Assembly (NCBI GenBank): GCA_944324225.1
Contig: CALUVL010000004.1
Span: forward strand, 62,001-126,000
Source of the DNA: Candidatus Gastranaerophilales bacterium
GTDB taxonomy: Bacteria > Cyanobacteriota > Vampirovibrionia > Gastranaerophilales > Gastranaerophilaceae
DNA length: 64,000 nucleotides
Direction: 5' to 3'
The notes under the pieces are model-generated. The model worked only from the letters and a program-made list of their open reading frames with translations, made no database searches and was not told the DNA's origin. The position numbers and the translations under genes are program-made. Positions within the stretch are counted from its first letter, which is position 1. Each line of letters starts with the position of its first letter. Shown one piece after another: positions 1-64,000 of the stretch.

Positions 1-1
1 C

Positions 2-532
2 TGGTACAAGAGAGTTGTGCCTCAAAATATTACTACAGCAGCTTTGTTTGACAATTATGTGGTGAGTGCCGATAATGCAGGAAAAGTTTACAGAGAGGCT
101 TACGGTTCAACTTTTAACGGGGATCCGATAGATTTCATGTGGAAATCCCCCTTCCTTTCAATCGGATCTCCTCATCATAGAAAAGTTATTGATGAGTTTT
201 ACTTTATTCTTGATGACGCATATGATAACAACTTTAATTTTTCTGTTTACAAAGACTATGACAGTCAATTAGGCGATGATCCGGAAAAGATTTATTCTGT
301 GCATTATGACCAGTTAATCTGGGCAGATGACGAAACTTCCGACAATCTTCCCTGCCACTGGGCGGAAGATGATGCTGATATTCCTGTTTGGCCGGCTAAT
401 AAAGATGTGCTTGAAAAGGCTGAAATATCAGAGGCTAATTATGCCGTACAATTGTGCGTTGAAGGCACAGAACAGACAGAAGATGTCGCAATTATCGGGC
501 TTCAATTCCGTGAAATATATAACGATGACTAG
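2..532 (+). CDS. Phage structural protein, C-terminal fragment (stabilisation/neck-tail type)
   Basis: The reading frame is open to the left edge (codons WYKRV precede the GTG at 17), so this is the 3' end of a longer gene cut by the window. The visible 175 or so residues are rich in aromatic and acidic residues and contain GDPIDFMWKSPFLSIGSPHH followed by a beta-rich stretch. This resembles the C-terminal part of virion DNA-stabilisation or tail-adaptor beta-propeller proteins, but I cannot place the family firmly. It lies 60 bases upstream of the capsid gene on the same strand, which supports a virion role. The short overlapping frame at 327-554 is a shadow. Confidence 0.5.
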   Translation, partial: WYKRVVPQNITTAALFDNYVVSADNAGKVYREAYGSTFNGDPIDFMWKSPFLSIGSPHHRKVIDEFYFILDDAYDNNFNFSVYKDYDSQLGDDPEKIYSVHYDQLIWADDETSDNLPCHWAEDDADIPVWPANKDVLEKAEISEANYAVQLCVEGTEQTEDVAIIGLQFREIYNDD

Positions 533-592
533 CACTGCTCATTTATATAATTAGTACTTACACTTTAAAACCAAGAAAGGGAAAAGAAAATT

Positions 593-1477
593 ATGGCAGA
601 CACAAATTATTACTCAGCTTTTATTCCAGAAATATGGAGTGCAAAACTTAACACTATGCTTGAAAAAGAGTGTGTAATGCTCCAATGTGTCAACAGAAAC
701 TATGAAGGTGAAATTAAAAATCAGGGTGACAAAGTAAAGATTATTACACCTGCTCCTGTAACAATTTCAACACTTACAACAGGTTCAATTTCTTATAGCG
801 AATTAGAACCTACATCAACAGATCTTGTAATTGATCAGAAAAAATTCTTCGCATTTAAGATTAATGATGTCGCTCAGGTTCAGGCGAATACAGATATTAT
901 GGAAGCACATCTTCAAAATGCTAAAAATGCTATTGAAGAAGTGCAGGATGCCTATCTTCTTTCAATGCATGCAAATGTAGATGAAGCCAATATTGTCGGC
1001 TCTGATTCTGCTCCTGTAACCCTGGATAAAACAACAATATACCAGCAGTTCGTAAATCTTGCAATGAAACTTAAGGACTCTAATGCCGTTAAAGCCGGCA
1101 AACGTCCGTGGGTGGTTATTAACCCTCTTGTTGAATCTTATCTTCTTCAAAGTACAGAATTTATTGGAGCAAATAATGTTGCGGATGAAACCCTTAGAGA
1201 AGGAGCAATCGGCAGAATTGCCGGCATGGATGTTTTAGTCAGCACAAATTTAACTCCGGTTTCAAACAATTATTACATTCTTGCTGGTACAAATGATGCA
1301 ATCACATTTGCTTCACAGCTGGCAAAAATCGAAAGCTTGCGAGACAAAGACAGTTTTTCAGATTTGGTTAGAGGGCTTTACCTCTATGGTGCAAAAACTG
1401 TTCAGCCTAAAGCACTGGCTAAAATGATAGTAAAAGATCCGACCTCTGTATCAGAAACAGATTCTGAGGGGGTATAG
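593..1477 (+). CDS. Phage major capsid protein
   Basis: A 294-residue protein opening MADTNYYSAFIPEIWSAKL, with VMLQCVNRNYEGEI and GDKVKIITPAPVTIS soon after. Such an N-terminus, then a central segment with a conserved LVIDQKKFFAFKINDV stretch, is typical of HK97-fold coat proteins of short-tailed and siphophage-type gut phages. The C-terminal part (GMDVLVSTNL, then ILAGTNDAITFASQLAKIES) also fits the family. A purine-rich Shine-Dalgarno (AAAGGGAAAAG) precedes the ATG. A strong intrinsic terminator follows directly, which suggests the capsid message ends here for most transcripts. The assignment is from sequence pattern and gene context, not from a search. Confidence 0.8.
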   Translation: MADTNYYSAFIPEIWSAKLNTMLEKECVMLQCVNRNYEGEIKNQGDKVKIITPAPVTISTLTTGSISYSELEPTSTDLVIDQKKFFAFKINDVAQVQANTDIMEAHLQNAKNAIEEVQDAYLLSMHANVDEANIVGSDSAPVTLDKTTIYQQFVNLAMKLKDSNAVKAGKRPWVVINPLVESYLLQSTEFIGANNVADETLREGAIGRIAGMDVLVSTNLTPVSNNYYILAGTNDAITFASQLAKIESLRDKDSFSDLVRGLYLYGAKTVQPKALAKMIVKDPTSVSETDSEGV

Positions 1478-1503
1478 GAGGGTTATAGCAAGTTTTCATC
1501 TAT

Positions 1504-1543
1504 AAAAGCACCCGCTGGCGGGTTTTGGCAACGGGTGCTTTTT
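1504..1543 (+). terminator. Rho-independent terminator after capsid gene
   Basis: Perfect 11-bp stem AAAAGCACCCG / CGGGTGCTTTT with a 17-base loop, ending in a T run. It lies between the capsid gene and the next virion gene on the same strand, so it probably attenuates downstream transcription. Confidence 0.85.
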
Positions 1544-1567
1544 AAAAAAAAATAAGGAGAGAATTCA

Positions 1568-2257
1568 ATGATGAATACAAATACAACAAATCAAATTTCA
1601 TCTGCTGCCGTGCCTCAGCAAACGGCTTTGATGAATAATCCGGCAGCCGGTTTTATGCCGGTGGCAGGGGCTGTTATGTCAAATACCGGAATTGGCGGTT
1701 CTGATTTGATAAGACAAACTGCAATGAGAGATATGAATATAATAGGCAGTCTTATGCAATCAGGCATTATCAATCCGGTGCAAGGACAGCATTTGATGAA
1801 CTATATACTGAATAAGGCGCAACAAGTGATAGGCCGACAAATGCAGACCACGCCTCAAACAGTTCCGACAGGCGGAATAATTCCTGGGATTGAAGCTTTC
1901 TTGAGAGAAAATCCTGACTTTTTCAGCCAAAACGGACGAAAACAGGTGCTGGAGTATTTAAAAAGATCAAATACCATAGCTGACAAAGATGAAATTATGC
2001 AAATAGCCCAAATTGTAGAAGCTTTGGAGCAAAGCGCAATTGACGGATATTTGCAAAAACAGGCTCACGAGAAATCAATAAATGACGAAAACAAGGCCGC
2101 CAAAGAGAAGTTGACAGCGAATGCACAAAATTCTAATGCGGTAGATGCAAATGCGAGGGTATTTACCCGTGAGCAAATCGGCAGAATGAGTAGTGCTGAA
2201 TTTGCCCGAAACGAAAAAGCAATAATGGAACAATTGAGAAAAGGCTTAATCCGATAA
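1568..2257 (+). CDS. Phage scaffolding-like protein
   Basis: A 229-residue protein with a low-complexity Met/Asn/Gln/Pro-rich N-terminal third, a helical middle (ENPDFFSQNGRKQVLEYLKR, about residues 118-137), a Lys/Glu/Asn-rich linker and a basic C-terminus (FTREQIGRMSSAEFARNEKA, then IMEQLRKGLIR). A charged helical body with a short basic C-terminal helix is the pattern of capsid scaffolding or head-assembly proteins, and it sits directly beside the capsid gene. Scaffolds usually precede the coat gene; here it follows, so the call is tentative. An AAGGAGAG Shine-Dalgarno supports the start; ATG-ATG leaves a one-residue uncertainty. Confidence 0.5.
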   Translation: MMNTNTTNQISSAAVPQQTALMNNPAAGFMPVAGAVMSNTGIGGSDLIRQTAMRDMNIIGSLMQSGIINPVQGQHLMNYILNKAQQVIGRQMQTTPQTVPTGGIIPGIEAFLRENPDFFSQNGRKQVLEYLKRSNTIADKDEIMQIAQIVEALEQSAIDGYLQKQAHEKSINDENKAAKEKLTANAQNSNAVDANARVFTREQIGRMSSAEFARNEKAIMEQLRKGLIR

Positions 2258-2334
2258 TGACGGCAGATTAAAACAAACCTTGCGGGCGGAATTTCAACCG
2301 TCCGCAGGATTTCACAATAACTCAAGGAGAAAAT

Positions 2335-2973
2335 ATGAATTATTTTGATTTAGTAAACAAATGTCTGGTAGAACTCAATTACAAACAAGTTAACGCATTT
2401 TCCGAATTAACCAAAAACGATCATAAAAAGATTAAAAATATAATAAATTTGGTAAATAACGAAGTATGCAATTATGATAACTGGATTTTCAGGTTGAGAA
2501 AATCCACACTTCATCTTCCGGCGGGCAGTACGGAAATAGATAATACAATAGATGGAAGGATAGCCTCTATTTTGATAGACGGGCATGTGTACAAATATTT
2601 TGACAAACCTGAAGTTTTGATAAACGGGAAAGCTCCTTCCGGGACATATAGTATTTTCAATGATAAGCTTCTGATGCCTGAGTTTGAAGAGGATAAAACT
2701 GTTAATATTATTTATTATACGGCAAATACTGCCATCAGTGCAGATGGTATAGAAAAGAAACTTATGGATAAGGAAACGGACAGTTCGTTAATTCCTGATG
2801 TATTTGCAGAACCTCTGATTGTTTACGGAACATGCATGCGCTTAAAAGCCAATCCGCAGCATGTAAAATTCAGCTATTGGATGAGCATGTACAACAGTGC
2901 ATTGGCTTCCATGCGCTCAAGAATTTCAGTTGATGCCAACTCAACACCGTTCGTAAATTTGCGCAGATACTAG
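2335..2973 (+). CDS. Phage neck / head-tail adaptor-like protein
   Basis: A 212-residue protein: helical N-terminal part (MNYFDLVNKCLVELNYKQVN), a middle beta-rich part (RKSTLHLPAGSTEIDNTIDG) and a C-terminal helical segment with AEPLIVYGTCMRLKANPQH. This helix-beta-helix layout and the phrase ending in YGTCMRLK are typical of phage adaptor proteins (gp4/gp6-like or tail-tube type A neck proteins) that close the portal. An AAGGAG Shine-Dalgarno lies 6 bases before the ATG. Cotranscription with the scaffold-like gene is likely (77-base gap). Exact family not certain. Confidence 0.55.
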   Translation: MNYFDLVNKCLVELNYKQVNAFSELTKNDHKKIKNIINLVNNEVCNYDNWIFRLRKSTLHLPAGSTEIDNTIDGRIASILIDGHVYKYFDKPEVLINGKAPSGTYSIFNDKLLMPEFEEDKTVNIIYYTANTAISADGIEKKLMDKETDSSLIPDVFAEPLIVYGTCMRLKANPQHVKFSYWMSMYNSALASMRSRISVDANSTPFVNLRRY

Positions 2974-2978
2974 GTTTC

Positions 2979-3036
2979 AGTGTAAAAAGACAAAAAAAAC
3001 AGGAAGTTTTCATTGCCCCCTGTTAAGATTTACACT
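2979..3036 (+). terminator. Two-part hairpin after the neck gene
   Basis: Outer arms AGTGTAAA (2979-2986) and TTTACACT (3029-3036) enclose an inner stem AACAGG...CCTGTT. No T run follows, so it may act as a terminator, an RNA processing site or an operator pair. It separates the virion genes from the packaging genes that start at 3112. The AT-rich stretch up to 3111 probably holds their promoter. Confidence 0.4.
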
Positions 3037-3111
3037 AGCCGAAATATAAATAGCATTATTATTATACAATTTTTTTTCAAAAAGTACAAACTTTACTAAG
3101 AAATGTAAATT

Positions 3112-3546
3112 ATGAAAAGATTAACACAACAACAAAAACGGTTTGTGGCCGAGTATATAAAATCGCTTGACGGCGAGATTTCAGCCCGAAAGGCAGGGTA
3201 TAAATCCAAAGATTTAAAGGCTGTTTCAAATGACCTTCTTTCTAACAAATTAGTAATAACTGAAATAAAAGAGCAGTTAAAAAGCCAGATATCATCTTTA
3301 AGGGTAAACAAAGGCTACGTCATCCAAAAACTTCTTCAAATAGCGGAATTTTCACTGGAAGAAGAAGAAATTCTGGATAAAGAAGGTAATTTTACAGGAA
3401 AGAAGAAGCTTCGGGATACCTCGGCAGGGTTGAAAGCACTGGAAAGTCTATGCAAATATCTTGGCTTTAATTCCGAAAATCAAGATGAGGAATATCGTCA
3501 TGCAAAGATTATAACAATCTCAAACCTTGATGAAGACAAAATTTAG
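3112..3546 (+). CDS. Phage terminase small subunit
   Basis: A 144-residue protein beginning MKRLTQQQKRFVAEYIKSLD, then GEISARKAGYKS. The pattern 'LT.QQ.RFV.EY...G....A..AGY' is the helix-turn-helix DNA-recognition start of the Terminase_2 family, which binds the packaging site and feeds DNA to the large subunit. The middle (SLRVNKGYVIQKLLQIAEFS) and C-terminal segments fit the oligomerisation region. The large subunit and portal genes follow on the same strand. No clear Shine-Dalgarno precedes the ATG. Confidence 0.8.
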   Translation: MKRLTQQQKRFVAEYIKSLDGEISARKAGYKSKDLKAVSNDLLSNKLVITEIKEQLKSQISSLRVNKGYVIQKLLQIAEFSLEEEEILDKEGNFTGKKKLRDTSAGLKALESLCKYLGFNSENQDEEYRHAKIITISNLDEDKI

Positions 3547-3564
3547 ATAAATAAGGAGATTTTT

Positions 3565-3936
3565 ATGAAAAATAAAGATGAAAATATTGAAGAAATGCTC
3601 TTAAGCAATGCATCTTTGGACGACTTAATCCGTATGAAAATCGAAACCGAATTTCAGGATGAGATGAAAAGAGCAAAAGAACTTAAGGCAAAGAGAGAAA
3701 AGAAAGTTTACACAAAGATTGCGGAGGTTCCTCAGGAGTATGTGTTTTCAAAGTATGCGGTCTACAAGTATTACAACAGGCATAACAAGCAGGAAACTTA
3801 TATTAACGGCATTCAGGCAGATGCTCTTCTCGGGCTTCAGAACAATCTAAGAGCAAAGATTTTGAAAGGAGAATTGAGCACATTTTCAACGGATGATGCT
3901 TATGTGAAGTTTGAAAAAGTATGTGTAAATTCCTGA
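3565..3936 (+). CDS. Phage hypothetical protein, Lys/Glu-rich
   Basis: A 123-residue charged protein with an acidic N-terminus (KNKDENIEEMLLSNASLDDL), a basic helix (ELKAKREKKVYTKIAEVP) and an aromatic stretch (SKYAVYKYYNRHNKQETYIN). AAGGAG stands 8 bases before the ATG. It overlaps the following acetyltransferase gene by 16 bases, implying translational coupling. I do not recognise a family. Its place between small terminase and portal suggests a packaging or head accessory role, by position only. Confidence 0.6.
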   Translation: MKNKDENIEEMLLSNASLDDLIRMKIETEFQDEMKRAKELKAKREKKVYTKIAEVPQEYVFSKYAVYKYYNRHNKQETYINGIQADALLGLQNNLRAKILKGELSTFSTDDAYVKFEKVCVNS

Positions 3937-4463
3937 ATCTTGTAATCGACAGGGCGCATTCACGCTTTGAAAATACGGAATATCTTTCAAACGTAATATT
4001 CTTATACATGAGATATGCCAAATTTTTAAATGACGATTATGCGCCTGAGATAAGTTATTCAACAATAATTTCAAAAATAGAAAACTGCGGACGGTTATTT
4101 TTTGTTGTTCTTGATTCAAAAAGCGGTGAATTTGCAGGATTTATCTATATCGACAACCTGATCGGAAACAATAAAGAGCTTCACGGCGGAGAAATCACCG
4201 CATGTTTTGAAAAGAAATTCTGGGGAAAATTCGTTAAAAACACGGCCGACAAATTTTTTGATTATTGTTTTAACACTTTAAAGTTTAAAAAGATTAAAGC
4301 ACAGATTTACCCGTTTAATTCAAGGGTAAGAGCAATCCTGAGATATTCGGGCTTTAAAAAAGACGGCATCCTGCGGGGCGAAACCCTTAAAAACGGAGAG
4401 ATGGCGGATGTAGAGGTGTATTCGCTTCTGAAATCCGATGTTAAATTTGTGCGGATAAGTTAA
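3921..4463 (+). CDS. Phage-encoded GNAT-family N-acetyltransferase
   Basis: A 180-residue protein with the GNAT order of elements: an N-terminal strand-helix region, GRLFFVVLDSKSGEFAGFIY (strands 2-4), an acyl-CoA-binding zone near EITACFEKKFWGKFVKNTAD, and the C-terminal FNTLKFKKIKAQIYPFNSRV, then AILRYSGFKKDGILRG. That last portion is the usual 'N..S..v..k.GF...G.lr' ending of RimJ-like GNAT enzymes. The substrate is unknown; protein N-terminal or side-chain acetylation is possible. It sits in the packaging cluster between a small hypothetical gene (overlapping) and portal (13 bases away), so it is part of the phage transcript. Confidence 0.75.
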   Translation: MCKFLNLVIDRAHSRFENTEYLSNVIFLYMRYAKFLNDDYAPEISYSTIISKIENCGRLFFVVLDSKSGEFAGFIYIDNLIGNNKELHGGEITACFEKKFWGKFVKNTADKFFDYCFNTLKFKKIKAQIYPFNSRVRAILRYSGFKKDGILRGETLKNGEMADVEVYSLLKSDVKFVRIS

Positions 4464-4476
4464 GGAAAGGTAAAAG

Positions 4477-6189
4477 ATGAAAATAGAAACAGAAGATTTG
4501 ACAACGGAGATAACGCCGGAACAAGAAACCTTTCTTGTGGCGGATATAACTGACAGATACGATAAATATGATGATTTGAGAAGTCTTCAGATTACGGACA
4601 ATCGTCTGATGCGTGAGGCGATTTACAACAGCGACATTCCAAAGATAAATGGCTGGGACAATAAAATTAAACTTCCGGATATTTATGAACTTGCTCAGAC
4701 TCTTAAATCACACATCAGCGATAATTTATATTCTCATCCGGAGGCTATGTTTGATGTATCAGGTGCAACTCCGGAAAGCCAGCAATATGCCAACAAGCAA
4801 AAGTCAATGCTGGTAAACACTTTCGAGCAGATGAAACTGGAAGATGAAATAGAAAAAGTTATAAACGGAATTGTTGAAACCGGTGAATGTACGCTTTTTG
4901 TCGGCTGGGAAACCAAACTAAAACGTACAAGAAGGGTTTTGAGCCTTCAGGAACAACTGGAAGATCCGCTTCACAGAACTTTTGCAGTCGAAGAAAAACT
5001 CGTTTATGACAATGCAAAAGTAAAACACATCAAATCAGAAGATTTTGTTTTTGATAAATCAGACCGTGACAACTGGGATAGATGCGCCAAGATTTACAGA
5101 ACCTATTCGACAATAGACGAAATAAGATCTGACAAGGCGAATAATATGCTGACAGAAGACAAACTGGAGACATTGAAAGGAGTGGTGGCTGGAAGAAAAA
5201 CTAAAAATCCTGACAAAGGAATAGAAGACAACAAAGTTGAAATTTTGGAATTTTGGGGGGATTTGGAACTTGCAGATGGCAGAATGCTTAAAAACTGGCT
5301 TATAGTAGTCGCAGCACGGCGGGAAGTGATTAGGTTTGAACCAAATCCGTTTGTTATAAATCCTTTTATTCACGCAAATATCATAGAGTCACCCGTAACA
5401 GGCAGGGGAATTTCTCCGCTTCGGGTTGCATTGATTTTGAACAATATCGCATCAACAATTCTGAACAAACAGATAGATGCGCTTGCATTGATGATGAATC
5501 CTCCATATCTGGCACCGAAGGGAAGTTTTAGCGGTGAACAGGTTGTGAAGCCGGGAAAAATTATTGAATACGATTCTGCCTTAATGCCAAATCAACCGAT
5601 TCCGTTGAGTTTTGACAAAGCCATGGTCGGATGGGATTTTCTGAACTACTTTAAATCCACAATTGAGAGCGCGACAGGAATTTTTAAAAATATGGCCGGC
5701 AACACGCAGACGACCGCAAGAACAGCAACAGAATTGAATTACTCTGCAAACGGGCAGGAAGCACGATTGAATATGTTTCTTGATGCGATTAACCGCAAGG
5801 TAATAGTTCCTATGGTTGAAAAGACAGCCGATATTATAGCAAACTTTAAACTCGGAACGGAAGTAATAGGAATTCATGACAAAGGAGAAGTTTCATTCCT
5901 AGAAATTGATGACAAAATTCGAAACGGCAATTACATTTACCGTTACGGCGACAGAAAGGCGACTTTTGAGCGTAAAATGCGATTGAAAGAGCTTTTTGAG
6001 GTTGTGAAATCATTTGCGGAAGTTCAGGAAGTTGCGCAAAAAGTCGACTGGCTTGAATGCTTTAAATTTGCACTTGAACAGTACGGAATTGAGAATGCAA
6101 ATCAGTTTTTGAAGGATGAACATGCTGATGACGCAACCTCTGGGACTTCTTTAGCAAAACAGAATATAAAGAATAATTCCAATATATAA
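4477..6189 (+). CDS. Phage portal protein
   Basis: A 570-residue protein placed between the terminase subunits. Recognisable portal features include the N-terminal helical region with NGWDNKIKLPDIYELAQTLK, a beta-rich wing (VEILEFWGDLELADGRMLKN), ESPVTGRGISPLRVALILNN before the long stem helix, and FKNMAGNTQTTARTATELNY, which is characteristic of P22-gp1-like and related portal proteins near the clip and crown. The length is within the normal range. GGAAAGG lies upstream of the ATG. It would form the dodecameric DNA channel at one capsid vertex. The C-terminus is polar and probably disordered. Confidence 0.8.
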   Translation: MKIETEDLTTEITPEQETFLVADITDRYDKYDDLRSLQITDNRLMREAIYNSDIPKINGWDNKIKLPDIYELAQTLKSHISDNLYSHPEAMFDVSGATPESQQYANKQKSMLVNTFEQMKLEDEIEKVINGIVETGECTLFVGWETKLKRTRRVLSLQEQLEDPLHRTFAVEEKLVYDNAKVKHIKSEDFVFDKSDRDNWDRCAKIYRTYSTIDEIRSDKANNMLTEDKLETLKGVVAGRKTKNPDKGIEDNKVEILEFWGDLELADGRMLKNWLIVVAARREVIRFEPNPFVINPFIHANIIESPVTGRGISPLRVALILNNIASTILNKQIDALALMMNPPYLAPKGSFSGEQVVKPGKIIEYDSALMPNQPIPLSFDKAMVGWDFLNYFKSTIESATGIFKNMAGNTQTTARTATELNYSANGQEARLNMFLDAINRKVIVPMVEKTADIIANFKLGTEVIGIHDKGEVSFLEIDDKIRNGNYIYRYGDRKATFERKMRLKELFEVVKSFAEVQEVAQKVDWLECFKFALEQYGIENANQFLKDEHADDATSGTSLAKQNIKNNSNI

Positions 6190-6222
6190 TTTCTACTTAA
6201 TTGACATCAGTGATTTATTTTT

Positions 6223-6278
6223 AGGTGCCGCTAAAGTCTTTTCTTACCTGTGGCTCCTCATTGCGGCACCTTTTTCTT
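6223..6278 (+). terminator. Hairpin between portal and large terminase genes
   Basis: Perfect 9-bp stem AGGTGCCGC (6223-6231) / GCGGCACCT (6263-6271) with an unusually long 31-base loop, followed by TTTTCTTT. It is probably an intrinsic terminator or attenuator inside the packaging operon. Confidence 0.6.
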
Positions 6279-6317
6279 TAATCGTTTTACCCTCTTGGAC
6301 AAAAAGGAATAAAAATT

Positions 6318-7607
6318 ATGATATACAAATTACTGAAAGCACAACGTGAGTTTTTGGAAATTCCGCACCGATACACGCTTGATGTTGCGGTTTATCAGGG
6401 CGGTTACGGCTCGGGAAAAACTTTTGCGGGATCGCTTCTGGGAATATTATTGAGTTTGAAGTTTCCGGGAGTCAGGGGGCTTGTCGGGGCGCAGACTTAC
6501 ACTCTTGTAAGAGATACCACGCTTCAGACTTATTTTGAACATCTTGAAAATATGGGATTTATAGAAGGTGTGGATTTTGAGTGGTCTTCGTCATTACAAA
6601 AGCTCTCTTTCTATAACGGAAGCGAAATCCTGTTCAGACATTTTGACGAACCTAACAAACTGAAATCCTTAAATCTGGGATTTGTAGAAATTGAGGAAAT
6701 GTCTGATATTCCGTATGACACTTTCAAGATGCTTTTGAGTCGCATGCGCCAGCAAAAAAAGTCAGCATGGAAAAATTTTACATACAGAATTTTTGCGCAT
6801 ACAAACCCCGAAATGCAAAAAGGCTGGGTTTATAAGACTTTTGTAGAGAACCCTGCACCGAATTACCGCCTAGTTACGGCGCCTACTACAGAGAATATCT
6901 ATCTGCCTGAAGGTTTTTGTGACGAACTGAAAAAACTTTATGACGAACAGTATTACAATATTTTTGTTCTTGCAAAAAATGGTGAATATAACAATGGGCT
7001 TGTTGTTAAGGATTTTACGGACGAAAACATCAGGGATATTCAGTATTGTCCGGATATGGAGCTTCACATAAGCTGCGACTTCAACGTTGATCCGATGGCG
7101 TGGGTTCTGGCGCATAAAACAGAGGATAAAGTTTTTTATTTTGATGAAATTGTGCTGGAAAATACGACAACAGCGCACACCTGTGACGAATTTTGCAGAC
7201 GGTATCCGGTACATAGAGGAAAAATTATTATAAATGGAGATGCCTCCGGCGACAACCGTTCCTGTACTAGTGAATACACAAATTACGTAATAATTAAAAA
7301 GAAACTTTTAAAATATGGCTATGACGTCGATATCAGGATTAAAGCCTTCAATCCGCCTATAAAAAACAGGATTGCCGCATTCAATGCAAAAGTCAGGTCG
7401 GCGGACGGAGAAGTGTGCCTTTATGTCGACAAAAAATGCGAAAAACTTTTATATAACATATACAACCTTAAATACCGTGAAGGCACCTCAAGAATAGATG
7501 TGCCGACATATCAGCAGATAAAGCAGACAAAAGAACTTAAATTTTTGTCGCACCCGATGGATGCGGCATCATACCTTGTCGACTATTACTGGCCGATAAA
7601 ACTTTAA
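6318..7607 (+). CDS. Phage terminase large subunit (ATPase-nuclease)
   Basis: A 429-residue packaging motor. Walker A is GGYGSGKT at residues 28-35. Walker B is GFVEIEEMSD, with acidic residues E124-E127. The RNase H-like nuclease domain shows CDFNVDP with D254 and INGDASGD with D308 as likely metal ligands. A coupling motif occurs at FAHTNPEMQKGWV. It pumps DNA through the portal and cuts the concatemer. Length and domain order (ATPase then nuclease) are normal. An AAAAAGGAAT Shine-Dalgarno precedes the ATG. Apparently intact, so the prophage keeps its packaging machine. Confidence 0.9.
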   Translation: MIYKLLKAQREFLEIPHRYTLDVAVYQGGYGSGKTFAGSLLGILLSLKFPGVRGLVGAQTYTLVRDTTLQTYFEHLENMGFIEGVDFEWSSSLQKLSFYNGSEILFRHFDEPNKLKSLNLGFVEIEEMSDIPYDTFKMLLSRMRQQKKSAWKNFTYRIFAHTNPEMQKGWVYKTFVENPAPNYRLVTAPTTENIYLPEGFCDELKKLYDEQYYNIFVLAKNGEYNNGLVVKDFTDENIRDIQYCPDMELHISCDFNVDPMAWVLAHKTEDKVFYFDEIVLENTTTAHTCDEFCRRYPVHRGKIIINGDASGDNRSCTSEYTNYVIIKKKLLKYGYDVDIRIKAFNPPIKNRIAAFNAKVRSADGEVCLYVDKKCEKLLYNIYNLKYREGTSRIDVPTYQQIKQTKELKFLSHPMDAASYLVDYYWPIKL

Positions 7608-7631
7608 CAATACACAAAGAAAGGGAAAAAT

Positions 7632-8345
7632 ATGGAACAGATTTTGAATTTCGAAGAATTACACAAAAAAGCGAACGAATATAAAGAACTCTGTTTAAGA
7701 GCGGGCTGGGCAATGGCCGCAGCGTCAGGTACAAAAATTTTTAATCAATGGCAAAAATTGGACGGATTTCATGAGCAAAAGACTAACTTCAAAGGTCTTT
7801 TATATTCAAATGGAAGCGAATATGTTATTTGTTTTCTAGGGACTGACAGCAATAATATAAAGGATCATATAGAAAATCTTGTCATGGGCGTTTTTGGAAA
7901 AAGTCTTCAGATGCGTCTTTCCAATTTTTATTACAAAAAATGCAAAGAAAAATACGGGATATATAATGACAAATTGACCTTGATCGGGCACAGCGAAGGT
8001 GGTACCGAGGCAACTTATACAGGTATAAAAAACAGGGTAAGAACTGTCACTTTCAACACATTCGGTCTGAGCATAAAATTATATGACACAAAAGCGGATT
8101 ATTCAAATCTCATAACCAATTATCGTGATGCATCAGATCTGGTGTCAAAATTAAGAAAAAATCCCGGGCTGACATTTATTGTTCCATCAGTGATAAATCA
8201 GTGTTTTATAAAGCGTATTTTCGGGTCAATAAAATCTCATAAGCTTGAGAATTTTGGAGATTGCTGTGAGTCTGTACCACTCAAGGAATATATGAAATCA
8301 CATCATTTTTTTATAAACTCGTACAAATTGTTGAAAAAGTTGTGA
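7632..8345 (+). CDS. Lipase-like alpha/beta hydrolase in prophage
   Basis: A 237-residue protein with the nucleophile elbow GHSEGG (LTLIGHSEGGTEATYTG) and, before it, YVICFLGTDS, which matches the oxyanion strand of class-3 lipases ('FRGT'). A likely acid is the Asp in NYRDASDLVS and a likely base is a His near SIKSHKLENF. It starts 24 bases after the large terminase with an AAAGGGAAA Shine-Dalgarno, so it belongs to the phage transcript. There is no signal peptide. Possible roles are host-membrane attack at lysis, superinfection control or a lysogenic benefit. The function is inference; the catalytic serine motif is seen. Confidence 0.65.
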   Translation: MEQILNFEELHKKANEYKELCLRAGWAMAAASGTKIFNQWQKLDGFHEQKTNFKGLLYSNGSEYVICFLGTDSNNIKDHIENLVMGVFGKSLQMRLSNFYYKKCKEKYGIYNDKLTLIGHSEGGTEATYTGIKNRVRTVTFNTFGLSIKLYDTKADYSNLITNYRDASDLVSKLRKNPGLTFIVPSVINQCFIKRIFGSIKSHKLENFGDCCESVPLKEYMKSHHFFINSYKLLKKL

Positions 8346-8389
8346 AATATATTGTTTTACAGTGCAGAAGTAACAAGAGGAAATTAAGA

Positions 8390-8620
8390 ATGGAAAATTT
8401 GTTGAATTATGCGCCGATATTTGTTGCGGTGATGATATTTTTAATACAGCAGCGGATTGTTATAACTCCTGAACAACTTGAAAAAAAGCATCGGGAAATT
8501 ATGGACGATATCGAAGAAAAATTTGTATCAATTCATAGTTTCAATGATTTGAAGGAGAATTTTGGGGAGATGAAAGAGAAGATAGATAAGATTTATGACT
8601 TTATCATAACGGTAAAATAA
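8390..8620 (+). CDS. Small phage membrane protein (holin- or spanin-like)
   Basis: A 76-residue protein from the ATG at 8390, which has AAGAGG upstream; an in-frame ATG at 8342 lacks one. One N-terminal membrane segment (NYAPIFVAVMIFLIQQ, about residues 6-21) is followed by a charged coiled coil (ITPEQLEKKHREIMDDIEEK, then the LKENFGEMKEKIDKIYDF stretch). Small proteins of this form close to terminases often act in lysis or membrane anchoring. No firm family. It is the last gene of the prophage seen here. Confidence 0.6.
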   Translation: MENLLNYAPIFVAVMIFLIQQRIVITPEQLEKKHREIMDDIEEKFVSIHSFNDLKENFGEMKEKIDKIYDFIITVK

Positions 8621-8735
8621 TGTAAAGAATTGTAAAAAAAGATTGTAGAATGTAATTATATTTTAAAGTTTCAACTTAAAAATGCCGATAACCATAGCAA
8701 AGAATTGTTACTAAAGTGAAAGGAAAGCGGACTTA

Positions 8736-10496
8736 ATGGGACTGGCAGCATCACAAGCAAGATTTTTGGCCATAACAGCAAGAAAAGCTAACTGCGAATT
8801 TCAGTCAATGCAGATAGCACAGCAAAAGCTGTCCATTACCCGTGACCTTGAAGCGGCTACTGCAGAATATCAAAGCGCCTTGAATACAACAAAACTTGTA
8901 TGGGATCCAGATGGAACAGGCGATAATACATTTGATTTGACCTACGATATTATGATGAGGCCGTCTGCAGTAAATAATTATGCGCCTTATTTTATCACAG
9001 CACGTGACGGCAAAATTGTTTTAGATAGTAAGATGGCAGCGGCCGCAGAAGCAGCCGGAATCCCGAAAGACGGCTGCAATCCGTCAGAAGAACTGTTCCA
9101 GAAATTTTTGAATCAGATGGTTAGAACAGGCGGTATGAGTGAATCAGATGCCGCATCATGTCGTGCTGTAGGTCTTTTGGAAAATGTTGGTATGGGCGCA
9201 CCGATGCTTGATAAAACAACAGCATCAGAAATGAACACTACTGACCTGATAGCTTATTTGGATTTGTTGATTGCAAATACTACAGAAGCATCCTCTCAAG
9301 CAGACAAGGATCTTGTTGATGCTTTGACGTTTAACTTTGGCAAAGATGACGAAGGTAATGAATTGACAAAACCTGATGGTTCTCCTATCGGTTTAAATTT
9401 GCAGACAGGACTTGATAATAAGGGTGACGCAAATCAGAACTACTTTGTTGTAAATTGTAACAGGACAACTGATACAGAATTTGATTTGACAGATTTGTTA
9501 ACCAGTGATATCACTTTTGCAATGACAGGCGACAAGGTAAAAGCAAGTTTCTGGCAAAAACTTGGTGCTGGTATATTGTCTGTATTTACAGCAGGTTTTG
9601 CTTACAATGGAATTTTGAACTGGATTAACGATAACAAATCAATTGTAGATTTAGATAAGGCTACAGCACAAGAAGTTGCACTTGTTTATTTCTTAAATGA
9701 TTTGTTCAATGGTTTAGGCGAGTTGTTCAATATGGATGAAGCTGATGAAACTAAGTCGCAGGCATTTTCTTATGCTGTTCAGCAAACAATGGGTCTTCTA
9801 AATAGTAATATGAATTTGGGAAGCAGAAGCCATTCTGTTGATGCATTTAATGATGCTGTAAACGCCAGTGACGATTATAACGGCTGGGTATCAAAAGCGG
9901 CAACAAGTAATAAGAACTATGGAACAACTGCTATAAGCTTGTCAAATTTAACGGAATCCTTCCTCACATACTTTGCACAAGGTATAAATGGTTATGATCA
10001 GACATATTATATTGTACAGAATGGTAATAAATCAAGCTATGTAACTGATGACCCCTATTATATGTGGCAAATCGGAGATCCTAATGCTGAAACTACAACC
10101 GATATGTACCTGGCAGAATTCTATTCTTCAATGTTCAATAACCTCTGCAACAGCGGCTGGACAGAAAATGATCAGATTACTGATAAAGAATTCTTAAGTA
10201 ACAGTTTGTTGAATGCACAATACTTTATTTCGTCTATGAGCAGTGACAACTATTACTTCCAGGATAGATATACAGACAACGGTTATGTCGTTGAAGTTAC
10301 GGATGATGACGCTATCACTCAGGCCGAGCTTGCTTATACTATCAAGAAAAGTAAATTGAACAGCAAGGAAGAAAAGCTTGATATTGATATGCAGAAGCTT
10401 GACCTTGAAATTTCGGCTCTTACAACTGAATATGATACTGTTAAACAGTTAATCAACAATAACGTCGAAAAGACTTTCACTATGTTCAGTTCATAG
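8736..10496 (+). CDS. Large filament-like protein with conserved helical ends
   Basis: A 586-residue protein I do not recognise by name. The N-terminus (MGLAASQARFLAITARKANC, then FQSMQIAQQKLSITRDLEAA) and C-terminus (LAYTIKKSKLNSKEEKLDID, then MQKLDLEISALTTEYDTVKQ) are long amphipathic helices without signal peptide. The centre is Asn/Asp/Thr-rich with a short hydrophobic stretch (KLGAGILSVFTAGFAYNGIL). Paired helical ends around a variable centre is the plan of flagellar axial proteins such as flagellin and hook-associated proteins, but no D0 signature is obvious. An AAAGGAAAG Shine-Dalgarno precedes the ATG. The base composition is like the host genes, so it is probably outside the prophage. 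Confidence 0.6.
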   Translation: MGLAASQARFLAITARKANCEFQSMQIAQQKLSITRDLEAATAEYQSALNTTKLVWDPDGTGDNTFDLTYDIMMRPSAVNNYAPYFITARDGKIVLDSKMAAAAEAAGIPKDGCNPSEELFQKFLNQMVRTGGMSESDAASCRAVGLLENVGMGAPMLDKTTASEMNTTDLIAYLDLLIANTTEASSQADKDLVDALTFNFGKDDEGNELTKPDGSPIGLNLQTGLDNKGDANQNYFVVNCNRTTDTEFDLTDLLTSDITFAMTGDKVKASFWQKLGAGILSVFTAGFAYNGILNWINDNKSIVDLDKATAQEVALVYFLNDLFNGLGELFNMDEADETKSQAFSYAVQQTMGLLNSNMNLGSRSHSVDAFNDAVNASDDYNGWVSKAATSNKNYGTTAISLSNLTESFLTYFAQGINGYDQTYYIVQNGNKSSYVTDDPYYMWQIGDPNAETTTDMYLAEFYSSMFNNLCNSGWTENDQITDKEFLSNSLLNAQYFISSMSSDNYYFQDRYTDNGYVVEVTDDDAITQAELAYTIKKSKLNSKEEKLDIDMQKLDLEISALTTEYDTVKQLINNNVEKTFTMFSS

Positions 10497-10531
10497 GTCG
10501 GATGAATAAGTGAAGTATAAAAACAGTTAAG

Positions 10532-10750
10532 TCATTGCGAGCGAAGCAATCAAGCCGATTAATAATATGTCAGCCTGAGGGCAAAACCTGAAGATACCGA
10601 TAAAATCCGATTAGATTTTTCGGTCGTAAACTACCTCAGAATGGCGTATAAAAATCACCATGTCATCCTGAGGCTTTAGCCGAAGGATCTCCTGAAAATC
10701 CAATTAGATTCCTCGCTCCGCTCAGAATTAGAGATTTTCTTCTTGCGTCC
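10532..10750 (+). repeat. Dispersed palindromic repeat block
   Basis: Several degenerate units in both orientations: GTCATTGCGAGCGAAGCAAT, TCATCCTGAGGCTTTAGCC followed by GAAGGATCTCCTG, and inverted forms such as CTCGCTCCGCTCAGAATTA. The same words recur at 14809, 22060, 33402 and 45008. The stretch 10497-10901 has no gene; its 3' part holds the secA promoter and leader. Confidence 0.75.
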
Positions 10751-10901
10751 CTTACGGGATGCCGGTTTGAACAGAACGAAGAATTCCGAAAAGCACCTAA
10801 AAACTCTCCAAAACATTATTTTTTCATTAAGAAGTACCAAAATCACTTTGTCCATGTTAAGATTTTTACATCAAGACTATAATGGAGAGGAAAATTTTAT
10901 A

Positions 10902-13538
10902 ATGATAAGCTTATTATTAAAACTTTTAGGTGATCCTAATGAGAGAAAAGTAAAGAGTATTCAAGGTATTATAGATCATATCAACGCTCTGGAACCCCAG
11001 TTTGAAAAGTTGACAGATCAGGAATTAAGAGCAAAAACTGACGAATTTAAAGCAATTCTTGCAAAACGTCCAACAAGTGAAGATTTCAATACAGACAGAA
11101 AGCTGGAAAAAGAAGCCCTTGACAAAATTTTGCCGGAAGCTTTTGCTACTGTCAGAGAAGCCGGTAAACGAGTTTTGAATATGCGCCACTTTGACGTGCA
11201 GCTTATCGGCGGATATTTTCTGCATAACGGGCACATTGCAGAGATGAGAACAGGTGAAGGTAAAACTTTAGTCGCAACCCTTCCTGCTTATTTGAATGCT
11301 CTTACAGGCAAAGGTGTACACGTAATCACCGTGAACGATTACCTTGCAAAACGTGACAGTGAATGGATGGGGAAAATTTACAAGTTTCTTGGGCTTTCTG
11401 TAGGTGTAATCCTTTCCGGCGGTCGTACAGCCGATGATTTCCACACTAAAAAGGCTGCTTATGACTGCGATATTACATACGGTACCAATAACGAATTCGG
11501 GTTTGATTACCTGCGTGACAATATGGCGGGAAGTCTGGATATGCTCGTTCAAAGACCTTATAACTATGCGATTATCGACGAAGTCGACTCTATTTTGATA
11601 GACGAAGCAAGAACCCCGCTTATAATAAGCGGAAGACTCGAAAAATCCGCTGAACTTTATCAGCTTATGGCAAAAATTGCTCCTCAGCTTCAAAAAGATG
11701 TTGACTATGAAGTTGACGAGAAAAATAAAAATATAATTCTGACCGAAGACGGTATTGACCACGCTCAGGAACTTTTGAATATCAAGGATTTGTTTGATAT
11801 CAATACCCAGTATGCCCATCATCTTCTGCAAGCCCTGAAAGCAAAAGAACTATTTGTGCGTGATACGGATTACGTTGTAAAGAATGGCGAAGTAATGATT
11901 GTTGATGAGTTTACAGGCCGTTTGATGGAAGGCAGACGCTGGTCAGACGGCCTTCATCAGGCAGTAGAAGCTAAAGAGGGTGTTAAAATTCAGGATGAAA
12001 CCCAGACTTTAGCAAGCATTACGTTCCAGAATCTGTTCAGACTTTATCCGAAACTTTCAGGTATGACAGGTACCGCTATGACAGAAGAAGCTGAATTCGG
12101 AAAAATTTACAACCTTGAAGTAACTACAATTCCGACAAACAAGCCTGATATCAGAATTAATTACCCTGATGTTATATATAAAACCGAACGTGCAAAATAT
12201 AATGCCGTTGTAAATGAAATTATAGAAATGCACAAAATAGGAAGACCTGTTCTTGTCGGTACAATAAGCATTGAAAAATCTGAATACGTGTCAGCTTTAT
12301 TAAAGCAAAAAGGAATAAAACACAATGTCCTGAATGCCAAGCATCACGAAAAAGAAGCTTATATAATTGCGCAGGCAGGCCGTGTCGGAGCAGTTACCAT
12401 TGCAACCAATATGGCCGGTCGTGGTACAGACATACTTCTCGGTGGTAACGCCGAATATCTAGCAAAAGAAAAACTTGAATCTATGGGGGTTGAGCCTGAC
12501 TCACCGGATTACGAACAAATAAAAGATGAAGTTCTGGCAGAAGCAAGAAAGATTACTGAAGCCGAGCACAAAAAAGTAGTTGAGGCAGGCGGTCTTCATG
12601 TAATCGGAACAGAACGCCATGAATCAAGACGTATTGATAACCAGTTGAGAGGTCGTGCTGCACGTCAGGGCGATCCGGGGTCTACAAGATTTTTCCTTTC
12701 GCTTGAGGATAATTTGATGAGAATATTCGGCGGTGACAAGATTACTGCATTGATGAATATGCTTAATGTTGAAGAAGATATTGCAATCGAAAATGCTTTG
12801 ATTACAAAGCAGATTCAATCAGCCCAGAAGAAAGTCGAAACCTATCATTTTGACATAAGAAAATCAGTTCTTGAATATGATGACGTTATGAATATTCAGC
12901 GTGAAAAATTCTATGCTCAAAGAAGAAAAGTTCTTGCCGGCAAAAACCTGTCGGAAGATATCTACTATATGATAGAAAAAGAAATCGACAGACTTTTGAG
13001 AAGCTATATTTCTCCCGAACAACATCCTGAAGAATATGTCTATGAGGATTTGGAAAGAATGATAAAAGAACTTCATTCTATTATCCCGCAGTTGTCGCAT
13101 TTTACTGTAAATGACATACAAAATTTAAGGTATGAGGCGATTTACAAAAAACTGAAAGATTTTGCGATTAAAGCTTACGCTGACCATGAACAGGAAGTTA
13201 TCGACTTTTATAACGAAGTCGTTGCAAAATATGATCCTGATTTTATGCCGCAAATCGCGTTTTCACAGGATAACGTCATCAGAAATCTTGAAAAAGATAT
13301 TCTCTTAAGGGTTGTAGACAACAAATGGATTGACCATCTTCACAACATTGATATGCTTCGTGACAGCATAGGGCTCAGAGCTTACGGGCAGAAAGACCCG
13401 CTTATTGAATACAAGCGTGAAGCTTATGAGATGTTTAATAAAATGATGTACGAGATTCAGGAAGACACTGTCCGCCACCTGTTCAGAACTAAATTCGGAA
13501 TTCAGGTTATGGGCGGCCCGACGGAGCAGATGGATTAA
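10902..13538 (+). CDS. secA: Preprotein translocase ATPase SecA
   Basis: Drives secretory proteins through SecYEG by ATP hydrolysis. I place the start at the ATG at 10902 because GGAGAGG lies 11 bases upstream; the longer in-frame extension to 10743 runs into repeat DNA. The protein is 878 residues. Walker A GEGKT is at 118-122, DEVD at 226-229, and [15 protein letters not shown] is the conserved second-motor motif. [20 protein letters not shown] belongs to the helical scaffold. The C-terminus ends at GGPTEQMD without the CxCxSGKKY zinc finger that binds SecB, as in many non-proteobacterial SecA proteins. Confidence 0.97.
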
Positions 13539-13581
13539 TTCAACCGCAGAAAAACGTTTGTGTTCCATGAAAATGGATTTT

Positions 13582-13896
13582 CTAATTAACAATAGCTTTC
13601 AATATTTTGTAAAATTCCGGAATTTTTTCCGGATTTTTGCTTAATATGAGGTTTATTTCTTTTATTAATTCGTCATTTGTTTTGAAGTGTTCAAATTCAA
13701 AGAGTTCATTTGGCTCAATTTCCAATGCTGTTATTATTTTTTCGAGAGTTTCAGCTGTGAAAAAATTTTCCCCGTTTTCAATATAACTTAGGGCATTTTG
13801 CGATATGTCAACTAATTCAGCCAGTTTTTCCTGTGAAAGATGACGTTGTTTTCTTATTTCTTTTATCCTAATCCCTAGCCTTTTTTTTATATTCAT
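13582..13896 (-). CDS. XRE-family helix-turn-helix regulator
   Basis: A 104-residue protein starting at the ATG at 13896 (AAAAAGAGG Shine-Dalgarno); a longer frame upstream has none. Residues about 6-62 form an XRE/Cro HTH: LGIRIKEIRKQRHLSQEKLA, then ELVDISQNALSYIENGENFF, then TLEKIITALEIEPNELFEF. The short C-terminal tail (LIKEINLILSKNPEKIPEFY) may dimerise. No toxin gene is next to it. It is divergent from the prepilin gene at 14039 across a 142-base spacer, suggesting it controls itself and that prepilin (inference). It converges with secA (43 bases). Confidence 0.85.
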   Translation of the reverse strand: MNIKKRLGIRIKEIRKQRHLSQEKLAELVDISQNALSYIENGENFFTAETLEKIITALEIEPNELFEFEHFKTNDELIKEINLILSKNPEKIPEFYKILKAIVN

Positions 13897-14038
13897 ATAG
13901 CCTCTTTTTATAAATAATAAGCTTAATTGTTTTAAATAATAACAAAGGTACAATTGTATTAACCTTGAAAAATAGAATTAACCATGATAAAATATAATTA
14001 AGAATGATAATTTGTCTGTAAAATATCAGGGAGGATGA
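13897..14038. promoter_or_regulatory. Divergent regulator/prepilin control region
   Basis: A 142-base AT-rich spacer between the XRE gene and the prepilin gene. It contains the 8-bp palindrome ACAATTGT inside GGTACAATTGTATTAACC, which is an imperfect inverted repeat and a plausible operator, and a GGGAGG Shine-Dalgarno just before 14039. TAAAAT-like boxes are present on the plus strand near 13987. Confidence 0.4.
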
Positions 14039-14743
14039 ATGAAAAAAGCTTTTACTATGGCAGAAGTTTTGATAACACTCGGAATAATTGGTGTTGTTGC
14101 AGCTATGACAATGCCGATTGTGATAGGGAAATATCAAGAACATGAAGTTAAAGTTAAAGCAAAAAAAAATTATTCAATGTTGATGCAGGTTTTAGATTTG
14201 GCGCAAGCAAAATATGACACTGCCGGTGATAATTCCTCATTGTTTCTTACAGCAACCACAAATGATGAATTAACAAGAAATTTTGCCGAATATTTACCTG
14301 GCGGGTTTGTGTGTTATTCAACGGCCGATTCGAATAGTGCATGTCAGAAATTAAAATATAAAGTCAGGAGGTCTGCATACCTGAACCAGTACGAACAATT
14401 GTCGTTACCTGCAATTGTATTACCTGATGGCGGAGTTGTATATCCCAAATTAAGTGAGTATAAATGTGTACCTACAGCAGCTTCTGGTGTTAGTTTGGAT
14501 GAAGACGGAAATCAAAAATATGATGCGGACGGCAATCCTGTAATGTGGCATGATGTAAGAGATGACTGCGGCACTGTAGTTTTTGATGTAAACGGGCCAA
14601 AAGAACCTAATAAAGCCGGATTTGATGTTTTTCAATTTGGAGTTTGGCGGGATCATACAGGAAGACCATATTGGAATGTATTAGGATATTCAAGTCTGGC
14701 CTCAATATTAAGCGGCGGCGAGTTGATATTTAACAGGAGATAA
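14039..14743 (+). CDS. Type IV pilin-like / pseudopilin prepilin
   Basis: A 234-residue prepilin. The short leader MKKA is followed by FTMAEVLITLGIIGVVAAMT: cleavage after Ala before Phe, Glu at position 5 of the mature protein, and the hydrophobic helix N1-C. The globular part contains the motif VVFDVNGPKEPNKAGFDVFQ; 'D-N-G-x-K-x-PN-x-x-G-x-D-x-F' recurs in other prepilins of this window. It would be processed by prepilin peptidase and enter a type IV pilus or type II secretion pseudopilus. A Cys-rich surface (CYSTADSNSACQKL) may form disulfides. It is a singleton, divergent from an XRE regulator gene. Confidence 0.88.
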   Translation: MKKAFTMAEVLITLGIIGVVAAMTMPIVIGKYQEHEVKVKAKKNYSMLMQVLDLAQAKYDTAGDNSSLFLTATTNDELTRNFAEYLPGGFVCYSTADSNSACQKLKYKVRRSAYLNQYEQLSLPAIVLPDGGVVYPKLSEYKCVPTAASGVSLDEDGNQKYDADGNPVMWHDVRDDCGTVVFDVNGPKEPNKAGFDVFQFGVWRDHTGRPYWNVLGYSSLASILSGGELIFNRR

Positions 14744-14808
14744 AAATATTTGAAAAATTTTTTCTCTCTGTTTCTATTTAGAACAGTAATGGTATTCTTC
14801 GCCTTACT

Positions 14809-14857
14809 GTCATTCTGTGCGGAGCAAAGAATCTCATATTATAAGCTCGGAATGACA
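14809..14857. repeat. Copy of dispersed palindromic repeat
   Basis: GTCATTCTGTGCGGAGCAAA followed by GAATCTCA and, inverted, GCTCGGAATGAC. It belongs to the repeat family at 10532 and 45008. The short open frame across it (14750-14944) starts at TTG, has no Shine-Dalgarno and is not a gene. Confidence 0.65.
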
Positions 14858-14956
14858 ACTTTATTTTATGTGTGTGCATGTCAATGGATAATTGCGAAAA
14901 TGTTTTTGTGTTATAATTCTTTTGACGTTACAGATAATATTTGAAAAGGATTTATA

Positions 14957-16054
14957 ATGCTAAGAACAGGGATTGTAGGACTTCCGAATGTAGGAAAATC
15001 AACTTTATTTAATGCTTTAACAAGTGCAAAAAATGCTCAAAGTGCAAATTATCCGTTTTGCACAATTGAGCCTAACGTTGGGGTCGTGAATGTTCCGGAT
15101 GAAAGACTTGAAGTGCTTGCAAAACTTTGCAAAACTCAGGAAATCATTCCAACTGCAATTGAGTTTGTGGATATTGCAGGACTTGTCAAAGGTGCCAGTA
15201 AAGGCGAGGGATTAGGAAACCAGTTTCTCCATAATATCCGCGAAGTTGATGCAATAATCCAGGTAGTCAGATGTTTTGATGACCCTAATACGATCCACGT
15301 TGCAGGACGTGTAAATCCGCTTGATGATATTGAAACAATTAATACTGAACTTGCGCTTGCCGATTTAGCATCAGTGGAGCGTCGTCAGGCAAGAATCTCA
15401 AAACAGGCAAAAGGCGGCGATAAAGAGGCTGTTCTTGAAGATAAAGTCCTTAAAAAATTAACCGAACTCCTTTCCGAAGGTACTTTCATAAATATCAATG
15501 AGCATTTTGATGAGGATGAAATTCCTGTTGTAAAACAATTAAATCTTATGTCTACAAAACCAGTGATTTATGCAGCAAATGTTTCAGAGTATGATTTAAA
15601 AGATGGAAATAATTATACAAAACAGGTTCAGGAATACGCTTCAAAACACAGTGCAGAAGTTGTTTTGATTTCCGCAAAAATAGAAGAAGAGCTCGCTGAA
15701 CTTGGCGCAGACGAGGCTAAAGAATACTTAAAGGAACTAGGTGTTGAGGATAGCGGAATAAACAGAATGATTAAATCAGTTTATAAGTTGCTTAATTTAA
15801 GAACATTCATTACAGCTGGCGAAAAAGAGGTTCACGCCTGGACAATTCCGGCCGGAGCTAAAGCCCCTCAGGCCGCAGGGGTTATTCATACGGATTTTGA
15901 AAAAGGATTTATCAGAGCAGAAATTACGCCATATGAAGAGTTTGTTGCCTGCGGATCTTATGCCGCTTGCAAAGACAAAGGTGTTACCCGCCTTGAAGGT
16001 AAGGATTATGTTGTTCAAGACGGTGATCTGGTGCATTTCAGATTTTCTGTATAG
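14957..16054 (+). CDS. ychF: Redox-/stress-linked P-loop ATPase YchF (Obg-like)
   Basis: A 365-residue Obg-family protein of the universally conserved YchF/OLA1 group, which prefers ATP to GTP and associates with ribosomes. The P-loop GLPNVGKST is at residues 8-16. The G2/G3 region has ANYPFCTIEPNVGVVNVPDE and FVDIAGLVKGASKGEGLGNQ. The non-canonical G4 motif NVSE replaces NKxD, which marks this subfamily. The C-terminal TGS domain includes TFITAGEKEVHAWTIP and ends DGDLVHFRFSV. AAAAGGA precedes the ATG. It is a single gene with its own terminator. Confidence 0.97.
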   Translation: MLRTGIVGLPNVGKSTLFNALTSAKNAQSANYPFCTIEPNVGVVNVPDERLEVLAKLCKTQEIIPTAIEFVDIAGLVKGASKGEGLGNQFLHNIREVDAIIQVVRCFDDPNTIHVAGRVNPLDDIETINTELALADLASVERRQARISKQAKGGDKEAVLEDKVLKKLTELLSEGTFININEHFDEDEIPVVKQLNLMSTKPVIYAANVSEYDLKDGNNYTKQVQEYASKHSAEVVLISAKIEEELAELGADEAKEYLKELGVEDSGINRMIKSVYKLLNLRTFITAGEKEVHAWTIPAGAKAPQAAGVIHTDFEKGFIRAEITPYEEFVACGSYAACKDKGVTRLEGKDYVVQDGDLVHFRFSV

Positions 16055-16077
16055 CTTCTATTTCGTATTGATAAAAC

Positions 16078-16106
16078 AAAAGCCTGCTAAAAAGGCAGGC
16101 TTTTGT
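16078..16106. terminator. Bidirectional terminator ychF / glycosidase gene
   Basis: Stem AAAAGCCTGC / GCAGGCTTTT with a 7-base loop and T runs on both strands. It lies between convergent genes and probably serves both. Confidence 0.8.
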
Positions 16107-16130
16107 TTGTATGTTGTTTTTGCTCATCTG

Positions 16131-19100
16131 TTACTTTGAAATTAAAGACAGCCTGCGTCCGGTTTCATTATTGTTTGTTAATTTATATTGAGTATTATTT
16201 CCTATTATAAATTTAGGATTGTACAGAGTTTTTCTTTTCGGCGGAAGTGAATACAATGTAAGAGTTGTGTCGTCAACTGTTACAGGTTCATCACCATTTT
16301 CTCCAATATGTTTGATGAAAATATTTCCGTTGAATTCTCTGACAATATATCTATCATCGGCATTCTGTGCATTATGTAAAATTGTTCCTGGAGTCAATCC
16401 TTTAGTAAATTTGCGCGGATTGTTGTCGTCACTGCTTAATGATATACTTTCAACGGTTACTTTTTGAGGTTTGTATTCTCCGTCAAAAGTATGGTTGATT
16501 CCGGTTGTATTAATTAGAGATATTACAACAGAATTGTCCGTCCCCTGTCTTAATATAGCAGAAAGGTCAACATTTTGGTCACCACACGAGCCTTTTTGTA
16601 TGTTAAGCAGGAATGGAGCACCATCATTCATTGCATGTAATTCCGGACGGCTACGCATTGTCAGAACGTTGTTTATTTTTTTGTAATGGTCTTGAATAAA
16701 TTTGTAATTTTCATCCTTCTCATCCAACCATTCGTTATGAATATAGGATCTGTTTTGCAAATATAAGTTTTTCTGAGAAGATTCATAACCTGTTGCGCCA
16801 AGGTCGTCGCCTGCATACAATGTCGGCATCCCGGGCATTACTGTCAAAATTTCTATCATTGCACGAAGTTTTGGTAATGCTGGCTCAAGAATTTTTTGAA
16901 TAACTGCATCTTTCAGATCGTTAAATTCATTGGATGTAAGGTTGATATCTTTTTTGTAAATTGCCTGCTTAAGCACAAGGGTAATCGCTGTCTCCAGAGG
17001 TTTTACACCAAATCCGTCAGCTTCAAAGTTTTCACCTTTGTAAGAGCCCTGTGCAAGATCAGCTATTGCAAGATCAAAAACTTTACGAAGATGTTTTGCC
17101 TTATCAGGATTTTTACCATATTTTTCATTAATTACATTGGTAAATCCGGCATGCAAAGTTTCAGCCATTGCAAAAGATTTGCCGCTGCCTTGATTAAACG
17201 ACAGAGCTGCTATATATACATTGAGCCGATCATTGAAATCTTTGTCGCTTTCGTTCGATCTGCGTTCAAGGATTGTATCGTAATTGCCGTTCAAAATTTT
17301 GGCGGCTCTTTCTCTGTAGTTTCTGTTGTGAGGTTTAGAAAGATCTGTTGTAAACCAGTCTGTGTCCATAATCAAGCCGTGTAATGCACGGGGTTTATCG
17401 TGGTTGCCTATAAAGTTATAAGAATTAATAATACCTTCATAAGGCATATAATTAAAGAATTCAGATGTTTTTGTGTCAATCCGGTGGCTCAAATTAGTAT
17501 CAAATCCATTATCACCCTGTTTGTCGAATGATTCAAATTCTTTTCCTAATAAGTTAAGAATAGCTGAAAAATAATGCGAATAATTTGCTGGAGCCGTCAT
17601 TCCAGTTACTCTCAGAAATTTTTTAATCATTTCCTGAGGATTTGCATATTTTCTGGACGAACTGCCGCCGCCTTTCTCAAATAAGGTTCCTTCATCTGTA
17701 ATTTCAACAGCAACATAAGAATTTCTGTTTCTTGAATAAATTCCCTGCGTGAAATTTTTCCAGAAATCAGTTACACTGTTCCAAGCCTTATCAAGTTGTT
17801 CTTTTGAACCTTTTAGGGCATTCATATCTCCGATATCTTTCGCAGCATCAATTCTCCAGTCAAGTCCTGCATTAAGCCTGTCTGTAATCATTTCTGCCAG
17901 CATAAAGCTGTTTTCGTTTGTACCTTTCAGTGATTTGAAAAGTGCGTCAACCAACAATCTTTTATCTTGAGTATTAAGTTTTTTCAGACCGGCTCTTAGT
18001 TTTGATAAAACTTGTTCTGCCTCATCTTTGGGGTCTGAAGTTGATACAATGCCGAGAGATTGTAGATGTGTATCTTTTAACGCTTGATAGTCGTATGATA
18101 TTTCTCCTGTTTGTTTATTTACTTTGACTTCAACACTGGGCGCTAGAGCTTTTATTATTGCATATTTTGCAATAATAGGCGCAATTTGCGGAATAACGTA
18201 TTTGCCGTATTTTGAAGCCTGATATCCGCTGTAAATCTGTACATCCGGTGGAAGCTGAGCATTAAGATTATCGATTATTTCAGTGGCAAATGATGACAAT
18301 TCTTTTTCATAAATTTTGTCCATTTTATTGTATATAGATTCATATTCCGGTAGTAAATGCGGGTTTCCAAGATAATACATATCAAATCTTGTTTTACCGA
18401 GAGTCTTTTCATCAGTAGCATATTTGGATATGTAGGGGCTTGCAAAAACTGCTGTCAGGTTGTCCCCGAATTCAATGCTGTCAAGCGGCAGTTTCATTAA
18501 TCCGTTAAGGAGGACTTTTTTATATTCCATTTGAGGCAGCTTATCAAGATTGTAATTGTCTGATAACACATTTTTGACAATTAATGAATTTACTTCATTT
18601 TTTAATTTTTGGGGAAAGTTCCCGTTTTGAATATTATTTAAAATAATTCCATAAGCTTTTTGTGGATTTTTAGCGTCTATTCCGGTCAGTTTTTGAGCAA
18701 CATAAAGATTGAGGATATCATTAGTTGTTTCCGTCCAGTACATTCCTGATAGGATTGCATAATCCTGAACAGCATAATTATTTACTATTATATCATTTAT
18801 TTCTTTGGATTGATCTTCCGGAAGAATATTTAATTTTGTATAGATTGTATCCGCATTGGAGTATAAATATTTCAATTTTGGAATATCAGTATTTGCATCC
18901 CAGGTATCGACTTTACTTTCAATTTTTTCTTCAAGTTCATAACTTTTAAATTTAGACAGAAATCTGGTGCCTATATAGCTGTCAATCTTAACAACTCCGT
19001 GGAGTTTTTTAAGGTTATATGCAAGATTTTTTTCCTGGCGTTCAGAAATTTTCAGCCCGTAATAATCTTTAGCTCTTTTAATAATCAGGTCGACTTTTTG

Positions 19101-20540
19101 TTTATAACTTTTATCTTTGTCACTGTTTTCAACATCATCAATTGCCTTGTAAAAAATGTTGTGTATTTCAACATTTCTTTTACTGTCGACCTTGGCAGGA
19201 AAAACATCATCAATTGCATTGTCGAATGTTTCAACAATATTAGCCGGTGGGCGGCGTGTAATGTTGTTGTTGTATTCAATAAGCTTTCTGATGTTTTTGT
19301 CGTAATCTTCCGGTGAAATTTCAAATGAATACGGAATAATTGTATCATTATGCGTGTTAATTTCTAATTCATTATCAGGGGTAGGGATATCATATTCTTT
19401 TATGAGATACTGAGTATCTTTAATGAATTTTTCTGACACTAACCTTTTGTCAAATATTTGAAAATAAGTAGGTTTATTTTTATCATATTTTCTGTTTATA
19501 CCAATTGAAATTTTTCCGGTTTTGGGGTCTTGAGTGTATGTATATTTGGAGTTTACGATTTTATGTGAAAAATTTTCAGTGTTTTTCCCAAAAACGCCAA
19601 GTGTAAGCGGACCGTTTTTTAAATTGTTAGCATTAAACCAGCGAAAATATGGAGATTTTTCTCTCCATTTGAGAACATGTTTGAAGTGGACGCCTTCAAG
19701 TCCTTCATTTACATAAGCTCCATCTGATACAAAATTTATACCTTTTTTAAACATTTCTCTTTGTAAAGAAGCGTAGTTATTAATGGTTCCTAATGATTGT
19801 GCTATCTGCATGCAGTTTTTGTTCCAGTAAGCATGGGCCGACAGGCTGTCATCGGTGAATAAAGGTGTTGAAATAATTTTTGCATATCCGTCAAATTTGC
19901 CGTCCCTAACATCTTTTTCTATTCCTGCAAGAGAGCCGCCGATTTTATTTGCAAAATTTTTGACAATATACCGAGCTTCTTTATATTTAGGATTGCTGAT
20001 AATTTCTCCCTTATCATCATAAATCCATCCAGGGTTATAAAAGTCCGGCATCAAAAGTTTCATTGCACCTGCGCTATGGGATGCAGGACCTCTTGCAGCT
20101 ACAATGTTATAAATTTCATGTGGTTTTTTTGTTGTTGTAAAGTCAATGTAATCGCCGGCATCAATTTTGTAAATCGGTTGAACATTTTGTTCATTACGGT
20201 TTGTTCCTTTTGGTACAAGCACATAGTGATATGCAAACGGCTGTCTTTCATGTAGGCCGAACGTGCTGGTCATGTTGATTTTGTTTCCTTCAGGAGAAAG
20301 TTTCAAATAACCGTCCTGAGATTTTAAATTTTTAAGACCTTCAATTATAAAATAATTATTATAATCATCCCTACCGACTTTACATACCTCAAGGTAACAG
20401 TCGTATGCTTTTGAATTGTACGGATAATTAAATTCATAAATTACGTTACCTCGATTGTCTTTTCCGGTGTTGTATCCCTGAAAATTTACACTGTTGCTTT
20501 TATTTTGTCTTTTGTTATTTAAATCTAAATTGACTTTCAC
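16131..20540 (-). CDS. Giant GH13-like glycoside hydrolase (alpha-amylase clan)
   Basis: A 1469-residue protein with dispersed alpha-amylase-family motifs. Region I-like INFVSDGAYVNEG includes D273, followed by SPYFRWF near 297. Region II is LDWRIDAAKD with candidate nucleophile D898. Region III is YVAVEITDEG with candidate acid/base E946. Region IV is NFIGNHDKPR with D1048. PGMPTLYAGDDLGATGYE is the usual post-catalytic loop. About 600 residues lie between regions I and II, where GH13 enzymes usually have roughly 100. No signal peptide is visible, so it is probably cytosolic and acts on storage or imported alpha-glucan (inference). The N-terminus has the short motif VNFQGY. It is a monocistronic gene, possibly terminated at 16078-16106. 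Confidence 0.7.
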   Translation of the reverse strand: MKVNLDLNNKRQNKSNSVNFQGYNTGKDNRGNVIYEFNYPYNSKAYDCYLEVCKVGRDDYNNYFIIEGLKNLKSQDGYLKLSPEGNKINMTSTFGLHERQPFAYHYVLVPKGTNRNEQNVQPIYKIDAGDYIDFTTTKKPHEIYNIVAARGPASHSAGAMKLLMPDFYNPGWIYDDKGEIISNPKYKEARYIVKNFANKIGGSLAGIEKDVRDGKFDGYAKIISTPLFTDDSLSAHAYWNKNCMQIAQSLGTINNYASLQREMFKKGINFVSDGAYVNEGLEGVHFKHVLKWREKSPYFRWFNANNLKNGPLTLGVFGKNTENFSHKIVNSKYTYTQDPKTGKISIGINRKYDKNKPTYFQIFDKRLVSEKFIKDTQYLIKEYDIPTPDNELEINTHNDTIIPYSFEISPEDYDKNIRKLIEYNNNITRRPPANIVETFDNAIDDVFPAKVDSKRNVEIHNIFYKAIDDVENSDKDKSYKQKVDLIIKRAKDYYGLKISERQEKNLAYNLKKLHGVVKIDSYIGTRFLSKFKSYELEEKIESKVDTWDANTDIPKLKYLYSNADTIYTKLNILPEDQSKEINDIIVNNYAVQDYAILSGMYWTETTNDILNLYVAQKLTGIDAKNPQKAYGIILNNIQNGNFPQKLKNEVNSLIVKNVLSDNYNLDKLPQMEYKKVLLNGLMKLPLDSIEFGDNLTAVFASPYISKYATDEKTLGKTRFDMYYLGNPHLLPEYESIYNKMDKIYEKELSSFATEIIDNLNAQLPPDVQIYSGYQASKYGKYVIPQIAPIIAKYAIIKALAPSVEVKVNKQTGEISYDYQALKDTHLQSLGIVSTSDPKDEAEQVLSKLRAGLKKLNTQDKRLLVDALFKSLKGTNENSFMLAEMITDRLNAGLDWRIDAAKDIGDMNALKGSKEQLDKAWNSVTDFWKNFTQGIYSRNRNSYVAVEITDEGTLFEKGGGSSSRKYANPQEMIKKFLRVTGMTAPANYSHYFSAILNLLGKEFESFDKQGDNGFDTNLSHRIDTKTSEFFNYMPYEGIINSYNFIGNHDKPRALHGLIMDTDWFTTDLSKPHNRNYRERAAKILNGNYDTILERRSNESDKDFNDRLNVYIAALSFNQGSGKSFAMAETLHAGFTNVINEKYGKNPDKAKHLRKVFDLAIADLAQGSYKGENFEADGFGVKPLETAITLVLKQAIYKKDINLTSNEFNDLKDAVIQKILEPALPKLRAMIEILTVMPGMPTLYAGDDLGATGYESSQKNLYLQNRSYIHNEWLDEKDENYKFIQDHYKKINNVLTMRSRPELHAMNDGAPFLLNIQKGSCGDQNVDLSAILRQGTDNSVVISLINTTGINHTFDGEYKPQKVTVESISLSSDDNNPRKFTKGLTPGTILHNAQNADDRYIVREFNGNIFIKHIGENGDEPVTVDDTTLTLYSLPPKRKTLYNPKFIIGNNTQYKLTNNNETGRRLSLISK

Positions 20541-20673
20541 AAAACACTCCTTACTTCCATGATTATAAATAGTGTGAATTTATTTTTTTGATAAAAACCA
20601 ATTCATTATTAAGAAAATTTTACATTTGTTTATTATATATCATGTGTATTTTATAATTTAAATTATAAAATGA

Positions 20674-21957
<1,284 letters not shown>

Positions 21958-21963
21958 GATAAC

Positions 21964-21996
21964 AAAGGCGCCGGATGAAATCCGGCGCCTTTGTAA
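21964..21996 (+). terminator. ahcY terminator
   Basis: Perfect 13-bp stem AAAGGCGCCGGAT / ATCCGGCGCCTTT with a 3-base loop, followed by a short T-rich stretch. Confidence 0.9.
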
Positions 21997-22014
21997 AAAA
22001 GAAAAGTGTTTTTG

Positions 22015-22164
22015 CGGGACTTATATATCAAATTCCACAGATATTATTAAAAGTTCGTCATTCTGAGGGCTTTGCCCGAAAAATCTTTTTTATTTAGATA
22101 CTTCGCTAACGTTTAGTATGACGCTGTTTAAAAAAAATGTGGAATTTGTTTTATATAAGTCCCG
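22015..22164. mobile_element. MITE-like element with 25-bp terminal inverted repeats
   Basis: Left end CGGGACTTATATATCAAATT then CCACA; right end TGTGGAATTTG then TTTTATATAAGTCCCG. The ends are inverted and nearly identical. The 150-bp unit has no gene. Its core carries a copy of the palindromic repeat (GTCATTCTGAGGGCTTTGCC ... TAGTATGAC). Both flanks have T5 (a possible target duplication, weak). Confidence 0.65.
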
Positions 22165-22240
22165 TTTTTACAGGCTTGTAATATAAAATAATATAAGATA
22201 TAATATTAAAGTTAAATATAAGCACTTAAGGAGACTAAAA

Positions 22241-22307
22241 ATGGCGTTATTATTGAGTTTTAGGGGGGGGGGGGCACCCGGAAACTAGCCTTCTGAGAGG
22301 ATTTACG
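22241..22307 (+). other. Prepilin leader with poly-G(12) contingency tract (22263-22274)
   Basis: An ATG at 22241 has AAGGAG 9 bases upstream. The frame meets 12 consecutive G and stops at TAG 22286, before the prepilin core. Removing one G gives an open leader, MALLLSFRGGGHPETSLLRG, fused directly to FTMAEVLIT with a correct Gly/Phe prepilin cleavage site. As assembled, the downstream frame has no good start with the cleavage motif, so the gene is 'off' or needs slippage. Confidence 0.8.
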
Positions 22308-23066
22308 ATGGCTGAGGTGTTAATAACAATCGGCCTAATCGGAATAGTCGCTGCAATGACAATCCCGCAGTTAATAAAGAACTATCAGATAAAGGTATTG
22401 CAGACAGAATTTAAGAAGGCTTATGCGGATTTGAATACGGCAAGCAAGATGTTTCAGGTTCACAACGGAACAACCGTAAGCGATTACGCAGCAAATGCCG
22501 GTTCAATGGCAGCATTAAATCTGTTCAAAAAAGAATTTAATGCAGTGCTAAAGACAAATAACAACAGGTATGAGACTGTGGATGAGGAAGGAAATGAGGT
22601 TAATGCAAAGCCCTACAAAGGCAAAGACGGCAAATGGCATGGCTGGGGGACTTTAGCAAATAAAAATTCGGATGCATCATCATGTTGTGACACAACACAA
22701 TTCTTTTTTGACGGAATAGGTAGAACAATATCTTTTGATGATAGTCCTCAAAGCGGCAAAAACGGTCCAAAGGTTTGTATAGATATAAACGGAGAGAAAA
22801 GTCCAAATATCTATGGAGTCGATTATTTTGTATTTTTATTCACAACAGACGGTTATGTAATTCCATGGGGGCAAACACATAAGGATAATAAGTACGATGG
22901 CAGTATCTGGGTTAATTCAATTCCGAATGGGGATATTACAAAATACTGCGATAATACGATGAAAAGTATGGAAAATGCATTGTCTTGTGCAATATATGCA
23001 ATGTCAAATACCCATCCTCAAGATAAACACAAAGATTACTGGCACGATTTTATAAACGGAAGATAA
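22308..23066 (+). CDS. Type IV pilin-like prepilin, frame-shifted from its leader by poly-G
   Basis: The first in-frame ATG is at 22308 and gives 252 residues starting MAEVLITIGLIGIVAAMTIP, which would lack the Gly-Phe cleavage site. The upstream codons GGA TTT ACG (G-F-T) are in the same frame, showing that the true prepilin begins earlier, through the G tract at 22263. The globular part has VCIDINGEKSPNIYGVDYFV, the DNG-K-PN-G-D-F motif shared with the other prepilins, and a Cys pair in SDASSCCDTTQF. It is a singleton after the MITE-like element and is followed by a bidirectional terminator. Either phase-variable and now off, or rescued by slippage. Confidence 0.85.
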   Translation: MAEVLITIGLIGIVAAMTIPQLIKNYQIKVLQTEFKKAYADLNTASKMFQVHNGTTVSDYAANAGSMAALNLFKKEFNAVLKTNNNRYETVDEEGNEVNAKPYKGKDGKWHGWGTLANKNSDASSCCDTTQFFFDGIGRTISFDDSPQSGKNGPKVCIDINGEKSPNIYGVDYFVFLFTTDGYVIPWGQTHKDNKYDGSIWVNSIPNGDITKYCDNTMKSMENALSCAIYAMSNTHPQDKHKDYWHDFINGR

Positions 23067-23113
23067 ATAATTTGAATTAAAAAGTAACCCGTAAATTAGC
23101 GGTCAAGTACAAT

Positions 23114-23148
23114 AAAAAAATCCGGAGTTTTAGCCTCCGGATTTTTTA
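23114..23148. terminator. Bidirectional terminator prepilin / TerC gene
   Basis: Stem AAAAAATCCGGAG / CTCCGGATTTTTT with a 7-base loop and A/T runs on both sides, between convergent genes. Confidence 0.88.
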
Positions 23149-23169
23149 GAATTAATGATTGTTTTAGAT

Positions 23170-24249
23170 TTATGCCTCGCTGCCAGATTCGGAATTATCT
23201 TCAGCAATACATCTTTCGAGCTTTTTGTTATGCATAATTGAAGAGATGAATGCTGCAACAATAAACAGTAAACCGATTAAGCCTGTCAGAACTTCTGGAA
23301 CTTCTCTGATTGCAGAAATCAGCATCAAAATTGATAGTGCTCCGATTGCCCAGTGAGCACCGGATTCAAGATAAATGAATTTTGCAAGTGTTTTCTTTTC
23401 GACAAGCATAATGGTCAAAGATCTTACAAACATTGCACCGATGGCAAGACCAATTGATATAATAATAATATCTTTACTTAAAGCAAAAGCCCCGAGAACC
23501 CCATCAAGAGAGAAAGAAGCGTCAATAAGTTCAAGATAAATAAAAGCAATTAGTCCGCCGCATTTTACGTTGTCGGCAGCGCATTTTGCAAGCCGCATTT
23601 CTTCATGTTTTTCAAGATAATGAGTAACCCCGTCAATAACAAGGTAAACTACAACCCCTGCAATGCCTGCCAGAAGCGAATAATGGTTCTGGCTTCCATG
23701 AATAAAATGCTGGGCAATCATAAGACAAATAAGTGTGATAACGATTTCGATTCCCTTAAAATGGTCAAGATGAGCAAGGGCTGCTTCAATTTTTTTAAGC
23801 CAATGCACCTCTTTTTCGTGATTGAAGAAGTAATTCAAAAATAGCATCATAAGGAATGTTCCGCCGAAAGTAACGATAGGCGCGTGAGTTTCATGCAAGT
23901 AATGCGCATACTGATTGGAGTCAGTAAGAGCGATTTTTGCAACTTCATACATTCCTATTTTGGCGAAAATTGAAACCACAAGAATCGGGAATAAAAATCT
24001 CATACCGAAAACGGCGATAATAATACCCCAAGTTAAGAATCTGTGGCGCCAGACGTGTGACATTTTTTCCAGTTTCATTGCATTGACAACGGCATTGTCA
24101 AATGAAAGACTTACTTCCAGCACGCTCAAAACAATTGCAATAAAAACACAAGCCCAGCCGGTTCCTGGAGCCACGTGGTTTCCCCAGAAAAAAGCCCCTA
24201 AAAGCCCGGCTATTGTTACTATATAAGAGCCTAAAAAGTATTGTATCAT
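23170..24249 (-). CDS. TerC/DUF475-family integral membrane protein
   Basis: A 359-residue protein with about nine hydrophobic segments and the duplicated acidic motif of the TerC superfamily: VLEVSLSFDNAVVNAM near residue 45 and LIDASFSLDGVLGAFAL near 240. These Asp/Glu residues in membrane helices are thought to act in metal (Mn or Ca) export or tellurite resistance in relatives. The central His-rich loop (HEKEVHWLKKIEAALAHLDH) is cytosolic or periplasmic. AGAAGGAGAA precedes the ATG. It is divergent from the poly-G prepilin at 24377 and convergent with the one at 22308. Substrate not known. Confidence 0.85.
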   Translation of the reverse strand: MIQYFLGSYIVTIAGLLGAFFWGNHVAPGTGWACVFIAIVLSVLEVSLSFDNAVVNAMKLEKMSHVWRHRFLTWGIIIAVFGMRFLFPILVVSIFAKIGMYEVAKIALTDSNQYAHYLHETHAPIVTFGGTFLMMLFLNYFFNHEKEVHWLKKIEAALAHLDHFKGIEIVITLICLMIAQHFIHGSQNHYSLLAGIAGVVVYLVIDGVTHYLEKHEEMRLAKCAADNVKCGGLIAFIYLELIDASFSLDGVLGAFALSKDIIIISIGLAIGAMFVRSLTIMLVEKKTLAKFIYLESGAHWAIGALSILMLISAIREVPEVLTGLIGLLFIVAAFISSIMHNKKLERCIAEDNSESGSEA

Positions 24250-24376
24250 TGGTATTCTCCTTCTTTTACCTCTTCAATTATACAAAAATATTTGAATTTG
24301 CCAAATCATGTACTTGTATGATATAATCTGATTTGTTTAATAGATAGTGCAAGTAATAAATAATAAGGGAGAGAAA

Positions 24377-24431
24377 ATGCTAAAATATAGAAATAGTGTT
24401 GATTTGCGGGGGGGGGGGGCACCCGAATTTA
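24377..24431 (+). other. Prepilin leader with poly-G(12) contingency tract (24408-24419)
   Basis: An ATG at 24377 follows AAGGGAGAG. Its frame reads MLKYRNSVDLRG, enters 12 G and stops at a TAA near 24429. With one G fewer the frame continues through RGGGHPNLSSPRGF into the prepilin core. The words before and after the tract (RGGGHP, CACCCG) are shared with the tract at 22263. Confidence 0.8.
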
Positions 24432-25145
24432 AGCTCTCCTAGAGGCTTTTCGCCAAATTTTGATATAAAACCTGCATTTACAATGGCGGAAGTGCTGATA
24501 ACTATCGGCATAATCGGAATAGTAATAGCTATGACTTTGCCGACATTGATTCAAAATTACAGAAATAAAGTTGTTGAAACCCGTCTTGTTTATTTTTATT
24601 CGGTAATTAATCAGGCAATCAGAATTTCCGAGTCTGTCAACGGAGATAAAAAATACTGGTTTCAAAATGCTGACAACTGGAATGAAGATCATACAGAAAA
24701 TGGCAAGCTCGTCTGGCTTGAAACATATCTGTTACCGTATTTGGACGGAGTTACCTGCCGGTTTACAAAGGAAATAAGCGCTACTAATCCGGTTTGCTAT
24801 TTCAAAGCCGGCGGAGCTTTTATGAGCGTAAATGGCGGAACCGGAGATGTGGCAAACAATCAGGATTGGCTGTTCTGGCCCGGAGATCCCCTGAAATGCT
24901 GGCCTGTTCGTGAAGGTACTTCCGGAGTTTGTGTTTTTGCCTTTTATTATTCTCCTAATGACAAAAATGACAATAATACAACCCAGTTTTTTGAACCGTG
25001 GAAAGTTAATTGGGATGGAAAAGTTGAAACTCTGTATAGAGAATGCCGGAATTCTTCTTTAACCTACAACAGACCCTGCGCTTCAATAATTGAATATTAC
25101 GGCTGGAAAATTCCAAAGGATTATCCGTATAAAGTCAGATATTAA
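24396..25145 (+). CDS. Type IV pilin-like prepilin, out of frame with its ATG by poly-G
   Basis: The frame containing PAFTMAEVLITIGIIGIVIA is open back to a GTG at 24396 that has no Shine-Dalgarno; the well-placed ATG at 24377 is one base out of phase across a G12 tract. With 11 G the leader would be 33 residues, cleaved after KPA before Phe. The globular domain has CRFTKEISATNPVCYFKAGG and several Cys, and it ends IIEYYGWKIPKDYPYKVRY, like the prepilins at 40437 and 59695. It is a singleton, divergent from the TerC gene, with the prfA promoter immediately downstream. Use 24396 as a formal start only. Confidence 0.85.
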   Translation: MLICGGGGHPNLSSPRGFSPNFDIKPAFTMAEVLITIGIIGIVIAMTLPTLIQNYRNKVVETRLVYFYSVINQAIRISESVNGDKKYWFQNADNWNEDHTENGKLVWLETYLLPYLDGVTCRFTKEISATNPVCYFKAGGAFMSVNGGTGDVANNQDWLFWPGDPLKCWPVREGTSGVCVFAFYYSPNDKNDNNTTQFFEPWKVNWDGKVETLYRECRNSSLTYNRPCASIIEYYGWKIPKDYPYKVRY

Positions 25146-25155
25146 TATGATTTAT

Positions 25156-25183
25156 TTGAAAAATAATTTGTTCCTGATATAAT
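25156..25183 (+). promoter_or_regulatory. prfA promoter (probably leaderless transcript)
   Basis: -35 TTGAAA (25156-25161), 16-base spacer, -10 TATAAT (25178-25183), then only 6 bases to the ATG at 25190. The -10 lies inside the perfect palindrome CCTGATATAATCAGG. Transcription would begin at or next to the ATG. Confidence 0.65.
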
Positions 25184-25189
25184 CAGGTT

Positions 25190-26272
25190 ATGAAAGATAT
25201 GTTAGACAAAATTCTTCAAATAGAAAAGAAGTACAACGAACTTGGCGTGACGCTTTCTGATCCTGCCGTAATTCAGGATTATAACAGGTTTAGAGATCTT
25301 TCCAAACAAAGAAAATCAATGGAAGAAACTGTACATCTCTATTACGACTGGAAAAAAGCCGTAGATTCAATAGCCGAAGCCAAAGAAATGATAAAATCCG
25401 AACATGATGACGAGATGAAAGCATTTCTTAAGGCCGAAATGGAAGCAAATGAAGCAAAACTGCCGGAATATGAAGAAAAAATGAAAATTCTTCTTCTGCC
25501 CCGTGATCCGATGGATGATAAAGACATTATCCTTGAAATCAGAGGCGGTGCAGGCGGAGATGAAGCAAACATTTTTGCAGGCGATTTAGCAAGAATGTAT
25601 ATGCGCTATGCCGACAAAAAAGGCTGGCAGACACAAATTTTGTCCAAAACCGAATGCGAAGCCGGCGGTTATTCGGAAATTATTATTTCAATCAAAGGCG
25701 ATGCTGTTTATTCTCAATTGAAGTATGAATCCGGTGTTCACCGTGTCCAGAGGGTTCCGGCAACAGAATCTCAGGGAAGGGTTCACACCTCAACAGCAAC
25801 AGTTGCTGTTATGCCCGAAGTCGATGATGTTGAAGTTGAACTTAATATGAATGATATTGAAATCACAACAGCACGTTCAGGCGGCGCAGGCGGTCAGAAT
25901 GTAAACAAAGTAGAAACAGCCGCAAGGGTTTTCCATAAACCTACAGGAATTATGATTTTCTGTACAGAAGAACGTTCGCAGCTTCAAAACAAAGAACGTG
26001 CGCTTCAAATTTTGAAAGCAAAGCTTTACGATATGGAAGTTCAAAAGCAGATGAAAGAGATTACGGATCTTCGCCGTTCACAGGTCGGAACAGGCGACAG
26101 AAGCGAAAGAATCCGAACTTATAACTTCCCTCAAGGGCGCTTAACAGACCATAGGCTTAACCACAACCTCAATGTCTGGACTGTTATAGACGGTGACCTT
26201 GATGAATTGATAAAGCTTTTGATGGAATACGACCAAAAATTAAAACTGGAAAAATTAGCAGAGGTGAATTAG
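25190..26272 (+). CDS. prfA: Peptide chain release factor 1
   Basis: Releases finished proteins at UAA and UAG. The 360-residue protein has the RF1-type codon-recognition tripeptide PAT at residues 190-192 ([20 protein letters not shown]) and the catalytic GGQ at 234-236 within [10 protein letters not shown]. Domain order and length are normal. No Shine-Dalgarno precedes the ATG; a consensus promoter ends 6 bases upstream instead, so the mRNA may be leaderless. A second possible start is the ATG three codons later. It begins an operon with rnpM/ylxR (stop/start overlap), infB, rbfA and truB. Confidence 0.97.
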
Positions 26273-26517
26273 TGTCAGATAGAAAGTGCGCCGGTTGCGG
26301 AGAACTTAAAAACAGAAATGACTTAATAAAAATTACCCGTCAAAATCCGCATGGTGCCTTAGTTATCAACCCTGACTCCAAAGTATTTGGCAGATCGGTA
26401 TATCTTTGCTATAATAAAACGTGTATAGAGAATGCTTTTAAAAAAAATAGAATATCAAAAGCATTGAAAACCTCCGTACCTTTAGAACTGAAAGGGAAAT
26501 TAATAAATGAGTTTTGA
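26272..26517 (+). CDS. YlxR/RnpM family RNA-binding protein
   Basis: An 81-residue protein with the YlxR signature RKCAGCGE at the N-terminus, followed by KNRNDLIKI and a VFGRSVYLCYNKTCIENAF core with conserved Cys. The family includes RnpM, which modulates RNase P in Bacillus; here the role is inferred. Starts at GTG, whose G is the last base of the prfA stop TAG, with GAGGTG upstream. It overlaps infB by 11 bases. This gene before infB is a common arrangement in many phyla. Confidence 0.92.
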   Translation: MSDRKCAGCGELKNRNDLIKITRQNPHGALVINPDSKVFGRSVYLCYNKTCIENAFKKNRISKALKTSVPLELKGKLINEF

Positions 26518-29017
26518 AACAAAAAGAATAAATGAAATAGCTAAAGAATTAAATATGACAAGCAAAGAAATTATTGAAAAGCTTGCTGCAATGAATATTA
26601 CAGGCAAAACTCATTCAAGCACGCTGACTCCCGATCAGGAAAGAAGATTGAAAGACCTTATAAAAAACGGACCGAACCAGCCGGCCAAAAAACCAAAAGC
26701 TTTTGTTGTAAAAAAAGCTAAAAATCCGGAACCGGTGTCTGAAACTCCGGTAGCGGAAGAAAAAAAATCTGAACCTGAAGAAAAGAAAGAAGAAGCCCCC
26801 AAACGTCCGCAGATAGAGATTATCAAACCCAAAAGCCGTTTGGAAATTGTCCGCAGAGCGCCTCAAAATCCGGCTAATGCAGCCGCAAACGTAAAGTCTT
26901 CAGAAGGTAAAAAATTTCCGCCCCGTTCTGATAGACCAGAAAGAGGTAAAAAGCCTTTCCAATCTCAAGGTTCAAAAGACGGGGAAAAAACAAAAGAATT
27001 TAAAAAGCCGGAAAGACCTGATTCAGGAGAAAGAAAGCCGATACAACGCCATATAATTTCTCAGGAAATCTATGAAAATAAGGGATCCGGCAGAAGAAGA
27101 AGCGATAATAAACATAAAGATAAAGATTTTAATTCTAAAAAAGAGGAGCAGGAAAGAATTTCTCTGGAAAAAGCTGCTGCACAAAAACATAAAAAACGTG
27201 TTCATAAAGAAGAAGAACATGAAGCCGTAACGCAAATTGTTGTTGATAGAGCTATGACGATTAGCGAACTGGCTGAAAAAATCCAAAAGACTCCTGCGGA
27301 AATTGTTAAATTTCTGATGTTTCAAGGAATTATGGCAACGGTAAACCAGCTTATAGACATTGATGTTATCAAGAAGATTTGTGCGGAATATAACCTTGAA
27401 GTTCTTGATGAAGACCTTGATGCATATATGGAAGAGGAGTTAGAGAAAGAAGAAAAACAAAAAGCACTTTCTGAAGTTGATAAAAAACTGCTCAAAAAAC
27501 GTGCGCCTGTTGTTAGTATCATGGGGCATGTTGACCATGGTAAAACAACGCTTTTGGACAGTATCAGAGCATCAAAACACAAGATTGTGGCAACCGAAGT
27601 CGGCGGAATTACACAGTCAATTGGTGCCTACACAGTTTATCTTGACAACAACAAAGAAAAGAAAATTGTTTTTGTTGACACCCCCGGACACGAAGCTTTT
27701 ACCGAGATGAGAGCAAGAGGAGCGCAGGCAACAGATATTGCGATACTTGTTGTTGCTGCGGATGATGGTATAATGCCTCAGACTATTGAAGCTATAAACC
27801 ACGCAAAAGCAGCTAATGTGCCGATTATCGTTGCAGTGAACAAAGTTGATAAACCGGATGCAAATCCTGATAAAATTCTTCAGCAATTGACAGAACACGG
27901 GCTTGTACCCGAAGCCTGGGGCGGAGATACCATTACGGTCAAAGTTTCAGCACTTCAGGGAACAGGTATTGATGAACTTCTTGAATATATTCTGCTCGTT
28001 GCGGATCTTCAGGACCTTAAAGCCAATCCGAAAGCCGAAGCTTCCGGTGTTGTAATAGAAGCAAATCTTGATAAAGGTAAAGGCCCTGTTGCTACACTTC
28101 TCGTGCAGAACGGCACCTTAAGAGTCGGTAATTGTATAGTTGTTGGGACGGCCTGTGGTCGTGTAAGAGCCCTGCTATCTGATAGCGGTGAACGAATTAA
28201 TAAGGCCGAGCCTTCTACGCCTGTTGAAATTTTAGGTTTAACCGAGGTTCCTCAGGCCGGAGATCATTTTGAAGTTGTTAAAAATGAAAAAGAAATGAAA
28301 GCAATTGTTGAAAAACGTAAGCAGAAAGAACGTGACAAGCGACTTGATGCAATGCTTCCGGCTCATATCAGACGTGAGGCCGTTGCAGGCGAAGATGATA
28401 TTCCTCAGTTGAATTTGATTATCAAAGCCAACACTCACGGCGCTGCCGAAGCTGTTTCGCAGGCAATTGCCCAGCTTGAATCAAAAGAAATTAAGACAAA
28501 AATTATTCACGTTGGAGTCGGCGATATTTCAGAAGCAGATGTTATGCTGGCGTCAGCGTCAAATGCTTTAATACTAGGCTTTACGGTGAAAGAAGACAGC
28601 AATGCTCTTGCTGCAGCCGAAAGAGAAGGTGTAACAATTAAGAAATATGATATCATCTATCAGATTCTTGAAGATATCGAAAAAACAATGCTTTCCCTGT
28701 TAGAGCCAGAGGTAAAAGAAGTTGAACTCGGAAAAGCAGAAGTTCGTCAGGTATTTACAATTGGTAAGACGATAAAAATAGCCGGATGTTATGTCACAGA
28801 AGGTAAAATTGTAAGAAGCAAGGATGCAGTTCTCTACCGTAACGGTCAGGAGATATACAGAGGTGCAATTGACCAGCTTAAACGTTTCAAGGATGATGTA
28901 AAGGAAGTTGCTCAAGGCTTTGAATGCGGTATATCTTTTGCAAAATGGAATGACATTGAAGTCGGTGACATAATAGAAGTTTCTACAAAAGAAGAAGTAC
29001 GCCGTCAGAGTTTGTAG
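26507..29017 (+). CDS. infB: Translation initiation factor IF-2
   Basis: A GTPase that places initiator tRNA on the 30S subunit and drives subunit joining. The 836 residues comprise an N-terminal IF2N helix module ([20 protein letters not shown]), a long Lys/Glu/Pro-rich linker (about 60-240), a second IF2N module ([20 protein letters not shown]) and the G domain: GHVDHGKTT at 340-348, DTPGHE from 391, NKVD at 445-448. The C-terminal C1/C2 domains follow. The start overlaps the end of ylxR, implying coupled translation. Length is typical of cyanobacterial-like IF-2 with a reduced linker. Confidence 0.97.
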
Positions 29018-29060
29018 CAATCTGAGCTTACTGTCACAATTATATTGAAGGAATACGGAA

Positions 29061-29405
29061 ATGACATTAAGAAATGAAAGAGTCAGAAAAGAATTAATGA
29101 GGGATATTTCGGATATCTTAAGAAAAGAAATCCGGGGATTAGCCGGAGTAGTTTCTGTTTTGGATGTAGAAGTTTCTCATGACAATTCTTTTGCAAAAGT
29201 AATTTACAGTGTTCTGGGCAGTCCTGAACAGATTGAAAAGACAAAAGAAATTATAGAAAAAAGCACCCCGAAAGTAAGATACGAAGTCGGAAAAAGAATT
29301 CGTTTGCGCCTGACACCCGAGTTGAAATTTGTATATACAGATTCACTGGAAAAAGGTTCAAAGGTCAGCGAGATTATCGACAAAATTTCAAGAGGAGAAA
29401 TCTAG
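29061..29405 (+). CDS. rbfA: Ribosome-binding factor A
   Basis: A 114-residue KH-type protein that matures the 5' end of 16S rRNA in the 30S subunit. Signature elements are RNERVRKELMRDISDILRKE, VVSVLDVEVSHDNSFAKVIY and the C-terminal VRYEVGKRIRLRLTPELKFV. The region near KFVYTDSLEKGSKVSEIIDK closes the domain. AAGGAAT precedes the ATG. It sits in the usual order infB-rbfA-truB. Confidence 0.93.
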   Translation: MTLRNERVRKELMRDISDILRKEIRGLAGVVSVLDVEVSHDNSFAKVIYSVLGSPEQIEKTKEIIEKSTPKVRYEVGKRIRLRLTPELKFVYTDSLEKGSKVSEIIDKISRGEI

Positions 29406-29406
29406 G

Positions 29407-30324
29407 GTGGATACGGCGAGCCCTGAAGGTGCGCAGAATAAAGCGGCAGAGGTTTCTTCCGGTTCCTTGTTTGGTTTTTTGAATGTTCGAAAGCCTAAGA
29501 GCCTGACATCGCATGACGTTGTTTACAGGATTAGACGTGCGTCAAAAGTTAAACAGGTTGGCCACACCGGAACGCTCGATCCTTTTGCGGAAGGTGTTTT
29601 GCCTGTTTGTGTCGGAAAAGCAACACGATTGATTGAATACCTTGACGATGACAAAGAGTATATTGCAGTCGTAAAATTCGGGGTCGAAACTGATACTTAC
29701 GACCTTGACGGGCAGGTTTTGACGGTTTCTGATAAAAAGGTGTCTAAAGAGGAACTTGAAGCTGTTTTGCCTGAGTTCAGGGGCGAAATTATGCAGATGC
29801 CTCCAATGTATTCTGCAATTAAGGTTAAGGGTAAGAAGCTGTATGAATATGCCAGAAAAGGTCAGGATGTTGAGATTGCGCCAAGAAAAGTTTTTATAGA
29901 AAAACTTGAGTTGAAAAGTTTTGACTTTGAAAATCAAACGGCTGAAATCGTTGTAAAATGTTCAAAAGGTACATATATCAGATCAATTGCGCATGATATG
30001 GGACAGAAACTATTGTGCGGGGCGCATCTTGTAGGGCTCACAAGAACACAGGCCGGAAAATTCGGAATTGAATATGCTGTTGAACTTGATGAATTTCAAA
30101 GTGTTGACGATATAAAGAAATATCTAATAAATCCGGTTGTCATGCTTGATTATGAAAAAATTAACGTAACGGAAGATGAACACAAAAAAATTACTAACGG
30201 TATGCCCATCCTCAATAAGAATGATATTTTGAGCGGTCAAGTTGTAATTTTAATTTATAATGATATAATAAATGCAGTCGGACTAACCGATGGTAAAAAA
30301 ATTTTAATTAAGAAAGTATTCTGA
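29407..30324 (+). CDS. truB: tRNA pseudouridine(55) synthase
   Basis: Makes pseudouridine 55 in tRNA. I choose the GTG at 29407, one base after the rbfA stop and preceded by GAGGAG; the earlier in-frame ATG at 29329 lies inside rbfA. The 305-residue protein has FGFLNVRKPKSLTSHDVV, the catalytic loop GHTGTLDPFAEGVLPVCVGK with D58, and KGTYIRSIAHDMG in the second conserved block. A short PUA-like C-terminal domain is present (ITNGMPILNKNDILSGQVVI). Standard length. Confidence 0.94.
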   Translation: MDTASPEGAQNKAAEVSSGSLFGFLNVRKPKSLTSHDVVYRIRRASKVKQVGHTGTLDPFAEGVLPVCVGKATRLIEYLDDDKEYIAVVKFGVETDTYDLDGQVLTVSDKKVSKEELEAVLPEFRGEIMQMPPMYSAIKVKGKKLYEYARKGQDVEIAPRKVFIEKLELKSFDFENQTAEIVVKCSKGTYIRSIAHDMGQKLLCGAHLVGLTRTQAGKFGIEYAVELDEFQSVDDIKKYLINPVVMLDYEKINVTEDEHKKITNGMPILNKNDILSGQVVILIYNDIINAVGLTDGKKILIKKVF

Positions 30325-30326
30325 AA

Positions 30327-31229
30327 ATGAAAAAACAATTGGCGGTCTTTATATCTATACTATGCGGATTTTGCGGAAGCTTTAATACTGCTTATTCTAA
30401 TACCGCATCCGGATTTTCGTGTGTTGCTCCATATGATTTGTCATCATCATTCAGCAGTACTTTAAGCCGTTATACAGGCATAAATTTTCTGGGTTCAAAA
30501 GTTGCTGAACAGGTTTTGAAGTCACAAATTACCAAAAATGCTGACGGAAAATTCAACGTGGCTGTAAAATCATACAGTGCAAATGATTTAAAATCAGGTC
30601 GGTTTAAATCTATGGAAATTCACGGCAAAAATGTTGTGGCTGACGGAGTTCATTTTAGTTCAATGGATATTCAGACGCTTTGTGATTTTAATTACATTGT
30701 TTATGATGAGAAAAAATCAACAGCATTTTTTAAAGAAGATTTTCCTTTGAGTTTTGCAGTTACACTTTCAGAAGAAGACCTTAACAACACAATGAAAGAT
30801 GCCGGATATTTTGATCTTATAGAAAAAGTAAACGGTTTTGGCAAAGCTTTATCCTTGTTTGAGGTTGAATCAACGCAGGCAAAAATTAGAAATAACAGGT
30901 TTGTATATGTTTTTAATCTAAACGTTCCTGCCTTGAACTTTTTTGGAGTTTCCAAAAATTCAAAATTTTCGGTTGCACTCATGACAAATCTGCTTGTTGA
31001 CGAAGGCGAGATAATTTTGGACAATCCGCAGTTTGTAAATTCTTCAATGAAGGTGGATTTAGGCAGTCTTACAAAAGTTTTCAATTATCTTAATCCGTTA
31101 GAATATTCGCTCAAGGTAATGGAAAATAAAGATGCGATATTGAATGTCAGAAATGTAAATATAGTAAATGACAAAATCAATATAACGGGCATAATAAATG
31201 TACCAAAGGATGTACTAACACAATTATAA
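30327..31229 (+). CDS. LmeA/DUF2993-like secreted lipid-binding protein
   Basis: A 300-residue protein with a Sec signal peptide (MKKQLAVFISILCGFCGSF, cleaved near AYS). The mature part has the repeated beta-strand and helix pattern of DUF2993 proteins: SYSANDLKSGRFKSMEIHGK, VVADGVHFSSMDIQTLCDFN, and FPLSFAVTLSEEDLNNTMKD. Relatives bind phospholipids at the membrane; in cyanobacteria the family is widespread with no known role. It starts 2 bases after truB, so it is likely cotranscribed. Function inferred from family resemblance. Confidence 0.72.
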   Translation: MKKQLAVFISILCGFCGSFNTAYSNTASGFSCVAPYDLSSSFSSTLSRYTGINFLGSKVAEQVLKSQITKNADGKFNVAVKSYSANDLKSGRFKSMEIHGKNVVADGVHFSSMDIQTLCDFNYIVYDEKKSTAFFKEDFPLSFAVTLSEEDLNNTMKDAGYFDLIEKVNGFGKALSLFEVESTQAKIRNNRFVYVFNLNVPALNFFGVSKNSKFSVALMTNLLVDEGEIILDNPQFVNSSMKVDLGSLTKVFNYLNPLEYSLKVMENKDAILNVRNVNIVNDKINITGIINVPKDVLTQL

Positions 31230-31239
31230 GGAATAATCT

Positions 31240-31875
31240 ATGGGAAGACGCAAGAAGAAAAATACGGGAAGTAATATAGCCATAATTATTATAGGTATTC
31301 TTTTGACGGCTCTTGTTGCCTGCGGTGTATATATCGGATTGCAATACTGGTCGCCGGGTGATGAAATTGTAGATATTCCACCAAAGCCTTCAGTTCAGCT
31401 TCCTCCTGAAGATGTTCCCCAGCCACAGACAAAACCGGAACAGCCTAAGCAGGAAGAATATGTAAATATATTTTTTATAGGCAAAAATGAAAATAATGAA
31501 GAAGTTTATAGAGCCGTAAAGCGTGTTTATAATGAAAATGTGGACGGATCCAAGGTCAAATATGCAATAACGAGTCTTGTTCTGGGGCCGAAACCTGCAG
31601 AAAAAGCAAGCGGTGTTTATACTGAAATCCCCGCAAATACGCAGATTTTAGGGATTACCGAAAAGCCTGATAAAGTTATAATCAATTTGTCATCAGCTTT
31701 TGCGACCGGCGGCGGAACTGAAAGCGTTTATAAGCGTTTGTTCCAGCTGATAAAAACCGCAAAACGCAACACCGAAAAAGCAGTTTTTTTATATATCGAA
31801 GGACAGCAGGCTGATGTTATAGGCGGCGACGGAATCATGATTACGCAGCCGTTAAGTGAAAATTCTCTGGACTAA
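31240..31875 (+). CDS. GerMN-domain membrane-anchored protein
   Basis: A 211-residue protein: short basic N-terminus, membrane segment (NIAIIIIGILLTALVACGVY, about 11-30), a Pro/Gln-rich linker (PPEDVPQPQTKPEQPKQE) and a GerMN domain (VNIFFIGKNENNEEVYRAVK ... ITSLVLGPKPAEKASGVYTE ... VIINLSSAFATGGGTESVYK). GerMN domains occur in spore germination and in cell-envelope proteins and probably bind cell-wall parts. AAGGAATAATCT precedes the ATG. The gene lies in the same run as truB and the DUF2993 gene, 10 bases apart. Confidence 0.8.
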   Translation: MGRRKKKNTGSNIAIIIIGILLTALVACGVYIGLQYWSPGDEIVDIPPKPSVQLPPEDVPQPQTKPEQPKQEEYVNIFFIGKNENNEEVYRAVKRVYNENVDGSKVKYAITSLVLGPKPAEKASGVYTEIPANTQILGITEKPDKVIINLSSAFATGGGTESVYKRLFQLIKTAKRNTEKAVFLYIEGQQADVIGGDGIMITQPLSENSLD

Positions 31876-31878
31876 CCG

Positions 31879-32145
31879 ATGGAAAAAGATCTTGATTATT
31901 ATATGAACCTCAATTGGACCCTCATTGAGGGGGAAGATTTGGATTTTGAGGGCAAGCCATATCATTACGTGATGATAGAGGAAATTCCAAGTTTTTGTTT
32001 TTGTGCAAAGACAATTGAAAAAGCCCGTGAAAATTACAAAAAACAGCTTAAATTAACGTTGATGGTTATGCTGGAATCAAATGAGCATATTGTGGAACCG
32101 GGTGAAGAAAATGATGAGCCTGATTGGGAAAGTTTGTGCCCGTAA
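31879..32145 (+). CDS. HicB-like solitary antitoxin-fold protein
   Basis: An 88-residue protein. The core YHYVMIEEIPSFCFCAKTIE, then KARENYKKQLKLTLMVMLES, then EHIVEP reproduces the HicB pattern (strand, 'Y-x-x-I-P-x-x', helix, then a Pro-containing end). No HicA-like toxin is beside it and no DNA-binding domain is present. It starts 3 bases after the GerMN gene's stop and faces the GntR-repeat gene tail-to-tail. Either an orphan antitoxin or a fold relative with another role. Confidence 0.6.
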   Translation: MEKDLDYYMNLNWTLIEGEDLDFEGKPYHYVMIEEIPSFCFCAKTIEKARENYKKQLKLTLMVMLESNEHIVEPGEENDEPDWESLCP

Positions 32146-32149
32146 ATAT

Positions 32150-33277
32150 TTAGTTTTTGTAAGTTTCTGCGTACTTCGGGTTGACCGCAAGCCATTTGAA
32201 TGCTTGAGTGTCTGTTTCAGGGATATCTATTACAAAAGTTCCGCCGTATCTGCCTCTTGAAAATGTCAGATAACCTTCTGATGCAAGGTTTTTGAAAGCC
32301 TTTCTTATTGTATTCGGGCTTAAATCCATCTCTTTTGACAGTGCCATAATTGATGGGAGCCTGTCCCCTATTGAATAATTTTCACTGATGATTCTTTTTA
32401 TATGATTTTGAGTCCGTTCGTAATAATAAAAGGCTGTTTCCTGAGCTTTTGCAAAAATAGAGGTTTCAATCCCAGTGTTGACGGTGTTGTCATAAGGCAT
32501 TCTGATGACGGATGTGCCGTATCGTCCGCGTCTGGGGAGCAGGATTCCATCCTGAATTAATGTTTGCAGAGCGTCATGAATCGTTTTTATGCTTACATTA
32601 AACTGTTTTGCAAGTTTAAAGTGTGGTGGCATTTTGTCACCTGTTTTCAGGTTGTTTGTTATGTAATTTTTTAAATCAGCTTCAACTTTTTTTACTAAAG
32701 TTTTTTGTTCCGTGTAGTCATCAGTGATTGAAAACTTGTTGTTTTTAACGATCCAGCCTGTATGATGCGAATTTTTGTATTGATGTTCCAGAATTCCTTC
32801 ACTACATAAATTTTCTAGTGCCAGACGTGTTGTATTAAAAGAGGCTGATATTGCTTTTGATATATTTCTGGAAGAAGGCAGAATTACTCCTGTTTTGAAT
32901 TTGTTTTCTATTATAAATTTCTTTAAATCATTAATTGCTTTTTCTCGTTTTGATGTAAGTTTACGGATTTCTGATGCCGAATTTTTCTCTTTTACAACAG
33001 TTCCGATACATTGTTTGGATTCAACATAGCCAAGGTCTTCAGTTAATCTGAGAGCGTTCTGGATAGTGCCCGTGCTGACTCCAAGGTGAAAAGCCAGCTC
33101 AGGTTTAGATGGTATAAGATAGCCTGCTGATATTTTACCGGATTGCAAATCATGTTCAATCCAATCTATAATCCATTTGGAAATGGTTGAAGCTTTCGAA
33201 CTTTCTGTGTTTTTCAAATCAGGTAACTCAAGGTCTATATCACTGATTTGTATTTGTTTCAGACTTTTTTTCTGCAT
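32150..33277 (-). CDS. Regulator made of four tandem GntR-type winged helices
   Basis: A 375-residue protein that consists almost wholly of GntR-like winged-helix repeats, at about residues 32-96, 111-177, 197-259 and 285-351. Each has the helix-turn-helix of the type 'LA..f.vS..Ti..AL..L...G.l' and then a wing; examples are LAFHLGVSTGTIQNALRLTE, LAKQFNVSIKTIHDALQTLI and LSKEMDLSPNTIRKAFKNLA. Repeats 3 and 4 share a GRYG wing tip. No effector-binding (FCD, UTRA or aminotransferase) domain is visible. AAAGGTAG precedes the ATG. Targets unknown. Tail-to-tail with the HicB-like gene. Confidence 0.8.
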   Translation of the reverse strand: MQKKSLKQIQISDIDLELPDLKNTESSKASTISKWIIDWIEHDLQSGKISAGYLIPSKPELAFHLGVSTGTIQNALRLTEDLGYVESKQCIGTVVKEKNSASEIRKLTSKREKAINDLKKFIIENKFKTGVILPSSRNISKAISASFNTTRLALENLCSEGILEHQYKNSHHTGWIVKNNKFSITDDYTEQKTLVKKVEADLKNYITNNLKTGDKMPPHFKLAKQFNVSIKTIHDALQTLIQDGILLPRRGRYGTSVIRMPYDNTVNTGIETSIFAKAQETAFYYYERTQNHIKRIISENYSIGDRLPSIMALSKEMDLSPNTIRKAFKNLASEGYLTFSRGRYGGTFVIDIPETDTQAFKWLAVNPKYAETYKN

Positions 33278-33401
33278 ACACTACCTTTTTTAATTGTTTT
33301 AATGATACACTATTTATAAAAAAACATCAAGGAAAAATTTTGCTGTTTTGTAAAAAAATTGTAATTATCCATTAAAACGTATATACAAATAGAATAAATT
33401 T

Positions 33402-33515
33402 GTCATTGCGAGCCGAAGGCGAAGCAATCCAGCTGATTAACACGTCATCCTGAGGCTTTAGCCGAAGGATCTTCTAAAAATTTAAGTGGATTCTTCGCTC
33501 TGCTCAGAATGACGT
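33402..33515. repeat. Dispersed palindromic repeat block
   Basis: GTCATTGCGAGCCGAAGGCG, then CAATCCAGCTGATTAA, then GTCATCCTGAGGCTTTAGCC and the inverted GCTCTGCTCAGAATGACG. Long matches to the block at 10532. The rest of 33278-33630 holds no gene; its 3' end carries the tmk promoter. Confidence 0.75.
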
Positions 33516-33618
33516 AAAAAAAAAACTAAAAAGCCGGATTCTTTCGGGTAAAATCCAAAAAATAACTGTTAGAGGAATAATCAACTAAAAAGATGGTTTT
33601 ATAACATATAAGACAGCT

Positions 33619-33624
33619 TATAAT
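33619..33624 (+). promoter_or_regulatory. tmk -10 box, 6 nt from ATG
   Basis: TATAAT at 33619-33624 stands 6 bases before the tmk ATG and no Shine-Dalgarno is present. A leaderless transcript is likely. Confidence 0.55.
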
Positions 33625-33630
33625 AATTAT

Positions 33631-34248
33631 ATGCAAAGAGGTTTATTTATAACTTTTGAAGGTGCTGACGGTTGCGGAAAGACAACCCAGATAAAGCTCT
33701 TAAAAGAATATCTTGAAAAATCTGGATACGAAGTTGTTTTGACACGGGAACCTGGTGCTAAAGGTTTGGGTGAAAAAATCAGAGAAATTCTTTTGAATTA
33801 CGACGGAATTGTGTCTGACCGTTGCGAGTCATTTTTGTTTCTGGCAGACAGAGCACAAAATATTGATATTATTGTAAAACCTGCTGTTAGAGAAGGAAAA
33901 ATTGTTTTATGTGACAGGCATATTGATTCTACTGTTGCATATCAAGGTTACGGCCGAGGGCTTGATCTGGAGAGAATTAATAAACTCAACAAGCTTGCAA
34001 CTGACGGAAAAATGCCTGATTTGACTATTGTTTTTGATATTGATGTTGAAACTTCAATGAAAAGAGTTGGCAAAAAAAAAGATCGTATGGAACGGGCCGG
34101 TGTAGAATTTCATAACCGTGTGCGAAACGGCTATCTTGAAATTGCTAAAAATGAGCCGGAGCGTGTTAAAGTTGTGGACGGCACAATGTCTGTTGAAGAA
34201 GTTTTTGAAAAGGTTAAAAATACAATTAATAAAACTTTACAAAAATAG
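33631..34248 (+). CDS. tmk: Thymidylate kinase
   Basis: Phosphorylates dTMP to dTDP. A 205-residue protein with P-loop FEGADGCGKTT at residues 9-19, TREPGAKGLGEKIREILL in the substrate site, and the DRHIDSTVAYQGYGRGLD motif with DRH in place of the frequent DRY/DRF. A LID region follows (VGKKKDRMERAGVEFHNRVR). Full length. It has an apparently leaderless start, directly behind TATAAT. The next gene is 59 bases away and begins with its own Shine-Dalgarno. Confidence 0.95.
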   Translation: MQRGLFITFEGADGCGKTTQIKLLKEYLEKSGYEVVLTREPGAKGLGEKIREILLNYDGIVSDRCESFLFLADRAQNIDIIVKPAVREGKIVLCDRHIDSTVAYQGYGRGLDLERINKLNKLATDGKMPDLTIVFDIDVETSMKRVGKKKDRMERAGVEFHNRVRNGYLEIAKNEPERVKVVDGTMSVEEVFEKVKNTINKTLQK

Positions 34249-34307
34249 CAAAAATTAAAATTCATTGTTTTAAGATAACCAAAGCAGTAATTGTGAGGTT
34301 AGTTTTT

Positions 34308-34823
34308 ATGAATTATGATGTATCAATGACCCCTATAGCAAAAAGACCTTCTGAAAAATCAAGACGTGTAGGTGCAACATTGATGGGCGGAATGCTCGGT
34401 ATGACCTGTTATTATCTTCCCATAAGCAAGGATACTTTTGTAAACTCTGCATTTAGGGTCACGAGAAAGAATGCTGAAAAAGATATTAAAACTTTGACTT
34501 TGGCAGCAGAAGAAATTTCTAAAAACAAACTTTCTGAAGAAAACCGAATTATTTTAAAAGAAATGAGTGTGGCAGAGAATTTGTCTGCAATTAGTGAAAA
34601 ATGCAAAGAATTAAAAGAAAGTATAACCGATCCTGATACTGTGAAAAATTTGAAAAAATCTTTTGCCGATAACTTTAAGAAGTATAAAAAAGATGCAAGC
34701 CTTATGGATTCGGTCACATCAAAAGCAATGAGTAACATAAAATGGAACGGTTTTAAATGGGGTATGGGAATCGGAGCTGTTTTAGGCGCAGCCTTAAGCC
34801 TTATTACTGCAAAAGAACAGTAA
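34308..34823 (+). CDS. Hypothetical membrane protein
   Basis: A 171-residue protein from the ATG at 34308 (GAGGT 9 bases upstream). Two hydrophobic stretches flank a charged helical middle: GATLMGGMLGMTCYYLPI near the N-terminus and GMGIGAVLGAALSLITA at the C-terminus. The middle is Lys/Glu/Ser-rich and probably coiled. Gly-rich membrane segments at both ends and no signal peptide resemble the two unknown proteins at 58406 and 59204. I do not recognise a family. Confidence 0.6.
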   Translation: MNYDVSMTPIAKRPSEKSRRVGATLMGGMLGMTCYYLPISKDTFVNSAFRVTRKNAEKDIKTLTLAAEEISKNKLSEENRIILKEMSVAENLSAISEKCKELKESITDPDTVKNLKKSFADNFKKYKKDASLMDSVTSKAMSNIKWNGFKWGMGIGAVLGAALSLITAKEQ

Positions 34824-34827
34824 TAAT

Positions 34828-35481
34828 TTAGATGTTGAATTCTGCCTGTTGGCCGATTTCAAATAGATTTTTCGGGTTGTTTATTACATCTATTACTCTG
34901 AAATCTTTGAATGTAGAAATCTGTTTTATGTTTTCCGGATGTTTATAGTTTTCTCTGGCAAGAATGGCACCGACAATAGCTTCCAGTTGAGCCACCGGCA
35001 TCATATTTGCCGGAATATCCTCAAATCCCCACTCATACTTCAGTGCCTGCTGAAGAAATTTGCAATCAGCAGGTGAACGTTCCTTGTAACAGGAATTCAG
35101 GTGCAGACTCTGGCGGGTAAGATAAAGTTCAAACCTGTTCACAATGGCACCTTTTTCAGTTAAAGATTTGAAATATTCTGAGCCTCTTGTTGTGTACCTT
35201 TGTGTCCAGTTATCACGGTTCGGCATATGAGTGTTTGAAGATACAAGCTGATAAGGTTTTGATAATATCCGCCACTTTCCGTTAAGCATTGTTTTATCCC
35301 AGGCTAATGACACGCAGATTTCGCTGTCTGCTGTAGATGAAAAATTATCAAAAAAATACATAATGTCGTTCATTTTAAAAAGTTTATCGACAAAAATTAT
35401 GTTGTTAAAATCATCTATTATCGCAACTCCCGTGTCGACGCTTGAAGTTGCTGCAAGTGAAAGACCTATGTAATATTTCAT
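34828..35481 (-). CDS. Hypothetical protein, possible RNase H-like (DUF429-type) fold
   Basis: A 217-residue protein. The start MKYYIGLSLAATSSVDTGVA, then IIDDFNNIIFVDKL looks like the first strand pair of an RNase H-like fold ('GIDl...g.avid'). A later conserved region, SSNTHMPNRDNWTQRYTTRG, contains R/D/N residues, and the C-terminal part has MMPVAQLEAIVGAILARENY. DUF429 nucleases have a similar plan, but the active-site acids are not clear. AAAGGAGAA precedes the ATG. Convergent with 34308. Confidence 0.45.
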   Translation of the reverse strand: MKYYIGLSLAATSSVDTGVAIIDDFNNIIFVDKLFKMNDIMYFFDNFSSTADSEICVSLAWDKTMLNGKWRILSKPYQLVSSNTHMPNRDNWTQRYTTRGSEYFKSLTEKGAIVNRFELYLTRQSLHLNSCYKERSPADCKFLQQALKYEWGFEDIPANMMPVAQLEAIVGAILARENYKHPENIKQISTFKDFRVIDVINNPKNLFEIGQQAEFNI

Positions 35482-35521
35482 CTGAGAAATTCTCCTTTAC
35501 TTTTTAGAAGGGGAAGATTAG

Positions 35522-35839
35522 TTAATTTGTGCAAAGTTTTAATGAAATTACGCCTGTGATGATTATGATTACGGAAAGAATTTTCGGAACCGTGCAGGCT
35601 TCTCCAAAACAGTAGATCCCGATTATTGTAATCAAAACCATTCCAATTGCGCCCCAGATTGCATAAGCAACACTGACGTCAATTGTTTTTAGCGCGAATG
35701 TTAGAAAAGTGAAACTTCCGGCATAAGCAGCAAACATCACTATTGACGGAATTAAATTCGCAAATCCGTTTGACATTTTCATCATTGAAGTTCCGAAAAC
35801 TTCAAATAAAATTGCTAGAACAAGGTATATCCAGCCCAT
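35522..35839 (-). CDS. Small multidrug resistance (SMR) transporter
   Basis: A 105-residue protein with four membrane helices. The essential membrane Glu is E13 in LVLAILFEVFGTSMMKMSNG, as in EmrE/QacC. Further SMR marks are AYAIWGAIGMVLITIIGIYC and the final helix with SVIIIITGVISLKL. SMR proteins form dimers that exchange protons for cations, including quaternary ammonium or guanidinium. The substrate here is not determined. It lies 8 bases downstream of map, so the two may be cotranscribed. Confidence 0.93.
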   Translation of the reverse strand: MGWIYLVLAILFEVFGTSMMKMSNGFANLIPSIVMFAAYAGSFTFLTFALKTIDVSVAYAIWGAIGMVLITIIGIYCFGEACTVPKILSVIIIITGVISLKLCTN

Positions 35840-35847
35840 TTTTTCAC

Positions 35848-36600
35848 CTATGCCATAAGCTGTGTAATAATCAGCGGTTCATCTTCAGTTACAAGAACCG
35901 TATGCTCAAAGTGAGCTGACGGCTGTTTATCGGTTGTCGAAACAGTCCATTCATCATCTGCAACAACAACGTCATCACCTCCAAGGTTTAGCATCGGCTC
36001 AATTGCGATAGCGTAACCGTGTTTTAGTGGAGTATGGTTGCCTACGCTGTAGTTGAACAAAAACGGTTCTTCGTGCATTTCATGACCAACTCCGTGGCCG
36101 CCATACTGGCGGACAATTCCGAGTTTTTCACGGTTAGCAACTCTTTCTATAGCTTTTGAAACATCATCAAGGACATTGCCTTCCCGCATTTGTTTGATGC
36201 CTTCAAAAAGGGCTTCTTCTGTTGTATTTAAAAGTCTTTGGAGTTCCGGAGTTATTTTTCCGACAGGATAAGTCCAGGCGCCATCGCCTACCATTCCGCC
36301 GTAAGTTGCCCCGACATCTATTGAGATAATATCGCCTTCTTTTACTTTTACATTTTCATGCGGAATCCCGTGTACAACCTGTTCGTTAATGGAGGCACAG
36401 ATTGATGCCGGAAAACCTGCATAACCTAAGAATGTCGGAATTGCTCTGTTTTCTTTAATTATCCTGTATGCAATGTCGTCCAGTTCTTTTGTGCTTATGC
36501 CGGGTTCAATAACTTCTCTCATCTTTTGATGAACAAGAGCCACAATGTGGCCGGCATGGCGCATACGTTTAATTTCATCTCTTGATTTTTTGTGTATCAT
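35848..36600 (-). CDS. map: Methionine aminopeptidase, type I
   Basis: Removes the initiator methionine. A 250-residue protein with metal ligands in ISIDVGATYGGMVGDGAWT (two Asp), GGHGVGHEMHEEPF (His), AIEPM (Glu) and FEHTVLVTE (last Glu region). SINEQVVHGIP contains the conserved active-site His. It lacks an N-terminal SH3/zinc extension, so it is class Ia. No clear Shine-Dalgarno before the ATG. It is followed closely by the SMR gene and preceded by adk on the same strand, as in many bacteria. Confidence 0.96.
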   Translation of the reverse strand: MIHKKSRDEIKRMRHAGHIVALVHQKMREVIEPGISTKELDDIAYRIIKENRAIPTFLGYAGFPASICASINEQVVHGIPHENVKVKEGDIISIDVGATYGGMVGDGAWTYPVGKITPELQRLLNTTEEALFEGIKQMREGNVLDDVSKAIERVANREKLGIVRQYGGHGVGHEMHEEPFLFNYSVGNHTPLKHGYAIAIEPMLNLGGDDVVVADDEWTVSTTDKQPSAHFEHTVLVTEDEPLIITQLMA

Positions 36601-36735
36601 AATATCGTTTACAAAATACTTTGCCGGGCGATTTTATACCGCTTTATCAAACAAATGCACATATGTTTTGTTTTACTTTTGATTTTTCTCCGGCATTTGT
36701 TTAACCCTGCTGTTTTTGTACCTTTCTTTATGTTT

Positions 36736-37398
36736 TTACTTAATTACATCCAGCAGACGTTCCCAGACTTCGTCTATAGTTCCGTTTGCATCTATAGTTC
36801 TTAAAACACCTTTGTTTTTGTAGTAGTCAATCAGGGGTGCTGTTTCGTGGTTGTAAGTGTCAAAGCGGGCCTGAGCAACTTCTCTTGTGTCGTCTTTGCG
36901 CTGAACAAGTTCTGCACCGTCTTTGTCACAGTGTCCTTCTGTTTTTGGAGGTTTGAATTCAAGGTTGTAAATTTCTCCGCAAACAGGGCAGGAACGTCTG
37001 TTTACAATTCTTTCCACAAGAATATTTGTATCAATGTCAAAATAAATTGCCCTGAAATCAACATCATTATTATCGGAGTTAATTTCCTGATTAATTATTT
37101 CAAGTTTTTCAGCCTGTTCAAGACTTCTCGGGTATCCGTCAAGGATGTAACCGTTTTTGCAGTCATCTTTTGAAAGTCTGTTTTTGATAATCTTTGCAAC
37201 CAGATCTGCCGGTACAAGCTGGCCTTTATCAATGAATTTTTTTGCTTCAATGCCGGCATCTGTACCTTCCTGAATTTCGTGTCTTAAAAGAGATCCGGTA
37301 TCAACGTGCGGAAATTTTAAATATTCGGCAAGTTTGTTAGTCTGAGTTCCTTTTCCGCAGGCCGGAGGTCCTAAAAATATAAGTTCTTTTTTTGTCAT
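36736..37398 (-). CDS. adk: Adenylate kinase
   Basis: Interconverts ATP+AMP and 2 ADP. Start at the ATG at 37398, with GAGAGA upstream, giving 220 residues; a longer in-frame ATG adds 10 unlikely residues. P-loop GPPACGKGT is at 10-18, the AMP-binding DTGSLLRHEI follows, and DGYPRSLEQAEKL is the typical motif. The LID has the zinc pattern CPVC ... CDKD, i.e. three Cys plus Asp as in Bacillus adenylate kinase. Oriented with map in the adk-map order. Confidence 0.95.
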   Translation of the reverse strand: MTKKELIFLGPPACGKGTQTNKLAEYLKFPHVDTGSLLRHEIQEGTDAGIEAKKFIDKGQLVPADLVAKIIKNRLSKDDCKNGYILDGYPRSLEQAEKLEIINQEINSDNNDVDFRAIYFDIDTNILVERIVNRRSCPVCGEIYNLEFKPPKTEGHCDKDGAELVQRKDDTREVAQARFDTYNHETAPLIDYYKNKGVLRTIDANGTIDEVWERLLDVIK

Positions 37399-37512
37399 TA
37401 TCAATCTCTCTTTCGTATTATTATACAATAATTTTACATCAAGAATGGTTTGATTTCAAGAAATAATCTTTATATTGAGCTTTTTTGCTATTTGCGCTAA
37501 ATCATTAAAAAT

Positions 37513-37538
37513 AAAAGAGCCTTTTTAAAGGCCCTTTT
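37513..37538 (-). terminator. gyrB terminator
   Basis: Stem AAAAGGGCCTTT / AAAGGCTCTTTT on the minus strand (one G-T/A-C mismatch), with T-rich flank, immediately after the gyrB stop. Confidence 0.75.
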
Positions 37539-37540
37539 TA

Positions 37541-40096
<2,556 letters not shown>

Positions 40097-40153
40097 TTAA
40101 TTCGTCTAATATCCTTGATAATATTGTAACATAAACATATTGAAATGACAAAA

Positions 40154-40315
40154 TTATTTATCTTTTGTAACGTCGGCTTTGGTTATTTTCACTGTATTGT
40201 TTTCGACTTTTACTTCAAGCATGTCAGTTTCTGGGTTGACGTCAATCAATTCAAGGAGTGTTTTGGGCATAAAAAGTGCCCATCCGCTGCCGGAGCGGGA
40301 AAGTTTTTTCTTCAT
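40154..40315 (-). CDS. Small AbrB/SpoVT-type DNA-binding protein
   Basis: A 53-residue gene: ATG at 40315 with GGAG 7 bases upstream. It reads MKKKLSRSGSGWALFMPKTL, then LELIDVNPETDMLEVKVENN, then TVKITKADVTKDK. The pattern 'GsGWAl.mPktLLeli.vnPe.D..ev.ve...vkItk' is the swapped-hairpin AbrB/MazE fold, which dimerises on DNA. Its near twin is at 60482 (WAL, VNPxTDM and ITK/ITR are shared). Both sit divergent from an almost identical-N-terminus prepilin, which suggests a regulator-target pair (inference). Confidence 0.8.
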   Translation of the reverse strand: MKKKLSRSGSGWALFMPKTLLELIDVNPETDMLEVKVENNTVKITKADVTKDK

Positions 40316-40327
40316 AGTGCTGTCTCC

Positions 40328-40362
40328 ATGATTTTATACCTACAATCACTTTACAAAATCAT
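40328..40362. promoter_or_regulatory. Inverted repeat between AbrB-like and prepilin genes
   Basis: ATGATTTT (40328-40335) and AAAATCAT (40355-40362) are perfect 8-bp inverted arms 19 bases apart, in the divergent spacer. A plausible operator. Promoter boxes are likely among TTATACT and TATAAT-like words up to 40430. Confidence 0.5.
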
Positions 40363-40436
40363 AGAACTTAGTTATACTTTAATTAAATACTTATATTATA
40401 ATTATTTAATATATATAATATCAGAGAGGAACTGCT

Positions 40437-41129
40437 ATGAAAAAAGGTTTTACAATGGCGGAAGTGTTGATAACCCTTGGGATTCTCGGAGTTGTTATTG
40501 CAATGACACTGCCTGCTTTAATCGGCAAATATCAAAAAATCGTTGCGACAACACAATTGAAGAAAATATATAATGTTATTTATAATGCATATCTTATGTC
40601 AGTAGAAACAAACGGTGAGTCAGAGGGATGGCTCTATCCTATGATAAAAGAAGGCGCTACGGTAAACAAAGAGCAGGTTGAATTTTTTTATAAGCTTTAT
40701 TTTGCTCCTTTTATAAATTTTAAATCTTCAAGCTATAAGCGCTATAAAGTTTATAATTTTAATGGCGAAACTACAAATATCGAAAAACAACAAAGAATTG
40801 GTTACGGATATTTTGTCAGAAATCCTGACGGTATGTGTATGATTTTATGGGCAAATAATCAGTATATGGTTTTTACGGCGGATTTAAACTGTGAAAAAGC
40901 TCCCAATGTCGCAGGAAAAGATGTATTTGATATTTTGGAATTGTACTGGCAAGGTGATAAAACTCTGGTTGTACCTTGGCTGTCATACATTAATAACGGA
41001 ACAAGAACAAGATCTGATCTTATAGAATCATGCAAATCCCAAAATTATGCAAATGGTGTGCCGGGCACATGTTTTACTTTATTTGTTTATGACGGAATGG
41101 AGTTTAAGAAGGATTATCCGTGGAGGTAG
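40437..41129 (+). CDS. Type IV pilin-like prepilin
   Basis: A 230-residue prepilin with leader MKKG and core FTMAEVLITLGILGVVIAMT (Gly-Phe cleavage, Glu5). The globular part contains FTADLNCEKAPNVAGKDVFD, a variant of the D-N-x-K-PN-G-D-F motif, and it ends YDGMEFKKDYPWR, closely like the prepilin at 59695. AGAGAGGA precedes the ATG. Divergent from an AbrB-like gene, with an operator-like repeat in the 121-base spacer. A minor pilin or pseudopilin; the partner secretion machinery is not in this window. Confidence 0.88.
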   Translation: MKKGFTMAEVLITLGILGVVIAMTLPALIGKYQKIVATTQLKKIYNVIYNAYLMSVETNGESEGWLYPMIKEGATVNKEQVEFFYKLYFAPFINFKSSSYKRYKVYNFNGETTNIEKQQRIGYGYFVRNPDGMCMILWANNQYMVFTADLNCEKAPNVAGKDVFDILELYWQGDKTLVVPWLSYINNGTRTRSDLIESCKSQNYANGVPGTCFTLFVYDGMEFKKDYPWR

Positions 41130-41298
41130 AGCTGAGTTTTCTTTTCAATCAGCAATTCGATGTCTGCATTTTTGTAAATTTGTGAAATAAAAAATAGGTA
41201 TATAAGGTTAGGTTTACGGTCGGGTGTAAATTTGCTGTAAAATTGTTTAAATTGTACCTGTTTAGAAAGCCTCAGAGGCAAAATACAGGGAGAATTTT

Positions 41299-41592
41299 AT
41301 GGCTAAAAATTTGTTGAAAACTTTGAAAAAAATTATTGAAGACAATGGCACTGATAAAATTACGATTTTCACCGGACACTTGAAGATAGACGGGAGAGTG
41401 TTTCTTCCGGAAGGGCGGTGCGAAGAGTGTCATGATGACTTTATTGCGTTAGAAAATGCGCTTATCTGCCGTTTGGAAGATTACTGCACATGTGACGAAA
41501 ATAATTGTGAATGTAATGATTACGTGTGTTTCAGATATGACTGGCTGAGTGTTAATATTGACGATATTACGGCATTCAGCATTATTGAATAG
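41299..41592 (+). CDS. Small acidic cysteine-rich protein
   Basis: A 97-residue protein. The centre carries a cluster of acidic and Cys residues: GRCEECHDDFIALENALICR, then EDYCTCDENNCECNDYVCFR. Eight Cys in about 45 residues suggests a metal-binding or disulfide-rich module. No signal peptide. AGGGAGAA precedes the ATG and a terminator follows the stop. No family recognised. Between a prepilin gene and an oppositely oriented membrane protein. Confidence 0.6.
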   Translation: MAKNLLKTLKKIIEDNGTDKITIFTGHLKIDGRVFLPEGRCEECHDDFIALENALICRLEDYCTCDENNCECNDYVCFRYDWLSVNIDDITAFSIIE

Positions 41593-41601
41593 TTTTGAGA
41601 G

Positions 41602-41636
41602 TGTCCCTGTCTTATTTTAAGGCGGGGACATTTTTT
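41602..41636 (+). terminator. Terminator after Cys-rich protein
   Basis: Stem TGTCCC.G.C / G.CGGGGACA with loop, followed by TTTTTT. It reaches the end of the convergent gene at 41635. Confidence 0.75.
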
Positions 41637-42105
41637 AGTGCATGTAATGTTTTAATATCCAAAACAGAACAATCAGAAAAATTATAACTTCATACCCTGT
41701 AGCGAATGGTTCGTTGTATTTTTCGGGATGAAGATTAAAATTCAGATGTTTTTCCAGCGCTTTGAGATATTTGTTCAGCATTTTTCTTCTTATTGTCGGA
41801 ATTTGTAACTCTTTGCCGTTTTTGAATTTCAGAACAATCTTGTCGTAGTTAAGCCGTGAGCATGCGCCGCCTGCGTACAATCTCGTTTCTAAGCTTACTT
41901 TTGAAGTGTCTTTTTTAACCTCAACACCAGCAATGTCTGAATATTTAAACTCCTGTCCGCAGAATGTAAGTGAAGATTCTCCGAATACCATATCATCTTT
42001 AAGATATCCATGCATTTCTCCATATTTTTTAAATGTTCTGTGGATAAGAAAAGTCCCTATTGCGATTACGACAATTCCTGCAATAATCTGATAAGAAGAG
42101 AGCAT
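41635..42105 (-). CDS. Hypothetical membrane protein, PH-like core
   Basis: A 156-residue protein with an N-terminal (IIAGIVVIAIGTFLIH) and a C-terminal (GYEVIIFLIVLFWILK) membrane helix. Between them is a beta-rich domain (SLTFCGQEFKYSDIAGVEVK, IVLKFKNGKELQIPTI) of the bacterial-PH type. Its ATG shares a base with the stop of the HD-GYP gene upstream (TAATG), so translation is coupled. The coupling suggests it anchors or accompanies that protein. Family not certain. Confidence 0.65.
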   Translation of the reverse strand: MLSSYQIIAGIVVIAIGTFLIHRTFKKYGEMHGYLKDDMVFGESSLTFCGQEFKYSDIAGVEVKKDTSKVSLETRLYAGGACSRLNYDKIVLKFKNGKELQIPTIRRKMLNKYLKALEKHLNFNLHPEKYNEPFATGYEVIIFLIVLFWILKHYMH

Positions 42106-43400
42106 TAATCTTTTCCTGCAATTTGAGAAAGAGCATTCACAACATCAACATCCCATTTTGAGCCGGCTTCTTCCTGCATAATAGAAAGGGCTTTTTCTGC
42201 AGGCATGGCTTTTCTGTAGGGCCTGTCAGAAGTCATTGCGGAATATGCGTCAGCTACGGCAATAATTCTTGAACCGAACGGGATTGATTGGCCTTTCAAA
42301 CCTTCGGGCTTTCCGGAGCCGTCAACACGCTCTGTCTGGTATGTTATGTATGGAACAACTTCAGAGAGGAAGTTAATGTTCATCAAAAGATTTACGCCGA
42401 CATTTGCGTGGTTTTGGATTTTTTGGAAGTCTTCATCCGAAAGCTTGCCGTTGGTTGCAAAAATGCTTTCAGGCAATGTGATTTTGCCGATATTCTGCAA
42501 AAGTCCTGCATAATAGATTAAGTCTGTAGTTTTTTCGTTTAAGCCGAGTTGTTTGCAGAGTTTTCTTGCAAGGTTTGCGGTGTTCTTTGAGTGAGAAACT
42601 TTGTAACCGCCTTTTGTGTCAACAGCATTTGCAAGGTGTTCTACAAATATTTGCTGGAAGTCGCAGAGATCCCCGATTAGTGAAGTTAATTCGGCTCTCA
42701 TATGCTGAAGATCTGTTGTTGCAGTATTTTCATTTTCAATAAGCCGGTTGGTTTCGTCAATCTGGCTTTGAAGAGTGATTGAAGTTGCAAAAAGATTCGC
42801 AATGCTTTCAACAAGTTCAATAAATTCGTCCTGCAAAGAAGAGGTTTTTAATTCAATGACACCGATATTTTGCGATGTGCTGTGAATTGATATTCCGATA
42901 GAATTTTCCTCTTTTGTTGTATCTTTTGCCATATAAGTTTTTGCAACAGTATTTTCGCTATCAACGTTGTAGCCCGGAACTTGAAGTTCGGCAGAAGAAC
43001 CGGCAAGTACAAGCTGCATGTCGCTTCCTTCCAGTCCCTTTGCAAATTCTTTTGCAAGATAAATGTTGCATATCTGAGTATCTACCATCAATGCAATTGA
43101 TTTTGCGATTGAAGTTATTATTGTAAAATCCTTTTCTGTTTCAAAATTCAATACACAGAGAGTATTTTTTAGAGAATATATTGAAATCAATTCTGAAAGC
43201 TGGTTTTTTAAGCCGGCTTTTTTATCTTTTGAATGTTCGCTGATTTTTTGTGCCAACTCTTTTGATATCAGATGTTCTGACAAAAAGTCACCAAGATTCA
43301 GTGCAAAAATTTCTTCCATGGGATCATTGTCAATCAGGAATTCTGACTGACTGAAAAGTGAAACACCTTTTTTATTTTCGTCTTTTTTCATTAAGCTCAT
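42105..43400 (-). CDS. GAF-like + degenerate HD-GYP domain protein
   Basis: A 431-residue protein: N-terminal part, a GAF-like middle (about 100-240; IGVIELKTSSLQDEFIELVE) and a C-terminal HD-GYP domain. HSKNTANLARKLCKQLGL and IIAVADAYSAMTSDRPYRKA are intact, but the metal HD is replaced by Q302-N303 (AGLLQNIGKITLPES), HHE by YQTE, and GYP by GKP (DGSGKPEGL). So cyclic-di-GMP hydrolysis is unlikely; it may sense or bind a nucleotide. Two possible starts (43400 or 43391) share the AGAAGG site. Coupled to the membrane protein downstream. Confidence 0.82.
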   Translation of the reverse strand: MSLMKKDENKKGVSLFSQSEFLIDNDPMEEIFALNLGDFLSEHLISKELAQKISEHSKDKKAGLKNQLSELISIYSLKNTLCVLNFETEKDFTIITSIAKSIALMVDTQICNIYLAKEFAKGLEGSDMQLVLAGSSAELQVPGYNVDSENTVAKTYMAKDTTKEENSIGISIHSTSQNIGVIELKTSSLQDEFIELVESIANLFATSITLQSQIDETNRLIENENTATTDLQHMRAELTSLIGDLCDFQQIFVEHLANAVDTKGGYKVSHSKNTANLARKLCKQLGLNEKTTDLIYYAGLLQNIGKITLPESIFATNGKLSDEDFQKIQNHANVGVNLLMNINFLSEVVPYITYQTERVDGSGKPEGLKGQSIPFGSRIIAVADAYSAMTSDRPYRKAMPAEKALSIMQEEAGSKWDVDVVNALSQIAGKD

Positions 43401-43706
43401 GCCTTCTACTAACTACCTTTTGTATAATAGACGGCACAAATTTGAAAAACTTTAATAAATTTTACAAAAGTTCATACTTTAGTATGGGAAAAATCCAACT
43501 TAAGCTTAAAAAAATATTAAAAATGAATATAAAGTTGCATGTGTAACGAAATGTAAAGTTGAATTTAAAACAGGCTGAAATCCGGTTATACTCTGCGATA
43601 TGATGTGATATGATATGGGGAAGTGTAGTCAACAATTAAGTACAAAAAGTTTTAATAAAAATATAAGCAGCGTGTGCTTAGCCCTTAAGAGAAAAGGAGT
43701 ATAAAA
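43401..43706. other. Gene-free spacer, 306 bases
   Basis: Between two divergent genes. It contains TTATACT and TGATATGATATGG words that could be promoter elements, and AAGGAG just before 43707. I see no gene, hairpin or repeat of the dispersed family here. Confidence 0.5.
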
Positions 43707-44966
43707 ATGGGATTTGACTACACAGTGAGCGGAAAAGACAAAGGCCTGACGTATATATTTTTGGAACAGGCAAAAAAGCATGCAGGCTTTGACTCAAACC
43801 AGAAGATAGACTGGAATAAAGTCATGTCAGTATTTGATGAAATTCAGAAAGAAGAGCAGGCCGAAGGTCAGAAACTATTCAGCGGCGGAACGGATAAAAC
43901 GCGCGCCGGCTGGGGCAAGAGTTATGTAATAAAAGCCGGCGATAAAATAAGTTTGTCAGACGAGCAGATGAACAAAATCTATGGCGCAATGGGTCTGGAT
44001 TTGTCAAAAGCGCAGCAGCCCAATCCGACGAAGCAGGTGCAGCAAACACCGCCGGCACAGAACACACCGCCGGCACAGAACACACCGCCGGCACAGAACA
44101 CACCACCGGCACAGAACACACCACCGGCACAGAACACGCCGCCTGCACAGAACACACCACCGGCACAGAACACACCACCGGCACAGAACACACCACCTGC
44201 GCAGAACACACCACCGGCACAGCAAACCCCGCCGGCTCAACAAACTCCACCGGCGAAAGATCCAAACCCGCCAAAGGCAATAACACCTGCCAAAGGAGAA
44301 GATTTGTCTAATAACAAGTCCCCGCTGGACATGCAAATGTATATAAAACGAGAAAAATATGCAAACCAGACAGTTCCAAATCCTGATGGCACAATGTACT
44401 CATACGATGAAAATGGTTATGTAGAAGAAGTATTAGACAAAGACGGCAACAAGACACAAGAGATTAACCGCAGATCAGACGGCAGTGTTGATGAATATTA
44501 TGACTACACATACGATAAAGCCGGCAACAAGACACAAGTGATTACTCGCAATTCAGACGGCAGTGTTAGTTACTATTATGACTACACATACGACAAAGAC
44601 GGCAACATAACACAAGCGATTTGGCGCAACCCAGACGGCAGTGTTAGTTACTATTATGACTACACATACGACAAAGACGGCAACATGACACAAGAGATTA
44701 TACGCGAACCTGACGGCAGTGTTAGTTACTATTATGACTACACATACGATAAAGCCGGTAACAAGACACAAGAGATTTGGCGCAATTCAGACGGCAGTGT
44801 TTATTATTATTATGACTACACATACGATAAAGCCGGCAACAAGACACAACTGATTAATCGCAACTCAGATGGCAGTGTTGATTACTATGAAGTCTATGAA
44901 TATGACCAAGATGGTAACCAGATTAGTCAAATCACATACGACAAAGACGGTAATGTAAAGGAATAA
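43707..44966 (+). CDS. Repeat protein: PAQNTPP linker plus YD-type repeats
   Basis: A 419-residue protein. Residues 1-105 are a small helical domain (MGFDYTVSGKDKGLTYIFLE, ending SYVIKAGDKISLSDEQMNKI). Residues about 113-184 are 12 near-identical hexapeptides of type TPPAQN. Residues about 258-412 are six 26-residue units of type DGSVSYYYDYTYDKDGNxTQ, reminiscent of YD (RHS) repeats, ending YDKDGNVKE. No signal peptide. Likely secreted or cell-surface, with the Pro-rich part as a spacer (inference). AAAAGGAGTATAAAA precedes the ATG. Several long shadow frames on both strands come from the repeats. Confidence 0.75.
   Translation: MGFDYTVSGKDKGLTYIFLEQAKKHAGFDSNQKIDWNKVMSVFDEIQKEEQAEGQKLFSGGTDKTRAGWGKSYVIKAGDKISLSDEQMNKIYGAMGLDLSKAQQPNPTKQVQQTPPAQNTPPAQNTPPAQNTPPAQNTPPAQNTPPAQNTPPAQNTPPAQNTPPAQNTPPAQQTPPAQQTPPAKDPNPPKAITPAKGEDLSNNKSPLDMQMYIKREKYANQTVPNPDGTMYSYDENGYVEEVLDKDGNKTQEINRRSDGSVDEYYDYTYDKAGNKTQVITRNSDGSVSYYYDYTYDKDGNITQAIWRNPDGSVSYYYDYTYDKDGNMTQEIIREPDGSVSYYYDYTYDKAGNKTQEIWRNSDGSVYYYYDYTYDKAGNKTQLINRNSDGSVDYYEVYEYDQDGNQISQITYDKDGNVKE
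44043..44258 (+). repeat. 12 x 18-nt tandem repeat
   Basis: Twelve 18-base units of the form AACACACCACCGGCACAG, coding TPPAQN. Units 1-10 are nearly identical at DNA level and units 11-12 are diverged. Copy number could vary between strains. Confidence 0.9.
44478..44945 (+). repeat. 6 x 78-nt tandem repeat
   Basis: Units begin with GACGGCAGTGTT at 44478, 44556, 44634, 44712, 44790 and 44868, each 78 bases (26 codons). The DNA is very similar between copies, suggesting recent duplication or gene conversion. The last copy diverges. Confidence 0.9.
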
Positions 44967-45007
44967 CATCAATCAGTCCGGATGTACTAAATCCGGCCTT
45001 ATATAAA

Positions 45008-45510
45008 ATGCATGGAGATTCTTCGGTCGCTTCGCTCCCTCAGAATGACAAGAAAAGAAGTCACGTCATCCTGAGCGAAGCGAAGGATCTCCAAAAAACC
45101 TGATGAGATTCTTCGGTCGTTGCACTCCCTCAAAATGACGTAAAAAATAAAAAACATGTCATCCTGAGGCGCACGAGCAGAGGGTGAAAGGCGTCAGCCG
45201 TACCCGTTTACTGCGAGTGCGAAAAGCCGAAGGATCCACTGAAACCATAACAAGCCATTTTGTCATGCTGAACTCGTTTCAGTATCCCGACGAGATCCTG
45301 AAATAAATTCAGGATGACAGTGAAAGACAAAATGGCTAAAAATTTTCTATCTGGCACGTATCCCGATCTACTACTCGTTCAGAGGACAAAACAGAAAATA
45401 AAGAGATTCTTCGGTCGTTACACTCCCTCAGAATGACATGCAGTGCGCAAGGCGCTTCTTCGGGCTCCGCCATCTGAATGACGGGTAAATTAAAAGTACT
45501 CTCAGAATGA
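45008..45510. repeat. Cluster of palindromic intergenic repeats
   Basis: About eight degenerate units in alternating orientation across a gene-free 550-base stretch: GATTCTTCGGTCGCTTCGCT, GTCATCCTGAGCGAAGCGAA, TTCGGTCGTTGCACTCCCTC, GTCATGCTGAACTCGTTTCA, GGATGACAG and similar. The largest block of the family in the window. Probably forms a chain of hairpins. Confidence 0.8.
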
Positions 45511-45514
45511 CAGC

Positions 45515-46036
45515 TTAATATCCAATAGCCCAGCTGAATGCGGCTGTTGTGTCGTTTTTCTTATCAATTGTTGCAACAGGAGCCACCGCCGGAACTTCTA
45601 TAACCTTTGCAGCTTTTTGTAAAAGATTGTTTTCCATCATTTTGTCGTCAACATTGTTGAAGGATTTCAGTCTGTCAAGCTGGTTTTGAAGTTCAGCGTT
45701 TTCCTCATTCAGAGTTGTAATCTGGCGGCTGAGTTTGTTCAGCGTAACCTCATTTGTCATGGCAAAATAATAGCTGACAAATGCGACAATTACGCATATT
45801 GCCAGAAGTCCGCCTAAAGTTTTGTTTATACGTCTTATTGCCATTTCTTTTACCAGATTTTCTTTGTCGTAATAGAAAGGCCCTTCTATTATAGATGCCT
45901 GAGATATCGGATTTTGCATATAATCCGAATCTGTATAAGAATAATATTCCTGTCTTACTCTTGCTGTATTCAACTTTTCCCTGTCCCCAACTGCCTTTTT
46001 TAAAATGCGAAAATCTTTTTCGTTAAAATTAATCAA
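45515..46036 (-). CDS. FtsL-like cell-division membrane protein
   Basis: A 173-residue bitopic protein: an 80-residue cytoplasmic N-terminus, one membrane helix (LGGLLAICVIVAFVSYYFAM, about 74-93), a periplasmic coiled coil (LSRQITTLNEENAELQNQLD) and a polar tail. It follows rsmH by 4 bases, the place of ftsL in division clusters. FtsL links FtsB and FtsQ in the divisome; sequence conservation is low, so the call rests on topology and position. The FtsB-like gene is elsewhere at 50895. Confidence 0.7.
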   Translation of the reverse strand: MINFNEKDFRILKKAVGDREKLNTARVRQEYYSYTDSDYMQNPISQASIIEGPFYYDKENLVKEMAIRRINKTLGGLLAICVIVAFVSYYFAMTNEVTLNKLSRQITTLNEENAELQNQLDRLKSFNNVDDKMMENNLLQKAAKVIEVPAVAPVATIDKKNDTTAAFSWAIGY

Positions 46037-46040
46037 TCAA

Positions 46041-46973
46041 TTAATTAATACATCTTGCGATTCTTAATTTTGCACTTCTTGAAGGCGGATTAACTTTAAT
46101 CTCCTCATCACTTGCAACAATCGGTTTTTTATTAACCAGCTCCAGCTTTGGCGGAGGACACTTGCAAATCATTTGATTAGGTTCGCAGTGGCACTTTTGC
46201 GAGTGATATCTGAACAAGTTTTTCACCAATCTGTCTTCCAGTGAATGAAAACTTATTACACTTATTATAGCACCAATGTCCAATAAATCCAACACATCAT
46301 TCAGAGTATTTTTTACATTTGTTAACTCTTGATTGACTTCAATTCTGATAGCCTGAAACACACGTGTAGCGGGGTGTATGGAGGATTTGATGTGCGGAGT
46401 GCACTTTACGATTAAATCAGCCAGTTCCGTTGTTGTTTCAAGCTTTTTGGACTTTCTTTGCTCCACTATTTTTTTTGCAATGCGTTTGGAAAATCTTTCT
46501 TCGCCGTATTCGGAAAAAATTCGCACCAGATCCGCTTCAGAATATGTGTTTACAACGTCATACGCCGAAAAATCTGACTCCTGATTGAATCTCATATCAA
46601 GTGGCGCTTCTTTGGAGAATGAAAATCCTCTTTCTGCTTTGTTGAATTGATGGTAGCTTGCGCCCAGGTCAAACAGAACACCGCCGGTAATTTTTGGGAT
46701 GTTAAGAGAGGCCAGTGTCTGTTTGATATTGGTATAGGAAGTTTTGACGATTGTAAGGGTATTTTTATACGCCTTAAGCCTTTCGGAGGCCGCGTCAATC
46801 GCATCCTGATCAATATCAAATGCAACCAGTCTGCCATCAGGTTGAATTCGTTTCAATATCAGTTCGCTGTGTCCGCCTCCGCCAAGTGTGCAGTCAATAT
46901 AAATTAGACCGTTTCTGCATTCCAATGCATCAACCGCTTCCTGCTTCATTACCGTATAATGTTTAAATTCCAT
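46041..46973 (-). CDS. rsmH: 16S rRNA (cytosine(1402)-N4)-methyltransferase
   Basis: Methylates C1402 in the decoding site. A 310-residue protein with AdoMet motif DCTLGGGGHSELILKR, FDIDQDAIDAAS, and the family's GVLFDLGASYHQFNKAERGF and the FSFSKEAPLDMRFNQESDF region. The end has the CPPPKLELVNKKPIVAS motif and a basic tail. No Shine-Dalgarno; an extended -10 (TGCTAAAAT) lies 6 bases upstream of the ATG, so it may be leaderless. Followed by the ftsL-like gene. Confidence 0.95.
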   Translation of the reverse strand: MEFKHYTVMKQEAVDALECRNGLIYIDCTLGGGGHSELILKRIQPDGRLVAFDIDQDAIDAASERLKAYKNTLTIVKTSYTNIKQTLASLNIPKITGGVLFDLGASYHQFNKAERGFSFSKEAPLDMRFNQESDFSAYDVVNTYSEADLVRIFSEYGEERFSKRIAKKIVEQRKSKKLETTTELADLIVKCTPHIKSSIHPATRVFQAIRIEVNQELTNVKNTLNDVLDLLDIGAIISVISFHSLEDRLVKNLFRYHSQKCHCEPNQMICKCPPPKLELVNKKPIVASDEEIKVNPPSRSAKLRIARCIN

Positions 46974-46979
46974 ACGGCA

Positions 46980-46985
46980 ATTTTA
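46980..46985 (-). promoter_or_regulatory. rsmH extended -10, 6 nt from ATG
   Basis: On the minus strand TGCTAAAAT (TG-n-TAAAAT), then TGCCGT, then the ATG at 46973. Same spacing as at prfA and tmk. Confidence 0.55.
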
Positions 46986-46996
46986 GCATGCGCAAA

Positions 46997-47248
46997 TTAA
47001 TAAATAAACCCGTCAAGTCCGTATAGGTCGATAACTTCTAAAAATTTGTCGTTAGTATAGTATAAAACATTGCTGTCATCATCCGGGTCAATTACTTTGA
47101 TAATGTCCTGTTTTGATCCTGCATAGTTTTTTAACATTGAATCTGCAAGCATGAGGAATGTAATATTGTTTTGAATTTCCTCTGCTGTGAAAAATTCTAG
47201 AACCATTGCTTCATTTTCTCTTTCTGATACTCTCTTTGCCAATGCCAT
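46997..47248 (-). CDS. Small hypothetical protein
   Basis: An 83-residue protein: MALAKRVSERENEAMVLEFF, then TAEEIQNNITFLMLADSMLK, then an acidic segment VIDPDDDSNVLYYTND ending LYGLDGFIY. An AGGAGTAAAAA Shine-Dalgarno precedes the ATG. It lies 24 bases upstream of rsmH on the same strand. No family recognised and no clear transmembrane part. Small helix-rich protein of unknown role. Confidence 0.65.
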   Translation of the reverse strand: MALAKRVSERENEAMVLEFFTAEEIQNNITFLMLADSMLKNYAGSKQDIIKVIDPDDDSNVLYYTNDKFLEVIDLYGLDGFIY

Positions 47249-47343
47249 TTTTTACTCCTATTTTGTACGGATTTTCTCTATTTTCATACTCTCAAATACT
47301 CTCAAAATCCGAAATATTAAGCCATTATATTTTTCTATATACG

Positions 47344-47381
47344 GAAACTTCGTAAAAAAGTTTAATTTTTTACGAAGTTTC
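47344..47381. terminator. Perfect 16-bp palindromic hairpin after gltX
   Basis: GAAACTTCGTAAAAAA (47344-47359) and TTTTTTACGAAGTTTC (47366-47381) with a 6-base loop. Symmetric, with A/T runs in the stem. It lies downstream of gltX and upstream of the gene at 47248, so terminator or operator are both possible. Confidence 0.6.
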
Positions 47382-47417
47382 GTTACAAATATTTACAATA
47401 GGTGTCTGCTTAGCCGA

Positions 47418-48893
47418 TTATGATTGCAAGGGCTGCTTCATTGCAGCTCTAATTCTATGGAATGTTTTATTTTTACCGATAATAGCAAGAATTGCAGTCA
47501 TATCAGCTCCACAGAGTCTTCCGGTTACTGCCGCTCTGATTGCCCACATTGTTACTTTAGGTTTAATACCTTTTTCTTTGTAATATGCTCTGAAGGCTTC
47601 TAGTTTTTCGTGAAGATTTTCTTCAGTCCAATCCCAGTCAGGCGCCTGTTCCATAAAGGTTTTGAGAACATCCTGCGCTGTTTCTGTATCTAGTGTTTCT
47701 TGAGCTCTGTCATCAATTTCAACATCTTGCCCGAAGAAATACGGAACAGCGTCGGTAATATCGGAAAGTAATGTCAAAGGTTCATATGTAATCTCAACCA
47801 TTCTGGTGTACTGGGCATCCGTAAGTTCAGTGAGATCATATTTTGTCAGATACGGTTTTAATCTTTCTTTCAATTCCGGAATTGAAAGCATCTTGATATA
47901 ATGGCTGTTCATCCAGTTAAGTTTGTCATATTCAAATATTGAATTTGAAGAAGAAACTTCATTGATTCTGAAGTCTTTAGCAATCTCATCAACTGATTTT
48001 ATTTCCTGGCCGTCTGAAGGTGACCAGCCGAGAAGAGCTACAAAGTTAATAAGAGCATCTGTGAGGTAACCTTTTTCAACGAATTCAGAAACAGCGGTTG
48101 CGCCGTGTCTTTTTGAAAGCTTGCTTCTGTCCGGTGCAAGAATCATTCCGAGGTGTCCGAATTTCGGAACTTCAGCGCCGAGGGCTTCAAAGATAAGAAT
48201 TTGTTTGAATGTATTTGAAATATGGTCTTCTCCTCTGATAACATGCGAAATTTTCATAAGCATATCGTCGATTACAACCGCAAAGTTGTAAGTCGGGGCG
48301 CCGTTGGATTTCATTATAACAAAATCTCCGAGAAGATCTGTATCAACGTGAAGTTTTCCTTTTACAAGGTCGTCAAATTCAAGAATTGAAGAATCGTGAA
48401 AAGCTTTCTGGGCTTTTGAAATGTTAAATCTGATTGCGGGTTTTCTGCCTTCTGCGCGTAGTTTGGCTTTCTCTTCCTCTGTCAGATTCAAGCATTTTTT
48501 TGTATAAACATAAGGTTTTTTATTTTCTGCAGCTTCTTTTTTCTCGGCTTCAAGTTCTTCCGGAGTACAGAAGCATTCGTATGCAAAGCCTTTGTCAATC
48601 AGTTCCTGTACGTATTTCGGGTAAATATCAAATCTTTCGGATTGTGTGTAAGGGCCGTAAGGACCGCCGACATCCGGGCCCTCATCCCAATTTAGCCCGA
48701 GAGCCTTAAGACTGTCAAAAATATTTTTAATATATTCCTGACTTGTGCGCTCTGCGTCAGTGTCTTCTATTCTTAAAACAAATTTACCGTTATTTTTCTT
48801 GGCAAAAAGATAATTAAACAGCGCTGTTCTGGCTGTTCCGATGTGCAAATTCCCGCTTGGGGAGGGTGCAATTCTCACTCTGACTTCTGACAT
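47418..48893 (-). CDS. gltX: Glutamyl-tRNA synthetase
   Basis: Charges tRNA-Glu (and possibly tRNA-Gln for later amidation). A 491-residue class I synthetase with the HIGH-type motif PSGNLHIGTARTALFNYL near the N-terminus and KMSKS-type KLSKRHGA near residue 260. APTYNFAVVIDDMLMKISHV (ATP and acceptor site) and GDFVIMKSNGAP are typical. AAAGAAGGATT precedes the ATG. It has no obvious GatCAB neighbours here. Length and motif order are normal. Confidence 0.96.
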   Translation of the reverse strand: MSEVRVRIAPSPSGNLHIGTARTALFNYLFAKKNNGKFVLRIEDTDAERTSQEYIKNIFDSLKALGLNWDEGPDVGGPYGPYTQSERFDIYPKYVQELIDKGFAYECFCTPEELEAEKKEAAENKKPYVYTKKCLNLTEEEKAKLRAEGRKPAIRFNISKAQKAFHDSSILEFDDLVKGKLHVDTDLLGDFVIMKSNGAPTYNFAVVIDDMLMKISHVIRGEDHISNTFKQILIFEALGAEVPKFGHLGMILAPDRSKLSKRHGATAVSEFVEKGYLTDALINFVALLGWSPSDGQEIKSVDEIAKDFRINEVSSSNSIFEYDKLNWMNSHYIKMLSIPELKERLKPYLTKYDLTELTDAQYTRMVEITYEPLTLLSDITDAVPYFFGQDVEIDDRAQETLDTETAQDVLKTFMEQAPDWDWTEENLHEKLEAFRAYYKEKGIKPKVTMWAIRAAVTGRLCGADMTAILAIIGKNKTFHRIRAAMKQPLQS

Positions 48894-48964
48894 TTTTAAT
48901 CCTTCTTTCTTATGTTTTTAAATCAGCATAAAAAGGATATCACGAGCAAAAATTATTTTCAATA

Positions 48965-49687
48965 TTACTGGAGAATGTACAATGGAGAGCACCCCCAGCC
49001 GGAGCCGTGTTTGCAGTCGTCTATGTAGTTTTCTTCCGTAATTTCTTTGCAATGATTCGGGCAGTCATAATCATTTACTGTTATTTTTCCGTTTTTTTCA
49101 AAGAATGACGGAACGGGAGAGTTTTCAGGAATTATTAAATAGAAGATATCTCTGCCGACAGTATTTGGATTTTTCTTCCCATTTACATCTATAAAGATTT
49201 GCTCCATACTATTGAAGTTTATCATAGCACCATCTGGCAGATAAAAAGTGTATCTCATAAAAGCTCCGTTGATAGACATAGGTTTGCCAGTTTTGTCAAT
49301 CCATTCATTCTCTTTGTGCCATTGAAAATTTTCGTTGACCAATTCACTTGCTGCAAAATCAAGGTCAGAGAGATCAGATGTGGTAAGTATTTTATTGCAA
49401 TTTAAACCTGAATATTGTGTTTTAAGCTGTATTCCTATCTGGCAAACATATCTGGAAAATTCTTTGTGATCTACTGTTTCATAGCCGAGGTTTTCATCAA
49501 ATTTGAATGGCTTGTTGTAGAACGCTTCATCCTGGGCATAAATCATCTGCATTGCCTGCGAAATAATCGAAACCTGCTTTTTGAACATAGCTCTGAATTG
49601 TCTGTCCTGTGCGTTATTTATTACTGTTGGCAGCGTCATGGCTGCAACAATGCCGATTATGCCAAGTGTAATTAAAACTTCGGCCAT
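48965..49687 (-). CDS. Type IV pilin-like prepilin, frame-shifted from its leader by poly-G
   Basis: The frame from ATG 49687 gives 240 residues starting MAEVLITLGIIGIVAAMTLP, lacking the cleavage site. Upstream in frame are codons for KPKAFT, i.e. the normal prepilin junction (Ala/Phe). The well-placed ATG (49787; AAGGAG) is one base out of phase across a G12 tract (minus strand). The globular part has IFIDVNGKKNPNTVGRDIFY, the shared DNG-K-PN-G-D-F motif, and a Cys-rich end (DYDCPNHCKEITEENYIDDC). Divergent from the secreted protein at 49930. Off, or rescued by slippage. Confidence 0.85.
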   Translation of the reverse strand: MAEVLITLGIIGIVAAMTLPTVINNAQDRQFRAMFKKQVSIISQAMQMIYAQDEAFYNKPFKFDENLGYETVDHKEFSRYVCQIGIQLKTQYSGLNCNKILTTSDLSDLDFAASELVNENFQWHKENEWIDKTGKPMSINGAFMRYTFYLPDGAMINFNSMEQIFIDVNGKKNPNTVGRDIFYLIIPENSPVPSFFEKNGKITVNDYDCPNHCKEITEENYIDDCKHGSGWGCSPLYILQ

Positions 49688-49787
49688 TGTGAAAGCTTTC
49701 GGCTTATTTAATAATAATTCAATTATGGAGCTTTTGTTGCCCCCCCCCCCCTGTCTGGAATTTACTTATAGTGTGCTTTTTGAACAT
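49688..49787 (-). other. Prepilin leader with poly-G(12) contingency tract (C12 at 49740-49751)
   Basis: ATG at 49787 preceded by AAAGGAGC. The frame reads MFKKHTISKFQT, then 12 G, then QQKLHN and a TGA at 49721. One G fewer gives GGGGNKSSIIELLLNKPKA and then FTMAEVLIT, an open leader with a correct junction. The flanking words differ from the other two tracts. Confidence 0.8.
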
Positions 49788-49894
49788 TTTAAGCTCCTTT
49801 TAAATCTCTCTTAATCCTAACACTGTTTATTATAGCATAAAATTTTAAAATAAGGATATATTACCTGTTACTCAAATATTATCTTGAAAATCGT

Positions 49895-49923
49895 TTGACT
49901 GATTTGACGTGTGCGGGTAAAAT
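49895..49923 (+). promoter_or_regulatory. Promoter of secreted protein gene (leaderless)
   Basis: -35 TTGACT (49895-49900), 17-base spacer, -10 TAAAAT (49918-49923), 6 bases, ATG at 49930. Near-consensus and without Shine-Dalgarno. Confidence 0.7.
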
Positions 49924-49929
49924 AAGAGT

Positions 49930-50805
49930 ATGAAAAGGGTTGTTATATTTTTATGTTTGATACTTGTGTGTCAGGCGTCTGTGCTGGCAGAGTCTGAAAA
50001 AAACATCACAACTGTTCAGAAAGAAGTTGAGCTTCCGAATATTTTTATCTGGGCTATTCCTGATGATGAAGAACAGCCAGAAGAAAAAGATAAAAAATCA
50101 GAGAAAAAAACAGATGATAATGAACAAGCTGAAGAAGAATCTTCTCAAAAATCAGACAACGAGGAGGAGCCGGTTGTTTTGAATGCTGCAACTTTGAAGG
50201 GGTATGCGGAATATGTGGAAGATGCGGACGATATTTTGTATATGGATTCTACTGACCTTTTCACGCTTAATATAAAAACTCCGCAGAAGATTGCATCTGA
50301 GGATATTTCCGGAAGTAAATCTTCAATAGATACTAAAAGAAAATATTATATTTCAAAGTTCAAAAGCGAAGAATATGCAATAAGCCCGTGGAGTCAGAAT
50401 TATACGGAAAATGACGGAAACTGGTCATTTGGAACTTCATTTGGAAGTGAGATTTCAACATCCCAGCTTGAAAAAACAACCGGACTTTTTACAAAGTATG
50501 AAAACAAATATTTTTCACTAAGTTCAAATTATAAGAAAAATAACCCGACAACAACGCAAATTCAGACTGATAATTTCAGCATAACACCGGAGTTGAAACT
50601 CAATAATTATTTTTCAGTGCGGGATGTATTCTCAAAAGATATCACCAGAAACAGAAGGTCAAGTGAACTTATATTTTCAGTGAATCCGCTGGGAGCAAAA
50701 GATGCAGACAGAATGCGCTTTGATGTCGGCGCAAAGCAGACTTATGACATTAATACCGGAAATACCTGGTCTCAGTTGAATTTTACAACAAATTTTAAAT
50801 TGTAA
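49930..50805 (+). CDS. Secreted protein with acidic linker and beta-rich C-terminus
   Basis: A 291-residue protein with a Sec signal peptide (KRVVIFLCLILVCQASVLA, then cleavage), a Glu/Lys/Asp-rich disordered segment (about 45-80) and a beta-strand-rich C-terminal domain (NWSFGTSFGSEISTSQ, FSLSSNYKKNNPTT, LKLNNYFSVRDVFSK) that ends in NFTTNFKL. The alternating strands and the terminal hydrophobic residue suggest an outer-membrane barrel fragment or a surface protein. It has a strong leaderless promoter. Family not recognised. Confidence 0.65.
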   Translation: MKRVVIFLCLILVCQASVLAESEKNITTVQKEVELPNIFIWAIPDDEEQPEEKDKKSEKKTDDNEQAEEESSQKSDNEEEPVVLNAATLKGYAEYVEDADDILYMDSTDLFTLNIKTPQKIASEDISGSKSSIDTKRKYYISKFKSEEYAISPWSQNYTENDGNWSFGTSFGSEISTSQLEKTTGLFTKYENKYFSLSSNYKKNNPTTTQIQTDNFSITPELKLNNYFSVRDVFSKDITRNRRSSELIFSVNPLGAKDADRMRFDVGAKQTYDINTGNTWSQLNFTTNFKL

Positions 50806-50894
50806 ATTTATTAAATAAGGGTTGTTATAAGGAATTATTTCGCTTATAATAAAATTAGTTTCCGGAGGATATCCGGAACAAAAGTGAGGTATGT

Positions 50895-51329
50895 GTGGCG
50901 GATTTTGAAAATGGCGGCAATAACGAAAGTTTTTCTCCTGAAATTCCGGTTGTGGAATCTTCCATGGCCGTAGCAGAGGAGGTTGTTGTAACATCACAAA
51001 AGGTCAAAAAAAAGTCAAAAGTTAAAAAAGGTATTTATTATTCATTTTTAACTCTTGTGCTTTTATTTTGCCTTGTGCAAGTTGGCTTTGGGGCAATTTT
51101 AAATATCTCTAAAACCATATCTTATAAAACAAAAATTAATACACTGGAAAAGGTTCGGGATGATGCAGAAGCACGCAACCGGGATTTGAAAGATGATATA
51201 AAGCAATTTTCAACAGCAACTTCTCTTGAAGGAATTGCAAGAAATAACCTCAAAATGGCCGGTGAAGATGAGGTGCTTGTAATTATCAACGAGCCGAAAG
51301 ATACAGATAAAAACAAAATGAAAAAATGA
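50895..51329 (+). CDS. FtsB/DivIC-like septum formation protein
   Basis: A 144-residue bitopic protein from GTG 50895 (GAGGT upstream; an ATG four bases earlier is out of frame). Polar N-terminus, one membrane helix (YYSFLTLVLLFCLVQVGFGA), a coiled coil (TLEKVRDDAEARNRDLKDDI), and the typical DivIC end SLEGIARNNLKMAGEDEVLVII. FtsB/DivIC works with FtsL in the divisome. A palindrome, TCCGGAGGATATCCGGA, lies just upstream. Followed by a TPR gene 42 bases later. Confidence 0.85.
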   Translation: MADFENGGNNESFSPEIPVVESSMAVAEEVVVTSQKVKKKSKVKKGIYYSFLTLVLLFCLVQVGFGAILNISKTISYKTKINTLEKVRDDAEARNRDLKDDIKQFSTATSLEGIARNNLKMAGEDEVLVIINEPKDTDKNKMKK

Positions 51330-51371
51330 TAAAGATGTCCGGTTTAATAATGAAGCAGGGGATGGAGATTT

Positions 51372-52940
51372 ATGCAGGAAAATGAAGTATTAGATTATAT
51401 AAAGCAGGCGTTTGAGTTGAAAAATCAGGGCTGTTACAAGCAGGCTATAGAAATGCTTTATAAAACTCTGGAAGCAGAAATAGATAATAGTGAAATCCTT
51501 TACCAGCTGGGTGAACTTTATTTTCAACTTCACAACTATCCGAGAGCCGAAAAGTATATTGAAAAAGTCCTTCAAAAACTTCCTTCTCACATTGAGTCAT
51601 ACAAGCTTTTGAAAGAAATATACCTCAGGCAGAATGACCTCAAAAGTGCAAGAACAGTTGCAGAAAAAATCTATACTCTGGAAGGTTCCTCCAAAAATCT
51701 TGCTGAACTTATAAAAATTTTATCTTCCCTTGCTGAATATGACGAAATAGAAAAATATATGGCTTCTAATCCGAAAAATAGTGATGTTCTTTTTGAATAT
51801 GCACAATCTTTATATGCCCGCAATAATTCAGACAGTGCTCTGGAAGTCTTAAATTCACTGGATTTAAATATAGACAGTGCTCAAATTTTAAAAGGGAAAA
51901 TTCTTTTTGAAAAAGGAGACTATGAGTCTGCACGGGAGATTTTTAAAAGCCTTGAAAGAGTTACCGAAAATGATGAAGTGTTGAATTTTTTAGGGCTTTT
52001 TGTTCTAGATGATGGCGATTATACGGGTGCAATAAAATATTTTTCCAAAGCTTCGTCAATGAACAAAAATAAACCGGTATATTATTACAATCTCGGAAAT
52101 GCATACTATCTTAACGGGTGGATGTCAGAAGCAGAAGATGCTTTCAAAAAAGCAATAGGGTTGAAACCGGATAACGCAGATTACAGATACTCAATGGGGT
52201 ATCTGTATTACAAACGGAAAGATTTTGAAAAGGCAAAAAGCGAAGTTAAATATATTTTGGAGCTTAATCCTGAGCATTTGCAGGCAAAGGTTTTGCAGGC
52301 TCTGTTAAAGTTTGAAGATAAGGATTTTTTGGGGGCACAAAAAATCCTTGAAGAAAATCTTGCAAAGGCTCCTGATGATTTTTATACAAAATCTGCTCTT
52401 GCAAAGATTTATAAAGAACTTTTAATCTTTGATAAAGCCGAAAGCTTATATAAAGATTTGATATCAAAATTTCCAGAAGACCTCACAAATCAGTGTGAAT
52501 TTGCGGATTTATATATAAAAGAGAAGAAATATAATGAGGCTATAGAGCTTGCAGAAAATTTAATTCAAGAAAACGAAAATTTTTTAGAAGCTTATATTAT
52601 ATGTGCAAAAGCAGCTTTGAGTAAAGGTGATTTTGAAAAAGCAAAAATAATGGCGCAAAGTGTTATAGCACTTGATATAAATTGTTCTGACGGATATTAT
52701 TATCTTGCTCTTGTGCGTTCTGCCGAACACGATTTTGATGAAGCTGTAGAGTGTATGAAAAGAGCAATTTTATATGATGTTGACAATCCTGTCTATTACG
52801 CAGCGATGAGTAGTTTGTACAGCGAAAAAAGCGATTATGCATCAGCATTTGAATACATAAAAGAGGCTCAAGCTCTTAACCAGAATAACGAGGAATACAA
52901 AAGCATATACAAAGAACTTGCTGCTATTAATCGTAAATAA
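51372..52940 (+). CDS. Tetratricopeptide-repeat protein
   Basis: A 522-residue, wholly helical protein with about 13-14 TPR units; clear ones are KPVYYYNLGNAYYLNGWMSE, then AEDAFKKAIGLKPDNADYRY and NPEHLQAKVLQALLKFEDKD. No signal peptide or membrane segment, so it is cytosolic and probably a protein-protein scaffold. GATGGAGATT precedes the ATG. Adjacent to the FtsB-like gene and possibly cotranscribed. Partners unknown. TPR proteins of this size often serve secretion or pilus assembly, but no evidence ties it to either. Confidence 0.85.
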   Translation: MQENEVLDYIKQAFELKNQGCYKQAIEMLYKTLEAEIDNSEILYQLGELYFQLHNYPRAEKYIEKVLQKLPSHIESYKLLKEIYLRQNDLKSARTVAEKIYTLEGSSKNLAELIKILSSLAEYDEIEKYMASNPKNSDVLFEYAQSLYARNNSDSALEVLNSLDLNIDSAQILKGKILFEKGDYESAREIFKSLERVTENDEVLNFLGLFVLDDGDYTGAIKYFSKASSMNKNKPVYYYNLGNAYYLNGWMSEAEDAFKKAIGLKPDNADYRYSMGYLYYKRKDFEKAKSEVKYILELNPEHLQAKVLQALLKFEDKDFLGAQKILEENLAKAPDDFYTKSALAKIYKELLIFDKAESLYKDLISKFPEDLTNQCEFADLYIKEKKYNEAIELAENLIQENENFLEAYIICAKAALSKGDFEKAKIMAQSVIALDINCSDGYYYLALVRSAEHDFDEAVECMKRAILYDVDNPVYYAAMSSLYSEKSDYASAFEYIKEAQALNQNNEEYKSIYKELAAINRK

Positions 52941-53031
52941 ATATTACAAAATAAAAAAATTGTCTAATAAAAATTTGTCCTTAAATAAATATTATATATA
53001 CTATTAAGTATGTAGTAGTTCGGAGGAGATA

Positions 53032-53724
53032 GTGGATATTAAGAAGATAAAAAAAACAGCCGGAGCAATATTATTGGCAACCCTGATGGTTTCGTCGCTG
53101 CCCGCATATTCTTTCGGAAAGAAAGACGATATAATAATTCCGGAGAATTACCCTGAAAAATATAACGTTGAATATGTAAAACAAATAAAAAATCTTTATA
53201 AAGATGTAAGCGACGATCATATTTTTTATGTGGCGCTTGATATGCTGAAAGACACAAACGGGGAATTTTCACGCCGTGCAATTATGGGCAACAATCTTTC
53301 CAAAAAGCCCGTCAGAATAATGTTTAAGGATTTAAGTACAATAAGACCTGATTACGCGGATTATGACGCATTAGGGTGGAAAAAAGGCGGGCGGCTTTAT
53401 ATATTTATAAACCCCAAGCACAAAGAAGCACCTCCCGGGGCAATTGCGGCATTGCTTTCGCATGAAGCGCTTCATCAGGATGAGTATAATTCAATAGCAG
53501 AGGAAACTTATGCCTGGACAATGGAAGCATCTGTGTGGAGTGAAATCGTGGAACTTTACCCCGAGAGTGACGAGAATTTGAGTCCTCTTGTTACAAGAGA
53601 AAACACCCTGAAAAAACTCTTTGAAAAAGGCAATTACTCAAGCAAATATATTAGAAAAACAGTTCAATCAAACGAAGGCTATAAGGGGCTTCCTGCAACA
53701 TCCCCGGGTTTTGAGGATTTATAA
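53032..53724 (+). CDS. Secreted HExxH zinc-metalloprotease-like protein
   Basis: A 230-residue protein beginning at GTG (CGGAGGAGA upstream). Signal peptide: KKTAGAILLATLMVSSLPAYS. The mature part includes HEALH at residues 144-148 (AALLSHEALHQDEYNSIAEE), the zincin motif, with a following Glu in AEETYAWTMEAS as a plausible third ligand. The upstream stretch GRLYIFINPKHKEAPPGAIA is compatible with the edge strand. It may cleave envelope proteins or be a structural relative. Not in a recognised peptidase family to my reading. Confidence 0.7.
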   Translation: MDIKKIKKTAGAILLATLMVSSLPAYSFGKKDDIIIPENYPEKYNVEYVKQIKNLYKDVSDDHIFYVALDMLKDTNGEFSRRAIMGNNLSKKPVRIMFKDLSTIRPDYADYDALGWKKGGRLYIFINPKHKEAPPGAIAALLSHEALHQDEYNSIAEETYAWTMEASVWSEIVELYPESDENLSPLVTRENTLKKLFEKGNYSSKYIRKTVQSNEGYKGLPATSPGFEDL

Positions 53725-53841
53725 GAGTGTTGTTGTATTAAAAATATCAGCCATTTGAAGCATCATTTTGTTGTTATACGAATTTTAAATCTTTGTATTC
53801 CTTGACTAATCATAAAGTATATTGATTAAAAAAAGGCCTTG

Positions 53842-55107
53842 ATGTTAAATATTCGTATGAAGAAAATACAGGTCATATGTTTTATACTAACAATAGTGCT
53901 TCTGGCTGCCCTCAACAAGTTTGTTATGAACGTGAACACAAACATGTATTCAATGGACACAACAGAACTTGTAAACCACGAGCATGTTTCAAGCCAGAAA
54001 CTTTTTGACAATGTCTGGCAGACAGTCAAAAATAACTACTATGACCCGACAATGAACCATCAGTCCTGGTCAAGATGGAAAGAACATTATCACGGAAAAA
54101 TTAAAACAGATGAAGATGCAAAAGTCGCAATAGACACAATGCTTGCCAGTCTGGATGATCCGTATTCAAAATACATGGATAAAGAAGAATACAATGAACA
54201 AAACACTTCAATTGATTCAAAAATCACGGGTATCGGTGTGAATATTGCCTCAATTTCAGGAAAAGTTCACATAATAAACGTACTGGATGGGACTCCTGCT
54301 CAGGCTGCAAATCTTCAATCAGGCGATATAATTCTCGATATTGACGGCAAAACAGTCAACGGACTTCCTTTGTCGGACGTTGCGGCGCTTGTGAAAGGCC
54401 CTGAAAATACTTTTGTTCAGATGACAATTCTGCGTAACAAAGACAAGTTTGTCAAAAAAGTTATGCGAAAAGAAATAAAAATTAAAACAGTAAAGAGCTC
54501 AATGGATAAGAATATAGGCTATATTCAGATTTCGAGCTTCCTTGGCACCTCAACACCCAGTGAATTTATGGAAGCCGTAGAAAAGACAAAAGATGCAGAC
54601 GGTTTAATTCTTGATTTGCGCGGAAACACAGGCGGACTTCTTCCGAATGCAATATTCATCGCAAATCTGTTTATTCCTGACGGTAATCTCGTAAGCATTG
54701 TAGGACGAAACAATTACAGATATGACATATATGCTCAGGATACGGAATTTGAAATCAACAAGCCTATGATAGTTCTTGTAGACGGCGCAAGCGCAAGTGC
54801 CAGTGAAATTCTTTCGGGCGCACTCAGAGATTATAAAAAAGCAAAGCTTCTAGGAACAAAAACTTTTGGCAAAGGTATGGTTCAAAAAATAATGCCTCTT
54901 CCGAATGAAACAGGTCTTAATCTTACAATTGCCAAGTATCTTACTCCTGGCGGTTCTGATATAAATAAGGTTGGTATCGCTCCAGATATTGAAGTTAAGT
55001 TGACAATGGATGATATTAATAACAAAAAAGACATCCAGCTCGAAACAGCCAAAACTGTTCTGGAACAGATGATAGAGTCAGAATCAAAAACGGCTTTAAA
55101 AAAATAA
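53842..55107 (+). CDS. ctpA: Carboxy-terminal processing protease (S41)
   Basis: A 421-residue periplasmic serine protease, membrane-anchored by VICFILTIVLLAALNKFVM near the N-terminus. The PDZ domain includes ITGIGVNIASISGKVHIINV, then VLDGTPAQAANLQSGDIILD. The S41 catalytic dyad is Ser in ASASASE (S319) and Lys in FGKG (K344), with the usual 25-residue spacing. Two ATG codons (53842, 53857) and a TTG at 53839 are possible starts; I choose 53842 after AAAAGG. Cuts C-terminal ends of envelope or secreted proteins. Gene symbol by family. Confidence 0.93.
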   Translation: MLNIRMKKIQVICFILTIVLLAALNKFVMNVNTNMYSMDTTELVNHEHVSSQKLFDNVWQTVKNNYYDPTMNHQSWSRWKEHYHGKIKTDEDAKVAIDTMLASLDDPYSKYMDKEEYNEQNTSIDSKITGIGVNIASISGKVHIINVLDGTPAQAANLQSGDIILDIDGKTVNGLPLSDVAALVKGPENTFVQMTILRNKDKFVKKVMRKEIKIKTVKSSMDKNIGYIQISSFLGTSTPSEFMEAVEKTKDADGLILDLRGNTGGLLPNAIFIANLFIPDGNLVSIVGRNNYRYDIYAQDTEFEINKPMIVLVDGASASASEILSGALRDYKKAKLLGTKTFGKGMVQKIMPLPNETGLNLTIAKYLTPGGSDINKVGIAPDIEVKLTMDDINNKKDIQLETAKTVLEQMIESESKTALKK

Positions 55108-55110
55108 AAT

Positions 55111-55392
55111 CTATTTATCTTTAAAGAAGTTTCGTTTTTCGTAAGCCTTTCTGCTTATAATAAGTCCGCACTTTGAACAGGCAAAAGTTTCTCCGGTGCT
55201 ATCAACAGGCATAAAAACATGTTCACACGTGCTGCTGTCATCTTCATCTTCAAAAGATAGGTTTAACGGATCAACAGCCCTTTCGTCTTCAAGTTTGTCA
55301 ATAATTTTTTCAACCCTGTCTTTTTTCAAATATTTAACAAAGAGTTCAATAAAATACATATTATAATCTGAATCTTTCAGGTAGAAGTTCAT
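55111..55392 (-). CDS. Small zinc-ribbon-like protein
   Basis: A 93-residue protein. N-terminal helical part (MYFIELFVKYLKKDRVEKII), an acidic middle and a C-terminal metal-binding pattern: CEHVFMPVDSTGETFACSKC. The Cys/His then C-x2-C arrangement suggests a zinc ribbon. The start ATG (55392) lies inside the cdd coding region (32-base overlap); an internal ATG at 55359 is an alternative. Convergent with ctpA. No family known to me. Confidence 0.6.
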   Translation of the reverse strand: MNFYLKDSDYNMYFIELFVKYLKKDRVEKIIDKLEDERAVDPLNLSFEDEDDSSTCEHVFMPVDSTGETFACSKCGLIISRKAYEKRNFFKDK

Positions 55393-55744
55393 TGAAATTA
55401 CGGACTATTGGGCCGTTTTCGCCTTCGGTGATAATATCAATGCCTTCTTTTGAAGAAAAATCTGAAATAACCTGCCGGCATGCTCCGCAGGGAAGGCAAT
55501 CCTTGCTGTTTGGAGAATATATTGCAACAGCTGTAATTTCTTTTTCTCCTGCCGCAATAGCGCTTCCAATTGCGTTTCTTTCAGCGCAAATAGTAAGACC
55601 GTAGCTGGAGTTTTCAAAGTTACAGCCTTCATATATATTTCCGCTGGCTCCGACAACACATGCGCCAACTGCAAAACGTGAGTATGGTGAATATGAATTT
55701 TTAGAAACTTCTTTTGCTTTGTCCAGTAAAATTTGATAATCCAT
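55361..55744 (-). CDS. cdd: Cytidine deaminase
   Basis: Deaminates cytidine and deoxycytidine to uridine forms. A 127-residue homotetrameric-type enzyme with CAERNA (active Glu and zinc Cys) and CGACRQ motifs, and YSPYSRFAVGACVV near the N-terminus. AGGAGAA precedes the ATG. Length typical of the small class. Overlapped at the 3' end by the zinc-ribbon gene. Divergent from the secreted protein gene at 55837. Confidence 0.95.
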   Translation of the reverse strand: MDYQILLDKAKEVSKNSYSPYSRFAVGACVVGASGNIYEGCNFENSSYGLTICAERNAIGSAIAAGEKEITAVAIYSPNSKDCLPCGACRQVISDFSSKEGIDIITEGENGPIVRNFNELLPERFRL

Positions 55745-55824
55745 CTGCTATTCTCCTGTGTATTGTGTATTTTAAATTATATTTATTTAAAAATAATCGG
55801 TTAGTTGGATGAGAAATTCTGTGG

Positions 55825-55830
55825 TACAAT
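55825..55830 (+). promoter_or_regulatory. -10 box 6 nt from ATG (gene 55837)
   Basis: TACAAT at 55825-55830, then 6 bases to the ATG. No Shine-Dalgarno. A weak TTAGTT stands 18 bases further up. Same arrangement as at 25190, 33631, 46973, 49930 and 60683. Confidence 0.5.
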
Positions 55831-55836
55831 AAGATT

Positions 55837-56655
55837 ATGAAAATTTTGTTAAAGTTGTTAGTGTTAATAAGTTTGCTGATACCGCTGAGAGCAGATGCCG
55901 TAACTTTTGGAGTACTGGTTCTTCCTGCTGATATAACCAATGTATGTAACAATTATTATTGTTTTGAGGAAGTCTCCAACATTGTTGCAGCGGATGTAAT
56001 AGCAAATTTTAGCCGTTCCAATAAGGTTGCAGCGCCGAATTTGGATGTTGTGAGAGCAAGAATTGCTTCCAATCCGGAACTTCAGAATCTTGTCGGCGAA
56101 GCTTTAAGAAAATATAATCGTGCAAATAACCTTGATATGCCTGCAATTCAGAAAATATCACAAGCATTCGGAGTTAAATCTGTACTTTTGATTTCAAGTT
56201 CAGGAATGACAAGAAAAAGTAATTTGCGTCGCAGTGTATGGGAAATCCTTGATTTATCAAGCCGTTTTGATATTGTTTATCCTTTTGAGATGGAAACAAA
56301 TGCAGTTCTTGTAGATTCTGTCAACGGGCTTGTTATGTGGAGCGGAAGTTACAAAAGAAAGCTCGGAAATAACAATGACGAATTTAACGGGAAAAGCCAA
56401 TCTCAGGCAGCCGCAAAATTTGAACAGATTGTAATGTACAGTGAAGCCATTGCAGGAAGAAGTATTGCACAGAATGTCATTTTAAGATTTTTCCCGAAAA
56501 CGACAGATCCTGTTGTTTCAAAAAATGTTACAAATGATGTTTCTACGGGCACTCTTATGAAAATGAATAATACTTCGCTTCCGGATATATTTCGTAATAA
56601 AGATATCAAAAATGAAAATGAAAGGGATTTTGGCGAAATCCTTTATGGACTTTGA
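55837..56655 (+). CDS. Secreted protein of unknown function
   Basis: A 272-residue protein with a signal peptide (MKILLKLLVLISLLIPLRADA). The mature part begins VTFGVLVLPADITNVC, then alternates strands and helices: FEEVSNIVAADVIANFSRSN, FGVKSVLLISSSGMTRKSN, METNAVLVDSVNGLVMWSGS. That alternation resembles TolB N-terminal or CsgG-like domains, but I see no decisive motif. The C-terminus is polar. Probable leaderless start. Convergent with a small membrane protein (13-base overlap). Confidence 0.65.
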   Translation: MKILLKLLVLISLLIPLRADAVTFGVLVLPADITNVCNNYYCFEEVSNIVAADVIANFSRSNKVAAPNLDVVRARIASNPELQNLVGEALRKYNRANNLDMPAIQKISQAFGVKSVLLISSSGMTRKSNLRRSVWEILDLSSRFDIVYPFEMETNAVLVDSVNGLVMWSGSYKRKLGNNNDEFNGKSQSQAAAKFEQIVMYSEAIAGRSIAQNVILRFFPKTTDPVVSKNVTNDVSTGTLMKMNNTSLPDIFRNKDIKNENERDFGEILYGL

Positions 56656-56939
56656 TTTGGTTTAAGTTGAGGCAGAGGCTTAAATTCCGGATTTAATTTT
56701 TGAGGAATATTCTGGACTTTAGGGTTGTTATTTTGATTTTGCGGAGGATCAAAGGTTCTTGAATTTTCGGTTTTTTCTTTGATACCGCTTCCTGTGGATT
56801 TTGGTACTTCTCTTTTCATTTCAACTTGAGCCGGAGTAGTTGCTGCAACACTGTCAAGTTCTTCCATTCTTGTCTTTGCATCAAGAAATGCAAGTATGCC
56901 GACAACCATAATTGAAAATATAATAAAAAAATTCTTCAT
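56643..56939 (-). CDS. Small membrane protein, proline-rich tail
   Basis: A 98-residue protein with an N-terminal membrane helix or uncleaved signal (NFFIIFSIMVVGILAFLDA) and a polar, Pro/Asn-rich tail (DPPQNQNNNPKVQNIPQKLN). AAAGAAAGGT precedes the ATG. Tail-to-tail overlap with the previous gene. Structure suggests a periplasmic anchor; function unknown. Confidence 0.6.
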   Translation of the reverse strand: MKNFFIIFSIMVVGILAFLDAKTRMEELDSVAATTPAQVEMKREVPKSTGSGIKEKTENSRTFDPPQNQNNNPKVQNIPQKLNPEFKPLPQLKPNQSP

Positions 56940-57104
56940 TAATTTTACCTTTCTTTTTGTAACATTATAATTTCATAAAGTGATTAAAAAATTACCTGAC
57001 CGGCTGGCATTTTAAGGGAAGTAAAGATATATTTATAACTTGCATAAACACTTTTCTGATGATAAGATGTTAGAGTTGATTTGATGAAATAAAAGGGGAA
57101 TTTT

Positions 57105-57272
57105 ATGGCAAGATTAATCAGACCTACCTGGGCAATAAGATGTGTACAATCAGGATGCAAAACTCTGTTTGAAGTAGCCAAGCTGGAAGACGGCAAACAG
57201 CAAGAAGTTGTATGCCCTAATTGCGGGGAACATTATGTTTATCCGATAAACAGTGATGAAGACGAAAAATAG
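57105..57272 (+). CDS. Small zinc-ribbon protein
   Basis: A 55-residue gene starting at 57105 after AAAAGGGGAA. It reads MARLIRPTWAIRCVQSGCKT, then LFEVAKLEDGKQQEVVCPNC, then GEHYVYPINSDEDEK. C-x4-C and C-x2-C form a zinc ribbon. It stands 20 bases before the radical SAM gene and may share its transcript. The 165-base spacer on its left holds a divergent promoter region with no other gene. Confidence 0.7.
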   Translation: MARLIRPTWAIRCVQSGCKTLFEVAKLEDGKQQEVVCPNCGEHYVYPINSDEDEK

Positions 57273-57292
57273 AACCGTTTGAACGTATTCTT

Positions 57293-58219
57293 ATGCAATT
57301 TAACAATACAGACAAACGATATAATCAATTCAGTGCATATTTAAAGAACAAATTCGGCGCCAGGGTTTATAAAATAACGCTTGATGCCGGATTTTCTTGT
57401 CCGAACAGGGACGGAAAAATTTCCCGCGGTGGCTGTATATTCTGTGATGAGGGCGGGAGTTTTTCACAGGCGCACTCAAACCTTCTGTCTATAGAAGATC
57501 AGGTTCAGGAAGGAATAAAAAATCTGACTTCAAGATTTAAGGCGGAAAAGTTTATGTCGTATTTTCAGGCTTTTTCAAATACATATAAACCGGCAGGAGA
57601 GCTTAAAAAAATATATGATTCCGCCCTTTGTGACGACAGAATTGTCGGGCTTTCAATCGGAACCCGCCCTGACTGTGTTGATGATGAAAAATTAAAACTG
57701 ATTTCAGAATACAAAGACGATTATTACACATGGATTGAGTACGGGCTTCAGTCGGTTCACGACAAAACTCTGAAGAGAATTAACAGAGGACACGATTACG
57801 ACTGCTTTTTGAGGGCTTACGAAAAAACAAAAGCATACGGAATAAATGTTTGTGTGCATGTGATTTTCGGGCTGTGGGAAACTCATGACGAAATTATGCA
57901 AACCGCTAAGGAGCTTGCACGTTTGAATGTTGACGGGGTTAAAATACACCAGCTTTGCGCTCTTGAACATACAAAGCTTGCTGATATGTACAGAGCCGGT
58001 GAAATAGATTTTATGAGCGAGGATGAATACATACAAACAGTCTGTGATTTTTTGGAATATCTTTCGCCTCAAACCACAATCCACAGACTTGCAGGCAACG
58101 GATTTTCTAAAACACTTATTGCGCCGAAGTGGCTCGGCAAAAAAATGGATTGTCTGAATAAAATTGACCGAACATTTTTAGAACGAAATTCCTGGCAGGG
58201 CAGTAAATACTGCGGTTGA
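57293..58219 (+). CDS. TIGR01212-type radical SAM protein (YhcC-like)
   Basis: A 308-residue protein of the YhcC family. The cluster motif is C-x11-C-x2-C within CPNRDGKISRGGCIFC, followed by DEGGSFSQAHSN. IGTRPDCVDDEKLKLISEYK, WIEYGLQSVHDKTLKRINRG and the HRLAGNGFSK stretch are typical of the family, which is related to Elp3-like tRNA enzymes. The reaction is not known. No clear Shine-Dalgarno; it follows the zinc-ribbon gene closely. Complete length. Confidence 0.9.
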   Translation: MQFNNTDKRYNQFSAYLKNKFGARVYKITLDAGFSCPNRDGKISRGGCIFCDEGGSFSQAHSNLLSIEDQVQEGIKNLTSRFKAEKFMSYFQAFSNTYKPAGELKKIYDSALCDDRIVGLSIGTRPDCVDDEKLKLISEYKDDYYTWIEYGLQSVHDKTLKRINRGHDYDCFLRAYEKTKAYGINVCVHVIFGLWETHDEIMQTAKELARLNVDGVKIHQLCALEHTKLADMYRAGEIDFMSEDEYIQTVCDFLEYLSPQTTIHRLAGNGFSKTLIAPKWLGKKMDCLNKIDRTFLERNSWQGSKYCG

Positions 58220-58260
58220 TTTATGGAAGGGATTTAAAATTACGAAAATTAATAAAACAG

Positions 58261-58313
58261 TTTACAAACTTGGCTAAATGTGAGATAATTGGTTTAGTAA
58301 AAGGGTTTGTAAA
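58261..58313. other. Inverted repeat after radical SAM gene
   Basis: TTTACAAAC (58261-58269) and GTTTGTAAA (58305-58313) are perfect 9-bp arms with a 35-base gap, followed by TTTTTAT. Possible terminator or operator in the 186-base spacer. Confidence 0.4.
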
Positions 58314-58405
58314 TTTTTATTAACGAAATTTGTCGGAAACAGCAAAAAAAATATTTTACGTTTATTAGAGTATTAGCAATAGTCTAATAAAGAAATGGAG
58401 AAAAT

Positions 58406-59200
58406 ATGTTATCAATTCATCCTGTAATTAATCAGAATTATCGTATGAAACCTTCATTTGGCGAACGTCCGGATGATACTATGATAGATGATGCGGATTA
58501 CCGGCGCGGGCTGGAAGATCTTAAACGCCGGCGTGACGAGGAAGAACGTCAGTGGCTTGACCGCCGTTCCGAAATGCAGGGAATGATTGATGATAAAGAA
58601 GCTCCGGTTGCAAAACCGCTTAAGACTGCTTTGAAAATCGGAATAGCAGGCTCTGCGGCTGCTCTTGGTGCTTTGGGTACCGGATACAGTGCAAGATATT
58701 TGATGGAACAAGGTCAGAGTATCGCCAAATCCAAGCAGATTAAAAATTTAGGCAAATTCCTCAACAAACATATTACCGAACCTGTTTTGAAAGGTTTGAA
58801 GGCTGTTAAAACTTTTGTCGGAAAACAAATTGATAAAGTTAAAACTTCAAAAACATATACAGAAGGTAAAACAAAACTCCATAATAAAAATGAAGCTTTC
58901 AAAAAAACAAGCTTCGCACAATTCTTTTCTAAAACAACAAAGAAAATTTCTGGCAACAAGGTCGTTCAAAAAGTTACCGGTTTTGTCGACGGAATATTCA
59001 ACGGATTTGCAGAAGGTGTAGTTAAACTATACAACAAAATAGCAGGCATAAATCGTAAAGACGCAGTCGCAAATACCCTTGGCGCAGCCGGCGGTGTTTC
59101 AATGGGTGCTGAAACTTTGATGAAACAAAATGAAGAAGAAGCAAAAGAAAAAGCCGAAAAAGAAATTGGCGAAGAATATGTCAGCTATGAGGAGGTATAA
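58406..59200 (+). CDS. Hypothetical protein, Lys-rich with Ala/Gly membrane-like segment
   Basis: A 264-residue protein. Arg/Glu/Asp-rich N-terminus (DYRRGLEDLKRRRDEEERQW), a hydrophobic Gly/Ala stretch (KIGIAGSAAALGALGTGYSA, about 74-93), then a long Lys/Thr/Asn-rich helical body and an acidic end (EEEAKEKAEKEIGEEYVSYE). A short MKPSFGE motif lies near the start. AATGGAGAAA precedes the ATG. It is followed after 3 bases by the gene at 59204, so the two form an operon. No family recognised. Confidence 0.6.
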   Translation: MLSIHPVINQNYRMKPSFGERPDDTMIDDADYRRGLEDLKRRRDEEERQWLDRRSEMQGMIDDKEAPVAKPLKTALKIGIAGSAAALGALGTGYSARYLMEQGQSIAKSKQIKNLGKFLNKHITEPVLKGLKAVKTFVGKQIDKVKTSKTYTEGKTKLHNKNEAFKKTSFAQFFSKTTKKISGNKVVQKVTGFVDGIFNGFAEGVVKLYNKIAGINRKDAVANTLGAAGGVSMGAETLMKQNEEEAKEKAEKEIGEEYVSYEEV

Positions 59201-59203
59201 ATA

Positions 59204-59686
59204 ATGGCGGTCGAAAGATTGGCTACAAGTTTATATAACGCAAGAAACGGCAACATAACCTCTGAAGAAAACCGCAAAAAGGTTGGAGAAGCTGCTGTAG
59301 GAACAAGTGCGGCAGCAGCAGCCGGAAGAAAAGCCGGATTTAGTATGTTTAAATCTTCTCAAAAGGCATACAATCTTTCGGGAGAAGTTATAGATAATAT
59401 CAAGCTTGCTAATAAACCAATAAAAGAAACAAAAGTTTTGTTCGGTAGTTTTGGACGAATGGCTAAAAAATATGCTGCTGCCCTGTCGGATTGGGTTCAG
59501 AAGGCTCCTGTAATCGGCAAATTAGTTAAGACCCCATTCTTTAAAGGAACTGCAAAATGTTTTGGCTCCGGACTTGCTCTTTTGACACTTGCTTCAGGAC
59601 TTACTAATATCGCTTCAACAGCTACAACCGCTTATGACAAACACATTAAAACTTCAAAATTTTTGAATTCACTGGATGAAGAATAG
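59204..59686 (+). CDS. Hypothetical Ala/Gly-rich protein
   Basis: A 160-residue basic protein: VGEAAVGTSAAAAAGRKAGF near the N-terminus and a C-terminal hydrophobic stretch (CFGSGLALLTLASGLTNIAS). GAGGAGG precedes the start, inside the end of the gene before. Coupled translation with 58406 is likely. The same style (Gly/Ala membrane-like segment, Lys-rich body) is shared with its neighbour and with 34308. Possible membrane-associated pair of unknown role. Convergent with a prepilin gene, 8 bases apart. Confidence 0.6.
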   Translation: MAVERLATSLYNARNGNITSEENRKKVGEAAVGTSAAAAAGRKAGFSMFKSSQKAYNLSGEVIDNIKLANKPIKETKVLFGSFGRMAKKYAAALSDWVQKAPVIGKLVKTPFFKGTAKCFGSGLALLTLASGLTNIASTATTAYDKHIKTSKFLNSLDEE

Positions 59687-59694
59687 TTGTTTGT

Positions 59695-60375
59695 TTAGTC
59701 CTCTGATTCTCTGTTGTCAATCATAATCTGCCGCCACGGGTAATCTTTTTTAATTTCCCATCCGTCATATTGAATTAATCTGGCACAGGCATGGCGTTTA
59801 TCTTTAATGCTGACAAGCGGGTCATCAGCATTGCCTTTCGCGCAACTGTCAAGCAGCAATTCTCTCGTCTTTTGTTTGTAGCTTGGTGCCGAAGCAAAGA
59901 ACTTTTCCGGATAGTCCGATGCAATAGAAAATAGAAAAGAATGTCTGCCGTCATATCTTTCGATTCCGCAATATTTGATATCAGTACAGTACATAAAATA
60001 AATTAACTTTGTCGAGCTTATATAACCGTTGAATCCGCTTCCGTCCAAAAATGTAACCTGAAAATCCCGACCATTAGATTTTATTACTTCTTTATGCAGC
60101 GAACTTATATGTTTGTCAAGATACATATTGTACCAGTCTTCCAAACCTTCGCCGGACATTACCTGATCCTGTGTTGGCATCCAGCTTTGCAGTTCCCCAT
60201 TGACATTTTCTGCCAGCATAATCGCCTGCATCATGACTGTATAGAATTTTTTGAGTTTATTTGCAGTAACTTTTTTTTCGTACCCTTCCATTAGCCCCGG
60301 CAGTGTCATTGCGATAACAACCCCTAAAATTCCGAGTGTTATCAATACTTCAGCCATTGTAAAACCTTTTTTCAT
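59695..60375 (-). CDS. Type IV pilin-like prepilin
   Basis: A 226-residue prepilin, leader MKKG then FTMAEVLITLGILGVVIAMT, identical in the first 24 residues to the one at 40437. It ends YDGWEIKKDYPWRQIM and has a CTDIKYCGIERYDG stretch with Cys. The D-N-G-K-PN motif seen in others is not obvious here. AAGAGGG precedes the ATG. Divergent from an AbrB-like gene at 60482. Likely a minor pilin or pseudopilin with its own regulator. Confidence 0.88.
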   Translation of the reverse strand: MKKGFTMAEVLITLGILGVVIAMTLPGLMEGYEKKVTANKLKKFYTVMMQAIMLAENVNGELQSWMPTQDQVMSGEGLEDWYNMYLDKHISSLHKEVIKSNGRDFQVTFLDGSGFNGYISSTKLIYFMYCTDIKYCGIERYDGRHSFLFSIASDYPEKFFASAPSYKQKTRELLLDSCAKGNADDPLVSIKDKRHACARLIQYDGWEIKKDYPWRQIMIDNRESED

Positions 60376-60392
60376 AAATAAACCCTCTTAAA

Positions 60393-60400
60393 ATGTACAT
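60393..60400. promoter_or_regulatory. Palindrome in divergent spacer
   Basis: ATGTACAT, a perfect 8-bp palindrome, in the 106-base spacer between prepilin and AbrB-like gene, followed by ACATGGTATGG. A possible AbrB operator. The -10/-35 boxes are not clear. Confidence 0.35.
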
Positions 60401-60481
60401 ACATGGTATGGTTAAATGTTCTATTAGAAAATATATTACACATTTATTATGATATTGTCAAGTTAAATGTAAGGATATTGT

Positions 60482-60655
60482 ATGGATAGAAAATTGATGC
60501 GCAACGGAAACGGCTGGGCACTGTGTCTGAATGCTACCATATTGGATTTGTTGAAAGTTAATCCAAAAACCGATATGGTTGAATATACTATAGAACGTGA
60601 TAAACTTATTATCACCAGAAGTGATAGAAAAAGAGATGATATAAAAGAAGATTAA
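60482..60655 (+). CDS. Small AbrB/SpoVT-type DNA-binding protein
   Basis: A 57-residue gene starting at 60482, AAGGA 7 bases upstream. It reads MDRKLMRNGNGWALCLNATI, then LDLLKVNPKTDMVEYTIERD, then KLIITRSDRKRDDIKED. Swapped-hairpin AbrB/MazE type, paralogous to 40154 (GWAL, VNPxTDM, IIT). Divergent from prepilin 59695. No toxin gene is next to it, so it is a transcription factor rather than an antitoxin (inference). Followed 27 bases later by folP. Confidence 0.8.
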   Translation: MDRKLMRNGNGWALCLNATILDLLKVNPKTDMVEYTIERDKLIITRSDRKRDDIKED

Positions 60656-60670
60656 ATCGTAATTTTTTGC

Positions 60671-60676
60671 TAAACT
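60671..60676 (+). promoter_or_regulatory. folP extended -10, 6 nt from ATG
   Basis: TGCTAAACT: TG-n and -10 TAAACT at 60671-60676, then 6 bases, then the ATG at 60683. No Shine-Dalgarno. Another instance of the leaderless spacing. Confidence 0.45.
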
Positions 60677-60682
60677 TATATT

Positions 60683-61822
60683 ATGAAAAATTTTATTTTA
60701 AAAGAGATTGCCACTAATGATATGGAGACCGAGCTTGAGCGTATCGGTTTTGACAAAACATACACTTCACGCGGAACCTTAAAATTTGAGTATAAGAATA
60801 TCAAGATCTATTCACTTACCCCGCCGCAGGCAAATATCCTAAAACAAACCGCACTTTCTGTCGGCGCAGACTGTGCAACCCATAGAGATGTTATAACTTC
60901 CAAAACTGAAAAAAGCGACTGTATCTTAGGCGGGAGTATTTCACAATTAAAAAAAATCGCACAAAAACTTGAAAACCAGCCGTTCGGACTGAAGAATTTA
61001 GGTGAAAATATCAGGGCATTTGCTGAATACAAAAAGCCTTCCGTAGCTACAAAAGTTGTCGGAATTTTGAACCTCACGCCGGACTCATTTTCTGACGGAG
61101 GGGAATTTTTGGACTATGACAAAGCAAAAGAGCATTTTCAATATATGGTTGAATCAGGTGCAGATATTATAGACATAGGCGCGGAATCTACAAGGCCTTA
61201 TTCAACGCCGGTTTCAGCAGAAGCGCAAATAGGCAGAATTCTTCCGATATTAAAATATGCAAAGGAAAGCAAGATTACCGTGCCTGTAAGTATTGATACC
61301 AGAAGCGCGGAAGTTGCCCGAAAATGTATTGAATCAGGCGCTGTTATAATTAACGATGTGTCAGGCTTTGATTATGACGAAAAAATGGCTGATGTGATTG
61401 CAAAATATGGTGTTAAAATTATTATTCAGCATTCTAAAGGCGACCCGCAGACTATGCAGGACAACCCTGTTTATGAAAATTTAATGGATGAGATTTATCT
61501 GAAATTAAAGGAAAAAGTAGATTTTGCCCTTTCAAAAGGAATTAAAAAAGAAAACATAATCGTCGACCCCGGAATTGGATTTGGCAAAACAAGAGAGGAT
61601 AATTTTGAAATTTTGAAACGGATAGAAGAATTTAACGGACTCGGGTGTGAGATTATGCTCGGGCTTTCACGCAAATCCTTATTAGGAATGAAAGATGAAA
61701 CCAACGAGATGAAAGATATTTTTACGGTGGCATTGAACACTCTTGCAGTAGAAAATAAAGTAGATTATATCCGTGTCCACAACGTTTCTCTGCATAAAAA
61801 ATTGCTTGAAGTTTTAAAGTGA
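60683..61822 (+). CDS. folP: Dihydropteroate synthase with N-terminal extension
   Basis: Joins p-aminobenzoate to the pterin diphosphate in folate synthesis. The 379-residue protein has an extra N-terminal part (about 1-115: IYSLTPPQANILKQTALSVG, then ADCATHRDVITSK) and then a complete DHPS TIM barrel: GILNLTPDSFSDGGEFLDYD, IIDIGAESTRPYSTPVS, IDTRSAEVARKC, INDVSGFDYDE, and the VDPGIGFGKTREDNFEIL and GLSRKSLLG loops. Extended DHPS forms occur in several anaerobes. Leaderless-looking start. The next gene is fliE. Confidence 0.94.
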   Translation: MKNFILKEIATNDMETELERIGFDKTYTSRGTLKFEYKNIKIYSLTPPQANILKQTALSVGADCATHRDVITSKTEKSDCILGGSISQLKKIAQKLENQPFGLKNLGENIRAFAEYKKPSVATKVVGILNLTPDSFSDGGEFLDYDKAKEHFQYMVESGADIIDIGAESTRPYSTPVSAEAQIGRILPILKYAKESKITVPVSIDTRSAEVARKCIESGAVIINDVSGFDYDEKMADVIAKYGVKIIIQHSKGDPQTMQDNPVYENLMDEIYLKLKEKVDFALSKGIKKENIIVDPGIGFGKTREDNFEILKRIEEFNGLGCEIMLGLSRKSLLGMKDETNEMKDIFTVALNTLAVENKVDYIRVHNVSLHKKLLEVLK

Positions 61823-61990
61823 GTAGTTGTATTTAGCAAATGCCCGTATCATGACTTTTCAAGAAAAATCATTAAGTCTTTTGTATGAAATCTTATATTT
61901 TACCTACATCAAACGGTTGATTTTAAGTAAAAGCACTTAACAAAATCGCTAAGTATAAGTTAATATAAGAAAAGAAAGGCAGGGAATCAG

Positions 61991-62338
61991 ATGGAATACA
62001 ATGCAGGCTGGATGCCAAAGTATGATTTAGAAGCCCGCATTCAGCATACAAAACTTGACAACGGACTTTATGGAATGCCGCCGGCAAGGCTTGAGAGAAT
62101 GGAATCTCCATCAACAGGAGACTTTAAAGCTGTATTTTCTGGGCTTGTAGAAAATCTGAATGCTGAACTGAATGCACCTGACAACCTTTTGAAAGATGTA
62201 ATGAGCGGGAATAACAACATTGATATTCATGATGTAATGACAGCAATGGCAAAATCCGAAATCAGTGTAAACGTAGCAACGCAAATTACAGGGAAAGTCA
62301 TTCAGGCTTATGACAAAGTTATGCAAATTCAGGTATAA
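61991..62338 (+). CDS. fliE: Flagellar hook-basal body protein FliE
   Basis: A 115-residue protein. The C-terminal half, NIDIHDVMTAMAKSEISVNV, then ATQITGKVIQAYDKVMQIQV, is the FliE signature ('H.vmia..kA..sf.l...vrnKlv.AY.eimrm.v'). It links MS-ring and rod. The N-terminal half is variable. AAAGGCAGGG precedes the ATG. It is followed by fliF. flgB/flgC, often upstream, are not in this window. Confidence 0.88.
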   Translation: MEYNAGWMPKYDLEARIQHTKLDNGLYGMPPARLERMESPSTGDFKAVFSGLVENLNAELNAPDNLLKDVMSGNNNIDIHDVMTAMAKSEISVNVATQITGKVIQAYDKVMQIQV

Positions 62339-62403
62339 AAACGTATTTGCATTTCATTAGGGAATCCAGAACTTACAAAATTTAAAAACAGACCGGGGAA
62401 AAT

Positions 62404-64000
62404 ATGGACTTTCAAAAAATACTGGAAAACAAACCATTGTTATACGGGATTATAGGCGGAATTGTAATTTTGCTTGCCTTGTTTACGACAATCGGAATTG
62501 TTGTGAACAACGGCAAAAACAGTAAAGGTGCCGCAAGAGTGGTCAGTGAAAAGGTTATAAAAGAACCGCTTGACCTTTTGACAACAGATAATCTCGGGAA
62601 AGCTATTGAAATTCAGGCGCTGCTGTCAAGGGAAGGTATTGTTGCAAGCCGTAAAACCGAAGGTACAAAGTCCACAATATTTTTGAATTCCTACACAATG
62701 ACCCAGCGGGATCAGGCGCTTCTTGCAATTGTAAAAAGCGGTTTGATGGATCAGAATGTCGGACTTGAAATTTTTGATAAAGGCGATTTTACATCAACAA
62801 AAGAAGATAAAAAAATCCGTCTTGCCCGTGCAATAAACGGTGAATTGTCACGATTAATCAGAAAAATTCCGCCTATAGAGAATGCATCGGTATTTATTTC
62901 TATTCCGGAGCAGTCAATGTTTACATCTATGCAAAAACCTGTAACGGCAACGGTTCAGGTTTCAATTCCAGCAGGAGATAAACTTGACCCGTTGAAAGTT
63001 AAAGCAATTACAAACCTTCTTCTCGGAAGTGTCAGCGGACTTGTATCAGATAATGTTTCTATAACTGACACGAATGGCAACGTTTATTCAAGTATGATAG
63101 ACGCTGATGATGAGATGCTTGCAAAGCTTCAGGAAAATGATAAATACATGCAGCAAAAAGTTTCCAGACAGCTCGACCGATTGATAGGTGCCGGTAACTA
63201 TACGGCAACTGTCAGCACATACTTAAGACAAGCCCCTATGGAAAGAACAAGGATTGAGTATGATCCGAATCAGAAAACAGCAGTAACAGAACAATCATTT
63301 ACAGAAGGTCTCGGGGATCAAACACGTGACAGCAACCAGAGTCCGAATGCTGTCAGTGTATATATTCCAAATGGTATAGCTGCAGGTGGTCAGAATTCAA
63401 CGCAGGATAGAAGTTACTCACGTTCTGCAACAGAAACTCAATACGGCGTTACAAAAACACAGACAAATGAATACATAAAACCCGGTGTTATTGAAGAAAT
63501 TTCAATTGCAGTAACAATGGAAAAGACAGCAATTCCAGCAAATACAACTGTAGAAGAATTAAAAGAATTAATTGCCCGTACCGCAAGCCCGAAAGCTTTG
63601 CCAGAAAATGTAACAATTGCATTTTCAGATACTTCAGAACTTAACCTTGCAGGTGACAGGCAGGCAAATCTTCCAAAACCCGACGAAAGCGGCAACCCGT
63701 GGTGGATTACGATTGCTCTGTGTGTAATCGGATTGATAGCTGTATCAAGAGCGGTTCACAGCAAATTGAGAAAGGCTCAGGAAGAACACGAAAAAGAAGT
63801 TGCAATGCTAAGACAAAAAGAAGCTGAGCAAGACAAACTTATTCAGGATATGAACGCTCGTGCAGCCCAGTTGACAGAACGTCAGTCAGAACTTGCTCAA
63901 GGTCTTTTGGAAGCGCAGCAGAAAGAATATCTGGCACTTCACACCACCGACGATCTTGTAAATACTCTTGCAAATATGTCTGCAAATCTTTCTGAAGCCA
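62404..64000 (+). CDS. fliF: Flagellar MS-ring protein FliF, cut by the right edge
   Basis: Starts at 62404 (GACCGGGGAA upstream) and is open to the end of the window: about 532 residues so far. First membrane helix YGIIGGIVILLALFTTIGIV (about 14-33). Ring-building motifs follow: LLSREGIVASRKTEGTKSTI, LARAINGELSRLIRKIPPIE, ASVFISIPEQS, TVQVSIPAGDKLDPLKVKAI and NLLLGSVSGLVSDNVSITDT. A second membrane helix lies near WWITIALCVIGLIAVS; then a charged coiled-coil cytosolic tail for FliG. 3' end missing. Confidence 0.9.
   Translation, partial: MDFQKILENKPLLYGIIGGIVILLALFTTIGIVVNNGKNSKGAARVVSEKVIKEPLDLLTTDNLGKAIEIQALLSREGIVASRKTEGTKSTIFLNSYTMTQRDQALLAIVKSGLMDQNVGLEIFDKGDFTSTKEDKKIRLARAINGELSRLIRKIPPIENASVFISIPEQSMFTSMQKPVTATVQVSIPAGDKLDPLKVKAITNLLLGSVSGLVSDNVSITDTNGNVYSSMIDADDEMLAKLQENDKYMQQKVSRQLDRLIGAGNYTATVSTYLRQAPMERTRIEYDPNQKTAVTEQSFTEGLGDQTRDSNQSPNAVSVYIPNGIAAGGQNSTQDRSYSRSATETQYGVTKTQTNEYIKPGVIEEISIAVTMEKTAIPANTTVEELKELIARTASPKALPENVTIAFSDTSELNLAGDRQANLPKPDESGNPWWITIALCVIGLIAVSRAVHSKLRKAQEEHEKEVAMLRQKEAEQDKLIQDMNARAAQLTERQSELAQGLLEAQQKEYLALHTTDDLVNTLANMSANLSEA

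Follow-up and report, generated by a model that had tools for sequence, protein, structure and literature searches.

We found that, in Candidatus Gastranaerophilales, uncultured non-photosynthetic gut relatives of cyanobacteria, dozens of pilin genes carry a run of 10-13 identical G bases near their start, and that almost every run is exactly one base away from the length that would let the gene be read. Most of the pilin set thus seems to be held off by default, ready to be switched on by a one-base slip. The gene from which we began lies in a 64,000-nucleotide stretch (the window; positions 62,001 to 126,000 of contig CALUVL010000004.1, assembly GCA_944324225.1), which is part of a 1.93 Mb, 28-contig, 99% complete genome. 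The gltX gene next door is 97-98% identical to that of MAGs named Candidatus Gastranaerophilales.

The first-pass annotation described a minus-strand prepilin gene preceded by 12 G, one base out of frame, and the sequence confirms this observation. In the ATG frame, the run is followed by CAA CAA AAG CTC CAT AAT TGA, such that the seventh codon after the run is a stop. To ask which lengths would open the frame, we changed the tract length in silico. Only 8, 11 or 14 G opened a reading frame of 272-274 aa, which runs through GGG(G)NKSSIIELLLNKPKA|FTMAEVLIT to the end of the pilin, whereas 9, 10, 12, 13 and 15 G led to a stop after 20-23 codons. The runs exceed chance: the window contains 12 overlapping G9 matches (three runs of 12) against a shuffle mean of 0.07 per 64 kb window, and the two other tracts of the window are also 12 G and also one G too long. 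The features of the window are collected in the following table.

Features of the 64,000-nucleotide window, in window coordinates
Position	Strand	Feature	Basis
49794..49799	-	Shine-Dalgarno AAGGAG; GGAGCTT (49791-49797) can pair with AAGCTCC at 49727-49733	sequence; predicted minimum-energy pairing
49785..49787	-	ATG start codon	sequence
49752..49787	-	pre-tract leader, ATG TTC AAA AAG CAC ACT ATA AGT AAA TTC CAG ACA	sequence; homologous to leaders of other tract pilins
49740..49751	-	poly-G tract of 12; in-frame lengths 8, 11, 14	sequence; in silico length changes
49727..49733	-	AAGCTCC, anti-SD-like element after the tract	recurrent in paralogues in different reading frames
49719..49721	-	stop TGA in the frame read with 12 G	sequence; in silico length changes
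49694..49738	-	post-tract prepilin leader NKSSIIELLLNKPKA in the in-frame (ON) reading	4 of 6 differences from the G007 ortholog are synonymous in this frame
48968..49693	-	mature pilin-like protein FTMAEVLITLGIIG..., 242 aa	PF07963 and TIGR02532 above cut-off; orthologs 51-56% identical
48965..48967	-	stop of the in-frame reading	sequence
47418..48893	-	gltX, downstream neighbour	used to find the same locus in other species
22263..22274	+	second tract pilin: G12, ATG 22241, mature start 22302	one G too long
24408..24419	+	third tract pilin: G12, ATG 24377, mature start 24477	one G too long
43707..44966		ORF of 419 aa, PPAQNT-type repeats followed by YDYTYDKAGN-type repeats

The protein encoded downstream of the tract passes the curated cut-offs for the prepilin cleavage/methylation motif of both PF07963 (22.9 vs 21.2 bits) and TIGR02532 (21.6 vs 16.3 bits). 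The rest of the protein belongs to a family of about 230 aa; a structure model showed a long N-terminal helix followed by mixed strands at a pLDDT of 69.5, and a comparison with the PDB returned no meaningful match. The same genome encodes a prepilin peptidase (PF01478, one hit above cut-off) and secretion (assembly) ATPases (PF00437, four hits above cut-off). From the FTMAEV cleavage motif we infer that the tract lies in the leader that prepilin peptidase should remove, and so peptides spanning the junction would be hard to obtain.

To determine whether this gene is a singleton, we counted homopolymer runs in related genomes. The genome itself contains 19 runs of at least 10 G (14 of 12 G, 3 of 13 and 2 of 10), and thirteen of fourteen genomes of the genus (here g1) contain runs of 11 or more. 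Of 288 genomes of the family, 217, in 37 of 41 genera, have at least one run of 10 G, with up to 176 in one genome (G210, of genus g7) and 87 in another (G034, of genus g22). In the sampled loci, G/C runs of 7-9 are nearly absent while runs of 10-13 are common and A/T runs fall off smoothly, indicating that the long G/C runs are a separate class; because the loci were chosen for having long runs, only the gap below them is informative. In genome G000, contigs C1 (end), C8 (end) and C14 (start) break 19 bases after, or 46 bases before, an identical G12 leader (loci L010, L014 and L016), so shared leaders probably collapse the assembly.

We next asked in which frame these tracts stand. For each run, we took the best Shine-Dalgarno start upstream and the longest ORF downstream, and scored the offset from the in-frame length. 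In g1 (13 genomes with tracts), 90 of 115 tract pilins are one G too long, 15 are in frame and 10 are off the other way. Because paralogues share ancestry, these counts are not fully independent; merging leaders at 80% identity, which reduces but does not remove this dependence, left 92 clusters (all ORF classes), of which 70 are +1 and 11 in frame (binomial p 6e-17 and 4e-6 against 1/3). The +1 state is kept whichever length is the in-frame one: an in-frame length of 11 is found with 12 G 63 times, 12 with 13 G 15 times, and 10 with 11 G 11 times. In G034, the run is mostly 10 and one base short in 31 of 37 pilins, counting C-runs, with 5 of 37 in frame. In G210, all 40 runs of the first set are exactly 10 and all 27 scored pilins (20 G-sense, 7 C-sense) are one short, as are all 36 pilins with enough downstream sequence in an enlarged set. 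In genus g11, for which the sample is small, the run is mostly 11 and one too many. Thus, the direction of the offset differs between genera, but being exactly one base off does not. In-frame and out-of-frame alleles both exist in g1 and G034, across loci rather than within one population.

We found that a stop follows the run within four codons in the frame actually read in 84 of 90 cases in g1, 25 of 25 in G210 (G-sense) and 27 of 28 in G034, whereas in the other wrong frame this holds for only 8 of 90, 4 of 25 and 0 of 28, and for 23% of random positions. Of the 16 g1 tracts scored as in frame in this analysis, 15 still carry the early stop in the +1 frame, as expected of ON copies switched away from a +1 default. 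The gene from which we began is less typical, in that its stop lies 6 codons on and that of its ortholog 1 codon on, so the short peptide itself is not conserved.

To examine homologues, we searched for related loci; a search with the pilin itself returned nothing, and we therefore used gltX. Beside gltX, locus L202 of genome G007, from another species, has the ortholog with the same leader and the same G12. Locus L201 has no pilin; most other species carry a tract-less pilin with an MKK-like start directly before the cleavage site (L206, L259, L266, L215, L212 and others), while L210, L221 and L222 carry a G10 leader of another type. The tract leader is thus an optional extension that, we infer, would be cleaved off on maturation. 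At G010 loci L046, L105, L175, L179 and L180, the tract leader lies in front of a pilin that keeps an ordinary downstream start (MKKA|FTMAEV); L081 reads SIKKA there, so that start appears lost. Homologues lacking any tract but retaining the same short ORF had been named in advance as a finding that would count against a switch; the tract-less homologues examined have the plain MKK-type start, not the short ORF.

The interpretation offered by the first-pass annotation was only partly supported. A poly-G frame switch in front of a prepilin is supported; its further proposal, that differing flanks point to independent acquisition of the same switch, is not. The pre-tract leader matches leaders of other pilins in other species (20 of 24 bases with locus L196; best of 20 shuffled scans, 18), the post-tract flank has the same CAAC...AGCTCC element as many paralogues, and the syntenic ortholog in G007 shares leader and tract length. 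The three tracts of the window are therefore better read as copies of one cassette than as independent inventions. The AGCTCC element recurs about 14 bases after the run in several genera, in different reading frames, and could pair with the Shine-Dalgarno. The predicted pairing is longer than in letter-shuffled sequences (5.8 vs 3.1 bases in g1), but swapping partners within a genus or between genera barely lowers it, and folding z-scores are weak (-1.4 for the gene studied here); we retain it only as an observation and not as evidence of a regulatory stem.

To ask whether the run matters in DNA or in RNA, we examined its strand. In G210, which carries its approximately 176 G10 runs on one strand along long stretches of contigs C1-C3 (loci L416-L447), the G-rich strand switches only once among 83 neighbouring runs (3 of 67 in G034), whatever the gene direction, and pilins in the reverse direction carry C10 instead of G10 with the same frame offset. 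This is expected if the run matters in replication, but not if it matters in the transcript, although that the constant strand is a replication strand is itself an inference. The strand rule is not seen in g1 (8 switches in 22 in genome G003), where nearly all tract pilins are G-sense. Copies with near-identical flanks differ in length in 18 of 102 pairs (for example, G10 and G12 in tandem copies in L375), indicating that lengths do change; however, the other 84 pairs have equal length and G210 shows hardly any variation, which is tight for a fast switch.

The feature is real, widespread and apparently selected as a frame device. Together, these results lead us to favor, with moderate confidence, the hypothesis that the gene is one member of a large family of slipped-strand contingency loci tuned to a default-OFF length. 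In this view, a ribosome-binding site, an ATG and a short leader precede a pure G (or C) run, beyond which lie the rest of a cleavable prepilin leader and an intact pilin; tract length sits at a value typical of the lineage (12 in g1, 10 in g7 and g22, 11 in g11), and the flanks are set so that this length is out of frame by exactly one base and ends at a stop a few codons on. Replication slippage by one base would put a gene in frame in a minority of cells, prepilin peptidase would then remove the leader, including the glycines, and each cell would express a small, changing subset of its pilins. Our analysis shows the anatomy, the frame states, the lineage-specific lengths, the early stops and the tract-free homologues at the same locus; that the slip happens at the DNA level, that expression follows tract length, that ON cells are a minority and that this diversifies the cell surface are inferred from sequence alone. 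The assembled length is, moreover, a consensus, and in Bifidobacterium breve a tract annotated as G11 proved to be about 60% G12 and 37% G11 in cultures (PMC9187656). If correct, this would be among the largest sets of homopolymer switches in any bacterium, in a gut lineage for which our literature search returned no account of phase variation. The default-OFF frame with its early stop, tuned differently in each genus, and the strand-fixed runs in one genus give direct tests of how run length, replication strand and reading frame co-evolve, and of whether bacteria can hold a large surface repertoire with only a few members on.

The main rival, less likely but still live, is programmed recoding, in which RNA polymerase (or the ribosome) slips on the run in a fixed fraction of events, so that every cell makes some pilin from an out-of-frame gene without any change in DNA. 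The near-universal out-of-frame state, the almost uniform run length in G210 and the intact ORFs behind the run are consistent with this possibility, and a slippery run with a prompt stop in the frame read and an ORF in another frame is what a recoding site looks like. However, the direction of shift is not conserved (one base fewer is needed in g1 and g11, one more in g7 and g22), G and C runs are used interchangeably with G on a fixed DNA strand, and in-frame copies and length differences exist. In addition, a seven-base slippery site would suffice, yet runs of 10-13 are kept pure; we found a single truly interrupted tract, too few to inform on slip dependence. In its boldest form, which we consider unlikely but cannot exclude, many pilin genes would be permanently out of frame at a lineage-fixed run length and expressed only through transcriptional slippage, as a genome-wide device and possibly the largest such recoded gene family.

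We consider the remaining explanations very unlikely. Sequencing or assembly error is conceivable, as homopolymers are error-prone and Illumina reads can fail through G-tracts (PMC9187656), but the offset follows genus across MAGs of different projects, is + in some genera and - in others, and is tracked by the early stops, and runs of 10 inside ordinary long genes are in frame in G210 (4 of 5) and G034 (3 of 3), so 10 is not generally a miscount. Ordinary random phase variation without a default state, although poly-G phase variation is common in surface genes of other bacteria (e.g. PMC6321876, PMC4965091), predicts an in-frame share of about one third, well above the shares found in g1, G034 and G210 (0 of 27), and does not predict the strong preference for one wrong frame. 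Genes other than pilins also carry such runs in mixed frame states: at L013 (G000:C8:21300-33300, minus strand), three neighbouring DNA methyltransferase-like ORFs (..LLVADFFSGSGTT) have G9, G10 and G12 at the same place and a C5-methylase-like ORF nearby has G10, suggesting possible phase-variable methylation, although the mixed frames mean that this cluster says little as a control; and acyltransferase-like ORFs (NVDFLRF...) at L117 (G002), L133 (G009) and L116 (G012) carry G10-G14 near the start. Finally, decay of permanently silenced copies, for which the out-of-frame state in most genomes and one copy without a long ORF after the tract (L015 in G000) might speak, is the weakest reading, as pilin ORFs of about 200-300 aa stay open, the tract is kept pure, and, across paralogues, post-tract leaders favor third-position changes in the ON frame, clearly in G210 (46 vs 27 and 20) and mildly in g1 (387 vs 254 and 307).

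The nearest described counterpart is the G-tract switch of sortase-dependent pili in the gut bacterium B. breve UCC2003 (PMC9187656), in which a G-tract of about 11-12 inside the first pilin gene is out of frame in the sequenced strain, strains built in frame with 10 or 9 G make pilus-like structures, slippage at the DNA level was measured and the productive length was enriched in mice. That strain has two clusters of sortase pili, whereas here the genes encode type IV-like prepilins, tens per genome, with the tract in a cleavable leader and a uniform, lineage-specific default length. The poly-G/poly-C phase-variable genes of Campylobacter (29 loci with tracts of 7 or more in NCTC11168, PMC4965091; PhasomeIt, PMC6321876) and of Neisseria likewise have a homopolymer within the coding region, one-base slips that change frame and many loci per genome. 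Those loci show a mix of ON and OFF states and diverse gene types; here, one gene family dominates and about 87-100% are out of frame, with a preferred wrong frame and an early stop. Transcriptional slippage cassettes in bacteria (e.g. IS elements, PMC1088944) share a homopolymer run with a downstream ORF in another frame, but the cited survey concerns A/T runs in IS genes, while here the runs are G/C, the shift direction is not conserved between genera, and one genus shows strand polarity at the DNA level.

Follow-up and report, generated by a model that had tools for sequence, protein, structure and literature searches.

The stretch of 64,000 nucleotides analysed here (the window) carries two divergent gene pairs, each composed of a small regulator and a prepilin. 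One pair consists of prepilin 2 (59695–60375, reverse strand), which encodes 226 residues with the leader MKKGFTMAEVLITLGILGVVIAMTLP and matches PF07963, TIGR02532 and DUF6613, and of Reg2 (60482–60655, forward strand), a 57-residue clade B regulator with a predicted AbrB/MazE fold; 106 bp lie between the two divergent start codons. The original prediction had given this pair the same coordinates and orientation and had pointed to a second pair resembling it, and both are indeed present: Reg1, a clade A regulator of 52–53 residues (40157–40315, reverse strand), adjoins prepilin 1, of 230 residues (40437–41129, forward strand). Each regulator is followed on its own strand by a gene which anchors its slot and which is named from sequence alone, namely a folP-like gene (60683–61822, forward strand) 27 nt 3' of Reg2, and a gyrB-like gene (37541–40081, reverse strand) downstream of Reg1. 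A third relative of the regulators lies on a different contig of the same genome and has no prepilin neighbour. The window also encodes, at 43707–44966, a protein in which a series of PAQNTPPAQNTP repeats precedes YD-type repeats.

Regulators and their neighbourhoods

The GWAL and VNPxTDM motifs, described beforehand as common to both regulators, are found in Reg1 as well as in Reg2, and the two proteins are identical at 24 of 52 residues (46%, E 5e-18). They are homologous and are old paralogues, each belonging to a clade that is spread over the family. Neither matches PF04014 (MazE/AbrB, SpoVT-AbrB) above the curated cut-off, and 3 of 70 regulator relatives match it at E 0.01. The predicted fold (pLDDT 91) has the order E-E-H-E-E, i.e., two beta hairpins around a helix, and a structure search of the PDB returned the MazE antidote as top matches with a probability of 1.00 and a TM-score of up to 0.83, the E-values being only 0.04, which is weak since the protein is short; other structural matches were AbrB superfamily proteins, including the AbrB N-domain. 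On this model, both regulators would have the AbrB/MazE swapped-hairpin fold. The dyad operator suggests that they may bind DNA as dimers, and the search by sequence gave no relative of solved structure, its one match (E 0.93) being taken as chance.

The regulator locus set comprises 78 loci, of which 76 belong to relatives and two are our own; most of them fall into clades A (with Reg1), B (with Reg2) and C, and the mean regulator identity is 0.89 within and 0.46 between clades (47 loci). The relatives' loci come mostly from metagenome assemblies of the Gastranaerophilales type, and some, which are titled Erysipelotrichaceae or Muribaculaceae, are taken as misbinned or misnamed. A class-wide sample of 289 genomes yielded a regulator match at E 1e-12 in 112, all but two of which (110 of 112) belong to the window's own family. 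Double-domain regulators of about 105 residues with two AbrB-like halves also occur (L017/L027, L025, L029 and L030), and at least L027 among them has a divergent prepilin.

The divergent layout of regulator and prepilin is not due to chance, because a divergent prepilin leader lies within 700 nt at 50 of the 63 loci of clades A, B and C (each with at least 450 nt of upstream sequence), and no genuine leader is found on the other sides of the regulator at the same loci. The count of 50 scores as leaderless both L121, which has a stop inside its leader, and L146, whose leader lies at 687 nt; the comparison of regulator–prepilin pairs scored L146 as leader-bearing and so contains 51 loci. A single match on another side, an antisense FSVLEVITS within folP, was discarded as not genuine. 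Among the 16 loci of clade B, eight have no prepilin partner, and six of these (the sub-group L100–L104 and L107) are divergent from an rsmH-like gene. Two clade A regulators and one of clade C (L159, L147 and L160) are divergent from genes of a surface-sugar type, which by our own reading of the sequence resemble sugar-transferring or capsule enzymes.

Such other partners, together with the MazE-like fold and a viral relative (L261) preceding what we read as a Doc/Fic-toxin-like gene, would be in keeping with a solitary or decayed antitoxin, whose proximity to a prepilin is incidental hitch-hiking. We regard this as improbable, since the divergent prepilin recurs at most of the clade loci with no genuine one elsewhere nearby, and the operators are conserved around the prepilin promoter. 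No toxin gene lies beside Reg1 or Reg2, the neighbours being a prepilin and gyrB, or a prepilin and folP, and neither pair shows the toxin-beside-antitoxin arrangement of a type II toxin-antitoxin system. As for a phage carrier, two viral loci encode relatives of the regulator, and there is no prepilin among their listed neighbours.

Prepilin bodies, slots and leaders

Both prepilins have a leader with the GFxxxE processing motif and score above the cut-offs of PF07963 and TIGR02532; for prepilin 2, the scores are 22.6 bits against 21.2 for PF07963, 23.6 against 16.3 for TIGR02532 and 27.3 against 24.3 for DUF6613. The original prediction derived the two pairs from a duplication and noted a shared leader and KDYPWR end, and the prepilins do have an identical 26-residue leader as well as the KDYPWR terminus in common. 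These features are nevertheless weak evidence of a special tie between the two, because both recur among the other prepilins of the genome: among 30 own prepilin-like matches, the identical 22-residue leader core is found in 5, DYP close to the end in 15 and KDYPWR in 4, the first and last counts including prepilins 1 and 2 themselves. Beyond the leader, the two are 26% identical, which is the median of 351 own-genome pairs (the 27 longer of the 30 prepilins used, from 45 prepilin-like matches in the genome). The body of prepilin 1 is 84% identical to that of an unlinked, regulator-free paralogue (G000:C3:146466) and 55% identical to G000:C4:13152; the FT codons inside the leader mark the start of its DNA similarity to the former, and the upstream regions of these two genes look unrelated. 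Six prepilins of the same genome (L035, L037, L040, L042, L043 and L047), the bodies of which are mostly unrelated (0.22–0.37), share 28–132 nt 5' of the leader at 82–95%, and this region often reads GGGGxP..KLLKGFT.

Across the locus set, unrelated prepilins are found beside the same regulator, one of the two outcomes that the original prediction had named as refuting a co-duplication; at L113, for example, the regulator is identical to Reg1 over 48 compared residues and the prepilin is 26% identical. Among 130 locus pairs with regulators at least 93% identical, the prepilins are below 35% in 102 and at or above 60% in 22, and the mean prepilin identity is 0.29 within regulator clades and 0.26 between them. 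The other outcome, incongruence of the regulator and prepilin trees in place of the matching phylogenies expected of a co-duplication, was obtained as well. Mapped on the prepilin tree, the regulator clade needs 11 changes; the minimum would be 2 and shuffling gives a mean of 17.5, and in this respect the prepilin tree departs from randomness. Well-supported prepilin groups are mixed, such as L127 (A) with L142 (C), which lie on separate contigs of the same assembly, and L120 (C) with L117 and L161 (A). These tree and pair comparisons used 47 of the 51 prepilin loci, the broken L091, L093, L109 and L143 being left out. Prepilin and regulator distances are correlated (Mantel r 0.23, p 0.0002); the mixing is not complete, and the residual association arises in part through near relatives.

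Duplication of one ancestral regulator–prepilin pair, with both halves diverging together, would explain why the regulators are homologous, why the layout is the same and why the prepilins have an identical leader and KDYPWR end. We consider it very improbable, as both the leader and this terminus occur commonly in the genome, the prepilin bodies are no closer than the genomic background, the closest kin of prepilin 1 sits at an unlinked site, and the regulator clades span the family with unrelated prepilins. Background-level bodies, unrelated partners elsewhere and incongruent trees contradict the co-duplication of whole pairs; a simple duplication does not seem to account for the two pairs, and it is the regulators alone that are old paralogues.

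The slots themselves indicate how the prepilins vary. The gyrB gene adjoins Reg1 or its kin at 14 of the 78 loci, and in two congeneric gyrB slots (L124 and L136) the flanks are 0.87–1.00 identical up to some 340 bp beyond the prepilin, with windows of 0.67 and 0.83 and a ragged alignment end of 0.22 farther out; the prepilin body is mostly at 0.34–0.45, apart from 0.60 directly behind the leader and a single window of 0.61, and the breaks fall within the leader and just past the stop. Regulator and prepilin occur together at both anchors: in the gyrB slot of 13 genomes, a divergent prepilin is present in 5 of 5 with Reg1 (four kinds of prepilin) and in 1 of 8 without it, and in the folP slot of 14 genomes, in 4 of 4 with an intact Reg2 and in 0 of 10 without it (one-sided Fisher tests, 0.005 and 0.001, respectively). 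The folP slot of G010 keeps a truncated regulator with, as we read the sequence, an apparent 3' remnant of a prepilin, and in G007 the Reg2-linked prepilin (L005/L091) has three in-frame stops beside an intact regulator. The folP-slot prepilin is orthologous in the three congeners G002, G007 and G013 (about 84%, 82% and 65%, respectively); judged by these similarities, the prepilin of Reg2 has been passed on together with its slot, and the folP slot is vertical within the genus. Outside the genus, near-identical Reg2 regulators (L093, L094, L096 and L097) have other partners, and folP was not found beside these four. Within the genus, prepilin exchange is demonstrated at the Reg1 slot but not at that of Reg2.

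We tested whether exchange is peculiar to slots with a regulator and rejected the idea, since two regulator-free control slots turn over too, their prepilins being replaced or lost. At the TerC slot, the prepilins of 5 genomes are 0.26–0.30 identical to our own, the slot's two prepilins give 0.39 and 0.74 in G011, and G007 has a short prepilin only; at the gltX slot, identity is 0.49–0.50 in 5 of 12 other genomes. Prepilin turnover in place is general here. A partial leader precedes the true one in 6 of the 50 prepilin loci (L117, L125, L128, L142, L153 and L154), ending in FTLAE or FTLSE 57–335 nt before it, in frame in five of the six. These leftover leaders would fit incoming prepilins having been joined at the resident leader; their origin through repeat-element insertion is also possible, and some N-terminal extensions at these loci contain peptides resembling translated dispersed repeats.

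Promoters and operators

The predicted promoter of prepilin 2 (TTGACA, 17 bp, TAATAT; 60433–60461, reverse strand) agrees with the consensus at 10 of 12 positions and is conserved in clade B. Around its -35 lies the putative clade B operator, TTACATTTAAC-TTGACA-...-TAAATGTG (60438–60472, reverse strand; 15-locus profile), which at Reg2 comprises two inverted ACATTTAA-type half-sites. The conserved parts of this operator are the ACATTTAA half-sites and GTATGTA, and clade B also conserves the motif TTACATTTAACTTGACA with further ACATTTAA-type half-sites. The clade B alignment reveals a second operator-like element 3' of the -10 (60392–60419), which contains a ATGTACAT palindrome and a GTTAAATGT half-site. 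This palindrome, which the original prediction had singled out in the spacer, is present at 60393–60400 but is kept in one of three orthologous loci (L092; not L091 and L095), and it was rejected as an operator core on account of this poor conservation. A candidate Reg2 promoter (TAGAAA, 17 bp, TATGAT; 60425–60453, forward strand), proposed from a consensus match only (9 of 12), overlaps the promoter-operator region of prepilin 2.

The prepilin 1 promoter (TTTACA, 17 bp, TATACT; 40350–40378, forward strand) likewise agrees with the consensus at 10 of 12 positions, and its -35 is overlapped by the right arm of the putative clade A operator, ATGATTTTATA-N13-TACAAAATCAT (40328–40362), the clade consensus being ATGATTTTRTA-N13-TACAAAATCAT over the -35. 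The clade A operator is an inverted repeat, and at the 32 loci used (of 34 rows, two being too short) pairing between its arms is seen in 324 of 352 cells; when the arms were dealt out among the loci, a control that does not allow for their relatedness, the mean was 305.7 pairing cells and none of 5000 trials was as high as 324. One arm position pairs in all 32, as G-C in 25 of them and as T-A in 7. The conserved motif of clade C is ATAACATGTACTTTACA.

As had been noted, the spacers of the two pairs differ, and operator scans covered the window and 30 own-genome prepilin loci. The A profile reaches 51.4 at its own site in the window, against 4.4 or less at any other position there, and the B profile 51.7 at its own site and -0.6 at the next best, the own sites having been among the sequences that built the profiles (from which L134, L146, L162 and L165 were left out for A, and L098, L105, L106 and L166 for B); at the 30 prepilin loci, the two profiles score no higher than 3.2 and 4.5, respectively, at any other site. 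The idea of insulated regulator-operator pairs fares well here: the operators are clade-specific, and insulation is supported, at the level of these motifs, because each occurs within the window at its own pair alone.

Proposed mechanism and relation to known systems

It is likely, in our judgement, that the two pairs are independent regulator–promoter sockets, each with a self-repressing local regulator, a private promoter and an exchangeable prepilin body, and not products of whole-pair duplication. A small protein with a predicted AbrB/MazE fold would bind an operator of its own between the two divergent genes, as suggested by dyads that are clade-specific and covarying. Because the operator covers the prepilin's -35 and belongs to the intergenic region that both genes share, the regulator would repress the prepilin and probably itself too. 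Activation of the prepilin could be argued from clades A and B having conserved operator parts on the upstream side of the -35 too, and from regulator and prepilin being kept and lost together; it seems unlikely, as in clade A the -35 hexamer lies beneath the inner arm of the dyad and the two prepilin promoters come near the consensus, which fits repression better. Reg1 and Reg2, as old paralogues with different operators, should not act on each other's promoters, since the motifs are exclusive to their own pairs. At a fixed position in the chromosome, the regulator, promoter and leader start would persist as one prepilin body takes the place of another, the joins falling inside the leader and just after the stop, as seen at the Reg1 slot; whole-pair duplication would not be the source of the pairs, because the prepilin is the variable part, replaced behind a stable regulator and promoter.

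A wider proposal, which we put forward tentatively as a possibility, is that Gastranaerophilales keep fixed prepilin sockets with constant 5' parts (the promoter and the leader start), the bodies being swapped by recombination at the conserved DNA of the leader. Some slots would add an AbrB-like repressor with a private operator, a newly acquired pilin would receive insulated, ready-made control, and the half-leader scars would be by-products of exchange. A bacterium with dozens of pilus subunits may in this way control newly acquired ones privately, with its regulation left unrewired. At least three small regulator-operator pairs that appear to be orthogonal are available in this system, and the natural replacements between conserved flanks make diversification of the pilin repertoire testable in uncultured gut Gastranaerophilales.

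Within the literature library searched, we recognised no report of AbrB–prepilin pairs in this lineage. Reg1 and Reg2 are like MazE/AbrB (SpoVT-AbrB, swapped-hairpin) proteins in size, in the beta-beta-alpha-beta-beta order, in their best structural matches (MazE and the AbrB N-domain) and in having dyad operators beside their own gene, but they differ in having neither a toxin partner nor a Pfam match, their presumed target being the divergent prepilin. Prepilins 1 and 2 share the leader and the hydrophobic N-terminal helix with type IV prepilins and pseudopilins (PF07963, TIGR02532), whereas their bodies match no named pilin equivalog above cut-off, and prepilin 2 matches DUF6613. In Pseudomonas aeruginosa, alleles of pilA are known to replace one another at a fixed locus, where, as here, different pilin genes lie between conserved flanks; the present case differs in that its genome has several slots and about 45 prepilin-like genes, that the conserved flank holds a dedicated regulator and promoter, and that the break falls within the leader.
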